From positions 17,428-81,427 of the forward strand of contig JACNJE010000090.1 of assembly GCA_014382705.1 (NCBI GenBank): a stretch of 64,000 nt of DNA, in the 5' to 3' direction. Source of the DNA: Verrucomicrobiota bacterium. Lineage in GTDB: Bacteria > Verrucomicrobiota > Verrucomicrobiia > Limisphaerales > UBA1096. Made by a program: the position numbers and the translations under genes. The notes beneath the pieces were generated by a model that made no database searches, was not told the DNA's origin, and saw nothing but the letters and a program-made list of their open reading frames with translations. The first letter of the stretch is position 1. Each line of letters starts with the position of its first letter. This document shows positions 1-64,000 of the stretch, piece after piece.

Positions 1-90
1 CTGAAGCTGTATGGACTCCGCTTCCCCGGCCCCCGTTCAAAATCGGTCGGCAATCCTTGGCCAGTTCCTTCCGCTTGGCCAAGCGGTGAG

Positions 91-1479
91 CTAGTGGCGG
101 GTGGCTTCCGCCTTGGCCATCGCCTCGGCCTTGAACTTGGCCAAGCGGCTGTGGATTTCGGGTTCGTTGGCCCAAAGCGCTTGGCCCCCTTCCGGCAGGC
201 GGTGGATGGGGTCGTAGTAGTAGAAGATCTCGCCCGGCTTGGCCGTGGGCGAGGTCCACGCGGACACGCCGATTTCGCGGTCGTAGAGTGTGTAGCTGGA
301 GATTTCCCGCTTGCCGCCGCCGCCGGGGGCATCGCAGACGACGCGGGGCGTGTTGAAGCCGGCGATTGATCCCTGCAACCGGCGCGACAACTGTTCCGCC
401 CTGTGCACCGTCGTGCGGAGGTGTTCGCAGCCCGGCACCATGTCGTGCAGGTAGACGTAGTACGGCTGGATGAGCAGACTGGAAAGTTTCTTGCTGGTGT
501 AGTGCAGACAGTCGAACCCGTCGTTCACCCCGCTGATGAGTACGGACTGGTTTCGGACACGAACACCGGTTTCGGACAGCGCCTTCATCGCGCGCGAGGT
601 CCACGCCGTGATCTCGCGGTCGGTGTTGAAGTGCGTGTGCAGCGCGACTTCCTTCATTCGCTCGCGGCCCAGTTGGCATACCTCGTCCAGCGCCGCCATC
701 CAGTCGGTGTCGCTGGTGAATTTCATCGGCATGATGGCCAGGCCCTTTGTCGCAAACCGGATCCGGCGCACGGTGGGAATCTCCAGCAGCGTAATCCCGA
801 TCTGGCGGATCTGGTTGGGTCGCAGCAGCAGGGCGTCCCCGCCGGAGATGACGATGTCCTCCAGGTCCGGATGGTTGCGGATGTAGTCAAACGTGGCATC
901 CCACTCGGTGGCATTCGCGCCGTAGGTGGATTTGCTTTTCACCGCCGTGCTGCCTCCGACAACCCGGCTGCGGGTGCAGAAGGAGCAGTAGACCGGGCAG
1001 AGCGTGATCGGCAAAAACAGCGCCTTGTCGGGATAACGATGCGTGAGGTACGGCGTCGCCTTGTTGCTGTCTTCGGCCAGCGAGTCGTCCATCGCGTGCG
1101 GGTGGTCGGGGACGAACTGCGAACCCAGCGGCAGGAACTGGCGGCGCACCGGGTCGTTCTCCACGTTGTCCCACAGGATGCGCGAGAAGATGTACGGCGT
1201 GAGGCGCACGTTCATCGGGGTCTTCAGCAGGCCGTCCTCGATGTCCGCAACCAGCGACGGCGTGGCCAACTCGCGCAGTGCCTCCTGAATGCCTTGGATG
1301 GAGGTCACCGAGTGGCGCTGCTGCCAGCGGAAATCCCCGAACGTCGCGGCGTCGACATCGCGCCAGGCGGGGATCGTCCGCCAAAACTCCGAGTGGTCGA
1401 ACGCATACGTCAGCGGCCCGCCGCCACCCGGCTGGGCGCAGGGCGATTCGCTTTGTACGGTTGTTGCCTCCTCGATCAT
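91..1479 (-). CDS. KamA family radical SAM protein (lysine 2,3-aminomutase-like)
   Basis: 462 aa; CPVYCSFC radical SAM CxxxCxxC motif, DIVISGGDALLL and C-terminal YYDPI context typical of KamA family. Confidence 0.88.
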   Translation of the reverse strand: MIEEATTVQSESPCAQPGGGGPLTYAFDHSEFWRTIPAWRDVDAATFGDFRWQQRHSVTSIQGIQEALRELATPSLVADIEDGLLKTPMNVRLTPYIFSRILWDNVENDPVRRQFLPLGSQFVPDHPHAMDDSLAEDSNKATPYLTHRYPDKALFLPITLCPVYCSFCTRSRVVGGSTAVKSKSTYGANATEWDATFDYIRNHPDLEDIVISGGDALLLRPNQIRQIGITLLEIPTVRRIRFATKGLAIMPMKFTSDTDWMAALDEVCQLGRERMKEVALHTHFNTDREITAWTSRAMKALSETGVRVRNQSVLISGVNDGFDCLHYTSKKLSSLLIQPYYVYLHDMVPGCEHLRTTVHRAEQLSRRLQGSIAGFNTPRVVCDAPGGGGKREISSYTLYDREIGVSAWTSPTAKPGEIFYYYDPIHRLPEGGQALWANEPEIHSRLAKFKAEAMAKAEATRH

Positions 1480-1560
1480 CGGCGATGCCTGTGCGGCACG
1501 GTCAATCAGGACGCCCAGTATAACGGCATGGCTGCATTTTACGAGTCTATTCAGCCTGCC

Positions 1561-2013
1561 TCACCGCTTGGTTTTGGAGGTGACCTTGATCTCCGAGATG
1601 ACCATTTCCCTGTCGATCGCCTTGCACATGTCGTAGATCGTCAGCGCGGCGGTCGAGACCGCCGTGAGCGCCTCCATCTCGACGCCGGTCCTGGCCGAGA
1701 TGCGGGCCGAGGCGGTGATGATGATCCGGTCGCGGCTGGCCGGGATTTCAAAACAGACCTCCGCGTGGGAGATCGGCAGCGGGTGGCAGAGCGGGATCAA
1801 CTCGGCGGTTTTTTTCGCGGCCATGATGCCGGCCAGGCGGGCCGTCGCCAGCACGTTGCCCTTGGCCGTGTCGCCGCTCTCGACCGCGTTGAGCGTGGCT
1901 GCGGCCAGGCGGATCTCGCCGCGGGCCGTCGCCTCGCGCGCCTGCTCCGGCTTGGCCGAGACGTCGACCATGCGGGCCTCGCCGTCGGCGTCGATATGGG
2001 TCAGTTCACTCAT
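1561..2013 (-). CDS. moaC: Cyclic pyranopterin monophosphate synthase MoaC
   Basis: 150 aa; ELIPLCHPLPISH and GVEMEALTAVSTAALTIYDMCKA motifs. Confidence 0.97.
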   Translation of the reverse strand: MSELTHIDADGEARMVDVSAKPEQAREATARGEIRLAAATLNAVESGDTAKGNVLATARLAGIMAAKKTAELIPLCHPLPISHAEVCFEIPASRDRIIITASARISARTGVEMEALTAVSTAALTIYDMCKAIDREMVISEIKVTSKTKR

Positions 2014-2783
2014 GCGCTCGGCTTGGCCAAGCCATCCTTCCAGCCGCGAATCATGCCAACCATGCGTTCCCGGAGCAACTCATCCGGCTGAATGTGTCTG
2101 GGGATAAAGTCCGGCGAGGTGCCGAGCAGGTCGGTGGTCACCAAGATTTGTCCGTCGCAGCGTTTGCCGGAACCGATCCCAATGGTCGGAATGTCAACCA
2201 AGCGCGTAATCTCACCGGCGACGGCCGGTGTCACAAGCTCGAGCACGACGCCGAACGCGCCGGCTTGGCCAAGCGCTTGGGCATCGGCAAGCAGCGCCTC
2301 CCGCTGCGCCTCGTCGCGGCCCTTGACCCGGTAACCGCCCTCCTCGAGCACGTGCTGCGGCAGCATGCCCAAGTGGCCAAGAAACGGAATGCCGGCGGCG
2401 CGGATCGCCTCGACCTGCGGAAGGATCGCCCGGCCGCCCTCGGCCTTGACCGCCTCGGCACCGGCGTCGGCCAAGCGCTTGGCCGACTCGACGGCTTGCT
2501 CCGGCGTCTCGTAAGTCTCAAACGGAAGGTCGGCGACGACAAGGCCGCGTGGCTTGGCCCGGGCGACGGCGCGGATGTGGTGCTCCATCTCCTCGAGCGT
2601 GACATGCGTGGTGTCCGGGTAGCCGAGAACGACCATCCCGAGCGAGTCGCCGACAAGCAGCAACGGCACCCCAGCAGCGTCGAGCAACTTGGCCATGGGG
2701 AAGTCGTACGCGGTCAGCGCCGCGATCGGCTCGTGGCCCTTGCGTTGTCGAATCGTTTGCGGCGTCTCCCGTGTCTCGCTCAA
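2010..2783 (-). CDS. panB: 3-methyl-2-oxobutanoate hydroxymethyltransferase PanB
   Basis: ALTAYDFPMAKLLDAAGVPLLLVGDSLGMVVLGYPDTTHVTLEEM. Likely TTG start at 2783; ATGA overlap with moaC. The track ORF extends upstream artefactually. Confidence 0.94.
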   Translation of the reverse strand: MSETRETPQTIRQRKGHEPIAALTAYDFPMAKLLDAAGVPLLLVGDSLGMVVLGYPDTTHVTLEEMEHHIRAVARAKPRGLVVADLPFETYETPEQAVESAKRLADAGAEAVKAEGGRAILPQVEAIRAAGIPFLGHLGMLPQHVLEEGGYRVKGRDEAQREALLADAQALGQAGAFGVVLELVTPAVAGEITRLVDIPTIGIGSGKRCDGQILVTTDLLGTSPDFIPRHIQPDELLRERMVGMIRGWKDGLAKPSA

Positions 2784-2830
2784 GCGGCAAGGTTCTCCCC
2801 GGTTCGCCGCGCGCTCAAGCGCAAACTCGG

Positions 2831-3562
2831 TTACCCGCCGCGCTTCGGATCGAGCCACGGCGTGCCGGACCAGTACCACTTGAACGACGGCAGCGACTCG
2901 GCGTGGCCGTCGGTGAAGCTGACATTGCTCTTGGTGTTGTGGCGCAGGTGCGGGCCGCCCCAGTTCGGGTCGCCGGAGGTGACGCAGCCGCCACAGGGCG
3001 CGCTGTTGCCGGGATCGTGAACAATCCAGCAGCCGGCTTTTTCCGGCGACTGCGGGGTGACGCATTTCTTCGGGTTGGTGGTGTTGACCGGCCGGCTGCC
3101 GCCGTCGGTCTTGTAAACGAGCGTGGCGGGGCTGCGGACGGCGCTTTCCTTGAGCGGGGCATATTCCCAGACACCGGGCCAGTTGCAGCCGCCGAGCCGA
3201 AAGTTTGCGGCATAGTTGTTCGTGGTTCGGCCAAAGTCGTAAATCGTCTCCTTGGTCTTGAACGGCTTGCTGGGGCAACGAAGGGTCTTTTTGGTTTCCT
3301 GATACGGCAGCAGATAATTGAACCACGACGTGCGGTTTTGCTGGCTGCCCACCAGCGTGAAGGTCCAGGCGAAGCGGTCGCCGTTGTCGCCGGTGTACAT
3401 TTTCGAGGCGAGCGTCAACTGCTTGATGTTGTTGAGGCAGTAGATTTCCTGCCCCTTGGCCTTGGCCTTGGCCAAGGCTGGCAACAGCAGGGCGGCCAGG
3501 ATGGCAATGATCGCGATGACCACCAGCAGCTCGATCAGCGTGAATGCGCGGTGGCGTTTCAT
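2831..3562 (-). CDS. Prepilin-type N-terminal cleavage/methylation domain protein, H-X9-DG family
   Basis: [34 protein letters not shown] prepilin motif and C-terminal [12 protein letters not shown] (H-X9-DG). Confidence 0.93.
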
Positions 3563-3576
3563 GGCTTGGCCAAGCG

Positions 3577-4590
3577 TTACGGCTTGGCACCCCAGTTGAG
3601 CAGGCGGCCCCTGCGGCTGGGCTTGTCCGGGGCGTTTTCGCTGCGCTGCAGCACGTTTTTGATGTCCACCTTTTTGGAGATGTGAAGCAAGGTCCGTTCC
3701 TTGGCCGCCCCGCTGAATTTTGACGAGGCCGCCTTGCTGCGCGCGGTCCCGCGCTTGGCCTTCCATTTGCCCGGCGCGGTCTTTGTATTGCCCGGTGCCT
3801 TGCGGCCGGAGAATTGGTTGGGATCGGCGGCCCGGCGCCGGGCTTCGAGGGCGTCCTGCTTGAGCTTGCGCAGAAACTCCAGCACGGCGGCGGTCTCGCG
3901 GCTGGCGGCGACGTCCGGGCGCAACACGCCGTTGGCCAGATTTTCGCGGACCTCGAGCGGCGTGATATCGAGATCGGGATTGAGCTTGCGTAACTCGCGC
4001 CGCACGGCGGACACGACCGGGTCGCTCAACATCATCGCGCCGAGGTAGTGGCGGTTGGTCACCTCCAGCCGGAGGCGGAAGTGATCCAGCCCCGCGCTCC
4101 GGTGCCCCTCGCGCGTCAGCAGGAACAGCGTCTCGAGGTGCGCGTCGCGGCTGGGCTGCATATGCGACAGGTCAAATGCCAGGACGACCGGTGTCTCCGG
4201 CCGGGTGTTGCCGGTGTCCTCGACATGATGCACCTGCCAGCCGATGCCGTTGGTCAGGACGATCCACTCGACGCCGTTGAGCAGCGCGTGCTGCGAGGTC
4301 GCCAGCAGGTAGCGGTCGTCTGGCGCGGCACCGACCGGGCTGACGCGCACCAGCATGGCGGCCGAGCCGCCGGAATGAATCGCGAAATCGTAAACCGCCT
4401 CGCGGTTGTCCAGCTCCGACGTCACCTCCGTGTAGCGGTCGAACCCGAACAGGTCCGACAACAGGTCGAGCGCCAGTGTGGCGGTGTCCGCGCGGCTGGC
4501 GTCGCGCTCCCGCGCCGCCTTGAGCAGCGGCTTAAACCGGCGCAACCCGGCGCGGAGACGTTCCCGGACTTTTTTCGTGATCTTGGCCAT
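3577..4590 (-). CDS. HsdR N-terminal-like (PD-(D/E)XK type) domain protein with Lys/Arg-rich tail
   Basis: 337 aa; [18 protein letters not shown]...[18 protein letters not shown]...[19 protein letters not shown] resembles stand-alone type I restriction HsdR_N domains. Confidence 0.6.
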
Positions 4591-4688
4591 TTGACCGGAC
4601 GGACGGGTGATTCAAAGCAAGCCACCTGCCAAAAGCAAGCCGACAATGCACTTGAAATGGCCCCGTTTGTCGCCCCTAATCGCCGCGC

Positions 4689-5762
4689 ATGAACAAGCGC
4701 TCACTCCAATTTCTACAGACGTTGGTCAACACTCCCAGCCCTTCCGGCCATGAATCTCGCGGCTTGCGCGTCTGGATGGACTACGTCAGCCAGTACGCCG
4801 ACGAGACCTATTCCGACGCCTACGGCAACTGTGTCGCCGTGCTCAACAAGGGCGGCGGCCCGAGGCTGATGCTCGCCGGTCACGCCGACGAGATCGGCAT
4901 GACGGTCAACTTCATCGACGCCGACGGCTACGTTTACGTGCGGCGACTCGGCGGCACCAACCCGGCGATCACCCGGGCACAGCGCGTCATCGTTCATTCC
5001 CGCAAAGGCCCGGTGACGGGCGTCGTCGGCAGTGTCGCGCCGCACCTCATGCGCACCGACACCGGCGCGCCGAAGGCGCCAAAAATTCACGAGGTGTTCA
5101 TCGACATCGGCGCCCGTTCCCGCAAGGCCGCTGAGAAACTCGTCCGCGTCGGAGACCCGATTACGCTCAATGACCAGTTCGAGATTCTGCGCGACGACCT
5201 CGTCGTGGCGCGGGCGTTCGACAACCGCGTCGGCACGTGGGCCGTGGCCGAGACACTGCGCCTGCTCAAGACCGGCAAAGCCAAGCTCAACGCCGAGGTG
5301 TGCGCCGTCGCCAACACGATGGAGGAGGTCGGCCTGTTCGGTGCGCGGCAGATCGCCTACTCGCTGCACCCCGACGTCGCGCTGGTGATGGACGTCACCC
5401 ACGCAACCGACTACCCGACCGTGGACAAGCGGCAGCACGGCGATATCAAGGTGGGGCAGGGGCCGACCGTCACCCACGGAAACTGCAACCACCCCGAAGT
5501 CATCAAGCGCGTCGAGCAAGTGGCCAAGCGGCTGAAGATCAAGTTGCAACACGAGGCGATCTCCGCGACGAGTGGCACCGACACCGACGCCGTGTTCTGG
5601 ACGCGCGGCGGCATCCCGAGCGGCCTCATCAGCCTGCCCAACCGCTATATGCACTCGCCGGTGGAAGTCGTCAGCTTGGCCGACCTCGAGCAGATCCCGC
5701 AGCTCATGGCTGGCTTCGCCAAGTCGCTGAAAAAAGGCGAGCAATTCAAAGTAAAGATTTAG
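4689..5762 (+). CDS. M42 family metallopeptidase
   Basis: 357 aa; TPSPSGHE, LAGHADEIGMTVNFID, ARAFDNRVGTWAVAE, NTMEEVGLFGA, SATSGTDTDAV motifs. Confidence 0.94.
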   Translation: MNKRSLQFLQTLVNTPSPSGHESRGLRVWMDYVSQYADETYSDAYGNCVAVLNKGGGPRLMLAGHADEIGMTVNFIDADGYVYVRRLGGTNPAITRAQRVIVHSRKGPVTGVVGSVAPHLMRTDTGAPKAPKIHEVFIDIGARSRKAAEKLVRVGDPITLNDQFEILRDDLVVARAFDNRVGTWAVAETLRLLKTGKAKLNAEVCAVANTMEEVGLFGARQIAYSLHPDVALVMDVTHATDYPTVDKRQHGDIKVGQGPTVTHGNCNHPEVIKRVEQVAKRLKIKLQHEAISATSGTDTDAVFWTRGGIPSGLISLPNRYMHSPVEVVSLADLEQIPQLMAGFAKSLKKGEQFKVKI

Positions 5763-5793
5763 CCAAGCGCTTGGCCAAGCGCCAATCAGCATC

Positions 5794-5976
5794 GGGCTGA
5801 AAGCCTGATTTTACGTAGCCGAGGGCAACGCCCTTGATATCGAACCGACAAATCCAACGTGCCCTGCAAGGGCATTTTAATCATAAAAAAATACGGTTGA
5901 ACACCCCTGCAGGGCTGTTTGTTATTGCGCTGATTCCAAGGGCGCAGCCCTCGGCTACGGAAAAGTCGCCTTACAG
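5794..5976. repeat. Hairpin-rich intergenic palindromic element (REP/BIME-like)
   Basis: Inverted arms GTAGCCGAGGGCAACGCCCTT (5815-5835) and AAGGGCGCAGCCCTCGGCTAC (5938-5958), with internal palindromes GCCCTGCAAGGGC (5861-5873) and CCCTGCAGGG (5905-5914). Confidence 0.8.
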
Positions 5977-5985
5977 GCGACAACT

Positions 5986-6759
5986 TCAGCGCTTGGTGTG
6001 GGAGCAGGTGCCGCGCTGGCTGGCGGCGACGAAGTCGATGAGCTGTCCCGCCAGTACGCCGGTGAACTCGGCGCGGGCTTTTTCCAGCGCGTCTTTCAAC
6101 AGGTCGCCGCTGAGGAAAATCGCGTGATACGTTTTCTTGAGCTGCGACCGTTCCTCAGCGGAGAACCCGGCGCGCTTGAGGCCGACGCTGTTGAGGCCGC
6201 ACATGCCGTTGATGCCGCGCACGATCGTGAATGGCGGCAGGTCGAGGCTCACCCCGGCGCAGCCCTGCATCATGGCGAACGCGCCAACCCGGCAGAACTG
6301 GTGCACCACGGCGTTGCCGGAGAGGAACGCGCCGTCGCCAATCATCGCATGACCGCCAACCAGCGCGCCGTTGGCGAGAATGACTTTGTTGCCGATGATG
6401 GCGTTGTGGCCGACGTGGCTGTTGGCCATGAAAAAGTTTTCCGATCCGATCCGCGTGTCTTCGTCGGGCGTGTTGGAGCGATGGAGGGTGACGTTTTCGC
6501 GGAAGGTGTTTCGCTCGCCGATGATGAGCCGGGTCGGCTCGCCGCTGTACTTCAAATCTTGCGGCGCGGCGCCGATGACGCAGCCGGTGTGAAACCGGTT
6601 TTCCGCGCCGATTGCGGTGTGGCCGGTGAGGTGAACATGCGGGCCAAGCTCGCAGCCGGCGCCGAGCGTAACCTGTTCATCGATGATTGAGAACGGGCCG
6701 ACCCGGACGCTTTCGTGCAGCTGCGCGTTCGCGTGGATGATGGCGGCGGGGTGGATCAT
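5986..6759 (-). CDS. lpxA: Acyl-ACP--UDP-N-acetylglucosamine O-acyltransferase LpxA
   Basis: 257 aa left-handed beta-helix hexapeptide repeats; IGAAPQDLKYSGEPTRLIIGERNTFRE. Confidence 0.97.
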   Translation of the reverse strand: MIHPAAIIHANAQLHESVRVGPFSIIDEQVTLGAGCELGPHVHLTGHTAIGAENRFHTGCVIGAAPQDLKYSGEPTRLIIGERNTFRENVTLHRSNTPDEDTRIGSENFFMANSHVGHNAIIGNKVILANGALVGGHAMIGDGAFLSGNAVVHQFCRVGAFAMMQGCAGVSLDLPPFTIVRGINGMCGLNSVGLKRAGFSAEERSQLKKTYHAIFLSGDLLKDALEKARAEFTGVLAGQLIDFVAASQRGTCSHTKR

Positions 6760-7463
6760 GCGTAAAAATAACCAAGCTCGCGCAGCGACGCGTAATCCTT
6801 TTCGCGCTCCGCCGTGCGGCGGCCAAGGATGATGTGGTCCAGCACGTCGATTTTCAACAACTTGCCGGCACGGATAATGTCGCGCGTGAACTTGATGTCG
6901 GCCTCGGACGGGGTGGGGTCGCCGCTCGGGTGGTTGTGCGCGAGGAACAGCGCCGAGGCGTTGGCGGTGATCGCGGGGCGGAACACGTCGCGCGGATGTG
7001 TCGTCAGCGAGTCGAGCGTGCCGCGCGCGAGCGTCTCCACACGGATCAGCCGCCGCTTGGCGTTTACCAGCACGACGTGGAAATGCTCGACCTCCAGCAG
7101 CCGGTTGTCCTCGCGAAGCAGTTGGGCGAGTTTTTCCGGCGTGTCGAGCACCGGCAGCTCGTGGCGCAACTCGTCAGCCATGCGCTTGGCCAGGCTGAAG
7201 GCGCTCTTGAGTGTGACCGCCTTGTCGCGGCCGACGCCTTTCACGCACAACGCCTCGACCGGCGCCTTGGCCAGCGCGTCGAGCGTGCCAAACTTGTTGA
7301 GCAGCGACTGGGCGACATCGATCGCCGACAGGCCCTGCGTGCCGGTGCGCAGCAAAATGGCGATGAGTTCACTGTCCTTGAGCGCGTCGGCGCCCTTGGC
7401 CAATAGCCGTTCGCGCGGCTTCTCGCTGTCGGGCAAATCCTTGATGCGGGTGGCCTCCGGCAT
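6756..7463 (-). CDS. radC: RadC family protein (JAB/MPN domain)
   Basis: DLPDSEKPRERLLAKGADALKDSELIAILLRTGT and AHNHPSGDPTPSEADIKFT. Confidence 0.96.
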   Translation of the reverse strand: MPEATRIKDLPDSEKPRERLLAKGADALKDSELIAILLRTGTQGLSAIDVAQSLLNKFGTLDALAKAPVEALCVKGVGRDKAVTLKSAFSLAKRMADELRHELPVLDTPEKLAQLLREDNRLLEVEHFHVVLVNAKRRLIRVETLARGTLDSLTTHPRDVFRPAITANASALFLAHNHPSGDPTPSEADIKFTRDIIRAGKLLKIDVLDHIILGRRTAEREKDYASLRELGYFYA

Positions 7464-7466
7464 GGG

Positions 7467-8957
7467 TCATTTTTCGGCGGCCTTGCGTTGGCGTCGGCGT
7501 TCCCGCTTGGGCTTGGTCGTTTTGTTTTTTGACGGCTGCGCGTTGACGGTTTTGTCCCACGAATTTGCCTCGCGCGGGCGATAGAGCGGCCGGCCGTCCA
7601 CCTTTGGCTGGTTGTCGATGACGGCTTGAAATTTTTTCAGCGCGGCCAAGTGCTCCGGCTTCTCGCTGTCGAGCAGGTTTTTTTGCTCGAGAGGATCGGT
7701 TTTAAGGTCGTACAGCGCGGCGATTTTTGGCTCGTGCTCGAGCCAAACCTTGTAACGCTTGTCGCGAAATACCCGGTCGGCGAAGTCGCGCGTGCCGCGC
7801 ACGCCGTTTTTGTCGAGTCGGCCCGCGCCGTGGCCAAGCGCCATGATCCAGTCGCGCGGCGAGTCGTCCGCCTGGCCAAGCAGCAGGGGAGCGAACGACT
7901 TGCCGTCGAGCGGGACGCCGCTGGGCAGCTGCGCTTGGCCAAGCTCGGCGAAGGTCGGCAGCAGGTCGGCGAAGTCGGTGAGGGCGTCGGTCTCGCGGCC
8001 GCCCGGGACGAGGCCGGGGCAGTTGACGATGAACGGTTGGCAGACACCACCCTCGTACTTGGAGGCTTTGCCGCCGCTTGGCCGATTGCCATCGACCGTG
8101 CCGAGCAGGCCGCCGCTGGTGCCGTTGTCGGTGGTGAAAATCACGATCGTCCGCTCGCGGATTTTCAACTCATCCAGCGCGCCGACCAAGCGCCCGACGA
8201 GGGTGTCGGTGTAACGCACCATCCCCTTCAGTTTGTCCCTGCCCGTGGCGGCTTTCGGTTCGTCGGGTGTCGGCACGAGCGGGCCGTGGGTGAGGGCCAT
8301 CGGGAAGTAGAGCATCATCGGCTCGTCGCGATGCTGCTTCATGTAATCGATGAGGAAGTTGCAGTAAACGTCCGGCCCGAATGTGCCCTCGTAGGTTTTG
8401 CTGCCGGAGCGGGTATGAATGTAGGCGTCCCAGTAACGTTTGCCGCTCGGCGGGTTGCCGGTCTCGTAGCCGGTCCAGACCGCCCAGTCATCGAAGCCGT
8501 GTTTTTTTAAGGCGTTGGGTTCGATGCGAAAGTCGTTAATCTGCCACTTGCCGGCGATCGCGGTGGCGTACCCGGCGCGCTTCATCACGGTGGCGAAGGT
8601 GGTGTACTTGGCCCAGTCGAAGTAGCCGATCCCCCAGCGCGGGACGTCCCAGTGGTTGACCCAGCCGGTGCGCCACGGGTATTGGCCGGTGAGCAGCGTG
8701 GCGCGGGTGGGGGTGCATTGTGGCATCGACCAGGCGTTGTGAAACTTGAGGCCACCCTTGGCCAAGCGGTCGATGTGCGGTGTCTCTATGTCGTCCGCGC
8801 CGTAGCAGGAAATCCAATCCTTGCCGAGGTCGTCGACCATGATGAACAGGATGTTCGGCTTGGCTGCGGAAATGGTTTGCAGGCCGAACGCACAAAGGAT
8901 TGTCAGGGAAAAAAACAGGCGTTGCACGGCGGAACCGTAGCCGCCCCGCCGCCCCAA
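7467..8957 (-). CDS. Sulfatase (arylsulfatase family), signal peptide
   Basis: KPNILFIMVDDLGKDW; formylglycine motif CTPTRATLLTGQYP. Confidence 0.95.
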   Translation of the reverse strand: MGRRGGYGSAVQRLFFSLTILCAFGLQTISAAKPNILFIMVDDLGKDWISCYGADDIETPHIDRLAKGGLKFHNAWSMPQCTPTRATLLTGQYPWRTGWVNHWDVPRWGIGYFDWAKYTTFATVMKRAGYATAIAGKWQINDFRIEPNALKKHGFDDWAVWTGYETGNPPSGKRYWDAYIHTRSGSKTYEGTFGPDVYCNFLIDYMKQHRDEPMMLYFPMALTHGPLVPTPDEPKAATGRDKLKGMVRYTDTLVGRLVGALDELKIRERTIVIFTTDNGTSGGLLGTVDGNRPSGGKASKYEGGVCQPFIVNCPGLVPGGRETDALTDFADLLPTFAELGQAQLPSGVPLDGKSFAPLLLGQADDSPRDWIMALGHGAGRLDKNGVRGTRDFADRVFRDKRYKVWLEHEPKIAALYDLKTDPLEQKNLLDSEKPEHLAALKKFQAVIDNQPKVDGRPLYRPREANSWDKTVNAQPSKNKTTKPKRERRRQRKAAEK

Positions 8958-8983
8958 GCCAAGCGCTTGGCCAAGCGGGTTGG

Positions 8984-11900
8984 TTACAGCTTATCCTCCG
9001 GGCCGAAGAAAAAGGTGCGGAGGTCCTCGAGGATGAGGTACATCGCGGGGACGAGGATCAGGGTGATGACGGTGGCGAAGATGACGCCGAAGCCAAGCGA
9101 GATGCCCATCGGCACGAGGAACTTGGCCTGCAAACTTTTCTCGAGCAGCAGCGGCGTGAGGCCGGCGAAGGTGGTGAGCGATGTGAGCAGGATCGGCCGG
9201 AAACGGGCCATGCCGGCTTGGCGCGCCGACTCCATTTCGCTCAGGCCGATGCCGCGTTTGCGGTTGACGTAGTCGACCATCACGAGGCTGTCGTTGACCA
9301 CCACGCCGGTCAGCGCCACCACGCCGAAACCGGAGAGGATCGTGACCTCCATGCCCATCACGACGTGTCCCCACACCGCGCCGATGAGGCCAAACGGGAT
9401 CGCCGCCATGACGATCAGCGGCTGGATGTATGAGCTGAACGGGATCGCCAACAGCGCGTAAATAATGATCAGCGCGACAATGTAGAGGTACTGCAGGCTG
9501 GCGAGGGTCTCGGCCTGCTCGCTCTTCTCGCCCTCGAACGACCAGTAGATGCCGGGGAATTCCAGCTGCATTCGGGGGAGCAACTCGGTCTCGAGTTTGC
9601 CGTTGATCTCCTGCGAGTTGCCGATGGCGGCATCGACGTCGGCGGTGACGTTGACGGCGCGCCGCCGGTCGATGCGCCGGATCGATTCGTAGCCCCGACC
9701 GTATGTCACGCCGGCCGCCTCGGCGAACGGCACCTCGACACCGCCCGGCAGGCGGACGCGCATCTGCTCGAGGTTGGCGATGCTGCGGCGTTCGTCGCGA
9801 GGATAACGCAGCATGACCTTGACGTCGTCGCGACCGCGCTGGAGCCGCTGCACCTCGTCCCCGTAAAACGCCTGCCGCACCTGCCGCGCGAGGTCGGCCT
9901 GCGACAAGCCAAGCGCCTCGGCTTCCGGCTTGATTGTCAACTGCACCTCCTCCTTGCCCTGGCGGAACGAGTCGGCGATGTCGGTGACGCCCTTGAGCTT
10001 GGCCAATTCCTGCTTGAGCCAAGCGGCGGCGTTTTGCAGTTGGCCAAAGTCCGCGCCGGCAAGCACGACGTTGATCGCGTCGCCGGCCTGGAAGATGTCG
10101 GCGGTGAACTGCAGTTCCTCGGCCTCCGGCATGTCGCCGACGATCTCGCGCCACAGCCGTGCGACCTCGTAGCTGTTGAACATCCGTTCCTCCGCCGGTG
10201 AGGCTTCGATGTGCACCTCGCCGGTATGCGCGCCCTTGATGGAGGCGATCGTCCTGCCGCCGGCACGGCCCTGGTCGGTCATGAACGGCTGGCTGCCCAC
10301 CGAGCTGAGCATGTGGCGCACGATGCTGGGATGCCCCTCCGGCGTTTTGGCGTCGAGCCGTTTGCCCACCTCCACGGCGGCATTCTCAAGTTTCTTCACG
10401 GCGCGCTGGGTTTCCTCGGTGGTGGTGCCCAGCGGCATGGTGACCGAGGCGGCCACATTGTCGCCCTCCACCGGCGGGAAAAAGACGAAACGAATGTGTC
10501 CGCCCGCCACAAATCCCATCGTGATCGCGAACACCGCCACGGCGATGGCCATGGTCAGGTAACGCCACTCGAGGCACCACCGCAGGCTCGGCTTGTAAAT
10601 GCGCAGGATGAAGTGGTCCATCCGCACGACGAACCGGTGCTGAAACCGCCGCCATCCGCCGACGAACCCGGTGCCTTCGGCGATGTTGTCGACCTTCCGC
10701 AGGTTGCTGAGATGTTTTGGCAGGATGAACAGCGACTCGATCAGCGAGAAAAACAGCGTCGGGATCACGATCAACGGTATGAACTTCATGATCTTGCCGG
10801 TGTTGCCTGCGGTAAAAATCATCGGCGCGAAGGCGGCAATCGAGGTAGCCACGGCGAAGGTCACCGGCTTGGCCATCTCGACCGCGCCGGCGATCGCGCC
10901 CTTCAGCCCGGGCGTGCCGCGCTCGTGGTGTGCGTGGATGTTTTCGCCGATCAGGATGGCGTCATCCACCACGATCCCGAGCACCACGATGAAGGCGAAG
11001 AGCGAGATCATGCTGATCGACACATCCAGCGTCGGCATCAGCCAGAACGTCCCCAGAAACGAGATCGGGATGCCGAGGCTCACCCAGAAGGCGAGGCGGA
11101 AACGCAGGAACAACGCCAGCACGAGGAACACCAGGCAAAAGCCGGTGAGCCCGTTGCGGATCATCAGGTCGCGCCGCCCGCGCAGATAGGTTGAGTCATC
11201 CTGCCAGGTCGTCAGATCGATGCCTTCCGGATAACGGTGCCTCGAGCCGTCAATATATTCGTGGACTGTTTCAGAGATGGCGATGGCGCTCTCCTCGCCG
11301 ACGCGAAACACCTTCACGAGCGCGCACGGTTTCCCGTCGAAGAACGACTCTTGGTCGTCATCCTCGAAGTCGTCGCGGATCGTTGCCACTTGGCCAAGCC
11401 GCAGCCGCGTGCCGTCCGGGCGCGTTCGCAGCACGATTTGCTCGAATTCGACCACGCGCTTGGCCTGGCCCTTGGTTCGCAGCAGGATTTCGCCGCCGCG
11501 ATCGGCCTTGATCGTGCCGCCCGGCAGGTCGATGGAGGAACTCCGCACCGCCCGGGCCACCTCGTCGAACGTCAGGCCGTATTGCCTCAGCGAGTCCTCG
11601 GGAACCTCGATCGACACCTCGAGATCGCGCACGTTGGCCAGTTCCACCTGCGTGATACCGGGCAGCGCCATCAATTCGTCGCGCACCCGCGAGGCGTAAT
11701 GCCGCAGTGTCGCCTCGGAGACCCCGTCCGCCTTGCCGGACACGGCGACGTTGATCACCTGCTTGCGCATGATGATCTCCTCGATCACCGGCTTCTCGGC
11801 CTCCTCGGGGAAGGTGTCGATGGCATCGACGCGCGCCTTGATCTCGTCAAGCGCGCGGGAGGCGTCCGCGCCCGGCGTCAACTCGACCATGATTGCGGCG

Positions 11901-12166
11901 GCGTTTTCCGTGGAGGTCGAGTTGACCTGTTTCACATCCGTCAGGCCGTATACCGCCTCCTCGATTTTTTGGCAGACGCCCTCCTCGACCTCTTCCGGCG
12001 CCGCGCCGGGGTACGGCACGGCGATGTAAATCATGTCCGACGAAAACTCGGGGAACACCTCCTGCCGCAGCGTCCCGATCGACAGGAAACCGACAACGAC
12101 GATGAACATCGCCATGATGTTAGCGGCGACGCCGTTCTTCGCGAACCATTCGATCAGGCTGTTCAT
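8984..12166 (-). CDS. Efflux RND transporter permease subunit
   Basis: 1060 aa; SFLGTFWLMPTLDVSISMISLFAFIVVLGIVVDDAILIGENI and C-terminal GVVVNDSLVMVDYVN. Confidence 0.97.
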   Translation of the reverse strand: MNSLIEWFAKNGVAANIMAMFIVVVGFLSIGTLRQEVFPEFSSDMIYIAVPYPGAAPEEVEEGVCQKIEEAVYGLTDVKQVNSTSTENAAAIMVELTPGADASRALDEIKARVDAIDTFPEEAEKPVIEEIIMRKQVINVAVSGKADGVSEATLRHYASRVRDELMALPGITQVELANVRDLEVSIEVPEDSLRQYGLTFDEVARAVRSSSIDLPGGTIKADRGGEILLRTKGQAKRVVEFEQIVLRTRPDGTRLRLGQVATIRDDFEDDDQESFFDGKPCALVKVFRVGEESAIAISETVHEYIDGSRHRYPEGIDLTTWQDDSTYLRGRRDLMIRNGLTGFCLVFLVLALFLRFRLAFWVSLGIPISFLGTFWLMPTLDVSISMISLFAFIVVLGIVVDDAILIGENIHAHHERGTPGLKGAIAGAVEMAKPVTFAVATSIAAFAPMIFTAGNTGKIMKFIPLIVIPTLFFSLIESLFILPKHLSNLRKVDNIAEGTGFVGGWRRFQHRFVVRMDHFILRIYKPSLRWCLEWRYLTMAIAVAVFAITMGFVAGGHIRFVFFPPVEGDNVAASVTMPLGTTTEETQRAVKKLENAAVEVGKRLDAKTPEGHPSIVRHMLSSVGSQPFMTDQGRAGGRTIASIKGAHTGEVHIEASPAEERMFNSYEVARLWREIVGDMPEAEELQFTADIFQAGDAINVVLAGADFGQLQNAAAWLKQELAKLKGVTDIADSFRQGKEEVQLTIKPEAEALGLSQADLARQVRQAFYGDEVQRLQRGRDDVKVMLRYPRDERRSIANLEQMRVRLPGGVEVPFAEAAGVTYGRGYESIRRIDRRRAVNVTADVDAAIGNSQEINGKLETELLPRMQLEFPGIYWSFEGEKSEQAETLASLQYLYIVALIIIYALLAIPFSSYIQPLIVMAAIPFGLIGAVWGHVVMGMEVTILSGFGVVALTGVVVNDSLVMVDYVNRKRGIGLSEMESARQAGMARFRPILLTSLTTFAGLTPLLLEKSLQAKFLVPMGISLGFGVIFATVITLILVPAMYLILEDLRTFFFGPEDKL

Positions 12167-13407
12167 TCGTCGAGTTCAGATCGGTTCGTCCCGCGCACCT
12201 CCACGGCCATGCCATTGATCGCCCCCGCGATCAGTGAGGTGATCACCTGCTCACCCGCCCGGATGCCATTTGTGACCACCACGTGCCGGGCGTCTGCGTA
12301 GGAGACCGCCACCGGCCTGAATGTAAGCCAGTGTTGGGGGTTGGGCTGCCGGTATCCGAGCCACTTTTGCGTGGTGCTTTCTTCGTTCACGATCCAGACG
12401 CGATCCCTCCTGCGAAGCGCCTCCCGCGGCAGCACGACGGCGTTCTCCTGCGTGCGGCCATCGATGCTGGCCTGCACGAACGTTCCGTTGCGCAGCGGCG
12501 CACCATTGCGCTTGGCCAAGCCGTACGGGTCGGCAACCTGAGCCACCACGTAGACCATCCGGTTCACCGGGTCGACCGTTTCCTCCGAGCGCACAAGTTG
12601 CCCCTGCCACTCTGTCCGTTTTCCGTTGGCAAGGGCGCTGAGCGTGACTCTGGGCGCTTGGCCAAGTGCGGAATCCGTGCCGGGGATGGGCAGATTGATG
12701 AAACCCAAGTCACTGGCAGTCAAAGGCAAACGCACTTCAGCAACATCGGTGGCGAACAACTCACCCAGCGGCGTGGCCAAGGCGACGATTTGCCCCGGGC
12801 GCACATTGGCCTTGGCCACCATGCCGTCGAATGGCGCGCGGATTTCGCACCGGTCGAGGTTGCGCCTGGCCGTCTCCTCAGTGGCGCGGGCGGCCTCAAG
12901 TGCGGCGCGGGCGCTGGCCAGCTGTGGCTCGCGCGCCTGCAGGCCAGTCGGCTCCTCTTGCTTGAGCAACTGCCATTCACGGCGGACGACGTCGGCCTCA
13001 TTGATTTCCGTCAGCAACCGCAGCTCGGCCTGGGCGACCTGGGCTTTGGCTTGCGTGAGTGCCAGCTCGTAATCCCTCGGGTCGATCGTGAGCAACACGT
13101 CGTCCTTCGCGAAAACCTGTCCGGCGTTGAACGACTCCGCGACCGAGACGACCCTGCCACTGACTTCGCTGACAAGCCGAACGCTCGTCCGGGGCAGGGC
13201 GGTTCCCTGTGATGGGATCCGGTACGTGTGCGGCGCTGTCACGGCGGTGTGCACCTCCACGCTTGGCGGCTTCGGCATGGCAACCTGCGATTCCGGCACT
13301 CGGCCGGACTGCACCAGCACGGCGGCGAGGCCGATGCCGACAACGGCCACGGCGAACGTGCTGATGATTTTCAGCCATCGGTTGGGGTTACTGCCTTGCG
13401 GTTCCAT
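12163..13407 (-). CDS. Efflux RND transporter periplasmic adaptor subunit
   Basis: 414 aa MFP family; RTSVRLVSEVSGRVVSVAESFNAGQVFAKDDVLLTID, RNLDRCEIRAPFDGMVAKANVRPGQIV; ATGA overlap with the permease. Confidence 0.96.
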   Translation of the reverse strand: MEPQGSNPNRWLKIISTFAVAVVGIGLAAVLVQSGRVPESQVAMPKPPSVEVHTAVTAPHTYRIPSQGTALPRTSVRLVSEVSGRVVSVAESFNAGQVFAKDDVLLTIDPRDYELALTQAKAQVAQAELRLLTEINEADVVRREWQLLKQEEPTGLQAREPQLASARAALEAARATEETARRNLDRCEIRAPFDGMVAKANVRPGQIVALATPLGELFATDVAEVRLPLTASDLGFINLPIPGTDSALGQAPRVTLSALANGKRTEWQGQLVRSEETVDPVNRMVYVVAQVADPYGLAKRNGAPLRNGTFVQASIDGRTQENAVVLPREALRRRDRVWIVNEESTTQKWLGYRQPNPQHWLTFRPVAVSYADARHVVVTNGIRAGEQVITSLIAGAINGMAVEVRGTNRSELDE

Positions 13408-14812
13408 CGTTCTTCAATGTTTCAAATCCGCCGCCCAGGGCGAGGTGTAAATTGACCCGGTTCTCGAGTTGGCGCCGCCGTGCCGCCCACCACCGGCTCT
13501 CGGCGGTGACCGCGCGCCGGCGCGCCTCGAGCAGTGCGATCACGCTGCCAAGCCCGTGGTCGTATCGCTCCTGCGCGGTTTGCGCGGCGGCTTGCGACTG
13601 CTCGTACGCGGTGCCCAGCGCCGCGTCCATGGCGGCCAGTTGTTGTGCGGCGTCGAGCGCGTTTTCCACCTCGCCCATCGCGTTGAGCATCGTCGAGCGA
13701 AACGATTCCTCCGCGGCCTTCAGGTTGGCGCGTTGCAGGCGGACGTTGGCACGCAGCCGGCCGGCCTGGAACACCGGCTGGGTCAGGTTGGAGGCGACGT
13801 TCCAGACCACCGAGTCGCCGGAGAGCAGTCCGTCGAGTTCGCTTGTCGAGGTGCCGCCGCTGGCGGTCAGGCTGATCTGCGGGTAGAGCGTCGCCTTGGC
13901 CTGCGCGAGCGTCGCGCCGGTGGCGAACAGCCGCTGCTCGGCGGCGACGAGATCGGGTCGACGGGACAGAATCTCCGCCGGCACCCCGGCCGGGATCGCT
14001 GCGGGCAACAGGGGCAGTTCCTTTGGGATCGCCATCTTGTTGGCCGGGAATTGGCCAAGCAGGATTTCCAAACGCCGGATTGACTGGGTGGCAACCGACT
14101 CCAGTTCAGCAGCTTGCGCCTCCGATCCGGCGAGGTTGGCCTTGGCCAGGCGCAGATCCAGCGACGTTAAAATCCCCTGTTCGAACCGGGCTTCAACTTG
14201 CCCAACGGTCGTCTCGTGCGTGGAGACGGCAAACTTGGCCAAGCGCGCCTGTTGCCGCGACTCGATGGCCAGCAACCACGCCTTGGCCACTTGGCCGGCG
14301 AGTGAGTGGCGCGTCCCGGCGAACTCCGCCGCCCGGCCAAGCGCGTTCGCCCGTGCCAGGCGTTTGCCGGCGCGTACCCGGCCCCAGAGGTCGAGTTCCC
14401 ATTGGGCACCGAGCGTGAGGTGGTGACTTTGGCTGAGAAAGGAGTCGGGCATGTTGGGAATCTTCACGCCGAATTTCGCCAGGTTCATCTGGCTGGCCGA
14501 CAAGCCGCCGCTGAGCCCGATCTGCGGCCACTGATCCGCGCCGGCAATCCTCGCCTCCGCCCACGCGGCCTCGAGCCGGGCGGCGGCACTCCAGACATCC
14601 GGATTCGCGGCGAGGGCGTGCCCGATCGCCTCGCTCAGCCGGTCATCGCCAAACGTGTGCCACCAAAACGCCGGTGCCTGGCCGTCGCCTTCGCCGGGAT
14701 TCGTCCATCGTGCCGGGAGTTCAGCGGCAAAATCGCGGGCCGTCCGGTGGGAGTCGGTGGCGCAACCGGCGAGCAGCAAAACCGCCGCCGTGATGGAGAG
14801 TGTCCGGCGCAT
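13388..14812 (-). CDS. Efflux transporter outer membrane lipoprotein (NodT/OprM family)
   Basis: Lipoprotein signal MRRTLSITAAVLLLAGCATDS; RRPDLVAAEQRLFATGATLAQAKATLYPQISLTASGG. Confidence 0.95.
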   Translation of the reverse strand: MRRTLSITAAVLLLAGCATDSHRTARDFAAELPARWTNPGEGDGQAPAFWWHTFGDDRLSEAIGHALAANPDVWSAAARLEAAWAEARIAGADQWPQIGLSGGLSASQMNLAKFGVKIPNMPDSFLSQSHHLTLGAQWELDLWGRVRAGKRLARANALGRAAEFAGTRHSLAGQVAKAWLLAIESRQQARLAKFAVSTHETTVGQVEARFEQGILTSLDLRLAKANLAGSEAQAAELESVATQSIRRLEILLGQFPANKMAIPKELPLLPAAIPAGVPAEILSRRPDLVAAEQRLFATGATLAQAKATLYPQISLTASGGTSTSELDGLLSGDSVVWNVASNLTQPVFQAGRLRANVRLQRANLKAAEESFRSTMLNAMGEVENALDAAQQLAAMDAALGTAYEQSQAAAQTAQERYDHGLGSVIALLEARRRAVTAESRWWAARRRQLENRVNLHLALGGGFETLKNDGTARQ

Positions 14813-15471
14813 TACTTCTTTTTGTGTGGACGCGTGGGCGGGCTGACTTTTGCACGGAAGCCGGCAGCGGTGAAATCGATCAACCGCCGCACGGTGGACT
14901 CGTAGTCGGACGCGTTGGCATCGGTGCCGGTGAAACGGACGAGCAGGTCGGCGTTGCATAGCGTGTGCGCCATCGCGCCGGCCATGAAGTGCGAGCGCCA
15001 GTCGGTCTCCTCCTTGGTCAGTCCCGGCAACGCGGCCTCTAACGCGGCTCCGAACTGGATGATCACCTCGGCCAATTCCCCCATCATGAACTTGTGCAGC
15101 CCCTCGTTGCGCTCGCCCATCACGCGCCCGACGAGCCGCGCGAACGTGGGGCCGGCCTTGGGGTCGGCCTGCACGCGGAACAACGGGCGAAACAGGCAGT
15201 CGAGTACGCGCTCGAGTTTCAGCGGTCGCCGACCGGACTTGGCCCGGATCTCCGCAAGCTTGGCCAGACGCTCCCCGTTGATCGGGCGGAGCCGCCGGGC
15301 GATCACCGCGTGAACCAGCGCCTGCTTCGAGCCGAAATGGTAATGCACCGCCGCGAGGTTGACCTTGGCCGCCGCGATGATGTTGCGCAGCGACACGGCA
15401 TCAAATCCCTTTTGCGCAAAGAGCCGCTCCGCTGTGTTGAGAACCCGCGTTTTGGTATCTGTCTTTGCCAT
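14812..15471 (-). CDS. TetR family transcriptional regulator
   Basis: TKTRVLNTAERLFAQKGFDAVSLRNIIAAAKVNLAAVHYHFGSKQALVHAVIARR. ATG at 15471 preferred over the TTG at 15480. Confidence 0.95.
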   Translation of the reverse strand: MAKTDTKTRVLNTAERLFAQKGFDAVSLRNIIAAAKVNLAAVHYHFGSKQALVHAVIARRLRPINGERLAKLAEIRAKSGRRPLKLERVLDCLFRPLFRVQADPKAGPTFARLVGRVMGERNEGLHKFMMGELAEVIIQFGAALEAALPGLTKEETDWRSHFMAGAMAHTLCNADLLVRFTGTDANASDYESTVRRLIDFTAAGFRAKVSPPTRPHKKK

Positions 15472-15477
15472 TTGATT

Positions 15478-15504
15478 CAAACGACTGTTTGAAACAGGCG
15501 TTTG
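15478..15504. promoter_or_regulatory. Putative TetR operator, 27-bp near-perfect palindrome
   Basis: CAAACGACTGTTT g AAACAGGCGTTTG; one mismatched pair, 6 bp upstream of the tetR ATG and in the divergent intergenic region. Confidence 0.8.
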
Positions 15505-15641
15505 TTTTAACTGCCGCCGCCCCGGCCGTCAATCCTGTTTTTTTTGGATTGCGCCGCCAAGGTTCACATTTGGCCGGTTGCCGCTTGGCCGGGGGGATTC
15601 CGCTTGGCCAAGCGCTTGGCCGGGGGCACTCTCCGCGCATC

Positions 15642-16796
15642 ATGTGTTTCCACAAAAAGAGGAGCGTTTGTCTTGTCGCCGCTGTTTTATTGTCGGCTGT
15701 GTCGGTTGCTGCCGCGGAGGAGGGGTTTCGGCCGCTGTTTAACGGGAAGGATCTTTCCGGCTGGGTGCCGGTGAACACGGCACCATCAACTTGGTTGGTG
15801 CGAGACGGGATGATCGTCTGTTCGGGAAAACCGATCGGCGAGTTGCGCACGGAGCGGATGTACCAGAATTTCATCATGGAGGTGGAGTGGCGGCACATGA
15901 AGCCGCGTGGCAACGCCGGGATTTTTGTCTGGGCGGATGACATCACGGCGCGCGGTCAGCCGTTTCATCGCAGCGTCGAGGTGCAGGTGTTGGAGAATGC
16001 CTACGGGAACTCCGGGGGGCACACGGTGCATGGCGACATTTTCCCGATCCACGGCGCGACGATGACCCCGGTCAACGGCCGGGGCGGCAGCCGGGCGTTC
16101 CCGACGGAGTTTCGGTCCAAGCCAAGCCCGGAGTGGAATCATTACCGGATCGTTTGTGACGACGGGGAAATCTCGCTCGCGGTCAACGGCAAGGTGGTGA
16201 CGCGCGGCAAAGAGGCCAGCCCGCGCAAGGGTTACATCTGCCTCGAGTCGGAGGGGGGCATTGTGCATTACCGCAACCTGCGAATTAAGGAACTGCCGGC
16301 GACACCGCTGGAGCCGGGGCAGGTGGCCATCGCCAATCGCGGCTATCGTTGCCTTTACAACGGCGTCGATTTTTCCGGTTGGCGCGTGTCGGAGGGGTGG
16401 CAGTCGCGGGATTGGGTGTTGCGGTACAACGGCCAGCCGGACGCGGTTGGCCAAGCGATCGAGACCACCGAGTCGTTCGGTGACTTTGGGTTTATCTTCG
16501 ACGTTCGCGTGTCGGGGGAGACCCAGCCGTGCGCGGTTCGGCTTCGTGGCTCGGCGGCGGCGGCCGTCACGATTACGCCTTCGTTGTACAAAGACGTTTT
16601 GGTTTTGAAGGGACGCAACTGGAACCGATTCGAGGGCGTTCTGCGCGGCGACCGGCTCAGTTTACGCCTCAACGGCAAGCCGGTTTACACCGGCAAAAAA
16701 CTAAATGATGTGCCGGCCAAGGGACCGTTGAAGATCGTGGCGACCGGCCCGATCGACTTTGCGAACGTGTACATCCGCAGCTTGGCCAAGCGCTGA
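15642..16796 (+). CDS. DUF1080 (3-keto-disaccharide hydrolase-like) protein, two tandem domains
   Basis: FRPLFNGKDLSGWVPV...IFVWADDI...GRGGSRAFPTEFRSKPSPEWNHYRIVCDDGEI; second half restarts with YRCLYNGVDFSGWRVS. Confidence 0.92.
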   Translation: MCFHKKRSVCLVAAVLLSAVSVAAAEEGFRPLFNGKDLSGWVPVNTAPSTWLVRDGMIVCSGKPIGELRTERMYQNFIMEVEWRHMKPRGNAGIFVWADDITARGQPFHRSVEVQVLENAYGNSGGHTVHGDIFPIHGATMTPVNGRGGSRAFPTEFRSKPSPEWNHYRIVCDDGEISLAVNGKVVTRGKEASPRKGYICLESEGGIVHYRNLRIKELPATPLEPGQVAIANRGYRCLYNGVDFSGWRVSEGWQSRDWVLRYNGQPDAVGQAIETTESFGDFGFIFDVRVSGETQPCAVRLRGSAAAAVTITPSLYKDVLVLKGRNWNRFEGVLRGDRLSLRLNGKPVYTGKKLNDVPAKGPLKIVATGPIDFANVYIRSLAKR

Positions 16797-17021
16797 CCCC
16801 GTCCGGCGGGTCAGTCGCTCTCCCTGAACGCCATCCATTGCCCGGCATGGCCGCCCTAAAACAGCTTCAGTTTGTTGCCGTCCACCTCGAAGCCCAAGCG
16901 TCTGGCACGCCTGCCGCGACTCCTCGGGGGGGGCACTCGTGGCTTGCTCTCGGATGGGGGCTTCCCGACACTCGGCCGCTGGCGCGCTGCTTGATGGCGC
17001 GAACACCGGAACCCCGCAGAC

Positions 17022-17462
17022 ATGGGAAAGACAATACTGGTTGTGGATGGTTCGCCGACCTGGCGGAAGTTGGTTCAGGTGACGCTGACTGCGGCCGGCC
17101 ACGAGGTGCTCGAGGCGGAGGACGGGGCGCAGGGACTGGAACTCGCAGAGACTGAACCGGTGGACATCATTTTCTCCGGCTGCCAATTGGCTGACATGGA
17201 TGGCCCGACCTTCACGCGAAAGATTCGCTCCCTGCCGGGTCACAAGGAAACGCCGTTGATCGCCATCTCGGACCGCCCGGACGACGAACGGAAAGAGGCC
17301 GCAAAATCGGCGGGGGGAACCGGCTGGATGGTGCAGCCGGTGATGCCCGAGAAATTGATCGTGGCGGCGGAGGGGTTCGCGGCGCGCATTGACCTGCTCG
17401 AGGCCAAGGCCAAAAAGAAAGCCGAGTTGAAGAAAAAAAGGGACGAGGCCGCCGCCGGTTAA
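17022..17462 (+). CDS. CheY-like receiver domain protein with degenerate active site
   Basis: 146 aa; ILVVDGSPTWRKLVQVTLTAAGHEVLEAEDGAQGLELAE with receiver fold spacing. Confidence 0.85.
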   Translation: MGKTILVVDGSPTWRKLVQVTLTAAGHEVLEAEDGAQGLELAETEPVDIIFSGCQLADMDGPTFTRKIRSLPGHKETPLIAISDRPDDERKEAAKSAGGTGWMVQPVMPEKLIVAAEGFAARIDLLEAKAKKKAELKKKRDEAAAG

Positions 17463-17495
17463 AGTGCCCTCCGCCTGCATTCATCGGTTTGTAGT

Positions 17496-19934
17496 TCAGG
17501 GCAGGAACAGGAACTCGTTGGCGTTGAACAGGGCGCGGCAGAAGGCTTCGAGCGACTGTTCGGCAACGAGCCGCCCGGCGTCGGCCAGTTCCCCGGGGGT
17601 CGGCTCGCGGCCAAGCGCGAGTTGGCAGGCCCGCGCCACCTGCGCGCGGGGGTCGTCCCCCGTCTCGTGCCGAAGGCGGTTGGCCAAGCGGCCGGCCTGC
17701 TGCAGCACGAACGGGCTGTTAAGCAGGCTCAACGACTGCAGCGGCGTGGTCGAGCGGCTGCGGCTGGGCACGGTCTGGTTGAAGTCGGGGCAGTCGAACA
17801 CGCCGAACGTCGCTTCCCGCTCCTGCCGCACTTTTGTCATGTACAGCATCCGCCGCCAGTCGGCCGGGCCGTAGTTTTTTTTCGGGTGATAGTGGCGGAC
17901 GTTTTCCGCCTCGACTTCGAACCCGCTGAAGCCTGGGCCGCCCATTCGCGCATCCAGCGTGCCGGCGACTCGTAGGATGTTGTCGCGAATGGCCTCCGCC
18001 TCCAGCCGGCGCGGCGGGAAACGCCACAGCAACCGGCTGCCGCCATCGACGGCGAGCGCCTCGCGGCGCGGCTGGCTCGATTGCCGCCAGACGCGGGAGG
18101 TCAGGATCAGCCGGTGCATCCGCTTGAGCGACCAGCCGGAGGAGACCAGCTCCGCCGCCAGCCAATCGAGCAGTTCCGGGTGCGTGGGGCGCGACCCGTT
18201 CGCGCCGAGGTCGTTGAGCGTCGCAGCGAGGCCGGTGCCGAAGTGGTGCTTCCACAGCCGGTTGACAATCACCCGCGCCGTGAGCGGGTTGTCCGGTTCC
18301 GTGATCCATTCCGCCAACGCGATGCGCCGCTGCTGCTCGGGCGCGCTTGCCGGGAGGCCAAGCGCGCCGCCGAGCGCGCCGATGCTGTTCGGCCTGACGG
18401 CGTCCCGCTTGGCCAACGGGTCTCCGCGATACAGCACGTGGGTCGCCTCCGGCTGGCGAAAGGTGCCGGCGTAAACCGTGCGCCGCATCTCGGCATGGAT
18501 TTTGCCCAGGCGCTGTTCGTCCCCGGTCAAGCGCTTGGCCAAGGCCGCGGCCTGTTCCGCTTCCTCGCCCTTCAAACGGGTCAACAGGTACTCGAGCTTG
18601 GTTTGAGTCGTGTCGCCGGTCGGCGGCCGGTCGGCGGAGTCGGCAACGGGCCGCCATTGGCCAAGCTCCATCGCGACTTCAAATGTATACTCGACGGCCA
18701 GCCGGTCGCTGTAGCGGCCCTCGCGGTCACGCGCCCATTTGATGCGGGAGATGAGCGCCGGCTTGGCCAACTCGATCTGCACCCACGCATCGGTGCTGCT
18801 ATTTGCGATCCAGCTTCGCGGGTTGCCGTAACGGCCGTCGTGGACGAAGGCAAGTTGGTGGATCGGGTTGCCGCCATCGAGGTAGACGCCGGAGGCGGTG
18901 GCCGTGGCCCCGGCGCTGGCCAGCGCGACATTTTTGCCTTCGGAAAAAATCTCGAGTTCATCCACGCACGGCTCGGACTGGTTGGCCCGCGCGATGTTGA
19001 AGCGGATGAACCGCGCCCGCACTGGCTCGAACGTCTCCTCGTTGCCCCGCGCGTTCACCGGCGGCTTGAAACGGGGCACGAGCGCCTCGAGTCGCGTCAG
19101 TTTCTTTTTTGCGGCGTCGATCCGCCCGGCGAGCCTGGCCTGTTCCTGTGCCCGTGCGGGATCGGTAGTTTGTCGAACGGCGCGCTCCGCATGGTTCACC
19201 CCGGCGAAGACCGCCTGCAGTGAGTAGTAGTCGCGCATGGTCACCGGGTCGAATTTGTGGTCGTGGCAGCGCGCGCAACCCAGCGTCAGTCCGAGGAACG
19301 CCGTGCCGGTGGTGTTGATCATGCCGTCGAGTTCGTTCTGCCGCTGCATCAGCGTGAGGTTGATGTCCTGGCTCTTGACGAGGTCGTACGGCCCCGCGAC
19401 GAGGAAGCCGGTGCCTGTACCGTCGCCAACGGCGTCCCCGGCCAGTTGCGCCCGCACGAACCGGTCGTACGGCAGGTCTTGGTTGAAGGCGTCCACCACC
19501 CAGTCGCGGTACGGCCAGGCGTTGGGCCGCTCTCGGTTGGTTTCGTAGCCGTGCGTCTCGCCGTAGCGAATGACATCGAGCCAATGCTGCGCCCAACGTT
19601 CTCCGAGCCGGGGATCGTCCAGCATGCGGTCGACCAGCCGCCCCCATGCGTCCGGCCGGGAATCGTTCACGAACGCCGCCACCTCTGCGGGCGACGGCAG
19701 CATCCCCAGCATGACGAGATGGAGGCGGCGGATGAGCACCGGCCGCTTGGCCAAACGGGACGGGGCGAGGTTCGCCTCGGTGAGCTTGGCGAACACGAAC
19801 GAATCGACGGCGTTGGCCGGTCGCTGCGCTTGGCCAAGCGCCGGGAGCGCGGGCCGCTGCACCGGCTTGAGCGACCAATGCCCTGCCCATGCCGCAAGCG
19901 GGAAAACCAACACCCATGTTAACCAGCGTCTCAT
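17496..19934 (-). CDS. DUF1549/DUF1553 domain protein with internal discoidin-like region
   Basis: 812 aa; GETHGYETNRERPNAWPYRDWVVDAFNQDLPYDRFVRAQLAGD; CARCHDHKFDPVTMRDYY; NRLWKHHFGTGLAATLNDLGANGSRPTHPELLDWLA. Confidence 0.93.
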   Translation of the reverse strand: MRRWLTWVLVFPLAAWAGHWSLKPVQRPALPALGQAQRPANAVDSFVFAKLTEANLAPSRLAKRPVLIRRLHLVMLGMLPSPAEVAAFVNDSRPDAWGRLVDRMLDDPRLGERWAQHWLDVIRYGETHGYETNRERPNAWPYRDWVVDAFNQDLPYDRFVRAQLAGDAVGDGTGTGFLVAGPYDLVKSQDINLTLMQRQNELDGMINTTGTAFLGLTLGCARCHDHKFDPVTMRDYYSLQAVFAGVNHAERAVRQTTDPARAQEQARLAGRIDAAKKKLTRLEALVPRFKPPVNARGNEETFEPVRARFIRFNIARANQSEPCVDELEIFSEGKNVALASAGATATASGVYLDGGNPIHQLAFVHDGRYGNPRSWIANSSTDAWVQIELAKPALISRIKWARDREGRYSDRLAVEYTFEVAMELGQWRPVADSADRPPTGDTTQTKLEYLLTRLKGEEAEQAAALAKRLTGDEQRLGKIHAEMRRTVYAGTFRQPEATHVLYRGDPLAKRDAVRPNSIGALGGALGLPASAPEQQRRIALAEWITEPDNPLTARVIVNRLWKHHFGTGLAATLNDLGANGSRPTHPELLDWLAAELVSSGWSLKRMHRLILTSRVWRQSSQPRREALAVDGGSRLLWRFPPRRLEAEAIRDNILRVAGTLDARMGGPGFSGFEVEAENVRHYHPKKNYGPADWRRMLYMTKVRQEREATFGVFDCPDFNQTVPSRSRSTTPLQSLSLLNSPFVLQQAGRLANRLRHETGDDPRAQVARACQLALGREPTPGELADAGRLVAEQSLEAFCRALFNANEFLFLP

Positions 19935-19943
19935 CGCAAAAAA

Positions 19944-21458
19944 CTATGCCAGCACACCATGGATGACTTCGCCCTCCACGTCGGTCAAGCGGCGCTCGAG
20001 TCCGTCGTGGTAGAAGGTCAGCCGTTCATGTTCCAGCCCGAGCAGGTGCAGGATCGTGGCGTGAAAATCATGCACTGTGACGACGTCCTCTGCCGCTTTG
20101 TAGCTGAACGCGTCCGTCGCGCCGTGGGTATGGCCACGCTTCACCCCGGCTCCGGCCAGCCATGCGGTGAAGCCGTCCGGGTTGTGGTCGCGCCCGCTCG
20201 CCCCGGCCTGGAAGGTCGGCATCCGGCCGAACTCGGTGCACCAAACGACGAGGGTCTGCTCCAGCAGGCCGCGCTGTTTCATGTCAGTCAACAGGGCGGC
20301 GACCGGCTGGTCGAGCACCGGGCCGTGCTTGGCGTACTGCTCCGCGAGCGCCTTGTGGCCGTCCCAGTTGCTGACGCCCTCGCCGCCGGTCTGGTAGGCG
20401 CCGTTGAACAGTTGCACGAACCGCACGCCCTGCTCGACGAGCCGCCGCGCGAGGATGCAGTTCCGGGCGAAGGCGACCTTGAGCGGGTTGCGCGAATCGT
20501 CCGCGCCGTATGACCGCAGCACGTGCGCCGGCTCGGCGGAAAGGTCGCTGACCTCCGGCACGCTCAACTGCATGCGCGCCGCCAACTCGTGGCTGGCGAT
20601 GCGTGCCGCCAGTTCCGACTCGCCGGGGTAACGCTCGAGGTGCCGCTGATTCATCCGCCGGAGAAAGGCGCGCGTCGCCATGTCGGTTTCGGCGGAGATG
20701 CTTTCCGGCCGGGCGAGGTTTTGGATCGGCTTGGCCGCGTTGAACGCCGTTCCTTGGAACGCCGCCGGCAGAAAACCGGCACCCCAGCAGTTGACGCTCG
20801 ACTGCGGCGTGCCGCGCGGGTCGGGGATGGCGACGTACGCCGGCAGGTTGTCGTTCTCGCTGCCAAGCGCGTAACTTGTCCACGCGCCCATGCTCGGGAA
20901 GCCTTCCAGCGTGTTGCCGGTGCACATGAAATTTTCGCCCGGGCCGTGCGTGTTCGTCCGGCCGGTGAGCGAGTGGATGAAGCACAGCTCGTCCGCCATC
21001 TGCCCGATTTGCGGCACGAGATCGGAGATGAATTTGCCGCTTTGGCCGTACGGCTGGAACGCCCATGGGCTGCGGTTCAGGCTGCCTTGTTTGCCTTGGA
21101 AGGTGACGAGACCGTCGGCCCCCGGCAGCGCTTGGCCATGGCGCGCGATGAGTTCCGGCTTGTGGTCGAAGGTGTCAATCTGGCTGCACGCCCCGGAGCA
21201 GAAAATCACCAGCACCTGCCGCGCCTTGGGCGGTTGATGCGCATGCCGTGCGGCGTACGGCTTGGCCGGTGCGATGTCCGGCCGGATCGGCGGCTTGGCC
21301 GCCCGGGCGCCGAGCAGTTGGCCAAGCGCAATCCCGCCCAGCCCCATGCCGGAGTTCACCAAAAACTGGCGCCGGCCAAGCAGCGGATTGGATGCCTCAA
21401 GTTTCAATGTTTCCGGCGGAAATTTACACGATTCGCGCCGCTTGGCCAGCTTGGCCAA
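19944..21458 (-). CDS. DUF1501 domain protein
   Basis: 504 aa; [79 protein letters not shown]. Confidence 0.94.
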
Positions 21459-21505
21459 GCGCGATTGCGCTTCGGGGCGATTTCTGACATCGTTCCGCCC
21501 ACAAA

Positions 21506-23206
21506 ATGCGTTTCACTCTTCAATCCTCGGTTGGCCGCCGTTTGGCTTCGTGGCTCCTTTTGTCAATCATTTGCCTCGCCGGCGTGGCCGCATCGGCGCA
21601 GGAGACCTTGCCGCTCCTGCCGAAGTGGACCCGTTTCCAGGGCGAGTTGGTCAGCCTCAAGGCGTACGACAACCCGATACAGGAGGTGCAACTCAAGGCC
21701 GTGTTCACCTCGCCCGCCGGTGAGGAACATGAGGTCGACGGTTTCTGGGATGGTGGCAATGACTGGAAGGTTCGCTTCCTCCCCGATCTCGCCGGCAAGT
21801 GGACATTTCAAATCACCTGTTCCGACGAGGAAAACCGCGGACTGCACAACCTCTCCGGCGCGTTCCGCTGCACCGCACCGCTGGGCCGCAACGCCCTCAC
21901 CCGGAGTGGGCCGGTTCGCGTGTCGCGCGACCGCACGCACTTTGTGCACGAGGACGGCACGCCGTTTTTCTGGATGGCCGACACCGCGTGGAACGGCCCG
22001 CTCAAGTCAAACGAGTTCGACTGGAAACATTATTTGACCGAGCGCAAGCGGCAAGGTTTCACCGCTGTTCAGTGGGTCGCCACGAGCTGGCGCGGCGCGC
22101 CGGACGGCGACGCCGACGGCAACAAGGCGTTCCAGGGCAAAGAAAAAATCAGCATCAACCCGGGCTTTTTCCAGCGGCTCGACCGCCGCATAGACGCGAT
22201 TAACGACGCCGGTCTGCTCAGCGTGCCGGTGTTGCTGTGGGCGATTCGCGGCGACGAAAACCCGGTGAACACCTTGCCCGACGACCAGGCGATCCTGTTG
22301 GCCCGCTACATGATCGCGCGCTGGGGTGCAACGTACGGTGCCTGGTTTCTCGGCGGAGACGGCGACTACTCCGGCACACACGCCGCCCGCTGGCGCACGC
22401 TTGGCCAGGCGGTGTTCGGCGGCAAGCAGCACTTCCCCGTCTTCATGCACCCGAAGGGAAAGAGCTGGGTCTTCGATGAGTTCCGCGACGAAAAATGGAT
22501 GACCGCGCTGGGCTACCAGAGCGGCCACGACATCAACGACGCAACCAACAACTGGATCCACCATGGCCCGGCCTCGCGCGACTGGGCCAAGCTCCCGCAC
22601 CGGCCGGTGGTCAACATCGAGCCGGCTTACGAGGGCATTCCCAGCTACAGCAAAAAGCAGCCGATCACCGCGCACGAGGTTCGACGCGCCCTGTACTGGA
22701 GCCTGCTCAACGCGCCGACCGCCGGCGTGAGTTACGGCGCAGCCGGCGTCTGGGGCTGGGACGACGGCGACGCGCCGACCCCCGGCCATCCCAACGCCGG
22801 CACACCGCCCGCCTGGCGCGATGCGCTGCACTTCGAGGCCGGCGAACAGGTTGCGCACCTGTCGGCCCTGTTCCAGTCGATTCCCTTTCAGTCCCTCCGA
22901 CCGGACAGCGGCGTGCTGGCCGAGCAACCCGGCGACGAGGCCCTCCCCGAGTACGCCGCCGCCGCCAGTTCCGGCGACGGGCGCTTGGTGGTCGTTTACA
23001 CGCCGGTCGAGAAGCGTCTCAAAATCAACGTGGCCCGGCTGCCCACGCCGTTGATCGCCGCGTGGGTCAATCCGCGCACCGGCGAGCGCTCCACCGTGTT
23101 GGCGGTGCTGCGCGGCACGGCGCTCGAGTGCCCGGCCCCCGGCCCCGGCGACTGGCTGCTGCTGCTCCGCTCCAAGCCGGCCGAGCCGGAACTCACTGAA
23201 AACTGA
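21506..23206 (+). CDS. DUF5060/DUF4038 glycoside hydrolase-like secreted protein
   Basis: 566 aa, signal peptide; [56 protein letters not shown] and C-terminal putative collagen-binding region. Confidence 0.9.
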
Positions 23207-23209
23207 TTC

Positions 23210-24565
23210 ATGCATCCGCTCGCCGAGAGAGTGGGCGACATCATCCGGGTGCAAACCCTCTTCCCGGGCGGCGGCGGCATCGTCGTGGCCGTGTCCGGTG
23301 GCATCGACTCGATGGCGTTGCTGCACCTGCTTTCCACCCCCGCGCTTGGCCTGCGGGATCGCCTGGTTGCCGCCCACTTCGATCACCGACTCCGCGGCGC
23401 GGAGAGCGACGCCGACGCGGCGTTTGTCGCGCAGGCAGCCGGGCGGCTTGGGTTGCCATTTGAGTCCGATCGTGGCGACACGCGGCAACTCGCCGTCGAG
23501 ACCGGCGACGGCGTCGAGGCGGCCGCCCGCCAACTGCGCCACGGTTTTTTCGCCCGCTTGGCCAAGCGCCTGGGAGCCGTGGTCGCCCTGGCGCACCATG
23601 CCGATGATCAAATTGAGACGTTTTTCCTGCGGCTGCTGCGCGGTGCGGGCAACCGCGGCTTGGCCGGCATGCGGCCGGTCGCGCCATCGCCAGCTGATCC
23701 CGGCGTGACGCTGGTTCGCCCGTTGCTCGGCATCCGGCGCGATGAAATTGTCGAGTACGCAACGCGGGAGGGGATCGGGTTCCGCGAGGATGCGACGAAT
23801 GCCGGCACGCGCTTTCTCCGCAATCGCATTCGGCACGAACTGCTGCCGCAACTTGCCGGGAAGTTCGGCGCGTCGGTGAGCCGCCAAGTTCTCAAGGCGA
23901 TGCAGCTTGCCGGTGACGCGGCCGACTGCATTGACGGCCTTGCCGCCGAGTGGACGGGTGTACCGCCATTCAACCAGCTGTCAATCGCCGTGCAGCGGCA
24001 GGTTGTGCAGCGCCAACTGTTCGCGCTTGGCGACGAGCCGTCGTTTGACTTGGTGGAGTCGTTGCGGCTCGAGGTCGGCCGCGTCATCGAAGTGGCCCCC
24101 GGCCGGCGGCTGCGACGCAACGCCGATGGCCAAGTGGAGGCCACCGCCTCCACCGTCGAGCCGGAATTCTCGCTGGCCAAGCACGAAGTCAGCCTCGCTG
24201 GCCAAGCGGGCGAAGCCGAATTTGGCGGCCTGAAAATCGGCTGGGAACGCGTGGCCGGCGGCTTGGCCAAATGGCGGGAGGTTGGCCAGGCGGAGAATCG
24301 TGAAGTCTTTGATGCCGAGTCGCTTGGCCAAGCGATCACCCTGCGGCACTGGCGGCCCGGTGACCGCTACCAACCGATTGGCCATGCCGGCACCGCCAAG
24401 CTGCAGGATCTGTTCGTGAACCAAAAAATCCCCAAGGCCGAGCGCCGCCAACTGGTCGTCGCCGAAGCCGCCGATGGACGGTTGTTCTGGGTTCAAAAAC
24501 TCCGCATCGCCGATGGAGGCAAGGTCACCGACTCGACCCGCGAACTGATTCTGCTCCGTTGGTAA
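23210..24565 (+). CDS. tilS: tRNA(Ile)-lysidine synthase TilS
   Basis: VVAVSGGIDSMALLHLLS PP-loop, ALAHHADDQIETFFLRLLRGAG, C-terminal substrate-binding domain. Confidence 0.96.
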   Translation: MHPLAERVGDIIRVQTLFPGGGGIVVAVSGGIDSMALLHLLSTPALGLRDRLVAAHFDHRLRGAESDADAAFVAQAAGRLGLPFESDRGDTRQLAVETGDGVEAAARQLRHGFFARLAKRLGAVVALAHHADDQIETFFLRLLRGAGNRGLAGMRPVAPSPADPGVTLVRPLLGIRRDEIVEYATREGIGFREDATNAGTRFLRNRIRHELLPQLAGKFGASVSRQVLKAMQLAGDAADCIDGLAAEWTGVPPFNQLSIAVQRQVVQRQLFALGDEPSFDLVESLRLEVGRVIEVAPGRRLRRNADGQVEATASTVEPEFSLAKHEVSLAGQAGEAEFGGLKIGWERVAGGLAKWREVGQAENREVFDAESLGQAITLRHWRPGDRYQPIGHAGTAKLQDLFVNQKIPKAERRQLVVAEAADGRLFWVQKLRIADGGKVTDSTRELILLRW

Positions 24566-25736
24566 GGATGGCGGCGTCCCAGTCTTTCCAGACCGGCTCG
24601 TAGCCGAGGCGGGTGAGGGTCGAGGCGACGGCGCTGGGCTCGCGTTCGTCGGCGATGTCAAACTGGCCGGTGGCGGCCCACTCGCTGGAATCTTCCGCCA
24701 ACTCTTGGATTCGCCCGCGCTGGGTGTAGTGGAGGTTGTCCCGCCCGGCGCCGGTGTAGCCGCCCGGCTCGGTGTGACTCCCGGCGCTCATCATCGTGAC
24801 CCCCAGCGGAATCAGCCGGTCGCGCAGACGGGCCGGTTCGCGGGTGGAGAGGACGATGCCGGCGTCCGGCAAAAACAGCCGAAGCGCGCAGATGGCCTGG
24901 ACGAGGGCGCGGTCGTCGAATTCGGTCAACGGCTCGAACTCGCCGGCGCACGGGCGGAGCCGCGGCAGCGACAGGGTAAGTTGCGCCTTCCAGCAGTGCC
25001 GCAGCAGGTATTGCGCGTGGGCGGCGAGGCAGAGGGTCTCGCGCCGCCAGTCGCCCAGCCCGTACAGCGCCCCGATCCCGAGCCGCCGGAAGCCGGCTGC
25101 GTGGGCGCGCTCCGGCGTCTCGAGCCGCCAGTCGAAGTTGCGCTTGGGGCCGGAGGTGTGCATCTCCGCATAGATGTCACGGTCGTAAGTTTCCTGATAA
25201 ACGACGAGTCCCTCCGCGCCGGCTTGGGCGAGGGGCCGGTATTCGTCGGTTTCCATCGGGCCAACCTCAAGTGAGATCGATGGCACGGCGTCGCGCAGTG
25301 CCTTGACGCAGTCGGCGAGGTAGCCGCTGGAGACGAACTTGGGATGCTCGCCGGCGACGAGCAGGATGTTGCGAAAACCGTGCCCGGCGAGCGCCCTGGC
25401 CTCGCGCACGACCTCGTCGACCGAGAGGGTCACGCGCAGGATCGGGTTGTCGCGCGAGAAGCCGCAGTATTGGCAGTTGTTGATGCACTCATTGGAGAGG
25501 TAAAGCGGCGCGAAGAGCCGGATGACCCTGCCGAATCGCTGCTGGGTCAGCTGGTGGGCGCGCCTGGCCAACGGCTCAAGTTGGCCGGCGGCGGCGGGGG
25601 AGAGCAGGGCGGCGAGGTCGGCCAGCCCGAGGTCGCGCTTGGCCAAGGCGTCCGACGCCTCGGCAGCGGAGGCATCGCGGGCTTGGCCCCAAAGTGCATC
25701 GATGGGCAACCGGTCAAATTGGCCGACAAAACTCAC
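24525..25736 (-). CDS. thiH: 2-iminoacetate synthase ThiH (radical SAM)
   Basis: LYLSNECINNCQYCGFSRDNPILRVTLSVDEVVREARAL; GALYGLGDWRRE; LSLPRLRPCAGEF. Confidence 0.93.
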   Translation of the reverse strand: MSFVGQFDRLPIDALWGQARDASAAEASDALAKRDLGLADLAALLSPAAAGQLEPLARRAHQLTQQRFGRVIRLFAPLYLSNECINNCQYCGFSRDNPILRVTLSVDEVVREARALAGHGFRNILLVAGEHPKFVSSGYLADCVKALRDAVPSISLEVGPMETDEYRPLAQAGAEGLVVYQETYDRDIYAEMHTSGPKRNFDWRLETPERAHAAGFRRLGIGALYGLGDWRRETLCLAAHAQYLLRHCWKAQLTLSLPRLRPCAGEFEPLTEFDDRALVQAICALRLFLPDAGIVLSTREPARLRDRLIPLGVTMMSAGSHTEPGGYTGAGRDNLHYTQRGRIQELAEDSSEWAATGQFDIADEREPSAVASTLTRLGYEPVWKDWDAAILTNGAESVRGSSR

Positions 25737-25837
25737 AGAGCCACGTTACCGGAGCGCCCGCGCTTGGCCAAGCGTGGTTGTCATTTGGCGTCGGGATGAA
25801 TACGGTTTCCGCGTTGCTCGTGATGGAGGAGCGCCGG

Positions 25838-26017
25838 ATGTTTGGATTGAGGAAAAAAAAGCCGAAGGACGGGGATGAGGAGCATCGCTATTATCTGCTC
25901 CCCGGCATGGGGCGCTCCAACCGGCGATATCGGAATAAAATCCAACTGTGGAGCATTATCGCCGGGATTGTCGGCTCCGCGTTGATCGGCACCGCCCTCT
26001 GGCTGCTCAATCGCTGA
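25838..26017 (+). CDS. Small single-TM protein, hypothetical
   Basis: GGAGGA ribosome-binding site 7 nt before ATG; 59 aa with basic N-terminus and a C-terminal TM segment IIAGIVGSALIGTALWLL. Confidence 0.55.
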   Translation: MFGLRKKKPKDGDEEHRYYLLPGMGRSNRRYRNKIQLWSIIAGIVGSALIGTALWLLNR

Positions 26018-26084
26018 GCCGGGTTAAGCTTTCAACTCGGCCAATTCCTCAGCCGGGTTAAGCTTTCAACTCGGCCAATTCCTC
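26017..26084. repeat. Perfect 34-bp tandem duplication
   Basis: AGCCGGGTTAAGCTTTCAACTCGGCCAATTCCTC at 26017-26050 and 26051-26084. Confidence 0.97.
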
Positions 26085-27779
26085 TCGTAGCAGCTTGGCC
26101 ATGGGGGCGACGGTTTCGCGGCTGAAATCGAGCCGCGTGTTGCACCGCTCGAACAGTTCCGGCAACGGCCTTGAACCGCCCAGTGCGAGCGCGGCCTTGT
26201 AGTCGGCCAGCGCTTGGGCGTGATCCTGTTTGCTGTTGGCCCAGACCTGCAGCGCCCCGAGTTGGGCGATGCCGTACTCGATGTAGTAAAACGGGTGCAG
26301 GAAAATGTGCAGTTGACGATGCCACAGCTTGGCCCGGGCGCGCTCGTGGCCGCTCCAGTCGACACCGCCGCCGAAGCGCTCCATCAAGCCGTCCCACGCC
26401 GCGTCGCGCTCGGCGACCGAGTGGCCGGGGTTCAGGTAGAGCCAATGCTGGAAGGCATCGACCGTGGCGATCCACGGGAACACGAACAGGATGCCCTCGA
26501 GGTGGGTGATCCGCGCGCGGCGCACTTCCTCCGCGTCGTAAAACTCGCCGAGGTGTTCGCCGCCGAGCAGCTCCATCGCCATCGAGGCGACTTCGCAAAA
26601 CTCGATTGGCGCGTGGCGGTACGAGTGCAGCGGTTCCTCCTGGCAGGCCATGGTGTGAAAGGCGTGCCCGGCCTCGTGCAACAGCGTCTCGACATCGCGC
26701 TGCACGCCGATCGCGTTCATGAAAATGAACGGCAGCCGCGCCTCGGCCAATGAATCCTGATAGCCGCCGGGCGCCTTGCCCTTGCGGTTGGCCAGGTCGA
26801 GCAGGTCAAGTTCCTGCATGGTGCGAAACCAGCCGGCGAGGTCGCCGTCGAGCCGGTCGAAGATCGCCTGCGTGCGGCCGATCAACTGCGGCACCTCGTC
26901 GAACGGCTTGAGCGGCGGACGGCCGTGCGGGTCGGTTGCGGTGTCCCACGGCTTCACCGAATCGATGCCGAGTGCGGCCCGGCGCTCGTCATGCAACTCC
27001 TTGAGCAGCGGCACCATTTCCTGCTCGATGGCGTCGTGAAACGCGAGGCAGTCGTCCGGTGTGTAGTCGAACCGGCCTTTGCGCCGGTGCGCGTAGTCGC
27101 GGTAGTTCGGGAATCCGGCGTTGGCGCTCATCTGGTTGCGCCGCTTGGCCAAGTCGTCGAGTTGGGCGTCGATGGTTTCGGCCTCCTCGAGCCGCCGGTT
27201 GGCGGTCAGTTTCCACGCCTCCTGCCGCCGGGCGCGGTCGGTCTCCTCGAGGTAGCGGCCCATCTGCACGACGGTTTGTTCCTTGCCGTCGAACTGCACG
27301 GCGAGGCCGCCGATGAGTTTTTGGTACTGTTGGCCAAGCTTGGCCGTCTCGGTCTCGATCGGGACGTTCTCGGGCCGGAACAGCTCGACCTCGAGTGCGG
27401 CGTCGCGGGTGAACACCTCGTAGCGCTTGGCCTGGAGACCGTCTCGGTGCGGGTGCTCGGCGAGCGCCTTGGCCAAGCGGAAGCTGCGTTTTTTTTCTTC
27501 CGGATCAATTTTTTCGATGAAATCGAGGTGGGCCTGCTCGGCGGTTTTGTCGTCCGTTTGGCAGGTCATGGCGATGTAGCGCTTGGAGCTTTCCTCGGCG
27601 ATGGCGGCGGAGATTTCCTCCCAGTTGAGAATGGCCAGCTCGAGTTGGGCGGCATCGTCGGCGGCGTTGAGCTGCCGCTCGAGTTGGTCGAAGAGCGGCG
27701 CGAGCGCGGCCCAGTCGCCGGGGTTCAAGTCGGCCGGCACAAACGTGTGCGGTGTATGGAGAGCGATATTTTCAAACAT
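26058..27779 (-). CDS. M3 family oligoendopeptidase
   Basis: HEAGHAFHTMACQ zinc motif; start MFENIALHTPHTFVPADLNPGDW at 27779. Confidence 0.94.
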   Translation of the reverse strand: MFENIALHTPHTFVPADLNPGDWAALAPLFDQLERQLNAADDAAQLELAILNWEEISAAIAEESSKRYIAMTCQTDDKTAEQAHLDFIEKIDPEEKKRSFRLAKALAEHPHRDGLQAKRYEVFTRDAALEVELFRPENVPIETETAKLGQQYQKLIGGLAVQFDGKEQTVVQMGRYLEETDRARRQEAWKLTANRRLEEAETIDAQLDDLAKRRNQMSANAGFPNYRDYAHRRKGRFDYTPDDCLAFHDAIEQEMVPLLKELHDERRAALGIDSVKPWDTATDPHGRPPLKPFDEVPQLIGRTQAIFDRLDGDLAGWFRTMQELDLLDLANRKGKAPGGYQDSLAEARLPFIFMNAIGVQRDVETLLHEAGHAFHTMACQEEPLHSYRHAPIEFCEVASMAMELLGGEHLGEFYDAEEVRRARITHLEGILFVFPWIATVDAFQHWLYLNPGHSVAERDAAWDGLMERFGGGVDWSGHERARAKLWHRQLHIFLHPFYYIEYGIAQLGALQVWANSKQDHAQALADYKAALALGGSRPLPELFERCNTRLDFSRETVAPMAKLLREELAELKA

Positions 27780-28485
27780 GAGTTTTTTGAAGAGTCTGGT
27801 TTTTGAGGACGAACAGGAGGGTTCCCTGCCGGTCCGTGGAGACGCCGCAAAGGTGGACGTCATACTTTAGGCGGAGCTCCTCGGTAAAGTATTTGCGGGC
27901 GGCAATGGCGTGGTACTCGACGAAGATGTTGCGGATGGGCACGTCCGGCGCGCCGGTGAGCACCTCGTGGAGAATCTCCGGCTCAGCGGTCTCGGCGTCC
28001 ACCTTGAGCAGATCCACCGAGGTGAGTTGCAGTCGCCCGAGTTCGTTGCTGAGTTTTTTCGTGACGATTTCCTCGCCGCCGAGGTCGTCCGGCCATCCGT
28101 CGCCGGGCTGCAGGGTGGACGCCCCGGAATGCCCCCCCGGGGCGTGGTGCAGCCGGAAGGTGCCTTCCCGGTTCCAGATGCCGCATGGGTGGGTCTCGAT
28201 GCCGTCGATCGCGCCGACGTTGGCCGACAGCAACTCGTACGTGGGCGCGCTGGGCTCGTAGCAAATGACGCGCGCGCCGGGATAGTGGGACTTGAAATAG
28301 AGCGCCGCCGCGCCGCAGTTGCTGCCGATGTCGATGATCACCGGCGTGTCGCCGCTGAGGCGCGCCTTGGCCAAGGGAAAGTCCCGGCCCTCGAGCACGG
28401 AGAGGATCATTCCCCGCTCGGCTTGGGGATAGGCAAACGCGTGCTCGCGGTCGCCGAGCCGGATTTGATGGGTGTCGAGCGCCAT
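27772..28485 (-). CDS. FkbM family methyltransferase
   Basis: PVIIDIGSNCGAAALYFKSHYPGARVICYEPSAPTYELL; VDLLKVDAETAEPEIL. Confidence 0.9.
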   Translation of the reverse strand: MALDTHQIRLGDREHAFAYPQAERGMILSVLEGRDFPLAKARLSGDTPVIIDIGSNCGAAALYFKSHYPGARVICYEPSAPTYELLSANVGAIDGIETHPCGIWNREGTFRLHHAPGGHSGASTLQPGDGWPDDLGGEEIVTKKLSNELGRLQLTSVDLLKVDAETAEPEILHEVLTGAPDVPIRNIFVEYHAIAARKYFTEELRLKYDVHLCGVSTDRQGTLLFVLKNQTLQKTHV

Positions 28486-28637
28486 TGGCCAAGCGGAGTC
28501 GGCTGTCCATCCGCTGCCGGGGAGTAAATGAAAGAGAACCCCACACGGTCGAGACAATTTAACCGGCGCAATTTCCGGGGCGTTTTATTTCTCGAAACAC
28601 CGGAGGGCTGGCGCTAGACTCCCGCCTCTCGCGCAAG

Positions 28638-29273
28638 GTGGAAAACCCAGAGGAAAACCAGGTTGAACCGTCCGACTCATCCGTCGGCGAATCCGTTGGC
28701 CAAGCGGAGGGACCGAGGGATCCATCGGAACCCGGCACGCCGGAGCCGGCCGGGGAACGGCGCGGCTTCATCAAGTTTCTCTGCGCATTTATCGGCACGC
28801 TTATCAGCGCGGTGCCGTTTGGCGCGGGTGTGTGGTCGTATCTCGATCCGTTGGCCAAGCGCAACAAGGGCGGCGGCGGGGGTGACGGTTTCGTCAGGGT
28901 CGCCTCGCTTGACGCGATTCCCGCTGACGGCACGCCGGCCAAGTTCTCCATCGTGGCTGACAAGGTGGATGCGTGGAACCGGTTCTCGAATGTCAGCATC
29001 GGCGCGGTGTATCTGCGGCTTGTCGATGGCATGCCAAGCGCGCTGCACACGGTCTGCCCGCACCTGGGCTGCTTCGTCGATTATCGGCCGGGTAAAAAAG
29101 ATTTTTTCTGCCCGTGCCACAACAGCAATTTCAAGCTGGACGGCAGCATTGTCGAGGGTGTGAGCCCTCGTGCGATGGATGGACTCAGGATTGAGGTTCG
29201 CAACAAGACGGAGGTGTGGGTGAAATTCCAGAATTTTCAGCCCGGCCACAGCCACAAAGTCCCGGTGTCATGA
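28638..29273 (+). CDS. Rieske iron-sulfur protein
   Basis: CPHLGCFVDYRPGKKDFFCPCHNSNFKLDG (Rieske CxHxGC/CPCH motifs); N-terminal TM; GTG start. Confidence 0.95.
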   Translation: MENPEENQVEPSDSSVGESVGQAEGPRDPSEPGTPEPAGERRGFIKFLCAFIGTLISAVPFGAGVWSYLDPLAKRNKGGGGGDGFVRVASLDAIPADGTPAKFSIVADKVDAWNRFSNVSIGAVYLRLVDGMPSALHTVCPHLGCFVDYRPGKKDFFCPCHNSNFKLDGSIVEGVSPRAMDGLRIEVRNKTEVWVKFQNFQPGHSHKVPVS

Positions 29274-31249
29274 GGTCGCTGCTGGACTGGATCGACCACC
29301 GCACCGGCATCCGCAGCCTGACGCGCGAGGCGTTGTTCGAGAACATCCCCGGCGGCTCCCGCTGGCGCTACGTCTGGGGCAGCACGCTGACGTTCACGAT
29401 CTTCGTGCAATTCATCACCGGCATTTTTTTGTGGATGGGGTACAGCGCCAGCTCCGGTGACGCGTGGGAGTCGGTCAATTACATCCAAAACGAGATGGCC
29501 GGCGGCTGGCTGCTGCGAGGCATCCACCACTGGATGGCGCAGCTCATGCCGGTGCTGTTGCTGCTGCACCTGATGCAGGTCGTCGTGGACGGCGCGTACA
29601 AGGCGCCGCGCGAGGTGAATTACTGGTTCGGGGTCCTGTTGCTGCTGCTGGTGTTGGCCCTGTCGTTGACCGGCTACCTGCTGCCGTGGGATCAAAAGGG
29701 ATTTTGGGCCACGAAGGTTGCCACCAACCTGATCACCCTCGTGCCGTTTGTCGGGCCGGAGCTGCAGCAGCTTGTGATCGGCGGCACCGAGTACGGGCAC
29801 CACACGTTGACGCGTTTCTTCGCACTGCACGCCGGCGTGTTGCCGGGCCTGCTGGTGCTGCTGATCGTCGGGCATATCTACCTGTTCCGCCGCCACGGCA
29901 TCACGCCGGCCGAGCCGGTCACCAAGCGCGACGCCTATTTCTGGCCGGATCAGGTGTTCAAGGATGTTGTCGCCTGCCTCGCGGTCACGGTGGCGGTGCT
30001 GGCGGTGGTGCTCTGGTCTCACGGCGCGCATCTGGGTTCGCCGGCCGACCCGTCCGAGCCGTATTCCGCCGCGCGGCCGGACTGGTATTTCCTGTTCCTG
30101 TTCCAGTTCCTCAAGCTGCCGTTTTTTGCCGGGGAGAAAGAGGTGTGGGGCGCGATTTACATCCCCGGCATGGCCGTCGCCCTGATTTGCCTGATGCCGT
30201 TCATCGGCCGCTGGAAGCTGGGGCATGTGTTCAACGTCGGCGTCATCTTTGTGTTTCTCGGCGGCGCGGGCGCGCTGACGTACCTGGCCAAGCAGGAGGA
30301 TGTCGACGGGCCGAACAGTGCCACGTATCTCAAGGGCGTGCTTGCTGACACCCGCGACGCCCAGCGCGTGACCGCCTTGGCCAGGGGCAGGGGCATCGAG
30401 TCCACCGCGTTGTCGCTGCTCAAGGATGACCCGAAAACGCAGGGCGCGCGTCTGTTCGCGCAGCACTGCGCGAGCTGCCACCGCTACGACGGCCACGACG
30501 GCCTGGCCGTGGAGTTGGCCAAGGCCGAATCACACGATGACTTGGCCAAGCGCACGGGAGTGTCGAGCCGCTTTCTCTCCGGCGACGCCGTTCATCCCGA
30601 CTGGCTGGCACGAAAAACCGGCACGCAGGACGAATGGCAGCCGGTGAAGTCGGTTTTGAAGGCCAAGGCCGAAGGCCCATTCGACGTGATCGCCAGCGTG
30701 TCTCCACCGGAAAAACCGAGCGCTCCGGATTTGAACGGTTTCGCCACCCGCCAATGGATTCGTGACCTGCTCGATCCCGATCAATACCTCAGCGCCCGCT
30801 ACTTCGGAGGCACTGCGCATGGGGAGGGCGCGATGTACAAAAAATTTCTCAACCGCAAGGTTCGCAAGTACGATGCCGAGGAAAAGGCGATGCTCGAGCT
30901 CGTCGTGTTCGCGCTTTCCGCAGAGGCCAAGCTCCTTTCACAGGCAGAGGACGACAAGGCCGATGCTGATAAAATCAAGCAGGGCATCGACCACCTGATC
31001 GACGACATCGGCTGCGTGGACTGCCACGCGTTTGGCGAGCCGGATCCCGACGCCGACGGCCCCGACCTCACCGGCTACGGCTCGCGCCAATGGATCATCG
31101 ACTTTGTGAAAAATCCGGAGCACGAAAAGTTTTATCCCGACAACAACGACCGCATGCCGGCGTTCGGCGTGAAAAAGATTTTGACCGACAAAGAGGTCGG
31201 CCTGATCGCCGACTGGCTGCGAGGCGACTACTTCGAGCCGGTTCGCTGA
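29270..31249 (+). CDS. Cytochrome b / c-type cytochrome fusion protein
   Basis: Cytochrome b TM region (YLLPWDQKGFWATKVATNLITLVPFVG) followed by two CxxCH heme-c motifs, CASCH and CVDCH; ATGA overlap with Rieske gene. Confidence 0.94.
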   Translation: MRSLLDWIDHRTGIRSLTREALFENIPGGSRWRYVWGSTLTFTIFVQFITGIFLWMGYSASSGDAWESVNYIQNEMAGGWLLRGIHHWMAQLMPVLLLLHLMQVVVDGAYKAPREVNYWFGVLLLLLVLALSLTGYLLPWDQKGFWATKVATNLITLVPFVGPELQQLVIGGTEYGHHTLTRFFALHAGVLPGLLVLLIVGHIYLFRRHGITPAEPVTKRDAYFWPDQVFKDVVACLAVTVAVLAVVLWSHGAHLGSPADPSEPYSAARPDWYFLFLFQFLKLPFFAGEKEVWGAIYIPGMAVALICLMPFIGRWKLGHVFNVGVIFVFLGGAGALTYLAKQEDVDGPNSATYLKGVLADTRDAQRVTALARGRGIESTALSLLKDDPKTQGARLFAQHCASCHRYDGHDGLAVELAKAESHDDLAKRTGVSSRFLSGDAVHPDWLARKTGTQDEWQPVKSVLKAKAEGPFDVIASVSPPEKPSAPDLNGFATRQWIRDLLDPDQYLSARYFGGTAHGEGAMYKKFLNRKVRKYDAEEKAMLELVVFALSAEAKLLSQAEDDKADADKIKQGIDHLIDDIGCVDCHAFGEPDPDADGPDLTGYGSRQWIIDFVKNPEHEKFYPDNNDRMPAFGVKKILTDKEVGLIADWLRGDYFEPVR

Positions 31250-31263
31250 ACCCCGCGCTTGGC

Positions 31264-31885
31264 CATGGACACCGCCAAAGCCATTCGCCACCTTAAAAAA
31301 GTCGATCCCGACTTGGACAGGGTCATCCGGCACATTGGCCCGAGCGATCTCAAGCCGGACAAGAGCCGCACGATATACGCCTCACTCGTCCGCTCGATCG
31401 TGTACCAGCAACTCACCGGCAAAGTGGCGGCGATCATCTTCGGCCGGTTTCTTGAGCTGTTCCCTGGCCGGAAATTCCCCGAACCGGAGAGGGTGTTGCG
31501 AAAGCCGTTCGAGCAATTGCGCGGCGTCGGGCTTTCCAACCAAAAAGCCAGCTACATTCGCAACATCGCCCAAGCGGCGAATGACGGCATTGTGCCGGAC
31601 TCGCGCCGGGCCAACCGCATGAGCGACGACGAGTTGATCGAGCAACTGACCTCCATCAAGGGTGTTGGCCGATGGACAGTCGAGATGCTGCTCATCTTCC
31701 GGCTGGGCCGGCCCGACGTGCTGCCGGCGACTGATTACGGTGTCCAGAAAGGCTTCGCCTTGGCCAAGCGCTTGGCCGAACTCCCCAAGCCGAAAGAACT
31801 GCTCGCTGCCGGCGAACGGTGGGCACCGTACCGCACCACCGCCGCTTGGTACCTCTGGCGCACCACTGACACCGCTACGCCTTAA
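31264..31885 (+). CDS. DNA-3-methyladenine glycosylase II family (HhH-GPD)
   Basis: SIVYQQLTGKVAAIIFGRF, LTSIKGVGRWTVEMLLIFRLGRPDVLPATDYGVQKGF. Confidence 0.94.
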
Positions 31886-31901
31886 AGCCAAGCGCTTGGC
31901 T
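31886..31901. repeat. 16-bp perfect palindrome AGCCAAGCGCTTGGCT between convergent stop codons
   Basis: Fills the gap between glycosylase TAA (31883-31885) and MFS TAG (31900-31902 on the minus strand). Confidence 0.9.
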
Positions 31902-33156
31902 ACTCGCTGATCTCCTCGGTCACGGCTTGGGTGGGGTGATTTTCCCGGGTCTGTTTGATGGTCGGGATCAGCAGGAGGGCGGAGAGGAGGATCAACCCGC
32001 CGCTGATCTGGCTCAGGCTGCTAACGGCTAGGCCGGAGGCCAGAACGCTGAAGCCGATCACCGGAGCGAGCACGCCCCGGACGCCGGTGAAAAAGGTGTG
32101 TACTGACATATAGTCGGCCACGCGGTTGGGCGGCGCGAGCTTGGTCACCCACAGGCCCCACGCGATGTCGCCGCCGGCGTGCGCGATGCCGAAGCAGATT
32201 TGCCCGGCCACCATGCCGGCCATCGTGTCGCTGTTGAAGAAGATGAGGATCCCCGCCGCGAAAAACAAGTTCAGCACGGCGCGAAGCAGGAAGATGTTGA
32301 TCCGGTCGAACATCCATCCCCAGAACGGGTTGAGCAGGAGCCGGAACACATTCGGGATGACCAGCGTAAGCGCGGCGATGACGAACTCGCTTTTTTCCAG
32401 GCCGTAAACCGGGTTGGCCAGGTAGTCGACCCGGATCGGGATCATCATCAGGTTCCCGAAGCCCATCATCATCCAGCAGATCAGCGCGTGCCGGAAGAGC
32501 CGGTCGCTCCGCGCGAAGCGCAGCGCCCGGAACGGATGCCCGCCGGCGTCGCCCTCGAGCGGCCGGGACGGCAGTTGTCTCAAGCAATGCCACGACCCCA
32601 GGAACGCGAGGCCGAAGATCACCAGCAGCCAGCGGTAGCTGCCCAGGCTGGCCTGCCCGTCGGCGCCGGTTTGGGTGAGCACCCACCCGGCGAGAAAGCT
32701 GAACACCCCGGCGGCGAGCACCCGGAACGACACCGCCCGCGCAAAATAATGCCCGCGCCTGGCGTCGGGATAATTGTCGCGGAACACCTGCGTGAGCAGC
32801 GGGATCGCGCCGGTCGAGCACGACATCGCCACGATGCTCCCGACGGCGAACAACGGCAGCCACGGCACGGCGGCCATCAGGAAAAACAACGCCGCGCCGA
32901 GCAGCGCCATGCGGGCGGCCGCGGTGGCGGCGGGAAGTCCGCGCGACTGGACCACGGTGACGACCACCGGCGTGAGCAGCAGGCCCACACTGGCGGCGGT
33001 TGCGACCAGCGCCTTGCCCACCAGCCCCGTCTCCCCAAACCCCTTGACCACGGTCAGCAGGAGGAACGTGGTGCCGGCGGTCTCGAGAATGCCGTTGCTG
33101 ATGGCCCGGCGCTGCTCGAGTTTGAAGGTGGCTTGGGTCCGCTCGGCAAGATTCAT
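31900..33156 (-). CDS. MFS transporter
   Basis: 418 aa, about 12 hydrophobic segments, WGWMFDRINIFLLRAVLNLFFAAGILIFF. Confidence 0.88.
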   Translation of the reverse strand: MNLAERTQATFKLEQRRAISNGILETAGTTFLLLTVVKGFGETGLVGKALVATAASVGLLLTPVVVTVVQSRGLPAATAAARMALLGAALFFLMAAVPWLPLFAVGSIVAMSCSTGAIPLLTQVFRDNYPDARRGHYFARAVSFRVLAAGVFSFLAGWVLTQTGADGQASLGSYRWLLVIFGLAFLGSWHCLRQLPSRPLEGDAGGHPFRALRFARSDRLFRHALICWMMMGFGNLMMIPIRVDYLANPVYGLEKSEFVIAALTLVIPNVFRLLLNPFWGWMFDRINIFLLRAVLNLFFAAGILIFFNSDTMAGMVAGQICFGIAHAGGDIAWGLWVTKLAPPNRVADYMSVHTFFTGVRGVLAPVIGFSVLASGLAVSSLSQISGGLILLSALLLIPTIKQTRENHPTQAVTEEISE

Positions 33157-33250
33157 CCGGGATGCGCATTGTCCACGAATCGGGCCGGTTGGCGATGCAT
33201 AAAAAAAGCGCCGCCTCGCCCTTGCCGCGCGAACCGGCTACAACAGCGCC

Positions 33251-34882
33251 GTGCCGGGAGTGGTAGCCATCGTCGGTCGGCCCAATGTCGGGAAGTCGGC
33301 CCTGTTCAATTGTATTGCGCGCAGGCGCGTTGCGATCGTGCATGACCGTCCCGGCGTCACGCGCGACCGGCTCAGTGCCGAGGTCGAGTGGCTGGGGCAC
33401 CCGTTCACGCTGGTGGACACGGGCGGCATCGGCTTGCTCAAGGGCGAGCGGGGCGGGGACGACTTTGCGCGGGAGATCGTCACCCAGGTCGAGGTCGCGC
33501 TCGAGGACGTGGACGTGATTTTACTCGTCGTCAGCGTGCAGGAGGGTGTCGCACCGATGGATTTCGAGGTGGCGGCCATGCTCCGCGAGGCCGGCAAGCC
33601 GGTGTTCGTGATGGTCAACAAGGTGGACACCGCCGCGCACGAGCCGGGCGTCGACGAGTTCGCCGAGCTGGGCTTCGAGCGGCTGTTCCCGGTCAGCGCG
33701 CTGCACGCGCGGGGCATCGACCTGCCGCTTGGCCAGGCGGTCGGCCTGTTGCCAGAGCGCTTGGCCAAGCCGGAGGAGCCGGCCGATGCCGAGCCGCCGC
33801 TCAACATCGCCATCGTCGGCCGCCCGAATGTCGGCAAGTCGTCGATCATCAACGCCCTCACTCGTTCGGAGCGGGTCATCGTCAGCGAGATTTCCGGCAC
33901 CACGCGCGACGCCATCGACGTGCCGTTCGAGGTCGAGACCGACGGCGTCCGGCAGCGCTACAACCTCATCGACACCGCCGGCATCCGCAAGCGGCGGCGT
34001 ATCAAGGATGCGGTGGAGTTTTTCAGCGTCAACCGTTCCGACAAGGCCATCGAGCGGTGCGACCTCGCCGTGCTGGTGATGGACGCCGCCGAGGGCGTCA
34101 CCGAGCAGGACAAAAAAATCTGCGACCGCATCACCGAGACCGGCTGCGCCTGCGTCATCGTCGTCAACAAGTGGGATCTGTTCCGGGCCGGACTGGAGAA
34201 GGCCCGAAAGCAGGAGGCCAAAAAGAGCGCCGCGCAGGGCGGCCGAAAGGTCAGCCGCAAGAAACAGGAACAGCTCATGTACGACGAGTTCGGCAAATGG
34301 GTGAAGTCGAACCTGTTTTTCATCGACTATGCGCCGGTGATTTTCACGTCCGCGATCGAGGGGTTCCAGCTCGACCGCCTGCTTGAGGCGATCCGCTACG
34401 TCAGTTCGCAGCTCCAGAAAACCACGCCGACGAGCCTGCTCAACCGCACGCTGCAGTCTGCGCTGGAGCGCAACCCCGCGCCCAGCTCAAAGGGCCACCG
34501 GCTCAAGCTCTTTTACGCCACACAGGTTCAGTCGAAGCCGCCGACGTTTCTGCTTTTTGTCAACCGCAAGGAGCTGCTGAGCGACAACTATTCGCGCTAC
34601 CTCATCGGCGTGCTGCGCAAGGCGTTCGGCTTCGAGGGCTGCCATATCCGGCTCGTGGCCAAGCCGCGCCCGAAAAGCATCGAGCCGGTCCGCCGCAAAA
34701 CGACGGTCAAAAGCCGGACGAGCAAAAAAGTCACCAAGCGCGAAATCCAAAAAATCCGCGACGAGACCAAGCGCAAGAAGGATGCGAAGAAAAAAGCCAT
34801 CCGAAAAGGCGCCAAGCCACCCGGAGCCAAGCGCCCCAAAAAACGCCCTGCCAAAAAAGACCGCCCCCGAAAGTCACCCTAA
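33251..34882 (+). CDS. der: Ribosome biogenesis GTPase Der (EngA) with long Lys/Arg-rich C-terminal tail
   Basis: Two G domains: VAIVGRPNVGKSALFN and IAIVGRPNVGKSSIINAL; KH-like domain; GTG start. Confidence 0.97.
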   Translation: MPGVVAIVGRPNVGKSALFNCIARRRVAIVHDRPGVTRDRLSAEVEWLGHPFTLVDTGGIGLLKGERGGDDFAREIVTQVEVALEDVDVILLVVSVQEGVAPMDFEVAAMLREAGKPVFVMVNKVDTAAHEPGVDEFAELGFERLFPVSALHARGIDLPLGQAVGLLPERLAKPEEPADAEPPLNIAIVGRPNVGKSSIINALTRSERVIVSEISGTTRDAIDVPFEVETDGVRQRYNLIDTAGIRKRRRIKDAVEFFSVNRSDKAIERCDLAVLVMDAAEGVTEQDKKICDRITETGCACVIVVNKWDLFRAGLEKARKQEAKKSAAQGGRKVSRKKQEQLMYDEFGKWVKSNLFFIDYAPVIFTSAIEGFQLDRLLEAIRYVSSQLQKTTPTSLLNRTLQSALERNPAPSSKGHRLKLFYATQVQSKPPTFLLFVNRKELLSDNYSRYLIGVLRKAFGFEGCHIRLVAKPRPKSIEPVRRKTTVKSRTSKKVTKREIQKIRDETKRKKDAKKKAIRKGAKPPGAKRPKKRPAKKDRPRKSP

Positions 34883-34910
34883 CGCTTGGCCAAGCGCGAG
34901 CGAGATCCAC

Positions 34911-35044
34911 GGGAGGGGCGAGTTCCACCTCGCCCCAAATCCCCTGTCAAACAAACATGGATGAACAGGGTGGACGGGAATGGTTTTGTGCTGCCTGTGC
35001 AGCAACTTTGGTTATTTTGGGGCAAGGTGGAACTTGCCCCTCCC
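34911..35044. repeat. BIME-like inverted pair of hairpins
   Basis: Arms 34911-34939 GGGAGGGGCGAGTTCCACCTCGCCCCAAA and 35016-35044 are reverse complements at 27/29 positions; each arm is itself a hairpin. Confidence 0.9.
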
Positions 35045-35052
35045 AGCCGGGG

Positions 35053-38000
35053 CTACGGCTGGGCCAAGCGGTGGAGTTCGTTGGCGACCTGGCCGATCAC
35101 TTCGGGCCAAGCGCCGGCGGTTTGCTGCCGGAACAGTCTTGTGTTCGGGTACCACGGCGTGTCGCCGCGACCGAGCAGCCAGCGCCAGTCGGCGGCGAAC
35201 GGCAGCAGCACCCACGTCGGTTTGCCCAGCGCGCCGGCCAAGTGCGCCATGGCGGTGTCCACCGTCACGACCAAATCCATCGACCCGATCAACCTCGCGG
35301 TCGAGGCGAAGTCGCTGATGTGCGGCGAAAGGTCGGTGACGCAGTCGGTGGCATCGATGATTCGGCGGGCCTCGTCGCTGGGCTCCAGTTGCAGGTTGAA
35401 CCAAGCGAAATCGCCGCACGCGCCGAGCAACTCAGCAAGCAGCCCGGCCGGCAGCGAGCGGTTGTCGGCCCACGAGCGGCTGCGGCCGGCCCAGACCACG
35501 CCGATTTTTAGCGTGCCGACATCGGGCGCGACTCCCGCCGGTTCTGCGAAAAGGTAGCGGCCGTTTTCGCCGTTGGGCACAGTCTCCGGCGTGGTGCCAA
35601 ACGCCAGCGGCGCGCTCAGCATCGGCAGCGCGAAGTCGGCACTTGGCACCGGTTCGCCCGGTTCGAAAACCTGCGACACGCCGGGGAGCGTTTGCAGGAG
35701 GGCGCTCAATCCCGGCTGGCACTCAATCACGACGCTCGCACCGGCGTTGGCTAAGTGAGGTGCGTAGCGGCAAAACTGCAGCGTGTCGCCAAATCCCTGC
35801 TCGGCGAACAGCAGCAGCGTTTTGCCGGCAAGTGGCTCGCCGTTCCAGCGGGGGATGCCGGGGTGCCTGGGCGCGAAGAGCGAATTGTCGGTCTGCCAAC
35901 GCGCCTCGTAATGTTTCCAACCGTCGTTCCAGCGGCCGGCGGCCAACTCGGCGATCGCGAGGTTGAATGGCCCGTCCGGGTTGCGCGGCTCGGCGGCAAT
36001 GAAATCGTTGAAAGCGGCGATGGCTTCCTCCACGCAGTTTTGCGCCTGCAACGCGACACCGAGGTTGAGCAGCGTATCGGGATGCCCGGGATGATGCCGG
36101 AGCACCGAGCGGCAGGTGGCTTCGGCGGCGGCGGGGTCGTCGCGCTCGAGTTGCAGCTTGGCCATGTTGACGCCGGCCATCGGCTGCCCCGGCTGCCCCT
36201 GCAGGATGTGCCAGAAACATTCCTCGGCGAGCGCGGATTCCCCAAGGTCGCGGAGCGTGAGGCCGAGGTTGACCATGGCGTCGGTGTAGTCGCCGTCGAG
36301 ATCGACGGCCCGCTTGTAGGCTTGGGCGGCGGTGAGGTAGTCGCCCCCGTCCTGCGCGACTTGGCCAAGGTTGAACTGCGCTGCGGCGAGGGCGGGGTTA
36401 AGCCGGGTCGCCCGCCGGTAGTCGCGCCGGGCCTCGGCCGCGTGGCCAAGCGCGTAGTGGGCATTGCCGCGGTTGAAATGAAAGTCGGCGCAGCCGGACT
36501 GCAACCCGATGGCACGGTCGTACGGGCCAAGCGCCTGCTCCGCTTGGCCAAGGCCGGAGAGCAGCAGGCCAAGCTCGTGGTGGTTCTCGGCGTCGTCCGG
36601 CTGCAACTCGATGGCGCGCTCGAGGCTTGTCCGCGCCGGGTCAGCCTGACCGTTTTCGCGGAGCACCCCGGCGAGCAACCGGAGGAGGGTCGTGTTTTCG
36701 GGGTCGGCCTCGGCGGCGAGTTGGTACTGCTCGATCGCTTGGCCAAGCCGGCCCTGCTGCTGGCAGTCGATCGCCTTGGCCAAGAGGCGGGAGGCGGCCG
36801 GGGAGGGCTGTTGCCGCAGCGCGGCAGCCACGTCGGCGATGACGCTGTCCCAGTCTCCGGGCCGGGGTTGGCGGAAAATGCGCATCGTCGGATACCACGG
36901 GCTGTCGCTGCGGTTCTCCAGCCAGCGCCATTCACCGGCATACGGCAGCAGCAGCCAGACTGACCGGCCCAGCGCGCCGGCCAAATGCGCCACGGCGGTG
37001 TCGATGGTGATGACAAGATCGAGTTGTCGCAGCAACAACGCAGTGGCCGCGAAATCGGTCATCCGGGAGTCCAAATTGGTGACATCGCCAAGCTGCGCCG
37101 AGTCGGCGGGATTAGGTTTTTTTTGGAGGCTGTAAAATTGGGCGGTGTTTGATCTGGTCAGCTTGGCCAGCGCAACGATTGGCACTTCGCGCGACTCGGG
37201 CCGGTTCGCCCGCCGTGAGCCGCGCCAGACGATCCCGACCGCCAGTTTATCCTGTTGGCGGCCCGGCAACGGAATGCCCGGGCCGGCCTTGAGCGGATTC
37301 ATGAACTCGTTGCCGGGAATGGAACCGGCGTCACAGCCGAACACGCGCGGGAGACTGAGCAGCGGACATTGCAGGTCGTGGGCCGGGGGGTGTTCACCGC
37401 GGGGGATGACCTTGTCGATCCCGTCGATGCACCGCATCAGCGGGGCCAGCTCGGGCTGGCACTCGAACAGGATGCGCCCGCCCCGTTGTTCGATCATCGG
37501 GAGGAACCGCGCAAACTGGATCGTGTCGCCGAAGCCCTGCTCCGCCCAGACGAGGAGGGTTTGCCCATCGAGCGACCCGCCGTTCCAACAGGGCTTGTCG
37601 AGGCGCGACTGGAGACTGTTGTAATGGGGCATCAGCAGCCGGTTCTCGTAGGCGGCCCAGCCGTTGGCGAAGTCGCCGGTTCGCAACAGCGCCAGTGACA
37701 GGTTGAACGCGATGCCGGGGGAGTCCGGGGCGAGTTGCCGCGCCTGTTCGTGCCGCTTCAGCGCCTCTGCCGGCTGGCCCAGCGCCATCAAGATGTTTCC
37801 GAGATTGGAAAACGATTCCGCGTGGTCCGGGAACTGGCTGACGAGTTTCTCAAAGACCAGTCGGGCTTTCTCGAATCGACCGTCACGCTTGAGTTGCAGT
37901 CCCTCCTCCGACAGAACGGGCAGCGTTTTGTCCGTGGACTCAAGGCGCAGTGCGAACCGCACCGTGTCAATGACACTCCGCCAGTCGCCGGGCGTGGGTT

Positions 38001-39702
38001 GGCGGAAAATGCGCATGGTGGGATACCACGGGCTGTCGTCCCGGCCGTGGAGCCAGCGCCATTCGCCGGCGAACGGCAGCAGCAGCCAGACCGGTTTGCC
38101 GAGCGCCCCCGCCAGGTGCGCCGTGGCGGTGTCAACCGTGATGACGAGATCGAGCTGCTCCATGATCGACGCCGTGGCCGCCAGGTCGGTGCAATGCGCC
38201 GCGGCATCGGTGGCGCTGGCCGCTTGGCCAAGCGTTGCCGCAGCCTCGTCACCGGGATTCAGCTGGAGGCTGACAAAATGGGCGCGGTCGGACTCGAGCA
38301 ATGTCTGGCAGTCGGTCCACTGCATCGAGCGGAAGGCGTCATTTCGGTGCCGGGGATTGCCGGCCCAAGCCAGGCCGATCTTCAATTTCTCCGCCGGCAA
38401 ACCAAGCGGGAGTGGCCACTCCCCGGTTGGGCGCAGATAGGGCACTTGGCTGGGGATGGAATCGAGTGTGATTCCGAATACACGAGGCAAACCCAGCAGG
38501 GGAATCTGGATGTCGTATTCCGGAGGCGCGTCGTTTGGTGTCACCACCTTGGCCAAGCCGGGGATGCTTTCAAACAAGCGACTCGTCTCGGGAGGGCACT
38601 CGAGGATGACAGAGCCCACGTGCCCGGCAACCGACGGGAGGCAGCGGACAAACTGGATGGAATCCCCCAGCCCCTGCTCGCAGTGGATGAGCAAGGTTTG
38701 GCCCGGGGCCGGCTTCCCGTCCCATTCCGGTTTGTCCTGATGTCGCCGCCAGCTTTGCTGTGAGGAGCGCCAGCGCCATTCGTAGTTTTCCCAGCCGTCG
38801 GCGAAATCCCCCTCCAGCAGTTGAAGCATGCCAAGCCCGTAATGGGCGTCCGGCAGCTCGGCATCCAGATCGATCGCCCGGTGGAACCGTTCATGGGCTT
38901 CATCGAGTCGCCGGGCATCGACGAGTGCCCCGGCGAGGTTAGCAAGATAAACCGCATTGCCGGGGGTGGCATCGACCGCTTTGTGGAAACAATCGATTGC
39001 CTTGTCAATCTGCTGGGTGGCCTTGTAAACAGCGCCAAGCGTGTTGTGGGTTTCCGGTTCGTCAGGCTCGAACTGCTTGGCCTTGAGCGCAAACTGCAGT
39101 GCTTCAACATGGCGGTTTTGCCAAAGCAATAGGGAGGAGAGATTGCGATGGGCAGTGGCCAGGGCCGGTTCGTTGGCCACGGCTTGGCGGAAGGAGTGCT
39201 CCGCCTCATCAGGACGACCCATCTGGTGGAGAAGGGTGCCGAGGTTAAGATGCGCCACGGCCAAGGCGGGATCGGCGGCGATGGCGCGGCGGTAGCATTC
39301 TTCCGCTTGGCCAAGCGCATTCGCCTGCTTGTGAAGCAGGCCAAGGTTGACATGAGCCCGGGCGTGGCACGGATCAAGCTGCATAGCCCGCTCGTAATGC
39401 CTCTGTGCAGAGTGGGGATCGCCGGATTCTTCCTCAAACAGGCCAAGCGCAAAGTGCACATCCGGAGCGTCCGGGTTCTGCAAACAGGTCTGTTTTAGGC
39501 ATGTTTCAGCCTCATCCAAACGGCCGTTCTGGATGAGATCAACGGCACGGAGCACGGAGTCTGCTACGGGATCGGGTGATTCGGCAGACTTCAGGTCGGA
39601 CCTGGTTGGACAAATCGCGTTCGCCAAGAGCCGCAGATAAAGCAAAAAACAAGCCAAAAACGATTTAGTTTGGACAAGTTGAACGGATACGGAAACAGTC
39701 AA
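35053..39702 (-). CDS. Giant TPR protein with three GT9-like (heptosyltransferase-like) modules
   Basis: 1549 aa; TPR runs; three copies of the block ...TLLxxxEQGxGDxIQFxR... and DLVxTVDTAxAHLAGALGxxxWxLLPxAxxWRWLxxRxDxPWYPxxRxFRQ. N-terminal start uncertain. Confidence 0.92.
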   Translation of the reverse strand: MTVSVSVQLVQTKSFLACFLLYLRLLANAICPTRSDLKSAESPDPVADSVLRAVDLIQNGRLDEAETCLKQTCLQNPDAPDVHFALGLFEEESGDPHSAQRHYERAMQLDPCHARAHVNLGLLHKQANALGQAEECYRRAIAADPALAVAHLNLGTLLHQMGRPDEAEHSFRQAVANEPALATAHRNLSSLLLWQNRHVEALQFALKAKQFEPDEPETHNTLGAVYKATQQIDKAIDCFHKAVDATPGNAVYLANLAGALVDARRLDEAHERFHRAIDLDAELPDAHYGLGMLQLLEGDFADGWENYEWRWRSSQQSWRRHQDKPEWDGKPAPGQTLLIHCEQGLGDSIQFVRCLPSVAGHVGSVILECPPETSRLFESIPGLAKVVTPNDAPPEYDIQIPLLGLPRVFGITLDSIPSQVPYLRPTGEWPLPLGLPAEKLKIGLAWAGNPRHRNDAFRSMQWTDCQTLLESDRAHFVSLQLNPGDEAAATLGQAASATDAAAHCTDLAATASIMEQLDLVITVDTATAHLAGALGKPVWLLLPFAGEWRWLHGRDDSPWYPTMRIFRQPTPGDWRSVIDTVRFALRLESTDKTLPVLSEEGLQLKRDGRFEKARLVFEKLVSQFPDHAESFSNLGNILMALGQPAEALKRHEQARQLAPDSPGIAFNLSLALLRTGDFANGWAAYENRLLMPHYNSLQSRLDKPCWNGGSLDGQTLLVWAEQGFGDTIQFARFLPMIEQRGGRILFECQPELAPLMRCIDGIDKVIPRGEHPPAHDLQCPLLSLPRVFGCDAGSIPGNEFMNPLKAGPGIPLPGRQQDKLAVGIVWRGSRRANRPESREVPIVALAKLTRSNTAQFYSLQKKPNPADSAQLGDVTNLDSRMTDFAATALLLRQLDLVITIDTAVAHLAGALGRSVWLLLPYAGEWRWLENRSDSPWYPTMRIFRQPRPGDWDSVIADVAAALRQQPSPAASRLLAKAIDCQQQGRLGQAIEQYQLAAEADPENTTLLRLLAGVLRENGQADPARTSLERAIELQPDDAENHHELGLLLSGLGQAEQALGPYDRAIGLQSGCADFHFNRGNAHYALGHAAEARRDYRRATRLNPALAAAQFNLGQVAQDGGDYLTAAQAYKRAVDLDGDYTDAMVNLGLTLRDLGESALAEECFWHILQGQPGQPMAGVNMAKLQLERDDPAAAEATCRSVLRHHPGHPDTLLNLGVALQAQNCVEEAIAAFNDFIAAEPRNPDGPFNLAIAELAAGRWNDGWKHYEARWQTDNSLFAPRHPGIPRWNGEPLAGKTLLLFAEQGFGDTLQFCRYAPHLANAGASVVIECQPGLSALLQTLPGVSQVFEPGEPVPSADFALPMLSAPLAFGTTPETVPNGENGRYLFAEPAGVAPDVGTLKIGVVWAGRSRSWADNRSLPAGLLAELLGACGDFAWFNLQLEPSDEARRIIDATDCVTDLSPHISDFASTARLIGSMDLVVTVDTAMAHLAGALGKPTWVLLPFAADWRWLLGRGDTPWYPNTRLFRQQTAGAWPEVIGQVANELHRLAQP

Positions 39703-40902
39703 AAGAACAGGGAGAATTGGCTCGGCCTAAACTGGCAGCTCGGGCTGTCGACGGGCTGGGGAATCCTGGGGTTGAACGTTGCTTCAGCCATGGAAACGGA
39801 CCGTCGATTCAGGCCGGTTCCGTTCGCGGAGTTTGGCACAATTCAACCCGGTATAAACGGCTCCGCCCGGTTCATCGCCCAACTGAATCAGCGGAGTGAG
39901 CAGACGCGCCAACACGTCGGAGCCAGGACGTCCGGCGTGTCACCGTGCGGGTTTCCCGTGGTTCACTCGTTGGGCAACAATATTCATTTTGAAGGAATAC
40001 CAAAGCTGAGGGATTTCAACTTCGACGGCTCGATGAACTTTGGCATTTGTGTTTTCGAGTTCGATTTGTCAAACGAGATCACGCTTCAAAACGCAGCCAG
40101 ATTCGAGGTGGTGTTCGCGGGATGTAAATGGAATCAAGCAGTGTTAAAAAAACACGGTGTGCCGAACACAGACCTGTTCCTGCACGGGATCGACCCTTCT
40201 TTATTTTATCCGAGACCCAAAAAAGAACAGCATCGGTTTGTCGTTTTTTCAGGTGGCAAGCTCGAATACCGAAAAGGACAGGACATCGTCGTGGCGGCAT
40301 TCAGGCAGTTTGCCAAGCGACATTCGGACGCCGTCTTGGCGACCGTATGGCAAAATCCATGGGGTGCCTCGGCAAACGGTTTGGGAACCACGGGATACGT
40401 TGATGAGGATATTGATGTTGATGAAAATGGTTGCCAGAAGATTGAGGAATGGGCTGTTCGGAACGGGATTTCGCCTTCGCAAATCGTCGACTTCGGGGAG
40501 ATTCCAAACGCGTTGATGCCGGATATATACAATCAAGCTTCAGTCGCGGTATTTGCCAGTCGATGTGAGGGAGGAACCAACATGATGGCGATGGAAGCCA
40601 TGGCCAGCGGTGTCCCCTGTATCCTTTCAGCCAACACGGGGCATCTGGATCTGATTGATGATGACAATTGCTATCCGCTTCTCAAACAGACATCGCTGAC
40701 GACTCAGGATCTCGAGGGAAGAGGGGAGTGGGGTGAAAGCGACGTCGATGAATTGGTGGAGGCGTTGGAAAGAGTTTACCACGATCACAACGACGCAAAC
40801 ATGCGAGGGGCGAACGGGGCCAGGTTCATGGGGGATTGGACATGGCAAAAAAGAACTCAGCCGTTAATTGAGCGGATACATCAGGCGACTCAGAACCGAT
40901 GA
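39670..40902 (+). CDS. Glycosyltransferase (GT4-like), paralogue 1
   Basis: FVVFSGGKLEYRKGQDIVVAAFRQF; CEGGTNMMAMEAMASGVPCILSANTGHLDLI; start codon uncertain (TTG at 39670). Confidence 0.87.
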   Translation: MDKLNGYGNSQKNRENWLGLNWQLGLSTGWGILGLNVASAMETDRRFRPVPFAEFGTIQPGINGSARFIAQLNQRSEQTRQHVGARTSGVSPCGFPVVHSLGNNIHFEGIPKLRDFNFDGSMNFGICVFEFDLSNEITLQNAARFEVVFAGCKWNQAVLKKHGVPNTDLFLHGIDPSLFYPRPKKEQHRFVVFSGGKLEYRKGQDIVVAAFRQFAKRHSDAVLATVWQNPWGASANGLGTTGYVDEDIDVDENGCQKIEEWAVRNGISPSQIVDFGEIPNALMPDIYNQASVAVFASRCEGGTNMMAMEAMASGVPCILSANTGHLDLIDDDNCYPLLKQTSLTTQDLEGRGEWGESDVDELVEALERVYHDHNDANMRGANGARFMGDWTWQKRTQPLIERIHQATQNR

Positions 40903-42092
40903 ACGGCGCGATCGAACGGGATGGCCCGGGTTGGCTGGGGCTAAACTGGCAACTCAGCCTCTCATCAGGTTGGGGGATTGCAGGTGTGAACATGGCCCGT
41001 GTCATCGATATGGATGGCCGGTTCAAGGCAGTCCCATTGCTCCCTTCAGCACAACTGGAGCATTCCAGTGGGGCGTTTGAACCGCTTGTGGCCAAGCTCC
41101 AGCGCAGGGAGCACGAGGTCGCGAAAGCGCTTGGCCAAGCGCAGAAAGGCCGCTTGGTTTGTGACTTTCCGGTGATCCATTCAGTTGGGAACGAGATCCA
41201 CGGGGAGGATATGCCGTACCCCGGCATGCCGGAGCGTGTCGGTTCCCGAAATTTCGCGGTTGTATTCTTTGAGTTCAACTCTCCCAGTGGCTTTACAACG
41301 AACAACGCCAAGAAATTTGATGTCCTATTCGGAGGTTCGACCTGGAACTCGACTGTGTTGAAGCAACACGGCTTGGCCAACGTGGATACTTTTCTGCAGG
41401 GGGTTGATCTGGAAATGTTTCATCCACGCGCAAAAACTCCCCAGGAAAGATTTGTGGTTTTCTCGGGTGGAAAGCTGGAATTCAGAAAGGGGCAGGATAT
41501 TGTTATTGCCGCATTCCGTGAATTTGTAAAAACACACCGTGATGCAGTGTTGGCAACGACTTGGCACAATCCATGGCCAAAAGCGATGAATGGAATCGTT
41601 GAAGCTGGAATGGTGGAGGGTGTTCCCCAAAAGAATTCGGACGGAGAATGGGGGATCACCGAGTGGGCCGGTGATAATGGTGTCCCGGCCGATAACTTTC
41701 ACGACCACGGATTGGTGGCGAATCACCTGATGCCCGAAGTATTTGCACAAGCCGATGTTGCCCTTTTCCCGAACCGTTGTGAAGGCGGCACCAATCTGGT
41801 TGCGATGGAGGCGATGGCCAGCGGTGTCCCCTGTATCCTGTCAGCGAACACCGGTCACATGGATCTGATCAACGATGACAACTGCTACCCCTTGCTCAAG
41901 CAGTCGGAAGTGACGAGTTTTACGAACACGAACGATTGGGGCGAGTCGGACGTAGCCGAAGTCGTTGAGATTCTCGAGCGAATCTATACGGATCGCCAGG
42001 AAGCCAAGCGCCGGGGTAAGCAGGCGGCAATGTTTATGCGAGATTGGTCTTGGGAGAAACGAACAGCATATTTGTTGAACCGGATAATTTAA
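40899..42092 (+). CDS. Glycosyltransferase (GT4-like), paralogue 2
   Basis: Same architecture as the upstream gene: GPGWLGLNWQLSLSSGWGIAGVN, CEGGTNLVAMEAMASGVPCILSANTGHMDLI; ATGA overlap. Confidence 0.9.
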   Translation: MNGAIERDGPGWLGLNWQLSLSSGWGIAGVNMARVIDMDGRFKAVPLLPSAQLEHSSGAFEPLVAKLQRREHEVAKALGQAQKGRLVCDFPVIHSVGNEIHGEDMPYPGMPERVGSRNFAVVFFEFNSPSGFTTNNAKKFDVLFGGSTWNSTVLKQHGLANVDTFLQGVDLEMFHPRAKTPQERFVVFSGGKLEFRKGQDIVIAAFREFVKTHRDAVLATTWHNPWPKAMNGIVEAGMVEGVPQKNSDGEWGITEWAGDNGVPADNFHDHGLVANHLMPEVFAQADVALFPNRCEGGTNLVAMEAMASGVPCILSANTGHMDLINDDNCYPLLKQSEVTSFTNTNDWGESDVAEVVEILERIYTDRQEAKRRGKQAAMFMRDWSWEKRTAYLLNRII

Positions 42093-42187
42093 TTCCATGC
42101 CAGCCCCAAAAGATAGAGTTAATAACCGGTGAACATGAAAACGATGCATAACAGTTCGGTGTCGGTGAAGTTTGGCTTGATGGGTCA

Positions 42188-43321
42188 ATGAAGATAGCGG
42201 TTGCCATCCCGACCTTTAACCGGGTTGAGTATTTGAGAAAGGCGGTTCAGTCCGTGCTGGATCAGGTGCATGACCATGGTGTGGAACTGTACACCGTGAT
42301 CTCCAATATCGCCTCGACGGATGGGACAGGCGACTACCTTGATCAGCTAAACAAAGACCATGAAAATGTGATTGTCTATAATCAGCCGGAGGACAATCGA
42401 AAGTTTCCGAACCCGTACTTTTTGGCCAGTGTGATTCCCGACGATATCGACTGGGTATGGTTGATGGGGGACGATGACTATCTGATGCAGAAGAACACGG
42501 TACAGGATGTGTCGCGGCTAATCCGGAACCATCAGCAGAATGAGTTGTGCCTGATTCACGCTTGCCAAGGTGGCAGATCGCGATCAACGAGACAGGTGAG
42601 GGTCGGGGAGATTTTTGATTTATGCAACGAGTTTGGATATCATGAGATGTTGGGGTGGTTTTCGAGCATCGTGCTTCGCAGAAGTGAATTTGTTGATTCG
42701 ATGAATGAACTCAAGGAAACACATCACTATATGCGTTCAGACACGTTGGAAGGGAGATCAAACTATTCTGCATTTGCCCATTCCGCAGCGATCTACAAAC
42801 AATGTGTGGGCAAGAAGAGTTTGTTTGTCGACTGGCCGCTTGTGGATCCACAGGATCGAAAACAAACCGAAAAAACGGCCAAGCGGTGGGCTGTTGAGAA
42901 CACCCCTGAACGCTACCTGTTTGTGGCGGATGACCTGCAAAGGCTAAAGGATCTGGGATTGATCAAAAATAAATGTTCCAGGCTTTTTTTTAGGTATCTC
43001 ACGGTCAATTTTTGGGATTTGTGGCTTAGTTATTTGATGTCACTGCTGATTGATAAAGAAAAAACAGAAGCAGAATTAACTTCAGAAAAGTTTTTGACCG
43101 AATGGAACATCAATCTTGATAGGATCATGAAAGTCACTGAACTGCTTGATGATCCAAATGATATCAAGCAACTGTCCTATATGCATTTGAACGTAAAATA
43201 TATGGCAGGGTGTCTTTCTAACGGCAAGTTTTTCGACCGAGCCGCTTTGGATGCCATTTCCGAACAGATTCAGACATTGATCGTACCCTCCTATAATTTT
43301 AGTTTTTTTGCATTCGAATGA
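42188..43321 (+). CDS. Glycosyltransferase family 2, paralogue 1
   Basis: MKIAVAIPTFNRVEYLRKAVQSVLDQ...WVWLMGDDDYL (DxD). Confidence 0.92.
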   Translation: MKIAVAIPTFNRVEYLRKAVQSVLDQVHDHGVELYTVISNIASTDGTGDYLDQLNKDHENVIVYNQPEDNRKFPNPYFLASVIPDDIDWVWLMGDDDYLMQKNTVQDVSRLIRNHQQNELCLIHACQGGRSRSTRQVRVGEIFDLCNEFGYHEMLGWFSSIVLRRSEFVDSMNELKETHHYMRSDTLEGRSNYSAFAHSAAIYKQCVGKKSLFVDWPLVDPQDRKQTEKTAKRWAVENTPERYLFVADDLQRLKDLGLIKNKCSRLFFRYLTVNFWDLWLSYLMSLLIDKEKTEAELTSEKFLTEWNINLDRIMKVTELLDDPNDIKQLSYMHLNVKYMAGCLSNGKFFDRAALDAISEQIQTLIVPSYNFSFFAFE

Positions 43322-43328
43322 ATTATAA

Positions 43329-44537
43329 ATGAAGATAGCGATTGCCATCCCGACCTTTAACCGGGTTGAGTATTTGAAGAACGCGGTTCAGTCAGTACTG
43401 GATCAATCACAAGAGGAAGACATAGATCTTTACATCGTGATCTCCAACATCGCCTCGACGGATGGGACGACTGCTTACCTCGAGCAACTGAACAAAGACC
43501 ATGAAACGGTGATTATTTACAATCAACCGGAGGACAATCGTATTTATCCGAACCCGTACTTTTTGGCCAGTGTAATTCCCGAGGATATCGACTGGGTGTG
43601 GTTGATGGGGGATGATGATTATCTGACTCAAAAAAACTCAGTGCAGATTGTGTCCGAGCACATCAAGAAATACCAGGGGAAAGACTTATGCTTTTTGCAT
43701 GCTTGCCAGGGGCGCAGATCGCGTTCAACGGGACAGGTGAGAGTCGCGGAGATATTCGATTTGTGTAACGAGCTCGGATACCATGAGATGTTGGGATGGT
43801 TTTCGAGCATTGTGCTTCGCAGAAATGAGTTTGTCGCCTCGATGAATACCCTCAGGGAAACACATCACTATATGCGTTCAGACACGTTGGAAGGGAGATC
43901 AAACTATTCTGCATTTGCCCATTCCGCAGCGATCTACAAGCAATGTGTGGGCAAGATGAGTTTGTTTGTCGACTTACCGCTTGCGGAGTCGCAGGACCAG
44001 AAACCAACTGAAGAAACGGCCAAGCGGTGGGCTGTCGAGAACACCTCAGAGCGCTATCTGTTTGTGGCGGATGATCTGCAAAGGCTAAGGGAAATGGGAT
44101 TGATTAAGCATAATTATTCCCGTGCATTCTTTAAGTATCTTAATTGGAATTTCTGGGATATTTGGCTGCTTCATTTGACATCAGAGCTCATTAACAAGAA
44201 AAAGGCAGAACAAAAATTCGGGTTTCATTTTTCGATGAATCCGTTTGATGAAGATAAGACTTCAGCAACATATGACTCAGAAAAGTTTTTGACAGACTGG
44301 AACAAAAAACTTGATAGGATTATGAAGGTAGCTGATTTCATGGAAAATAAAACAGACAGCAAGAATTTGTCTATACTGTATGTATCTCTGAAATATGCCG
44401 TCAACAAACTCGTTCAAAGTAATTTTTCAGATGAGTTTGTCATGTCTATGCTTGCCGATCAGATCAAGATGCTCACGGTTCCATGCCACGATTTTGAGAT
44501 TCTGAACCTCGACAAGGACACTTCTGGGAGCCTGTGA
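43329..44537 (+). CDS. Glycosyltransferase family 2, paralogue 2
   Basis: MKIAIAIPTFNRVEYLKNAVQSVLDQ...WVWLMGDDDYL; tandem duplicate of the upstream gene. Confidence 0.92.
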   Translation: MKIAIAIPTFNRVEYLKNAVQSVLDQSQEEDIDLYIVISNIASTDGTTAYLEQLNKDHETVIIYNQPEDNRIYPNPYFLASVIPEDIDWVWLMGDDDYLTQKNSVQIVSEHIKKYQGKDLCFLHACQGRRSRSTGQVRVAEIFDLCNELGYHEMLGWFSSIVLRRNEFVASMNTLRETHHYMRSDTLEGRSNYSAFAHSAAIYKQCVGKMSLFVDLPLAESQDQKPTEETAKRWAVENTSERYLFVADDLQRLREMGLIKHNYSRAFFKYLNWNFWDIWLLHLTSELINKKKAEQKFGFHFSMNPFDEDKTSATYDSEKFLTDWNKKLDRIMKVADFMENKTDSKNLSILYVSLKYAVNKLVQSNFSDEFVMSMLADQIKMLTVPCHDFEILNLDKDTSGSL

Positions 44538-44651
44538 AGCACGGAATAAGGTCGCTGGTTCTTTCGTTGTTTGATTTTTATCATTCCTTCCCCTTGGCCT
44601 TGCCATTTTGCCTGCTGCCGGTGAGCATCCGGCCCGGTTGGTACCGAGGTC

Positions 44652-45545
44652 ATGGCGGCGTTGATTTCCCCTGATTTGCTGAAACGGCTCGAGCAGTTGC
44701 AACTGCTCGCGCGCCGTCGTTCCAAGAGCACCACTCGGGGTGAGCGCCGCAGCGGCGCGCGTGGCCAGTCGGTTGAGTTCGCCGACTACCGCAACTACGT
44801 CCCTGGCGACGACCTGCGCCGGATCGACTGGAACATCTACGGCCGGCTCGACCGCCTCTTCCTCAAACTATACGAGGAGGAGCGCGAGCTTCCTGTCACC
44901 ATTTTTCTCGATGCCAGCGAGTCGATGTCGTTTGGCCAAGCGCCCAAGTTCGATTTCGCTCGCCAAGTTGCCGCCGCCGTCGGCTATGTGGCGTTGTGCG
45001 GGTTCGACCGCGTCACCGTCGAGCCGTTCCCGCTGGGCGACGGCCAAGCGGGCCTCGTTGGTGAACTGCGGCAGGTGCGCGGTCGCAGGTCGTCGTTTCG
45101 TTTTTTTGGAAATCTGGCCAAGCTCAAGGCTGGCGGCACGGCGGACTTCAACCAAGCGTTGCGGCGTGGCGCGATGAAACATCGTACACCCGGCGTGTCG
45201 GTCATCCTCAGCGATTTTCTCGATCCGGCCGGGTACGAGGAAGGACTCAAGTCGCTGGCCCATCGCGGCTCGGAGATTCACGCCGTGCAAATCCTCTCGC
45301 CGGAGGAACTCGAGCCGACGGCGTACGGCGACCTGAAGGTGATCGACTCCGAGACCGGCGTCGAGCAGGAGGTCACTTTCGGCAAATACCGCCTCAAGGC
45401 GTATCAGTCAACGGTGCAAAACTATTGCCAGCGGCTGCAGGAGTTTTGCCGTGCGCGAGGCGTGCGTTACCAATTGGCGCGCTCCGACACGCCGCTCGAC
45501 GATCTGCTGCTCAAGGCCATGCGAACCGGGGGCATGTGGCGATGA
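44652..45545 (+). CDS. DUF58 domain protein
   Basis: GARGQSVEFADYRNYVPGDDLRRIDWNIYGRLDRLFLKLYEEERELPVTIFLDASESM. Confidence 0.95.
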   Translation: MAALISPDLLKRLEQLQLLARRRSKSTTRGERRSGARGQSVEFADYRNYVPGDDLRRIDWNIYGRLDRLFLKLYEEERELPVTIFLDASESMSFGQAPKFDFARQVAAAVGYVALCGFDRVTVEPFPLGDGQAGLVGELRQVRGRRSSFRFFGNLAKLKAGGTADFNQALRRGAMKHRTPGVSVILSDFLDPAGYEEGLKSLAHRGSEIHAVQILSPEELEPTAYGDLKVIDSETGVEQEVTFGKYRLKAYQSTVQNYCQRLQEFCRARGVRYQLARSDTPLDDLLLKAMRTGGMWR

Positions 45546-47362
45546 ATTTTCTCACACCCGAGGCGCTCGCATTCGCGGCCGCGCTGCCGGTCGTCGTGGT
45601 TTTTTACCTGCTCAAGCGCCGTCGCGTGGCGCGTCTCGTCCCGAGCACCGTCCTGTGGCAGCGCTTCCTTAATGAGACGCAGGCCAGTTCGCCGTTCCAA
45701 AAACTGCGGCACAACTGGCTGCTCATTATCCAGCTCATCCTGCTCGCGCTGGCCGTGTTCGCGCTGACCCGTCCTTACTTCGCCGGCAAGCTCGAGAGCG
45801 GCCGGTTCATCGTCGCGATTCTCGACGTGTCGGCGTCGATGCAGGCGACCGACGTGGCGCCGAGCCGGCTTGGCCAGGCGAAGACCGCCCTGACCAGGCT
45901 GATCGACTCGATGTACGACAACGACCGCATGGTGCTGCTGCTCGCCGGCGCGGTGACGGAGGTGCGCCAGTCGCCGACCAGCGCCAAGCCGGCGTTGCGC
46001 TCCGCGCTTGGCCAAGCGCGGGCAACCGACTCGCCGACCCGGCTGCTCGACGCGATCAAGCTCGCCCAAAACCTGACGCGCAACCGCGCCAAGACCGAGG
46101 TGCATCTGTTCAGCGACGGTGTCTCGCCGGACTTGGACGATTTCGAGTTGCAGGACTTGAATCTGGCTTACCACCGAGTGGGCGGCAGCGGCGACAACCT
46201 TGGCATCGTGTCGCTCGAGGTTCGGCCGCACCCGGAGCAGACTGGGCAACAGGCGTTATTCGCGACGGTTGCCAACGCTTCGACCAATGCGCTTGCGAGC
46301 GACGTGTCGCTGTTTTTTGGCGACCGGCTTGTGGGCAACCGGCGCGTGAGCGTCGGCGCAACCAACTCAGCGTCGCTTGTCTTCGTCGCTGGCCAAGGCA
46401 CCAACGGTGTCTTTCGGTTGCAGTTGAAAAACGCCGACGCGCTCGCCGTGGACAACACCGCTTCGGTGCTCAGTCTCGCCCGGCGCAACACGCGCGCGTT
46501 GCTCGTCACCAAGGGCAACCAATTCCTCGAGCGGGCGCTGCGCAGCGTGCCCAAGCTCGACCTCGCCGTGGCGGCGAACCTCACCGGCTCCGAGCCGCCG
46601 GTCGATTTTGTCGTGCTCGACAACGTCGCGCCGAGCGCTTGGCCAAGCGGCAATGTGTTGGCGATCCACACGCAGTCGACCAATTGGTTCCGGCCAAGCG
46701 GCTCGATCGACGGCCCGCCGATTGTCGATTGGAAAAGCAGCCACCCGCTGCTGCGCTTCGTTAATTTCGACAACGTGCAGGTGGCCAAGTCGCTCGCTGC
46801 CGAGCCGCCGCCTTGGCTCGCACCGCTCGTCGAGTCGCCGTCTGCACCGCTTGTTGCCGCCGGCGAAAACAACGGTCAACGCGTTGTGTGGGTTGGCTTT
46901 AATCCGCTCGACAGCACATGGCCGCTGCGCGTCTCGTTTCCGATTTTCATCGCCAACGCCGCCGACTGGCTCAACCCCGCCGCGCGCACCGGCATTCGAG
47001 TTGGCGAGCCGTTTCACGTGCGCTTGGCCAGCGGGGAACAGCCGGTGACCGTCGAGCTGCCGGACGGTTCGACGAGGGAAGTCAAGACGACGGCCAGCGG
47101 CGAGTTGATCTTCGGCGACACGTTTCAGCAGGGCGTTTACACGGCGCGCGTCGAGACGAATGCGCTGCCGTTTTGTGCAAATCTGCTCGACAGAAACGAG
47201 AGTGATATTCGCTCGCGCGAGTCGCTGCAAATGGGCGAGTACGGCAAGGTCGAGGCGACGATGCCGGTCAGCGCCGACAAGGAGGCGTGGCGCTGGATCA
47301 CGATGCTGTGCCTCGGTTTCATCCTGTTCGAATGGTGGTTTTACCACCGCCGCACCGCATGA
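45542..47362 (+). CDS. BatA/VWA domain membrane protein
   Basis: MNFLTPEALAFAAALPVVVVFYLLKRRR N-terminal BatA domain; VAILDVSASMQATDV VWA MIDAS-type motif; C-terminal TM. Confidence 0.93.
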   Translation: MNFLTPEALAFAAALPVVVVFYLLKRRRVARLVPSTVLWQRFLNETQASSPFQKLRHNWLLIIQLILLALAVFALTRPYFAGKLESGRFIVAILDVSASMQATDVAPSRLGQAKTALTRLIDSMYDNDRMVLLLAGAVTEVRQSPTSAKPALRSALGQARATDSPTRLLDAIKLAQNLTRNRAKTEVHLFSDGVSPDLDDFELQDLNLAYHRVGGSGDNLGIVSLEVRPHPEQTGQQALFATVANASTNALASDVSLFFGDRLVGNRRVSVGATNSASLVFVAGQGTNGVFRLQLKNADALAVDNTASVLSLARRNTRALLVTKGNQFLERALRSVPKLDLAVAANLTGSEPPVDFVVLDNVAPSAWPSGNVLAIHTQSTNWFRPSGSIDGPPIVDWKSSHPLLRFVNFDNVQVAKSLAAEPPPWLAPLVESPSAPLVAAGENNGQRVVWVGFNPLDSTWPLRVSFPIFIANAADWLNPAARTGIRVGEPFHVRLASGEQPVTVELPDGSTREVKTTASGELIFGDTFQQGVYTARVETNALPFCANLLDRNESDIRSRESLQMGEYGKVEATMPVSADKEAWRWITMLCLGFILFEWWFYHRRTA

Positions 47363-48264
47363 CCGACCGGCTGCAAACAATTTGGGTAATCGGCGCAGTG
47401 CTGCTCGCTGGTTGTTCGCCCGGGGGCGAGTCGGTCACGGTTTACACCTCGCAGGATCAGGTTTATGCGGAGCCGATTTTGCAGCGGTTTGAGCGGGAGA
47501 GCGGCGTTCGCGTGCGGGCCGTTTACGACAGTGAAGCCGTCAAGACGGTCGGCTTGGTCAATCGCCTGATCGCCGAAAAACGTTATCCGCGCTGTGATCT
47601 GTTTTGGAACAACGAGGCATTCCGCACGCACCAACTCGCGGCTCGCGGGGTGCTCGCGTCGGATGTGCCAATTGAGGCGTTCGGTGCGCGGACGCGGCAG
47701 TGGGTCTGGAACACAAACCAACTCAGTGTCGCGGAGTTGCCGCCAAGCCTGGCCGCGCTAACCAACGCGCAGTGGCGGGGCAAAGTGGCGATCGCCCTGC
47801 CGTTGTTTGGCTCGACGGCGACGCATTTTCAGGTGCTGCGCCAGAGCTGGGGCGCGGCGCGGTGGCAGGCGTGGTGTCGCGCGCTGTTGGCCAACAACGT
47901 GATGACGGTCGACGGCAACTCGGTGGTCGTGCAACTCGTCGGCCGCGGCGAGGTCGCGCTTGGCTTGACCGATTCCGACGACGTCCGCGCCGGGCTTCGA
48001 AACGGCCTGCCGATCGCCGGACAACCGCTTGGCCAAGACGGCATGGCCATTCGCAACACACTGGGCCATGTTCGCGGTGCGCCGAGGCCCGACTTGGCCA
48101 AGCGCTTGGCCAAGTTTCTGCAATCGTCGGCGGTGCGGGCTGCACTCGTTGAGGCCGGCGCCATTGATCCCGGCGACTCAGCCGCCACCGCGATCGCTTG
48201 GCCAGGCGTGGTCGAGGCCAACGCGCAGGCGGTGACTGAGCTTCAATCCATCTTCCTCGAGTGA
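47359..48264 (+). CDS. Extracellular solute-binding lipoprotein (Fe3+-type ABC transporter)
   Basis: Lipobox VLLAGCSPG; VTVYTSQDQVYAEPILQRFERESGVRVRAVYDSEAVKTVGLVNRLIAE. Confidence 0.93.
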   Translation: MTDRLQTIWVIGAVLLAGCSPGGESVTVYTSQDQVYAEPILQRFERESGVRVRAVYDSEAVKTVGLVNRLIAEKRYPRCDLFWNNEAFRTHQLAARGVLASDVPIEAFGARTRQWVWNTNQLSVAELPPSLAALTNAQWRGKVAIALPLFGSTATHFQVLRQSWGAARWQAWCRALLANNVMTVDGNSVVVQLVGRGEVALGLTDSDDVRAGLRNGLPIAGQPLGQDGMAIRNTLGHVRGAPRPDLAKRLAKFLQSSAVRAALVEAGAIDPGDSAATAIAWPGVVEANAQAVTELQSIFLE

Positions 48265-48265
48265 C

Positions 48266-49654
48266 ATGAGTTGGGGGTTGCTGCTCAACAGTCTGGCGTT
48301 GGCTGTGCCGGTGGCGTTGGCGGCGGTCACGGTGGGGTGGCTGGCGGCGTTGTTCATCGCCTCGTCTCGTGGGTGGGTGCGCATGGGTGCGTTGATCGGG
48401 GCGATTGTGGCGTTGGCGCTGCCGCCGTTTTTGGTCGTCAACGCGTGGCTTGGGCTACTGGGAAACGTCGGCGTGCTGAAGCCGTGGCTGCCGCTCGACA
48501 TCTATTCGCACGGCGGCGCGGTGTGGGTGTTGACGCTGATGCTCTGGCCGTTGCCGTGCCTGATGTGCCTCGGCGCGCTCAAGCGGCTGACTGCGGAATT
48601 GCTCGACGCCGAGCCGGGGCTGGGCGGCGGGCCGCTCGTGCGTTCGCTGCTGCTGCCGATGACGCTGCCGGCGGCGGTTCAGTCTGGGTTGATCGTGTTC
48701 GCGTTGGCGTTCAATAACATCGCGGTGCCGGCGATTTTTCAGGTAAAGGTTTTTCCGGCGCAGTTCTGGGTGCAGTTCAGCACGAGCTACAATTTTTCGT
48801 TGGCGTGGCAATACGGCTGGGTGCTGGCGGCGCTGCCGCTGGGGTTGCTGCTGCTGCTGCGCGGCCGGCCGGTCGCCTGGCCGTGGGAAAGTTCGGGCGT
48901 GCCGGGGGAGGTGTTGCGCAACCGGCTTGGCCAAGCGCTTCTCGGTTTGGCGACTGTTGTCGCTGGGCTGCTCGTCGGCGTGTCGGTATTGCTGCCGCTT
49001 GGGCATTTGATTTTCGATGCGCGAACGTGGATGGGTTTGTTGGACACGATCCAGGCTGGGAAGCAGGCGATTTGGAATTCGTTTTGGTATCCGGCGGCGA
49101 CGGCGACGCTGGTCTCAGTTCTAGGCTTGGCGGCGTGCCGGAGGACGGGACTGCGGTTGGCCTGGCTGCTTTTCTTTTTGCCGGGCGTGCTGCTTGGGGT
49201 GGTGCTGGTTTTTCTGTTGAACCGGCCCGGCTTGGGCTGGCTTTACGGCGGGCCGGGCATCGTGCTGCTGGCGTTTGGCCTGCGGTATTTCGCGCTGGGC
49301 TGGGAGGGGATGCGCTTGGCCAAGGCGTCGATGGATGCTGACCTGCAAACCGTCACAGACCTCGCCGGGCTGCCGTGGTGGCAGCGTTGGCGGCATTTGT
49401 TTTTGCCGCAGGCCGGCCCGGCGCTGGCGGCGGCGTGGTACGTGGTTTATCTGCTGTGCCTATGGGACACGGAGACGCTGGTGCTCGTCGTGCCAGCGGG
49501 CGGCGAGACGCTGGCGTTGCGGGTGTTCAACCTGCTGCATTACGGCCATCACGCCCAGGTGAACGCCCTCTGCCTGATCCTGCTGTTGCTGGCCGTACTA
49601 CCGTTGGTCGCCTGGGCTCTGTTTCGTTTGTTAAAAAAACCGGCCCACGTTTGA
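48266..49654 (+). CDS. ABC transporter permease (Fe3+/FbpB-like)
   Basis: 462 aa polytopic; two permease halves; adjacent to solute-binding protein. Confidence 0.9.
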   Translation: MSWGLLLNSLALAVPVALAAVTVGWLAALFIASSRGWVRMGALIGAIVALALPPFLVVNAWLGLLGNVGVLKPWLPLDIYSHGGAVWVLTLMLWPLPCLMCLGALKRLTAELLDAEPGLGGGPLVRSLLLPMTLPAAVQSGLIVFALAFNNIAVPAIFQVKVFPAQFWVQFSTSYNFSLAWQYGWVLAALPLGLLLLLRGRPVAWPWESSGVPGEVLRNRLGQALLGLATVVAGLLVGVSVLLPLGHLIFDARTWMGLLDTIQAGKQAIWNSFWYPAATATLVSVLGLAACRRTGLRLAWLLFFLPGVLLGVVLVFLLNRPGLGWLYGGPGIVLLAFGLRYFALGWEGMRLAKASMDADLQTVTDLAGLPWWQRWRHLFLPQAGPALAAAWYVVYLLCLWDTETLVLVVPAGGETLALRVFNLLHYGHHAQVNALCLILLLLAVLPLVAWALFRLLKKPAHV

Positions 49655-49665
49655 GCGGGCCGGTT
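49631..49665 (-). terminator. Rho-independent terminator for the minus-strand PQQ-type gene
   Basis: Stem AACCGGCCC/GGGCCGGTT (49657-49665 with 49638-49646) followed on the minus strand by a T run. Confidence 0.85.
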
Positions 49666-49686
49666 GCAGAAAGTTGATAGCTCAGT

Positions 49687-51306
49687 TTATTTGGTGGCAA
49701 TGCAATAGAGGTATTCCTTGCCACGGAGGAACAGCTGGTTGCCGACGACAGCCGGTGAACAGTCGAACTTGTCGTCCAGTTCGTTGGTCGCCACTAGCTC
49801 CAGCTTGGCGCTGTCATTGAGCACGGAGACGCTGCCGTTTCGTCCTGCGATGTAGACCCTCCCACCGGCGCTCACCGGCGAGGCATACACCCCGCTGATG
49901 CCGTCGAGCCGTTCGCTCTCTATGAGCAGTTTGCCGGTTTGGGTGTCGCGCACCGAGAGGATGCCGTTGTTGCCGGCGAGGTACCAGATGCGGCCGTTGC
50001 TCAGGAGCGGCGACGGGACGTATGGCGTGCCACGGTTGCCGGTCCAGGCAACGGCTTTGCTGTCGGTCAGGTCGCCGCTGCCGCCCAGTTTGATTGCTGC
50101 CACGTGCGCGCCCCGAAAACCGCTCATCGCGTAGGCGGTTTGTTTATCGACGACGATCGACGGGATGCAATTGGCGGTTTGCCCGCTGCATTGCCAAAGT
50201 ATCTTGCCGTCACTGAGCCGGTAACTGCGGACGGCGCGGGAGCCGTTGACAATCACCTGCGTGACCCCGTCGTGCGTGGTGACGACCGGGGTGCACCAGC
50301 CGCTGGCCTCGTTTCGATCCTGTTTCCACTTCAATTTACCGGTTTTTTTGTCGAGCGCGTAGATGGCCGAGTCGCCCTCGTGATCCCACAGCAGCACGAC
50401 TGTGTCGCCGTGCAGGGCGGGGGAGGTGCCTTCGCCGAAACTGTTGCGGGTGCGCATGTCGCCGAAATCCTTTTTCCATTGCAGCTTGCCTTTCATGTCG
50501 TAGCAGAACAAGCCGCGTGAGCCGAAGTTGGCGATGATGTGTTCGCCATCGGTCACTGGCGATCCGGAGGCATAGCCGTGGTCGCGGTGGTGCCCCTCGT
50601 GCGGCACGGCGGTCGTGGCGACGGAGCGCCAGTTTTCCTTGCCGGTATTGCGGTCGAGGGAGAGAAGGACGAAACGATACTCCTCGGTCGGCTTGCCGCC
50701 GCCTCCGAATCCGCCGCGTCCCCGGCTCGAGCGCCCGCTGCGCCCGTTCCGCTCGCCGCCGCGCCCCCGGCTGAATTGCCGACGCATCTCCTCACGGAGT
50801 GCATCGCGCTCGGCATCATTCAACTCACCGTCACCGTCCTTGTCGAAGCGCTTGATGAATTCCTCGCGGTTGAACCCGCCATTGCCGAAGCCGGATCGGC
50901 TGCCGCTTTCACGGCTGCGTTCGCCCCCGCGCTCGCCGCGCTCGCTGCGACCGCGACCCTCGGGCCGTTCGCCGCTTGGCCGCCGCCGTTCGCCGGGTTG
51001 ACCGCGTTCACGCGAATCACTCCCTGCCGTTGCCGCCACTTTTTTGCCGGTTTTCTCAGCCGTGAGGACGAAAAGCTGATCCCCCCAGATCACGGGCGTT
51101 GAGTTGCCGGAGCCGGGAACCTTGATTTTCCAAAGGACATTTTTTTTCTCGGAAAACTCCTTCGGCGGGTTGGCGCCGGGGGCCACGCCGTTGGCAGTGG
51201 GGCCGCGCCAAGCCGGCCAATTGTCCGCGGTGACCGTGCCGGCCAGCGCCCATGCCAGGCCGGCCAAGCCGCCCAGCCCAAGTTTGGTTAGTCGAATCGA
51301 GTTCAT
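49687..51306 (-). CDS. PQQ-binding-like beta-propeller protein with internal EF-hand and Gly/Arg/Ser-rich insert
   Basis: DNWPAWRGPTANGVAPGANPP; ALDKKTGKLKWKQ; FIKRFDKDGDGELNDAERDAL EF-hand; start MNSIRLTKLGLGG at 51306. Confidence 0.92.
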   Translation of the reverse strand: MNSIRLTKLGLGGLAGLAWALAGTVTADNWPAWRGPTANGVAPGANPPKEFSEKKNVLWKIKVPGSGNSTPVIWGDQLFVLTAEKTGKKVAATAGSDSRERGQPGERRRPSGERPEGRGRSERGERGGERSRESGSRSGFGNGGFNREEFIKRFDKDGDGELNDAERDALREEMRRQFSRGRGGERNGRSGRSSRGRGGFGGGGKPTEEYRFVLLSLDRNTGKENWRSVATTAVPHEGHHRDHGYASGSPVTDGEHIIANFGSRGLFCYDMKGKLQWKKDFGDMRTRNSFGEGTSPALHGDTVVLLWDHEGDSAIYALDKKTGKLKWKQDRNEASGWCTPVVTTHDGVTQVIVNGSRAVRSYRLSDGKILWQCSGQTANCIPSIVVDKQTAYAMSGFRGAHVAAIKLGGSGDLTDSKAVAWTGNRGTPYVPSPLLSNGRIWYLAGNNGILSVRDTQTGKLLIESERLDGISGVYASPVSAGGRVYIAGRNGSVSVLNDSAKLELVATNELDDKFDCSPAVVGNQLFLRGKEYLYCIATK

Positions 51307-51434
51307 GATTTTACGTCGAACTGGCGTTAGACTTGGCCAAGCGGTGAAAGGTTTCAAATTATTTTTTGGCCACCGCTTTTTGGCCAAGCGGGGTATGGCT
51401 TGTGCGGTCCGGGCCCTGCACCCACACTGCCGCC

Positions 51435-52880
51435 GTGAACATTCACTGGATCGACGCGACGCTGCTCTGCGCCTACCTGCTGGGCATGGTGGTGTTCGGG
51501 ATGTGGATGGGGCGTGGCACGCGGAGTTCCGCAGAATTCATGGTTGGCGGGCGCAGCCTGCCGTGGTGGGCGGTACTCTGCTCGATCGTCGCGACGGAGA
51601 CCAGCACGATCACTTTCCTGAGCGTGCCCGGCCTGGCTTACACCGGCGACTTGGCTTTTCTGCAACTGCCGCTTGGCTACATCCTCGGCCGGTGGATCGT
51701 GTCTTCAATTTTACTGCCGCGCTACTTTTCTGGCGAGTTGTTCACGGCGTACGAGGTTCTCGACCGGCATTTCGGCAGTATTGTGAAACGGGTCGCAAGT
51801 TTGTTGTTCATCATCACGCGGACGCTCGGCGACGGCTTCCGTTTGTTTCTCGGCGCGATCGTTTTGCAGCATGTCGCCGATATCGACATGAACACGGCGA
51901 TCATCGCCCTCGGTATCGCGACGATCATTTACACGTTCGCCGGCGGCATCCGCGCGGTGATCTGGACCGACTTCATTCAGTTCGTGGTGTACATGGTGGG
52001 CGCGGCGATCGCGTTTGGGATTTTGATCAACTCGATCGAGGGTGGCTGGGGCGCTGTTACCGAGTTGGCCCATGCGGCGGACGGCGACAAACTGCGGATT
52101 TTTCATTTCGATTTCGACCTGACGGGCACGTACCTGTTTTGGGCCGGATTGATCGGTGGCGGTGTGCTCGCGATCGGAACCCACGGTGTCGATCAGTTGA
52201 TGGTGCAGCGTTATTTGAGCGCGCGCAGCCAAGGTGAAGCGGCGCTGGCGTTGCGACTGAGCGGATTTGTGGTGCTGCTGCAGTTCGCGTTTTTCCTGTT
52301 GATCGGCACGGCCCTCTACGCCTATTACATCCAAAGCCCGCCGCCGGAACCGTTTGCCAAAAGCGACCGCGTTTTCGCCACGTTCATCGTTGCCAAGATG
52401 CCGGTCGGCGTGCTTGGCATCGTGCTCGGAGCCTTGTTTTCAGCGGCGATGTCGACCCTGTCGAGTTCGCTCAATTCCAGCGCCACGGTGCTGGTCAATG
52501 ACATCCTAAAAACGGACGGTGACCGCAGCCGGTTGCGCTTGGCCAAGTGGTTGACGATCGCGTTCGGCGTGGCCCAGATCGTCGTTGGCATCTCCGGGCA
52601 ATGGCTCGAATCGTCGGTGATCGGCAGCGTGCTGGCCATTCAAAGTTTCACGACGGGTATCATCCTCGGCGTCTTCGCTCTCGGCTTGGCCAAGGGCAAG
52701 GTTGGCACCGACTCGGCGTTGGCCGGCTTGGTCGTTGGCCTGATTGTCATGAGTGCGATCAAGTTCGGCACGCCGCTGGCTTGGCCTTGGTTCGCCTTGG
52801 TCGGCTCGTCTGTGACCTTTTGTGCGGGCTGGATGCACAACAAACTTTTTAACGAGGAATCGTTTCTGATTTATGACTGA
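51435..52880 (+). CDS. Sodium:solute symporter (SSS) family
   Basis: FMVGGRSLPWWAVLCSIVATETSTITFLSVPGLAY; GTG start. Confidence 0.94.
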   Translation: MNIHWIDATLLCAYLLGMVVFGMWMGRGTRSSAEFMVGGRSLPWWAVLCSIVATETSTITFLSVPGLAYTGDLAFLQLPLGYILGRWIVSSILLPRYFSGELFTAYEVLDRHFGSIVKRVASLLFIITRTLGDGFRLFLGAIVLQHVADIDMNTAIIALGIATIIYTFAGGIRAVIWTDFIQFVVYMVGAAIAFGILINSIEGGWGAVTELAHAADGDKLRIFHFDFDLTGTYLFWAGLIGGGVLAIGTHGVDQLMVQRYLSARSQGEAALALRLSGFVVLLQFAFFLLIGTALYAYYIQSPPPEPFAKSDRVFATFIVAKMPVGVLGIVLGALFSAAMSTLSSSLNSSATVLVNDILKTDGDRSRLRLAKWLTIAFGVAQIVVGISGQWLESSVIGSVLAIQSFTTGIILGVFALGLAKGKVGTDSALAGLVVGLIVMSAIKFGTPLAWPWFALVGSSVTFCAGWMHNKLFNEESFLIYD

Positions 52881-54048
52881 GTTTCGCCTCGGGCTCGAGG
52901 TTTGCGCCGCCAATCCCCCGGAAATTTTGCGCGATGCCAGAATTGGTTTGGTGATGAATCAGGCGTCGATTGACGCAAACTTCCGTCCCGCCGATGAACT
53001 CCTCGGCGAAAGGTTGCCGGGACAGTTGGCGGCGTTGTTCGGGCCGCAGCACGGCCTGTGGGCCGAGCAGCAGGACAACATGATCGAGACGCCGCACAGG
53101 CTCGATCCGCTGCGGAAGCTCCCGGTGCACAGCCTCTACGCCGATGCGCGAAAACCGACTCCGGCGATGCTCGAGGGGCTTGATGTTCTGCTCATCGACC
53201 TGCAGGACGTCGGCACGCGTGTTTACACCTACCTTTGGACGTTGAGCTTTTGCCTGGAGGCTGCTGCCGAAAAGGGCATCGCCGTTGTCGTGCTCGACCG
53301 GCCCAACCCTCTCGGTGGCGACATCATCGAGGGGCCGATCCTGAATCCGGAATACGCCAGTTTCGTCGGTCGTGTGCCGATGCCGATGCGGCATGGGCTC
53401 ACGCTGGCCGAAGCCGCGAGGCACCTGAATCGCGAATGCGGCATCGGCACCGATCTCCACTGGGTGGCGATGGAGGGCTATCGCCGTGGCGCGCTCTGGC
53501 CCGAGCATGGCCGTCCGTGGATTCCGCCATCACCGAACTTGCCGCGCTACGAAGGGGCCTTGGTTTATCCCGGGCAAGTCCTGCTCGAGGGCACGGAGCT
53601 GTCCGAGGGCCGGGGCACAACCACGCCGTTCGAACTGTGCGGCGCGCCGTACATCGATCCTGCGGCGCTGCTGAATGCGCTTGGTGAATTCGAGTTCGAC
53701 GGGCTGACCGCGCGGCCGTACCGCTTCGAGCCGACGTTCCAAAAGTTCGCGCAACTGTCGTGTGGCGGCCTGTTTCTGCACCCGACCAATGCCTCGGCGC
53801 TGCGTTCCTATCGATTCACCGTCGCGACGATTGGCTGCGTTGCCCGGCTTTGGCCGGAGCATTTCGCCTGGCGGCAGCCGCCGTACGAATACGAGACCGA
53901 GAAGTTGCCGGTCGACATCCTCTCCGGCGGCACGGAACTGCGCGAGGCGATCGATGCGGGCCTGACGCCGGAGTCGTTCGAGCGGGTCACCGCCATCGAC
54001 GACTCGCAGTGGGAACGCGCGACCCGGCCCGACCGGCTTTATGAGTAA
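52873..54048 (+). CDS. DUF1343 protein (exo-beta-N-acetylmuramidase NamZ family)
   Basis: ALFGPQHGLWAEQQDNMIET, LLIDLQDVGTRVYTYLWTL, VLDRPNPLGGDIIEGP, LYPGQVLLEGTELSEGRGTTTPFELCGAPYID-like block. Confidence 0.93.
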   Translation: MTEFRLGLEVCAANPPEILRDARIGLVMNQASIDANFRPADELLGERLPGQLAALFGPQHGLWAEQQDNMIETPHRLDPLRKLPVHSLYADARKPTPAMLEGLDVLLIDLQDVGTRVYTYLWTLSFCLEAAAEKGIAVVVLDRPNPLGGDIIEGPILNPEYASFVGRVPMPMRHGLTLAEAARHLNRECGIGTDLHWVAMEGYRRGALWPEHGRPWIPPSPNLPRYEGALVYPGQVLLEGTELSEGRGTTTPFELCGAPYIDPAALLNALGEFEFDGLTARPYRFEPTFQKFAQLSCGGLFLHPTNASALRSYRFTVATIGCVARLWPEHFAWRQPPYEYETEKLPVDILSGGTELREAIDAGLTPESFERVTAIDDSQWERATRPDRLYE

Positions 54049-54114
54049 GCGCCCGCCGCGGGCCAACCGCTCACTTCTTTTCAACCGGCTCGTTGGCGGG
54101 TAGCCTGTCGGCGC

Positions 54115-55041
54115 ATGACCGTTGAGGAGCAGTTGGCCAACGGGGAGGTTCGTTACATCGATCGCCGCGACGGCGGGGTGAAGGCCGAGGCCATCTACGG
54201 CGAGTGGCCGCTGCGCTGGGTGTACGGCAATCCGCTTGGCCGGCTGGCCCAGTGGCTGCTCATTCGCCGGTGGATCGTCTCCGCATGGTACGGCCGCCGG
54301 ATGGACACGGTCAAAAGTTCACTCCGCATTCGGCCGTTCATCGAGCGGTACGGGCTGGACGAGGGCGAGTTCGCCGAGCCGGTGGACGAATACAACACAT
54401 TCAACCAGTTTTTTTACCGCAAGCTCAAGCCAAGCGCGCGGCCGGTCGATGCCGCCGATGACTCGGTGGTGTTCCCGGCGGACGGGCGGCATCTGGCGAT
54501 TGCCGACATCACCGGTGAGACCGATTTTTTCGTCAAGGGCCGGTCGTTCGACCTCGCGCGGTTCCTCGGCGATGCCGGCTTGGCCAAGCGCTACGAGGGA
54601 GGCTCGATGCTACTTTCGCGGCTCTGCCCGGTGGACTATCATCGATTTCATTTCCCGTGCGCGGGCGAGGCCGGCATCCCGCGCTTCATCAACGGCTGGC
54701 TCTACTCGGTGAACCCCATCGCGCTCGTCACGCGCCCGTCGATTTTTTGGGAGAACAAACGGGTCGTCACTCCGGTCGAGTCGCCCGCACTGGGCCAAGT
54801 GCAGTTCATCGAGATTGGCGCGACGATGGTCGGCAGCATCCGGCAAACCTATATGCCCGGCGAGGCGGTGGCCAAAGGCGCGGAGAAGGGCTACTTTGCC
54901 TTCGGCGGCTCCAGCGTCGCACTGCTGTTCGAGAAGGGCCGGGTTGAATTCGACGCCGACCTGCTGGAAAACACCGCCAACGGCCTCGAGACCTACGCCT
55001 GCGTCGGCGAACGCATGGGCCAAGCGCTTGGCCAAGCCTGA
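54115..55041 (+). CDS. psd: Phosphatidylserine decarboxylase
   Basis: FNQFFYRKLKPSARP, RLCPVDYHRFHFPCAG, FAFGGSSVALLFEKGRV (GSS autocleavage motif). Confidence 0.95.
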   Translation: MTVEEQLANGEVRYIDRRDGGVKAEAIYGEWPLRWVYGNPLGRLAQWLLIRRWIVSAWYGRRMDTVKSSLRIRPFIERYGLDEGEFAEPVDEYNTFNQFFYRKLKPSARPVDAADDSVVFPADGRHLAIADITGETDFFVKGRSFDLARFLGDAGLAKRYEGGSMLLSRLCPVDYHRFHFPCAGEAGIPRFINGWLYSVNPIALVTRPSIFWENKRVVTPVESPALGQVQFIEIGATMVGSIRQTYMPGEAVAKGAEKGYFAFGGSSVALLFEKGRVEFDADLLENTANGLETYACVGERMGQALGQA

Positions 55042-55047
55042 GACAAA

Positions 55048-55500
55048 ATGTTCGGCAGACTCCTCATCCTGTTCATCACCCTCCCGCTGGTGGAGCTTTA
55101 TCTCCTGATTTGGGTGAGTACCCGGATCCATTGGACAAACACGCTAATGCTTGTGATTCTCACCGGCGCTTGGGGGGCGTATCTCGCGAAAAGCCAGGGC
55201 TACTCGATCCTCGCGCGGATACAGGCCGAGACGGCCGCCGGGCGCGTGCCGGCTGCGGAGTTGATTGACGGGCTGCTGGTGTTGATCGGCGGCATCGTGC
55301 TGCTGACGCCTGGGCTGCTGACCGACCTGGCCGGCTTCGCCCTGATGATGCCCAGCTTCCGCGCCCTCATCCGCGAGCGGGTGAAAAAGAAATTTGCCGC
55401 GCAGGTGGGGCACTTTCAAATGCCCACCCCCGGCGGCATGGGCGCTCGCCCGCAAGCTCCCCCAACCCGCCCCAAAGACGACGACGTCATCGACGTTTAG
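55048..55500 (+). CDS. FxsA family membrane protein
   Basis: LFITLPLVELYLLIWV...LLTPGLLTDLAGFALMMPSFR. Confidence 0.94.
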   Translation: MFGRLLILFITLPLVELYLLIWVSTRIHWTNTLMLVILTGAWGAYLAKSQGYSILARIQAETAAGRVPAAELIDGLLVLIGGIVLLTPGLLTDLAGFALMMPSFRALIRERVKKKFAAQVGHFQMPTPGGMGARPQAPPTRPKDDDVIDV

Positions 55501-57833
55501 CGGCGGGTGACTTGGGGTGGGTCTTGGGCGAGGAGGCGCTTGGATTCGCGCAGGAGGAAGCCGACCTCGGTGAACGGCTCGTAGCTGATGTCCTGCCAGC
55601 GGACGAGGCCCTGCCGGTCGATGAGGAAGGTGCCGTGCAGTGGTTGCTGTTCGAAGTCGTCGTAGGCGCGGTACTGCCTGAAAACAGTCAACGACACATC
55701 GGAGACCAGCGGGAAGGGGAATGGCGCGCCGGTCTTGTTTTGCTGAACGGTCTCGCGCAAACCGGCAACGGCGTCGGTACTGATGGCGATGAGATCGATG
55801 CCAGCCTGTTTGAACTCGTCGGTCTTGGGCGCGAACACACCAAGCTGCTCGATGCAGTGCGCGCAACCTTTGCCGAGGTAGAATATGACGATCACCGGCC
55901 GGCCGGCGTAGTCGGCGAGGGTGTGTTGTTTGCCCTGGCCATCGGTCAGCGCCCACTGGGTCGCGGGCGAGGGACTCCAGCGGAACGGGCCAAGCGTGTC
56001 GAGTGACGGCCGGTCGCCGACATTGCCGGCCGGCTGAAACTCCGCGCGCCAGTCTTCCGGCAGCCCGAGAGTTTTAGCGACGGGTGCGAGGCGCTGGAAG
56101 ACGGCACGATCGGTGTCGATGTGCGCGGAAAGTTCGCGCAGTTTTTGGAACTGCTTGACGGCTTCCTTTTCCCTGCCGCTGCGCCAGAGGATGTCGGCGT
56201 GGTTGGCCAGCGGCTGCACTTGGGCCTCGGCTTTGGCGGCCTGGGCGGCGAGTTTTTCGGCCTCTTTTTTGTCGCCGATCTGCAGGTGGAGTTGCGATTT
56301 GCGCTCGGGCGACAGTTTGCCGGCCAGGGCGATCTGTTTTTTGAATTCATCGTCGTCCATGTCCGCCACGGCTTGGCAGGCGAGGAGTTCGGCCCGGTAT
56401 TGGTCGACGGTCTTGATGCGGCCGTCGAACGGTTTCGTTGCGTCAGCCTTGGCCTTTTTGATTTCCTTCTCCTTTTTTTCATCGGCTTGAGCCTTCTTTT
56501 CGGCCTTGGCCCCGGCCTCCTGTTTCCGTTCCTCCAGCCGCTGCCTGAGTGCGTCGAGCTTGGCCAAGGCCCCGGCGGCACGCTCCGCTTGGCCAAGCGC
56601 GTGATGAGCCGCGCCGACGGCGGCCAGGCGCTTGGCCTGTTCCTCCGGGATGCCGGTCGGCTCGAGGTAGACGGTCTGTGAGGCATCGATGATTTCCTCC
56701 CACATTTCGTAACGCAGCAGGGTGTCGAGCAGGCGCGTGCGGCCGTAGCGGGCGCTGCCGCGCTTGCCGTACTCGGTGGGGTCGTCCGGCTTGGCCAAGG
56801 TGTTGTATGTTGGATGGCGCGGCAGCTCGATCATGTTGCGCGCCAGGGCGACGGCGTCACTGGCCCGGCCAAGGTGGTTGAGGTTGCGGATGAGCCATTC
56901 GTTGTTGTGGGCGAAGTTGTGGATCTGATCCGGCATCACGCGGTCGCGCTTCATGTGGGCGTGATCAACGCGGGCGCTGGCCTCCTGCTGCCAGGCGGAG
57001 TCGTGGTACCGTTTGAGCTTCGAATAAATGTGGCCGGGCATGTGCCACATATGGGCGATGCCGGGGGAGCCTTGCCCGCACCGGGCGGCGGAGGTCAGGG
57101 CGCGCACCGGTTTTTCACTGTCCCACAGGTGGATGCGGAAGTGATGGCACGGGTGCATCGGCTCAACGTCGAGCACGTCCTCGATCAGGGCGGTGACGGC
57201 GCCGTGGCTGTGAATGGGCAGCCCGTTTCGGCTGCTCTCCCACATGCAGACGGCGAGGAACGCCTTGGCCTCGATGTCGTCGGGATACTCAAAAATAATC
57301 GTCTCGAGATCGCGGATCATTTTGCGGCGGCGATCCTTCTTGGACTTCTTGGTGTCGGCCCAGTAATTGACCTCGCTGTCGATCCAGAGTTGTTCCCGCC
57401 TAGTCGTGCCGCCCCGGCGTTTTTTGGCTTCATCGATGAAGCCCTTTGCGCGCTCGGCGTTGCCGCGGTTGGCCACAGCCATGCCCCAGTAGGCCATCGC
57501 GCAGTCGGGATCGAGCATTGCCGCCTGCCGGAAACTGCGCTCGGCTTCGAAGTGCCAAAAGCCATGCAGCTGCGCGACGCCCTGCGTGAAGAACAACTGC
57601 GCCTCCTGCACCGAGGTCGTGACCGGGAAGCGCACGCGCCCCATGCCTTTCATGAGATAGGCGCTCGAGCGCGGCCCCTCGTTGAAGGCTTCGCCGTGGT
57701 ACGAGTGGCCCTCGAGCACCTTCTTTTTGCCGTCGCCCACCGGCTCTTCGGCGGTCACCGGCTTGGTCAGGCCGATGGTGAAAATCGCCGCAATCGTCCC
57801 CAAAACACGATAATTCAGTCGTCCAAATTTCAT
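55497..57833 (-). CDS. TPR-containing protein fused to C-terminal peroxiredoxin/thioredoxin-like domain
   Basis: MLDPDCAMAYWGMAVAN TPR region; C-terminal RPVIVIFYLGKGCAHCIEQLGVFAPKTDEFKQAGIDLIAIS redoxin; start at 57833. Confidence 0.88.
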   Translation of the reverse strand: MKFGRLNYRVLGTIAAIFTIGLTKPVTAEEPVGDGKKKVLEGHSYHGEAFNEGPRSSAYLMKGMGRVRFPVTTSVQEAQLFFTQGVAQLHGFWHFEAERSFRQAAMLDPDCAMAYWGMAVANRGNAERAKGFIDEAKKRRGGTTRREQLWIDSEVNYWADTKKSKKDRRRKMIRDLETIIFEYPDDIEAKAFLAVCMWESSRNGLPIHSHGAVTALIEDVLDVEPMHPCHHFRIHLWDSEKPVRALTSAARCGQGSPGIAHMWHMPGHIYSKLKRYHDSAWQQEASARVDHAHMKRDRVMPDQIHNFAHNNEWLIRNLNHLGRASDAVALARNMIELPRHPTYNTLAKPDDPTEYGKRGSARYGRTRLLDTLLRYEMWEEIIDASQTVYLEPTGIPEEQAKRLAAVGAAHHALGQAERAAGALAKLDALRQRLEERKQEAGAKAEKKAQADEKKEKEIKKAKADATKPFDGRIKTVDQYRAELLACQAVADMDDDEFKKQIALAGKLSPERKSQLHLQIGDKKEAEKLAAQAAKAEAQVQPLANHADILWRSGREKEAVKQFQKLRELSAHIDTDRAVFQRLAPVAKTLGLPEDWRAEFQPAGNVGDRPSLDTLGPFRWSPSPATQWALTDGQGKQHTLADYAGRPVIVIFYLGKGCAHCIEQLGVFAPKTDEFKQAGIDLIAISTDAVAGLRETVQQNKTGAPFPFPLVSDVSLTVFRQYRAYDDFEQQPLHGTFLIDRQGLVRWQDISYEPFTEVGFLLRESKRLLAQDPPQVTRR

Positions 57834-57969
57834 AAAGACGGGGAGTTTTCCACCATCTCCCAGCGATGGCAATGGATTTGTGACGCGGCTTCCCGTCAAA
57901 AATTCAATCGCATTTTGGCGCGAGTTGCTTACCGTGCGGCGTCCCGGTTTTCGCCGGTTTCCCTGCGGA

Positions 57970-60399
57970 ATGAAAGTAACCTACAACTGGCTCAAGCAGT
58001 ATGTTGACTTTGACTGGTCGCCCGAGGAACTCGCCGAGCGGCTGACGATGATCGGCCTCGAGGTCGAGAGCATCGAGAATGTGTCGGGCGGTTTTGGCGG
58101 TATCGTGGTCGCCGAGGTGCTGGCCATGGAGCCGCACCCGGACGCCGACCGACTCTCTCTCTGCAAGGTGAACGACGGCGCGGGCGAGCGGCAGATCGTC
58201 TGCGGCGCGACGAACTTTGACGTCGGCAGCAAGGTGCCATTGGCGACGCCCGGCTGCGTGATGCCGGCTGAACCGGGCGAGAAGCCGTTCAAGATCAAGG
58301 TCGGCAACATTCGCGGCGTCGAATCGCACGGCATGATGTGTTCGTCGAAGGAGCTTGGCCTCGCCGACGACGCCGAAGGGCTGATGCTCCTGCCGGCGGA
58401 CGCGCAGGTTGGCCAAGCGTTCGCCGAACATCTGGGCCGCAGCGGCGACGATGTGGTTTACGACTTGGAAGTGACGCCGAACCGGCCGGACTGGAACAGC
58501 CTCATCGGCATCGCCCGCGAAGTCAGCGCGCTCACCGGCAACCCGCATGAGCTGCCGGAGATTCCCGACCTGCCGCCGGGCGACGACGACGCCTCGGCGC
58601 TCGTCGATGTACGGCTCGACAACGCCGAGCACGGTCCGCGTTACAACGCGCGCATCGTTCGCGGCGTGACGGTCGGCCCCAGCCCAGGCTGGCTGCGCGA
58701 CACGCTCGAGCGGGTCGGCGTTCGCAGTATCAACAACGTCGTCGATGTGACGAACTACGTGATGCTCGAGACCGGCCAGCCGCTGCACGCGTTCGACTAC
58801 CATTTGCTCGCCAATGCGGACGGCGCGGCCAAGCCGGTGATCGTCGTGCGCGACGCGGCCGAAGGCGAGAAATTCACCACGCTCGACGGGAAGGAGCACG
58901 AGTTGACGAGCGACGCGCTGTTGATCGCCGACGAGAGCAAGGGCATTGCCCTCGCCGGAATCATGGGCGGGCTCAACAGCGAGATCGCCGCCGGCACCGA
59001 GGATGTGCTGATCGAGTGCGCCTATTTTCAGCCGCAAAATATCCGTGCCACGGCCAAGCGCTTGGGCATCAGCACCGACGCGTCATACCGGTTCGAGCGC
59101 GGGTGCGACCCGAACGGCTGCGACTGGGTCAGCCAACGCGCCGCTCAACTCATCATCGAGACCGCCGGAGGCCGCTTAGCCAAGGGCTGTGTCGACGCCT
59201 ATCCGTCGCCCGCCGTTTCGGAGGAGATTTCGCTGCGCTTTGCCCGGACCGACGCACTGCTCGGCCTCGCGGTTGCGCCGGACGAACAGGTGGCCGCGCT
59301 CACCGGGCTTGGCCTCGAGTCGGTGTCCCGCGACGGCGACACGGCGGCGACGTTTCGCATCCCGACGGCTCGGGTGGACTTGAAGCGCGAAGTCGATTTG
59401 ATCGAGGAGGTCGTTCGCATTTATGGCGTCGACAAAGTGCCGTCCACGCCGCCGCGCGGTTGTGTCGGAAGCGATCCGTTCGACGCCACGCACGATGCGT
59501 TCGCGCAGATTCGCACGATCCTGACCGGGCTTGGCCTGTATGAGGCGCAGACACAGACGCTGGTTTCCGGCGAGGCGGCGTCGCTGCTCGGCATCGCGCC
59601 GGTCGCGCTCGAATACCCGCTGAGCAGCGAGCAGGACAAGCTGCGGACGAGCCTGCTGCCCGGCTTGGCCAACGTGCTGCAGCACAACGCCAACCACGAC
59701 ACCGCCGACGCGGCGCTGTTCGAGATCGGGCGCGTGTTCCGCGACGACGACGGCCAACCGGCAGAAGGGTGGCGGTTGGCCATCGCGCTGACCGGCCGAC
59801 GGTTCGCGCCGTTTTACGAAGGGGCAGAGCGCGAGGCGGTGAACGAGTTCGCCGACCTCAAGGGGATCATTGAGGAGTTCGCCGGCCAGTTCGGCATGCG
59901 CGGCGTCAGCTACGAGCGGCACGACGAACCGGGCGGGTTTTTCGTCGAGTCCGGCAGTGTGAAACTCGGCAACACGCCAGTCGGAACGCTTGGCCAATTT
60001 TCGCCGCTGCTCGCCCGGCGGCACGACTTGAAGCACCCGGTTTTTTTCGCCGAGTTCGACCTTGGCCAAGCGCTGCAACGCCGCACGACCAAGCGCAGCT
60101 TCAAGGCGCTGCCGGCGTTCCCCGGCACGCGGCGCGACATCGCGATGCTCGTGGCCGACGACACGACTCACGACGCCGTGCTGCAAAGCGTCCGCAAGGC
60201 CAAGCCGAAGGACCTCGAGTCGGTCGAGTTGTTCGACGTCTACCGCGGCGAAGGCGTCGAGGCCGGGCAAAAGAGCGTGGCGTACGCGTTTCACTACCGC
60301 TCCGCCGAGGGCACGCTGAAAGACAAGCAGGTGGACGCCGTGCACGGGAAGGTGATCGAGCGGTTGCGTGACGATCTCAACGCGACGATCCGTGGTTGA
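57970..60399 (+). CDS. pheT: Phenylalanine--tRNA ligase beta subunit PheT
   Basis: MKVTYNWLKQYVDFDWSPEELAERLTMIGLEVESIE, tRBD, B3/B4, B5 and anticodon-binding domains. Confidence 0.97.
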   Translation: MKVTYNWLKQYVDFDWSPEELAERLTMIGLEVESIENVSGGFGGIVVAEVLAMEPHPDADRLSLCKVNDGAGERQIVCGATNFDVGSKVPLATPGCVMPAEPGEKPFKIKVGNIRGVESHGMMCSSKELGLADDAEGLMLLPADAQVGQAFAEHLGRSGDDVVYDLEVTPNRPDWNSLIGIAREVSALTGNPHELPEIPDLPPGDDDASALVDVRLDNAEHGPRYNARIVRGVTVGPSPGWLRDTLERVGVRSINNVVDVTNYVMLETGQPLHAFDYHLLANADGAAKPVIVVRDAAEGEKFTTLDGKEHELTSDALLIADESKGIALAGIMGGLNSEIAAGTEDVLIECAYFQPQNIRATAKRLGISTDASYRFERGCDPNGCDWVSQRAAQLIIETAGGRLAKGCVDAYPSPAVSEEISLRFARTDALLGLAVAPDEQVAALTGLGLESVSRDGDTAATFRIPTARVDLKREVDLIEEVVRIYGVDKVPSTPPRGCVGSDPFDATHDAFAQIRTILTGLGLYEAQTQTLVSGEAASLLGIAPVALEYPLSSEQDKLRTSLLPGLANVLQHNANHDTADAALFEIGRVFRDDDGQPAEGWRLAIALTGRRFAPFYEGAEREAVNEFADLKGIIEEFAGQFGMRGVSYERHDEPGGFFVESGSVKLGNTPVGTLGQFSPLLARRHDLKHPVFFAEFDLGQALQRRTTKRSFKALPAFPGTRRDIAMLVADDTTHDAVLQSVRKAKPKDLESVELFDVYRGEGVEAGQKSVAYAFHYRSAEGTLKDKQVDAVHGKVIERLRDDLNATIRG

Positions 60400-60406
60400 C
60401 CCGTTA

Positions 60407-61177
60407 ATGAGCGACACGTTCGATTCATCTTCGCTCAACCCGTTGCGCGCGGAGCTGGTCGAGCATCCGGTGTTTCATTCCGTCACCACGTTGCCGCGCC
60501 TCCGGGTTTTTATGGAGCATCACGTGTTTCCAGTGTGGGATTTCATGTCGCTGCTCAAGTGGCTGCAGCAGGCCTTCGCGCCCCACGGGGCGCCGTGGCT
60601 GCCGGACGGCGATGGGGACATTCGCCGATTTGTCAACGAAATCGTTACCGAGGAGGAGTCGGACCAGGCGTTGGCCGGCAGCGCCCGGGGATTTATCAGT
60701 CACTTCGACATGTACCGCCAGTCGATGAATGAGATCGGCGCGGACAGTAGCGGGATCAACGGCTTTCTCGACTGCGTTGCAGCGGACGGCTTGGCCAAGG
60801 GCTTGGCCAGGCGGGAGGTGCTGGAGACGGCGCGGCAATTCATGCGGTCGACGTTCGACGTGATGGACACCGGCCAGCCGCATCGTGTTGCGGGGGCTTT
60901 TGCGCTGGGCCGGGAGGACATCGTACCGGGAATGTTCAAGGCCCTGCTGGCCGAGATGAAAATCAGGAAGGCGGATGCACCGACGTTCCACTACTACCTC
61001 ACGCGCCATACGCATCTCGACGAGGAATCACACGGGCCGATGGCGATTCGGATGCTGGCTCGCCTCTGCGACCGTGACCCCCGGCGCGAACAGGAGACTC
61101 TGGACACGGCTCGATCGGCATTGCAGGCGCGTCTCGTTTTTTGGGATGGCGTCCACCGTGCGATTGAGCAGGTTTGA
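60407..61177 (+). CDS. DUF3050 domain protein
   Basis: LVEHPVFHSVTTLPRLRVFMEHHVFPVWDFMSLLKWLQ; TFHYYLTRHTHLDEESHGPMA. Confidence 0.9.
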   Translation: MSDTFDSSSLNPLRAELVEHPVFHSVTTLPRLRVFMEHHVFPVWDFMSLLKWLQQAFAPHGAPWLPDGDGDIRRFVNEIVTEEESDQALAGSARGFISHFDMYRQSMNEIGADSSGINGFLDCVAADGLAKGLARREVLETARQFMRSTFDVMDTGQPHRVAGAFALGREDIVPGMFKALLAEMKIRKADAPTFHYYLTRHTHLDEESHGPMAIRMLARLCDRDPRREQETLDTARSALQARLVFWDGVHRAIEQV

Positions 61178-61183
61178 TCGATC

Positions 61184-61999
61184 ATGTCGAAGTCGGACAC
61201 ACCCGTCATTGAATTGTCGAATCTTACGATTCGCCGCGACGGGACTACGATTCTGCGAGGAGTCAACTGGCGGGTCAACCGTGGCGAACACTGGGTGGTC
61301 CTGGGCGGTAACGGATCCGGAAAGACCACGCTTCTCAGCGCCTTGAGTGGCTATTTCATGCCATCAAACGGGGAGATTGATCTGCTGGGTAAGCGCTTTG
61401 GCCATGCCCATTGGCCGACTTTGCGGCAGCGGATCGGCATTGTCAGTTCAAGTGTCCGGCAGATGATGGCCCGGGAGGAGCCTGCTCTGAGTACGGTGGT
61501 CACTGGCAAATACGGGATGATCGACTTGTGGGGGCATCCGACACCTGCAGACCGTGCAGAGGCCGGGAAACTATTGCAGCGCATCGGGTGCGCGCATCTG
61601 GCAGCCCGACCGTGGGCGGTGCTATCTCAAGGCGAGCAGCAGCGGATCCTCATCGGGCGCGCCCTCATGGCCCGTCCGGGGGTGTTGCTGCTCGACGAAC
61701 CGTGTGCGGGGCTGGATCCGGCGGCGCGCGAAGCCTTCCTTCAGTCGGTCGACAAGTTGGCCCGCCGCCGCGCCTCGCCCGCGATGGTGCTGGTGACCCA
61801 TCATGTTGAGGAGATCACGCCTGTGTTCAGCCACGTTCTGCTATTGCGTGACGGCGGGGTGGTGGCCGGTGGGGCGAAGCTCAATGTCATGAAAACGGAA
61901 TTGATGGCTGAAACGTTCGGCCAGAAAGTGAGTCTCAAAAAAAATCGGGGCCGATACCGGCTTGAGATGCAGGGTGGGGATTGCTGGACCGGGCGTTGA
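61184..61999 (+). CDS. ABC transporter ATP-binding protein (ModF/molybdenum-type single ATPase)
   Basis: VVLGGNGSGKTTLLSALSGY Walker A, LSQGEQQRILIGRAL signature, LLLDEPCAGLD Walker B. Confidence 0.93.
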   Translation: MSKSDTPVIELSNLTIRRDGTTILRGVNWRVNRGEHWVVLGGNGSGKTTLLSALSGYFMPSNGEIDLLGKRFGHAHWPTLRQRIGIVSSSVRQMMAREEPALSTVVTGKYGMIDLWGHPTPADRAEAGKLLQRIGCAHLAARPWAVLSQGEQQRILIGRALMARPGVLLLDEPCAGLDPAAREAFLQSVDKLARRRASPAMVLVTHHVEEITPVFSHVLLLRDGGVVAGGAKLNVMKTELMAETFGQKVSLKKNRGRYRLEMQGGDCWTGR

Positions 62000-62028
62000 C
62001 CTTGCCAACGACCGCGTCCGCCTGTTAA

Positions 62029-63396
62029 ATGCGTGCCGTGCAGCAGCAGCAGACAGTGGCCAAGCCGGCGAGCTTTTCCGGCATCGGGCTGCATAGCGGC
62101 AACAAGGTCGCGATGACCCTGTTGCCCGCGCCGCCGAATTCCGGCATCACCTTTCGCCGCGTGGATCTCGACAGCCACGCGGAGATCCCGGCGCTGGTCG
62201 GGAATGTCGCCGAGACCGACCGCTCGACCACGCTTTCCAAAGGCAACGCCAAGGTGCAAACGGTGGAGCACGTGTTGGCGGCCCTGTACGGGTTTGGGGT
62301 GACCAACGCCGTGGTCGAGCTCGACTCGAGCGAACCGCCCGTGGGGGACGGCAGCGCGCGGCAGTTCTGCAAACTGATCCGCGAGGCCGGCGTCGAGACG
62401 CAGGCAGAACGCATTGAGCCGATCAAAATCGCCGCGCCGATCGAGTACACGCATGACGGCACCGTGATGTCGATCAGCCCGCACGACGGCTTCAAGATCA
62501 CATGCACCAGCTCTGACAAGGGCGGTCGGTTCACCCAGTTTTTCAGCGTCGAGCTGACGTCCGAAACGTGGGAGAGCGAGATCGCCCAAGCGCGAACCTT
62601 TTGTTTTTACGAGGAGATCGAGTACCTCATCAAGAACGGCCTCATCCGTGGCGGCAGCCTCGAGAACGCGATTGTCATCCGCGACGATGCCGTGCTGACG
62701 ACCGAGCCGATGCGCTACCGCGAGGAGTTTGTGCGGCACAAGATTTTGGACATCATTGGCGACTTGAGCCTCGTCGGCGCGCCGTTGCGCGGGCACGTTG
62801 TCGCGGTCAAGCCGGGGCACGCTGCCAACTGCGGCTTGGCCAGGCGCATCCTGCAACAGGCACGCCGCCCGCTGGTGGCCGCGCAAAGTTTTTCCCCGCC
62901 GGGCGACAAGCCGGTGAAGCAACCCACCCAACCCAAGCAATCCCAAGTGAGCGAAGAAGCAACAGCCCCACTCGACGCCGAGCAGATCATGCAGATTCTG
63001 CCGCACCGCTACCCGTTCCTGATGGTGGACCGGGTGACGCAGATCGACGGCAACCAGATCACCGCGGAGAAAAATGTCACGATCAACGAGCCGTATTTCC
63101 AGGGCCACTTCCCCGGCCATCCGATCATGCCGGGTGTACTGCAACTCGAGGCGATGGCGCAGGTGGCCGGCATCCTCACGCTCAAGCAGGCCGACAACGC
63201 CGGCAAAATCGCCTATTTCATGGCCGCCGACAAAGTGAAGTGGCGCAAGCCGGTCAAGCCGGGCGACGTCCTGCAGATCGACATCGAGCTGCTCCGGGCA
63301 CGAGGCAAGGTGGCCAAGGCCAGGGGTGTCTGCACCGTGCGCGGCGACGTGGTCAGCGAAGCCGAGATCACCTTCTCCCTCGCGGGGAAATCATAA
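62029..63396 (+). CDS. lpxC-fabZ: Bifunctional UDP-3-O-acyl-N-acetylglucosamine deacetylase / 3-hydroxyacyl-ACP dehydratase (LpxC-FabZ fusion)
   Basis: [14 protein letters not shown] and [13 protein letters not shown] (LpxC); [16 protein letters not shown] and [22 protein letters not shown] (FabZ). Confidence 0.96.
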
Positions 63397-63439
63397 CCGG
63401 CAATAAAGTTGTGGCCTTCATAAAACAGCCGAGGGTTCA

Positions 63440-63481
63440 CCCTCATCCGGCCTGCGGCCACCTTCTCCCGGAGGGAGAAGG
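63440..63481. repeat. REP-like element CCCTCATCCGGCCTGCGGCCACCTTCTCCCGGAGGGAGAAGG
   Basis: Two hairpins: GGCCTGCGGCC and CCTTCTCCC-gga-GGGAGAAGG (63461-63481). Confidence 0.85.
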
Positions 63482-63654
63482 AATCAAACCGAACGCGCTT
63501 GGCCAAGCGGAGTGGCTGCGAAACTCGATCAAAGAAAATGTTATTTTCTAGTTGACGTAAGTTGTTTTTTTGATCTAGGTCGTTTCTGTCACAGCAATAG
63601 AGCGGATCTATTCAATTGAGTGACTCAACATAAATACATTGAAAGATAATCAAA

Positions 63655-63945
63655 ATGAGTAAATTGATAAAAAAATGTATGGTGCTCGTCTGCGGATTGT
63701 TCCTTTTGGGAGTTGGCAAACAGACTACAAATGCGGAAACAGACATTGCCATTTTATTATATGCCGATGCAAGTTATGCGTTTACGATGGTGAGCGTATG
63801 GGATCCACCGCAGGGCTTAGAAATACCAAACGAGCCTGTTGTGGTTGATTCAGGTGATGTTTTGTATGTCGGATGGTATTTTGAAAGTGTTACAATTATC
63901 GAGACATCAGATCAACCTGGTGCTGGTGTACTAAGGAGTGCGTAG
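63655..63945 (+). CDS. Small secreted hypothetical protein
   Basis: 96 aa; signal peptide MSKLIKKCMVLVCGLFLLGVGKQTTNAE; lies in AT-rich tail of the window. Confidence 0.5.
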   Translation: MSKLIKKCMVLVCGLFLLGVGKQTTNAETDIAILLYADASYAFTMVSVWDPPQGLEIPNEPVVVDSGDVLYVGWYFESVTIIETSDQPGAGVLRSA

Positions 63946-64000
63946 GTAAGTAGACATTAGATTTATACCTTGATATGATTTGCGGCGTGAAAGAGCACGA

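Follow-up and report, generated by a model that had tools for sequence, protein, structure and literature searches.

REP, BIME and REPIN elements and the RAYT transposases that accompany them have been described in E. coli, Pseudomonas fluorescens and Stenotrophomonas (PMC2817692, PMC3116915, PMC3686654). A REP is defined as a hairpin that has the tetranucleotide GT[A/G]G at its 5´ foot (PMC3686654, PMC6006769), and the way in which RAYTs read this tag is still being worked out (PMC8266576). The related GTAG super-family of palindromic repeats extends to those in the verrucomicrobium Opitutus terrae, and the tags of the family vary among GYAG, GYRG, GTRG, GTMG and GTGG (PMC3733652). The element described here shares with the former systems a tagged palindrome present in many intergenic copies, inverted pairs whose tags face outward, stem subtypes in which pairing is maintained, a RAYT gene between inverted REPs and a RAYT 3´ end caught between REPs. 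With the GTAG super-family it has in common head-to-head dimers and heterodimers, alternative complementary stem residues and PVC hosts. The tag, however, is different: published REPs carry GT[A/G]G, whereas the palindromes here carry GGAG, with a loop of 6 nt (TTCCAC), and GGAG is absent from the tag forms reported for the super-family. Because this one defining feature of REPs departs from the published definition while the architecture is that of a REPIN/BIME, the most fitting name for the element is a GGAG-tagged variant of the REP/RAYT type. Its nearest relatives are probably the GT-tagged REPs found beside sister RAYTs in Verrucomicrobiota. We put the probability that it is a REPIN/BIME-type nonautonomous mobile element of a GGAG-reading RAYT lineage at about 0.8.

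The element lies in a 64-kb stretch of DNA from an uncultured Verrucomicrobiota bacterium, referred to below as the window, which is 95% coding. It occupies the junction of der and a giant TPR gene on the opposite strand, as the earlier note had placed it, and its parts are the following.

33251-34882, plus strand: der (EngA GTPase), the upstream neighbour, outside the element
34884-34896: left direct repeat GCTTGGCCAAGCG, bordering the inserted segment, single copy in the congener G012
34897-35058: segment absent from the orthologous der-TPR junction of G012, by junction alignment
34911-34936, plus strand: left REP, G subtype, GGGA followed by GGGGCGAG-TTCCAC-CTCGCCCC; 22 exact copies of the subtype in the stretches examined
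34912-34915, plus strand: GGAG tag of the left REP at the hairpin foot, in the place of GTAG/GTGG in canonical REPs; register taken from REPs around RAYT genes
34937-35018: inter-REP spacer of 82 nt (about 16 nt in most pairs, from the spacings of genome copies)
34957-34981, minus strand: second repeat, inverted copy of the CATCCTGTTCATCCATGT type, also found between or beside other G-subtype REPs
34989-35004, plus strand: small terminator-like hairpin within the spacer, not above shuffled expectation
35019-35044, minus strand: right REP, A subtype, GGGA followed by GGGGCAAG-TTCCAC-CTTGCCCC, in opposite orientation to the left REP
35040-35043, minus strand: GGAG tag of the right REP, read from the sequence
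35058-35070: right direct repeat GCTGGGCCAAGCG, bordering the inserted segment
35053-39702, minus strand: TPR protein of 1549 aa with a C-terminal glycosyltransferase-9-like match, the downstream neighbour; its stop codon is inside the inserted segment

A repeat search of the window recovers the 29-nt arms at 34911-34939 and 35016-35044, inverted, 93% complementary with two differences, and 76 nt apart. Each arm is a hairpin, and the only difference between them is a single stem pair, which is G-C in the left arm and A-T in the right. The hairpin pattern GGGGCRAGTTCCACCTYGCCCC has exactly two matches in the window, at 34915-34936 (plus strand, G/C subtype) and 35019-35040 (minus strand, A/T subtype), against an expectation of 0.00 in 100 shuffles of the window. 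Folded as single-stranded DNA, the pair reaches -40.9 kcal/mol versus -23.3 on average after shuffling (z -6.1), and it folds far better than shuffles on either strand. Repeat search, pattern match and fold energy thus bear out the arms, hairpins and coordinates first noticed from the sequence. The neighbours end at 34882 (der, whose product matches TIGR03594 with 495 bits in a profile search) and at 35053 (the TPR protein, on the opposite strand).

The palindrome is one of many in its genome (G000, 4.02 Mb). BLAST of 34905-35050 against this genome gives 71 matches, and GGGAGGGRCNNNTTCCACNNNGYCCC, the tagged pattern with free stem positions, occurs in 51 forward and 39 reverse copies (90 exact copies; 0 for the reversed control). 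Subtypes and spacings were read from 40 stretches fetched around these copies. Three stem subtypes dominate there: A (GGGGCAAG/CTTGCCCC), G (GGGGCGAG/CTCGCCCC) and D (GGGACGAG/CTCGTCCC). Typically two REPs face each other with their tags outside and about 16 AT-rich nt between them, often as A+D or A+G; single REPs and pairs with widely differing spacers are also present, and the closest arrangement to the copy in the window, a G-subtype REP, a spacer and an A-subtype REP, is found at L072 (G000:C163). Intergenic regions or contig ends hold 39 of the 47 copy clusters; some copies overlap genes and others lie between tandem or divergent genes. The short palindrome, its high copy number, its mainly intergenic placement and the inverted pairs with tags outside are those of REPs and BIMEs (REPINs), and with head-to-head pairs, copies throughout the genome and a RAYT belonging to the family the earlier description of the pair as BIME-like was apt.

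The same note had explained the two differing positions by compensatory substitutions and had concluded that structure is under selection. The arms do differ at a single stem pair, but a local compensatory mutation at the der-TPR pair is rejected: each subtype is common across the genome, with 22-23 exact copies in the stretches examined, so the arms do not record a change at this locus, and each of them belongs to a standing subtype of its own. Selection on structure holds in general, through covariation across genera, although the two arms alone do not show it. A scan of 84,980 species left four stem positions free and did not require pairing. Among the matches listed, nearly all from Verrucomicrobiota, full pairing is seen in 60 of 76 contexts, compared with a mean of 9.6 and a maximum of 21 for shuffled partners, and 12 different paired stems occur. 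Copies within one genome are related, so these counts do not represent independent events; when each distinct stem among the matches listed is counted once, 12 of 27 pair versus 1.5 after shuffling. The stem is therefore kept by covariation, as in REPs and BIMEs, and the repeat is neither single-copy nor structurally unconserved in relatives, the finding that would have spoken against the earlier reading. Most simply, the constraint on the stem reflects recognition of a single-stranded hairpin by RAYT and not a host function.

Several congeners keep the der-TPR junction without the element, e.g. G012 (Der 94% identical), G007, G016 and G020. In G012 the stop codons of der and the TPR gene overlap, with no gap and no hairpin; in G000 a 162-nt segment (34897-35058) stands between the aligned parts of both genes and supplies the TPR stop codon. 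The comparison covered about 0.9 Mb of G012, where both flanks of 11 G000 sites, der-TPR included, could be aligned, and a REP is present in none of the 11. Because these orthologous junctions of the congener are without the element, it is by sequence comparison a lineage-specific insertion.

The same junctions bear on a possible host role at the RNA level, in which the hairpins would act as terminators or stabilisers of mRNA 3´ ends between convergent genes and their spread would be secondary. Many copies are located 3´ of genes, ATTT often directly follows the A-subtype hairpin, and 9 clusters sit in convergent gaps, when only 10 such gaps longer than 60 nt were counted in the stretches examined. 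But the insertion itself makes gaps, since der and the TPR gene of G012 end on each other without gap or hairpin, and the convergent excess is for this reason poor evidence of termination. Copies also occur between tandem and divergent genes, some of them overlapping genes. A terminator scan gave zero matches on either REP hairpin here: neither has the GC stem followed by a T run of an intrinsic terminator, and the single weak hairpin in the spacer does not exceed shuffles. Nothing in Rfam comes near the gathering score for the element. A terminator role at the der-TPR junction is possible but unsupported, and we regard a primary RNA function of the family as unlikely.

We consider it very improbable that the element is a classical MITE, with terminal inverted repeats of about 30 bp and a DDE transposase that makes target duplications. 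The pair is indeed a near-perfect inverted repeat, and direct repeats of 10-14 bp edge four insertions (34884-34896/35058-35070 at der-TPR; L055; L051; L071, where the repeat is TTATTTCCAGCG). These duplications, however, enclose sequence beyond the REP pair instead of REP ends, REPs also occur singly and in pairs whose spacers vary widely, and no transposase other than RAYT was found between ends of this kind. In three of the four, der-TPR included, the direct repeat is the palindrome CTTGGCCAAG. In G000 the inserted stretch often exceeds the REP pair in length, and several such segments include other repeats. The longer segments and the direct repeats at their edges do not fit the described IS200/IS605-type insertion, and this counts against mobilisation by RAYT; capture, recombination or repair may have produced them.

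The reading of the pair as a RAYT-dependent REPIN/BIME calls for a transposase partner, for which the earlier note had suggested a search. By looking between distant inverted REPs, we located a RAYT that PF01797 misses: in Verrucomicrobia bacterium ADurb.Bin118 (G047, L162/L252), a protein of 153 aa is encoded between inverted GGAG-REPs that lie 606 nt from each other. It has the HuH motif MPDHLHLF and the tyrosine motif YIRENPVRKGL, and so both motifs typical of RAYTs (HuH, YIxxNPV). It matches the NCBIfam family REP_Tyr_transpos (NF047646) with 72.1 bits (E 4e-20), below the curated cut-off of 80, and the solved TnpA-REP 4er8 with E 2.5e-4. Homologues are present in 145 of the 293 genomes of the order. 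A cognate RAYT flanked by inverted copies is thus found in this relative, and the genome of the window has only a C-terminal (3´) RAYT fragment (G000:C25:7162-7326), between GGAG-REPs with near-identical spacers; the five best matches of this fragment are all in the GGAG clade described below. Nunvar et al. (PMC2817692) have described RAYT 3´ ends captured between REPs. Because no intact RAYT of the GGAG clade was found in the G000 assembly (90.7% complete, 181 contigs, several of which end near repeats), present activity of the element in this genome is unproven.

Least credible of all is that the IS200/IS605-like enzymes L031 and L032 move the element: no other intact Y1 transposase was found in G000, but the fetched flanks (1.5 kb in most cases) of 39 PF01797 loci of these genomes contain no GGAG-REP and many of the loci are flanked by NTAG hairpins of their own, which speaks against Y1/IS200 transposases as partners. 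At L032 (G000:C35) and many other PF01797 loci the IS200-like genes are bounded by inverted GTAG/ATAG hairpins, e.g. CCGAGGGC-aac-GCCCTCGG. Judged by sequence, these would be distinct REP-like families, each with a transposase of its own. A typical IS200 TnpA (L120) has no REP-like hairpins in its flanks.

The unusual tag goes with essentially one RAYT clade. REPs around RAYT genes set the register, which reads GTAG followed by GG in most of the order and GGAG followed by GG here, and of 79 hairpins found in the genome of the window without requiring the tag, 72 have GGGA in front of them. In a tree of 29 RAYTs, L252, L253, L254, L256, L267 and L278 form one clade (support 99/98), and all six have GGAG-type flanks. 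Two of them are less clear: L267 is counted as ambiguous, as its constant GTGGAG fits either GTGG plus AG or GGAG, and L254 has GGGAG sequences without a hairpin that our script scored as clean. The other 23 RAYTs have GT-type tags wherever the tag is readable.

The protein from ADurb.Bin118 matches E. coli TnpA-REP (4er8) in the catalytic half, with the HuH and Tyr motifs and the W94-Q95-R104 region shared; W94 is Phe in this protein. The alignment sets the WDT of the clade at W99-E100-H101 of the E. coli enzyme, so that in this protein and its clade E100 is replaced by Asp and H101 by Thr. Both E100 and H101 are among residues of the GTAG-recognition region of that enzyme (PMC6006769), and H101 has been reported to contact GTAG. 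In the first set, position 101 is Thr in the GGAG clade and His in the GT set (Gln in L258). We then used a held-out set of forty further loci, 18 of which had readable tags. All 13 GT loci have His at 101; the five GGAG loci have Thr (L372, L381, L382, L395) or Arg (L365). Arg101 has already been reported in RAYT subclasses with canonical tags (PMC6006769), and Arg is therefore not diagnostic. Position 100 fails to separate the tags, Asp occurring with both GGAG and GT. RAYT homologues with an FDRQLR or YDRQLR motif (L362, L364, L366-L369, L374-L376) show no clear flanking REPs and are possibly domesticated single-copy genes; the FDRQLR proteins (e.g. L362, L364, L366-L369) were left out of tag scoring.

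The correlation between tag and residue is a strong lead and not proof, because the GGAG loci come mostly from one lineage and have low statistical independence. In vitro, with other RAYTs, tag positions 3 and 4 are the most critical and guide the CT cut (PMC8266576), and a change at position 2 fits this; on this basis GGAG would be expected to keep the cut at CT. Tentatively, at slightly less than even odds, we propose that in a RAYT lineage of Verrucomicrobiota GGAG has replaced GT[A/G]G as the guide tag, that the equivalent of H101 (Thr, once Arg) helps choose the second base, and that tag and transposase have co-evolved; changing this residue could then move the specificity. The GGAG clade and the matching change at a tag-contacting residue offer a natural experiment, which makes the question of tag reading testable.

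The most likely mechanism starts from two small facing palindromes with their tags outside, each made of an 8-bp stem, which has GGAG at its 5´ foot, and the loop TTCCAC. A RAYT of the GGAG clade, a single-strand HuH/Y1 transposase, would bind the hairpin on one strand, read the tag, with residue 101 possibly helping to read its second base, and cut beside it. As the probable mover of the element, RAYT would then carry either the pair or a longer stretch that it bounds to new sites. Stems would be kept because the enzyme needs a paired hairpin.

Exact copies of GGGAGGGRCNNNTTCCACNNNGYCCC occur in 26 of the 293 genomes of the order. A scan of 84,980 species with this pattern returned at least 65 stretches, and among those listed all but two, from Spirochaetes ADurb.BinA120 and Azospirillum sp., are titled Verrucomicrobiota or, in a single case, match a genome of the order. 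RAYT-based repeats are thereby widened in an under-studied phylum, and searches restricted to GTAG miss families such as GGAG-REPs.

Other repeats are present as well. The palindrome CTTGGCCAAG occurs at 56 places in the window (0.07 expected from base composition), e.g. at 34885, 36360 and 48028, and GCTTGGCCAAGC at 28, both of them in and between genes; G012 has 479 CTTGGCCAAG in 626 kb. CTTGGCCAAG looks like a HIP1-type highly iterated palindrome, for which we found no paper on Verrucomicrobiota. Another repeat, CTCTCCCTCTCCCC..CTCCCGCTGGGAGAGGG, often adjoins G-subtype REPs (L051, L062, L063, L069). In ADurb.Bin118, a REP pair lies within a 363-bp tandem repeat present in three copies (L219, 1480-2265).
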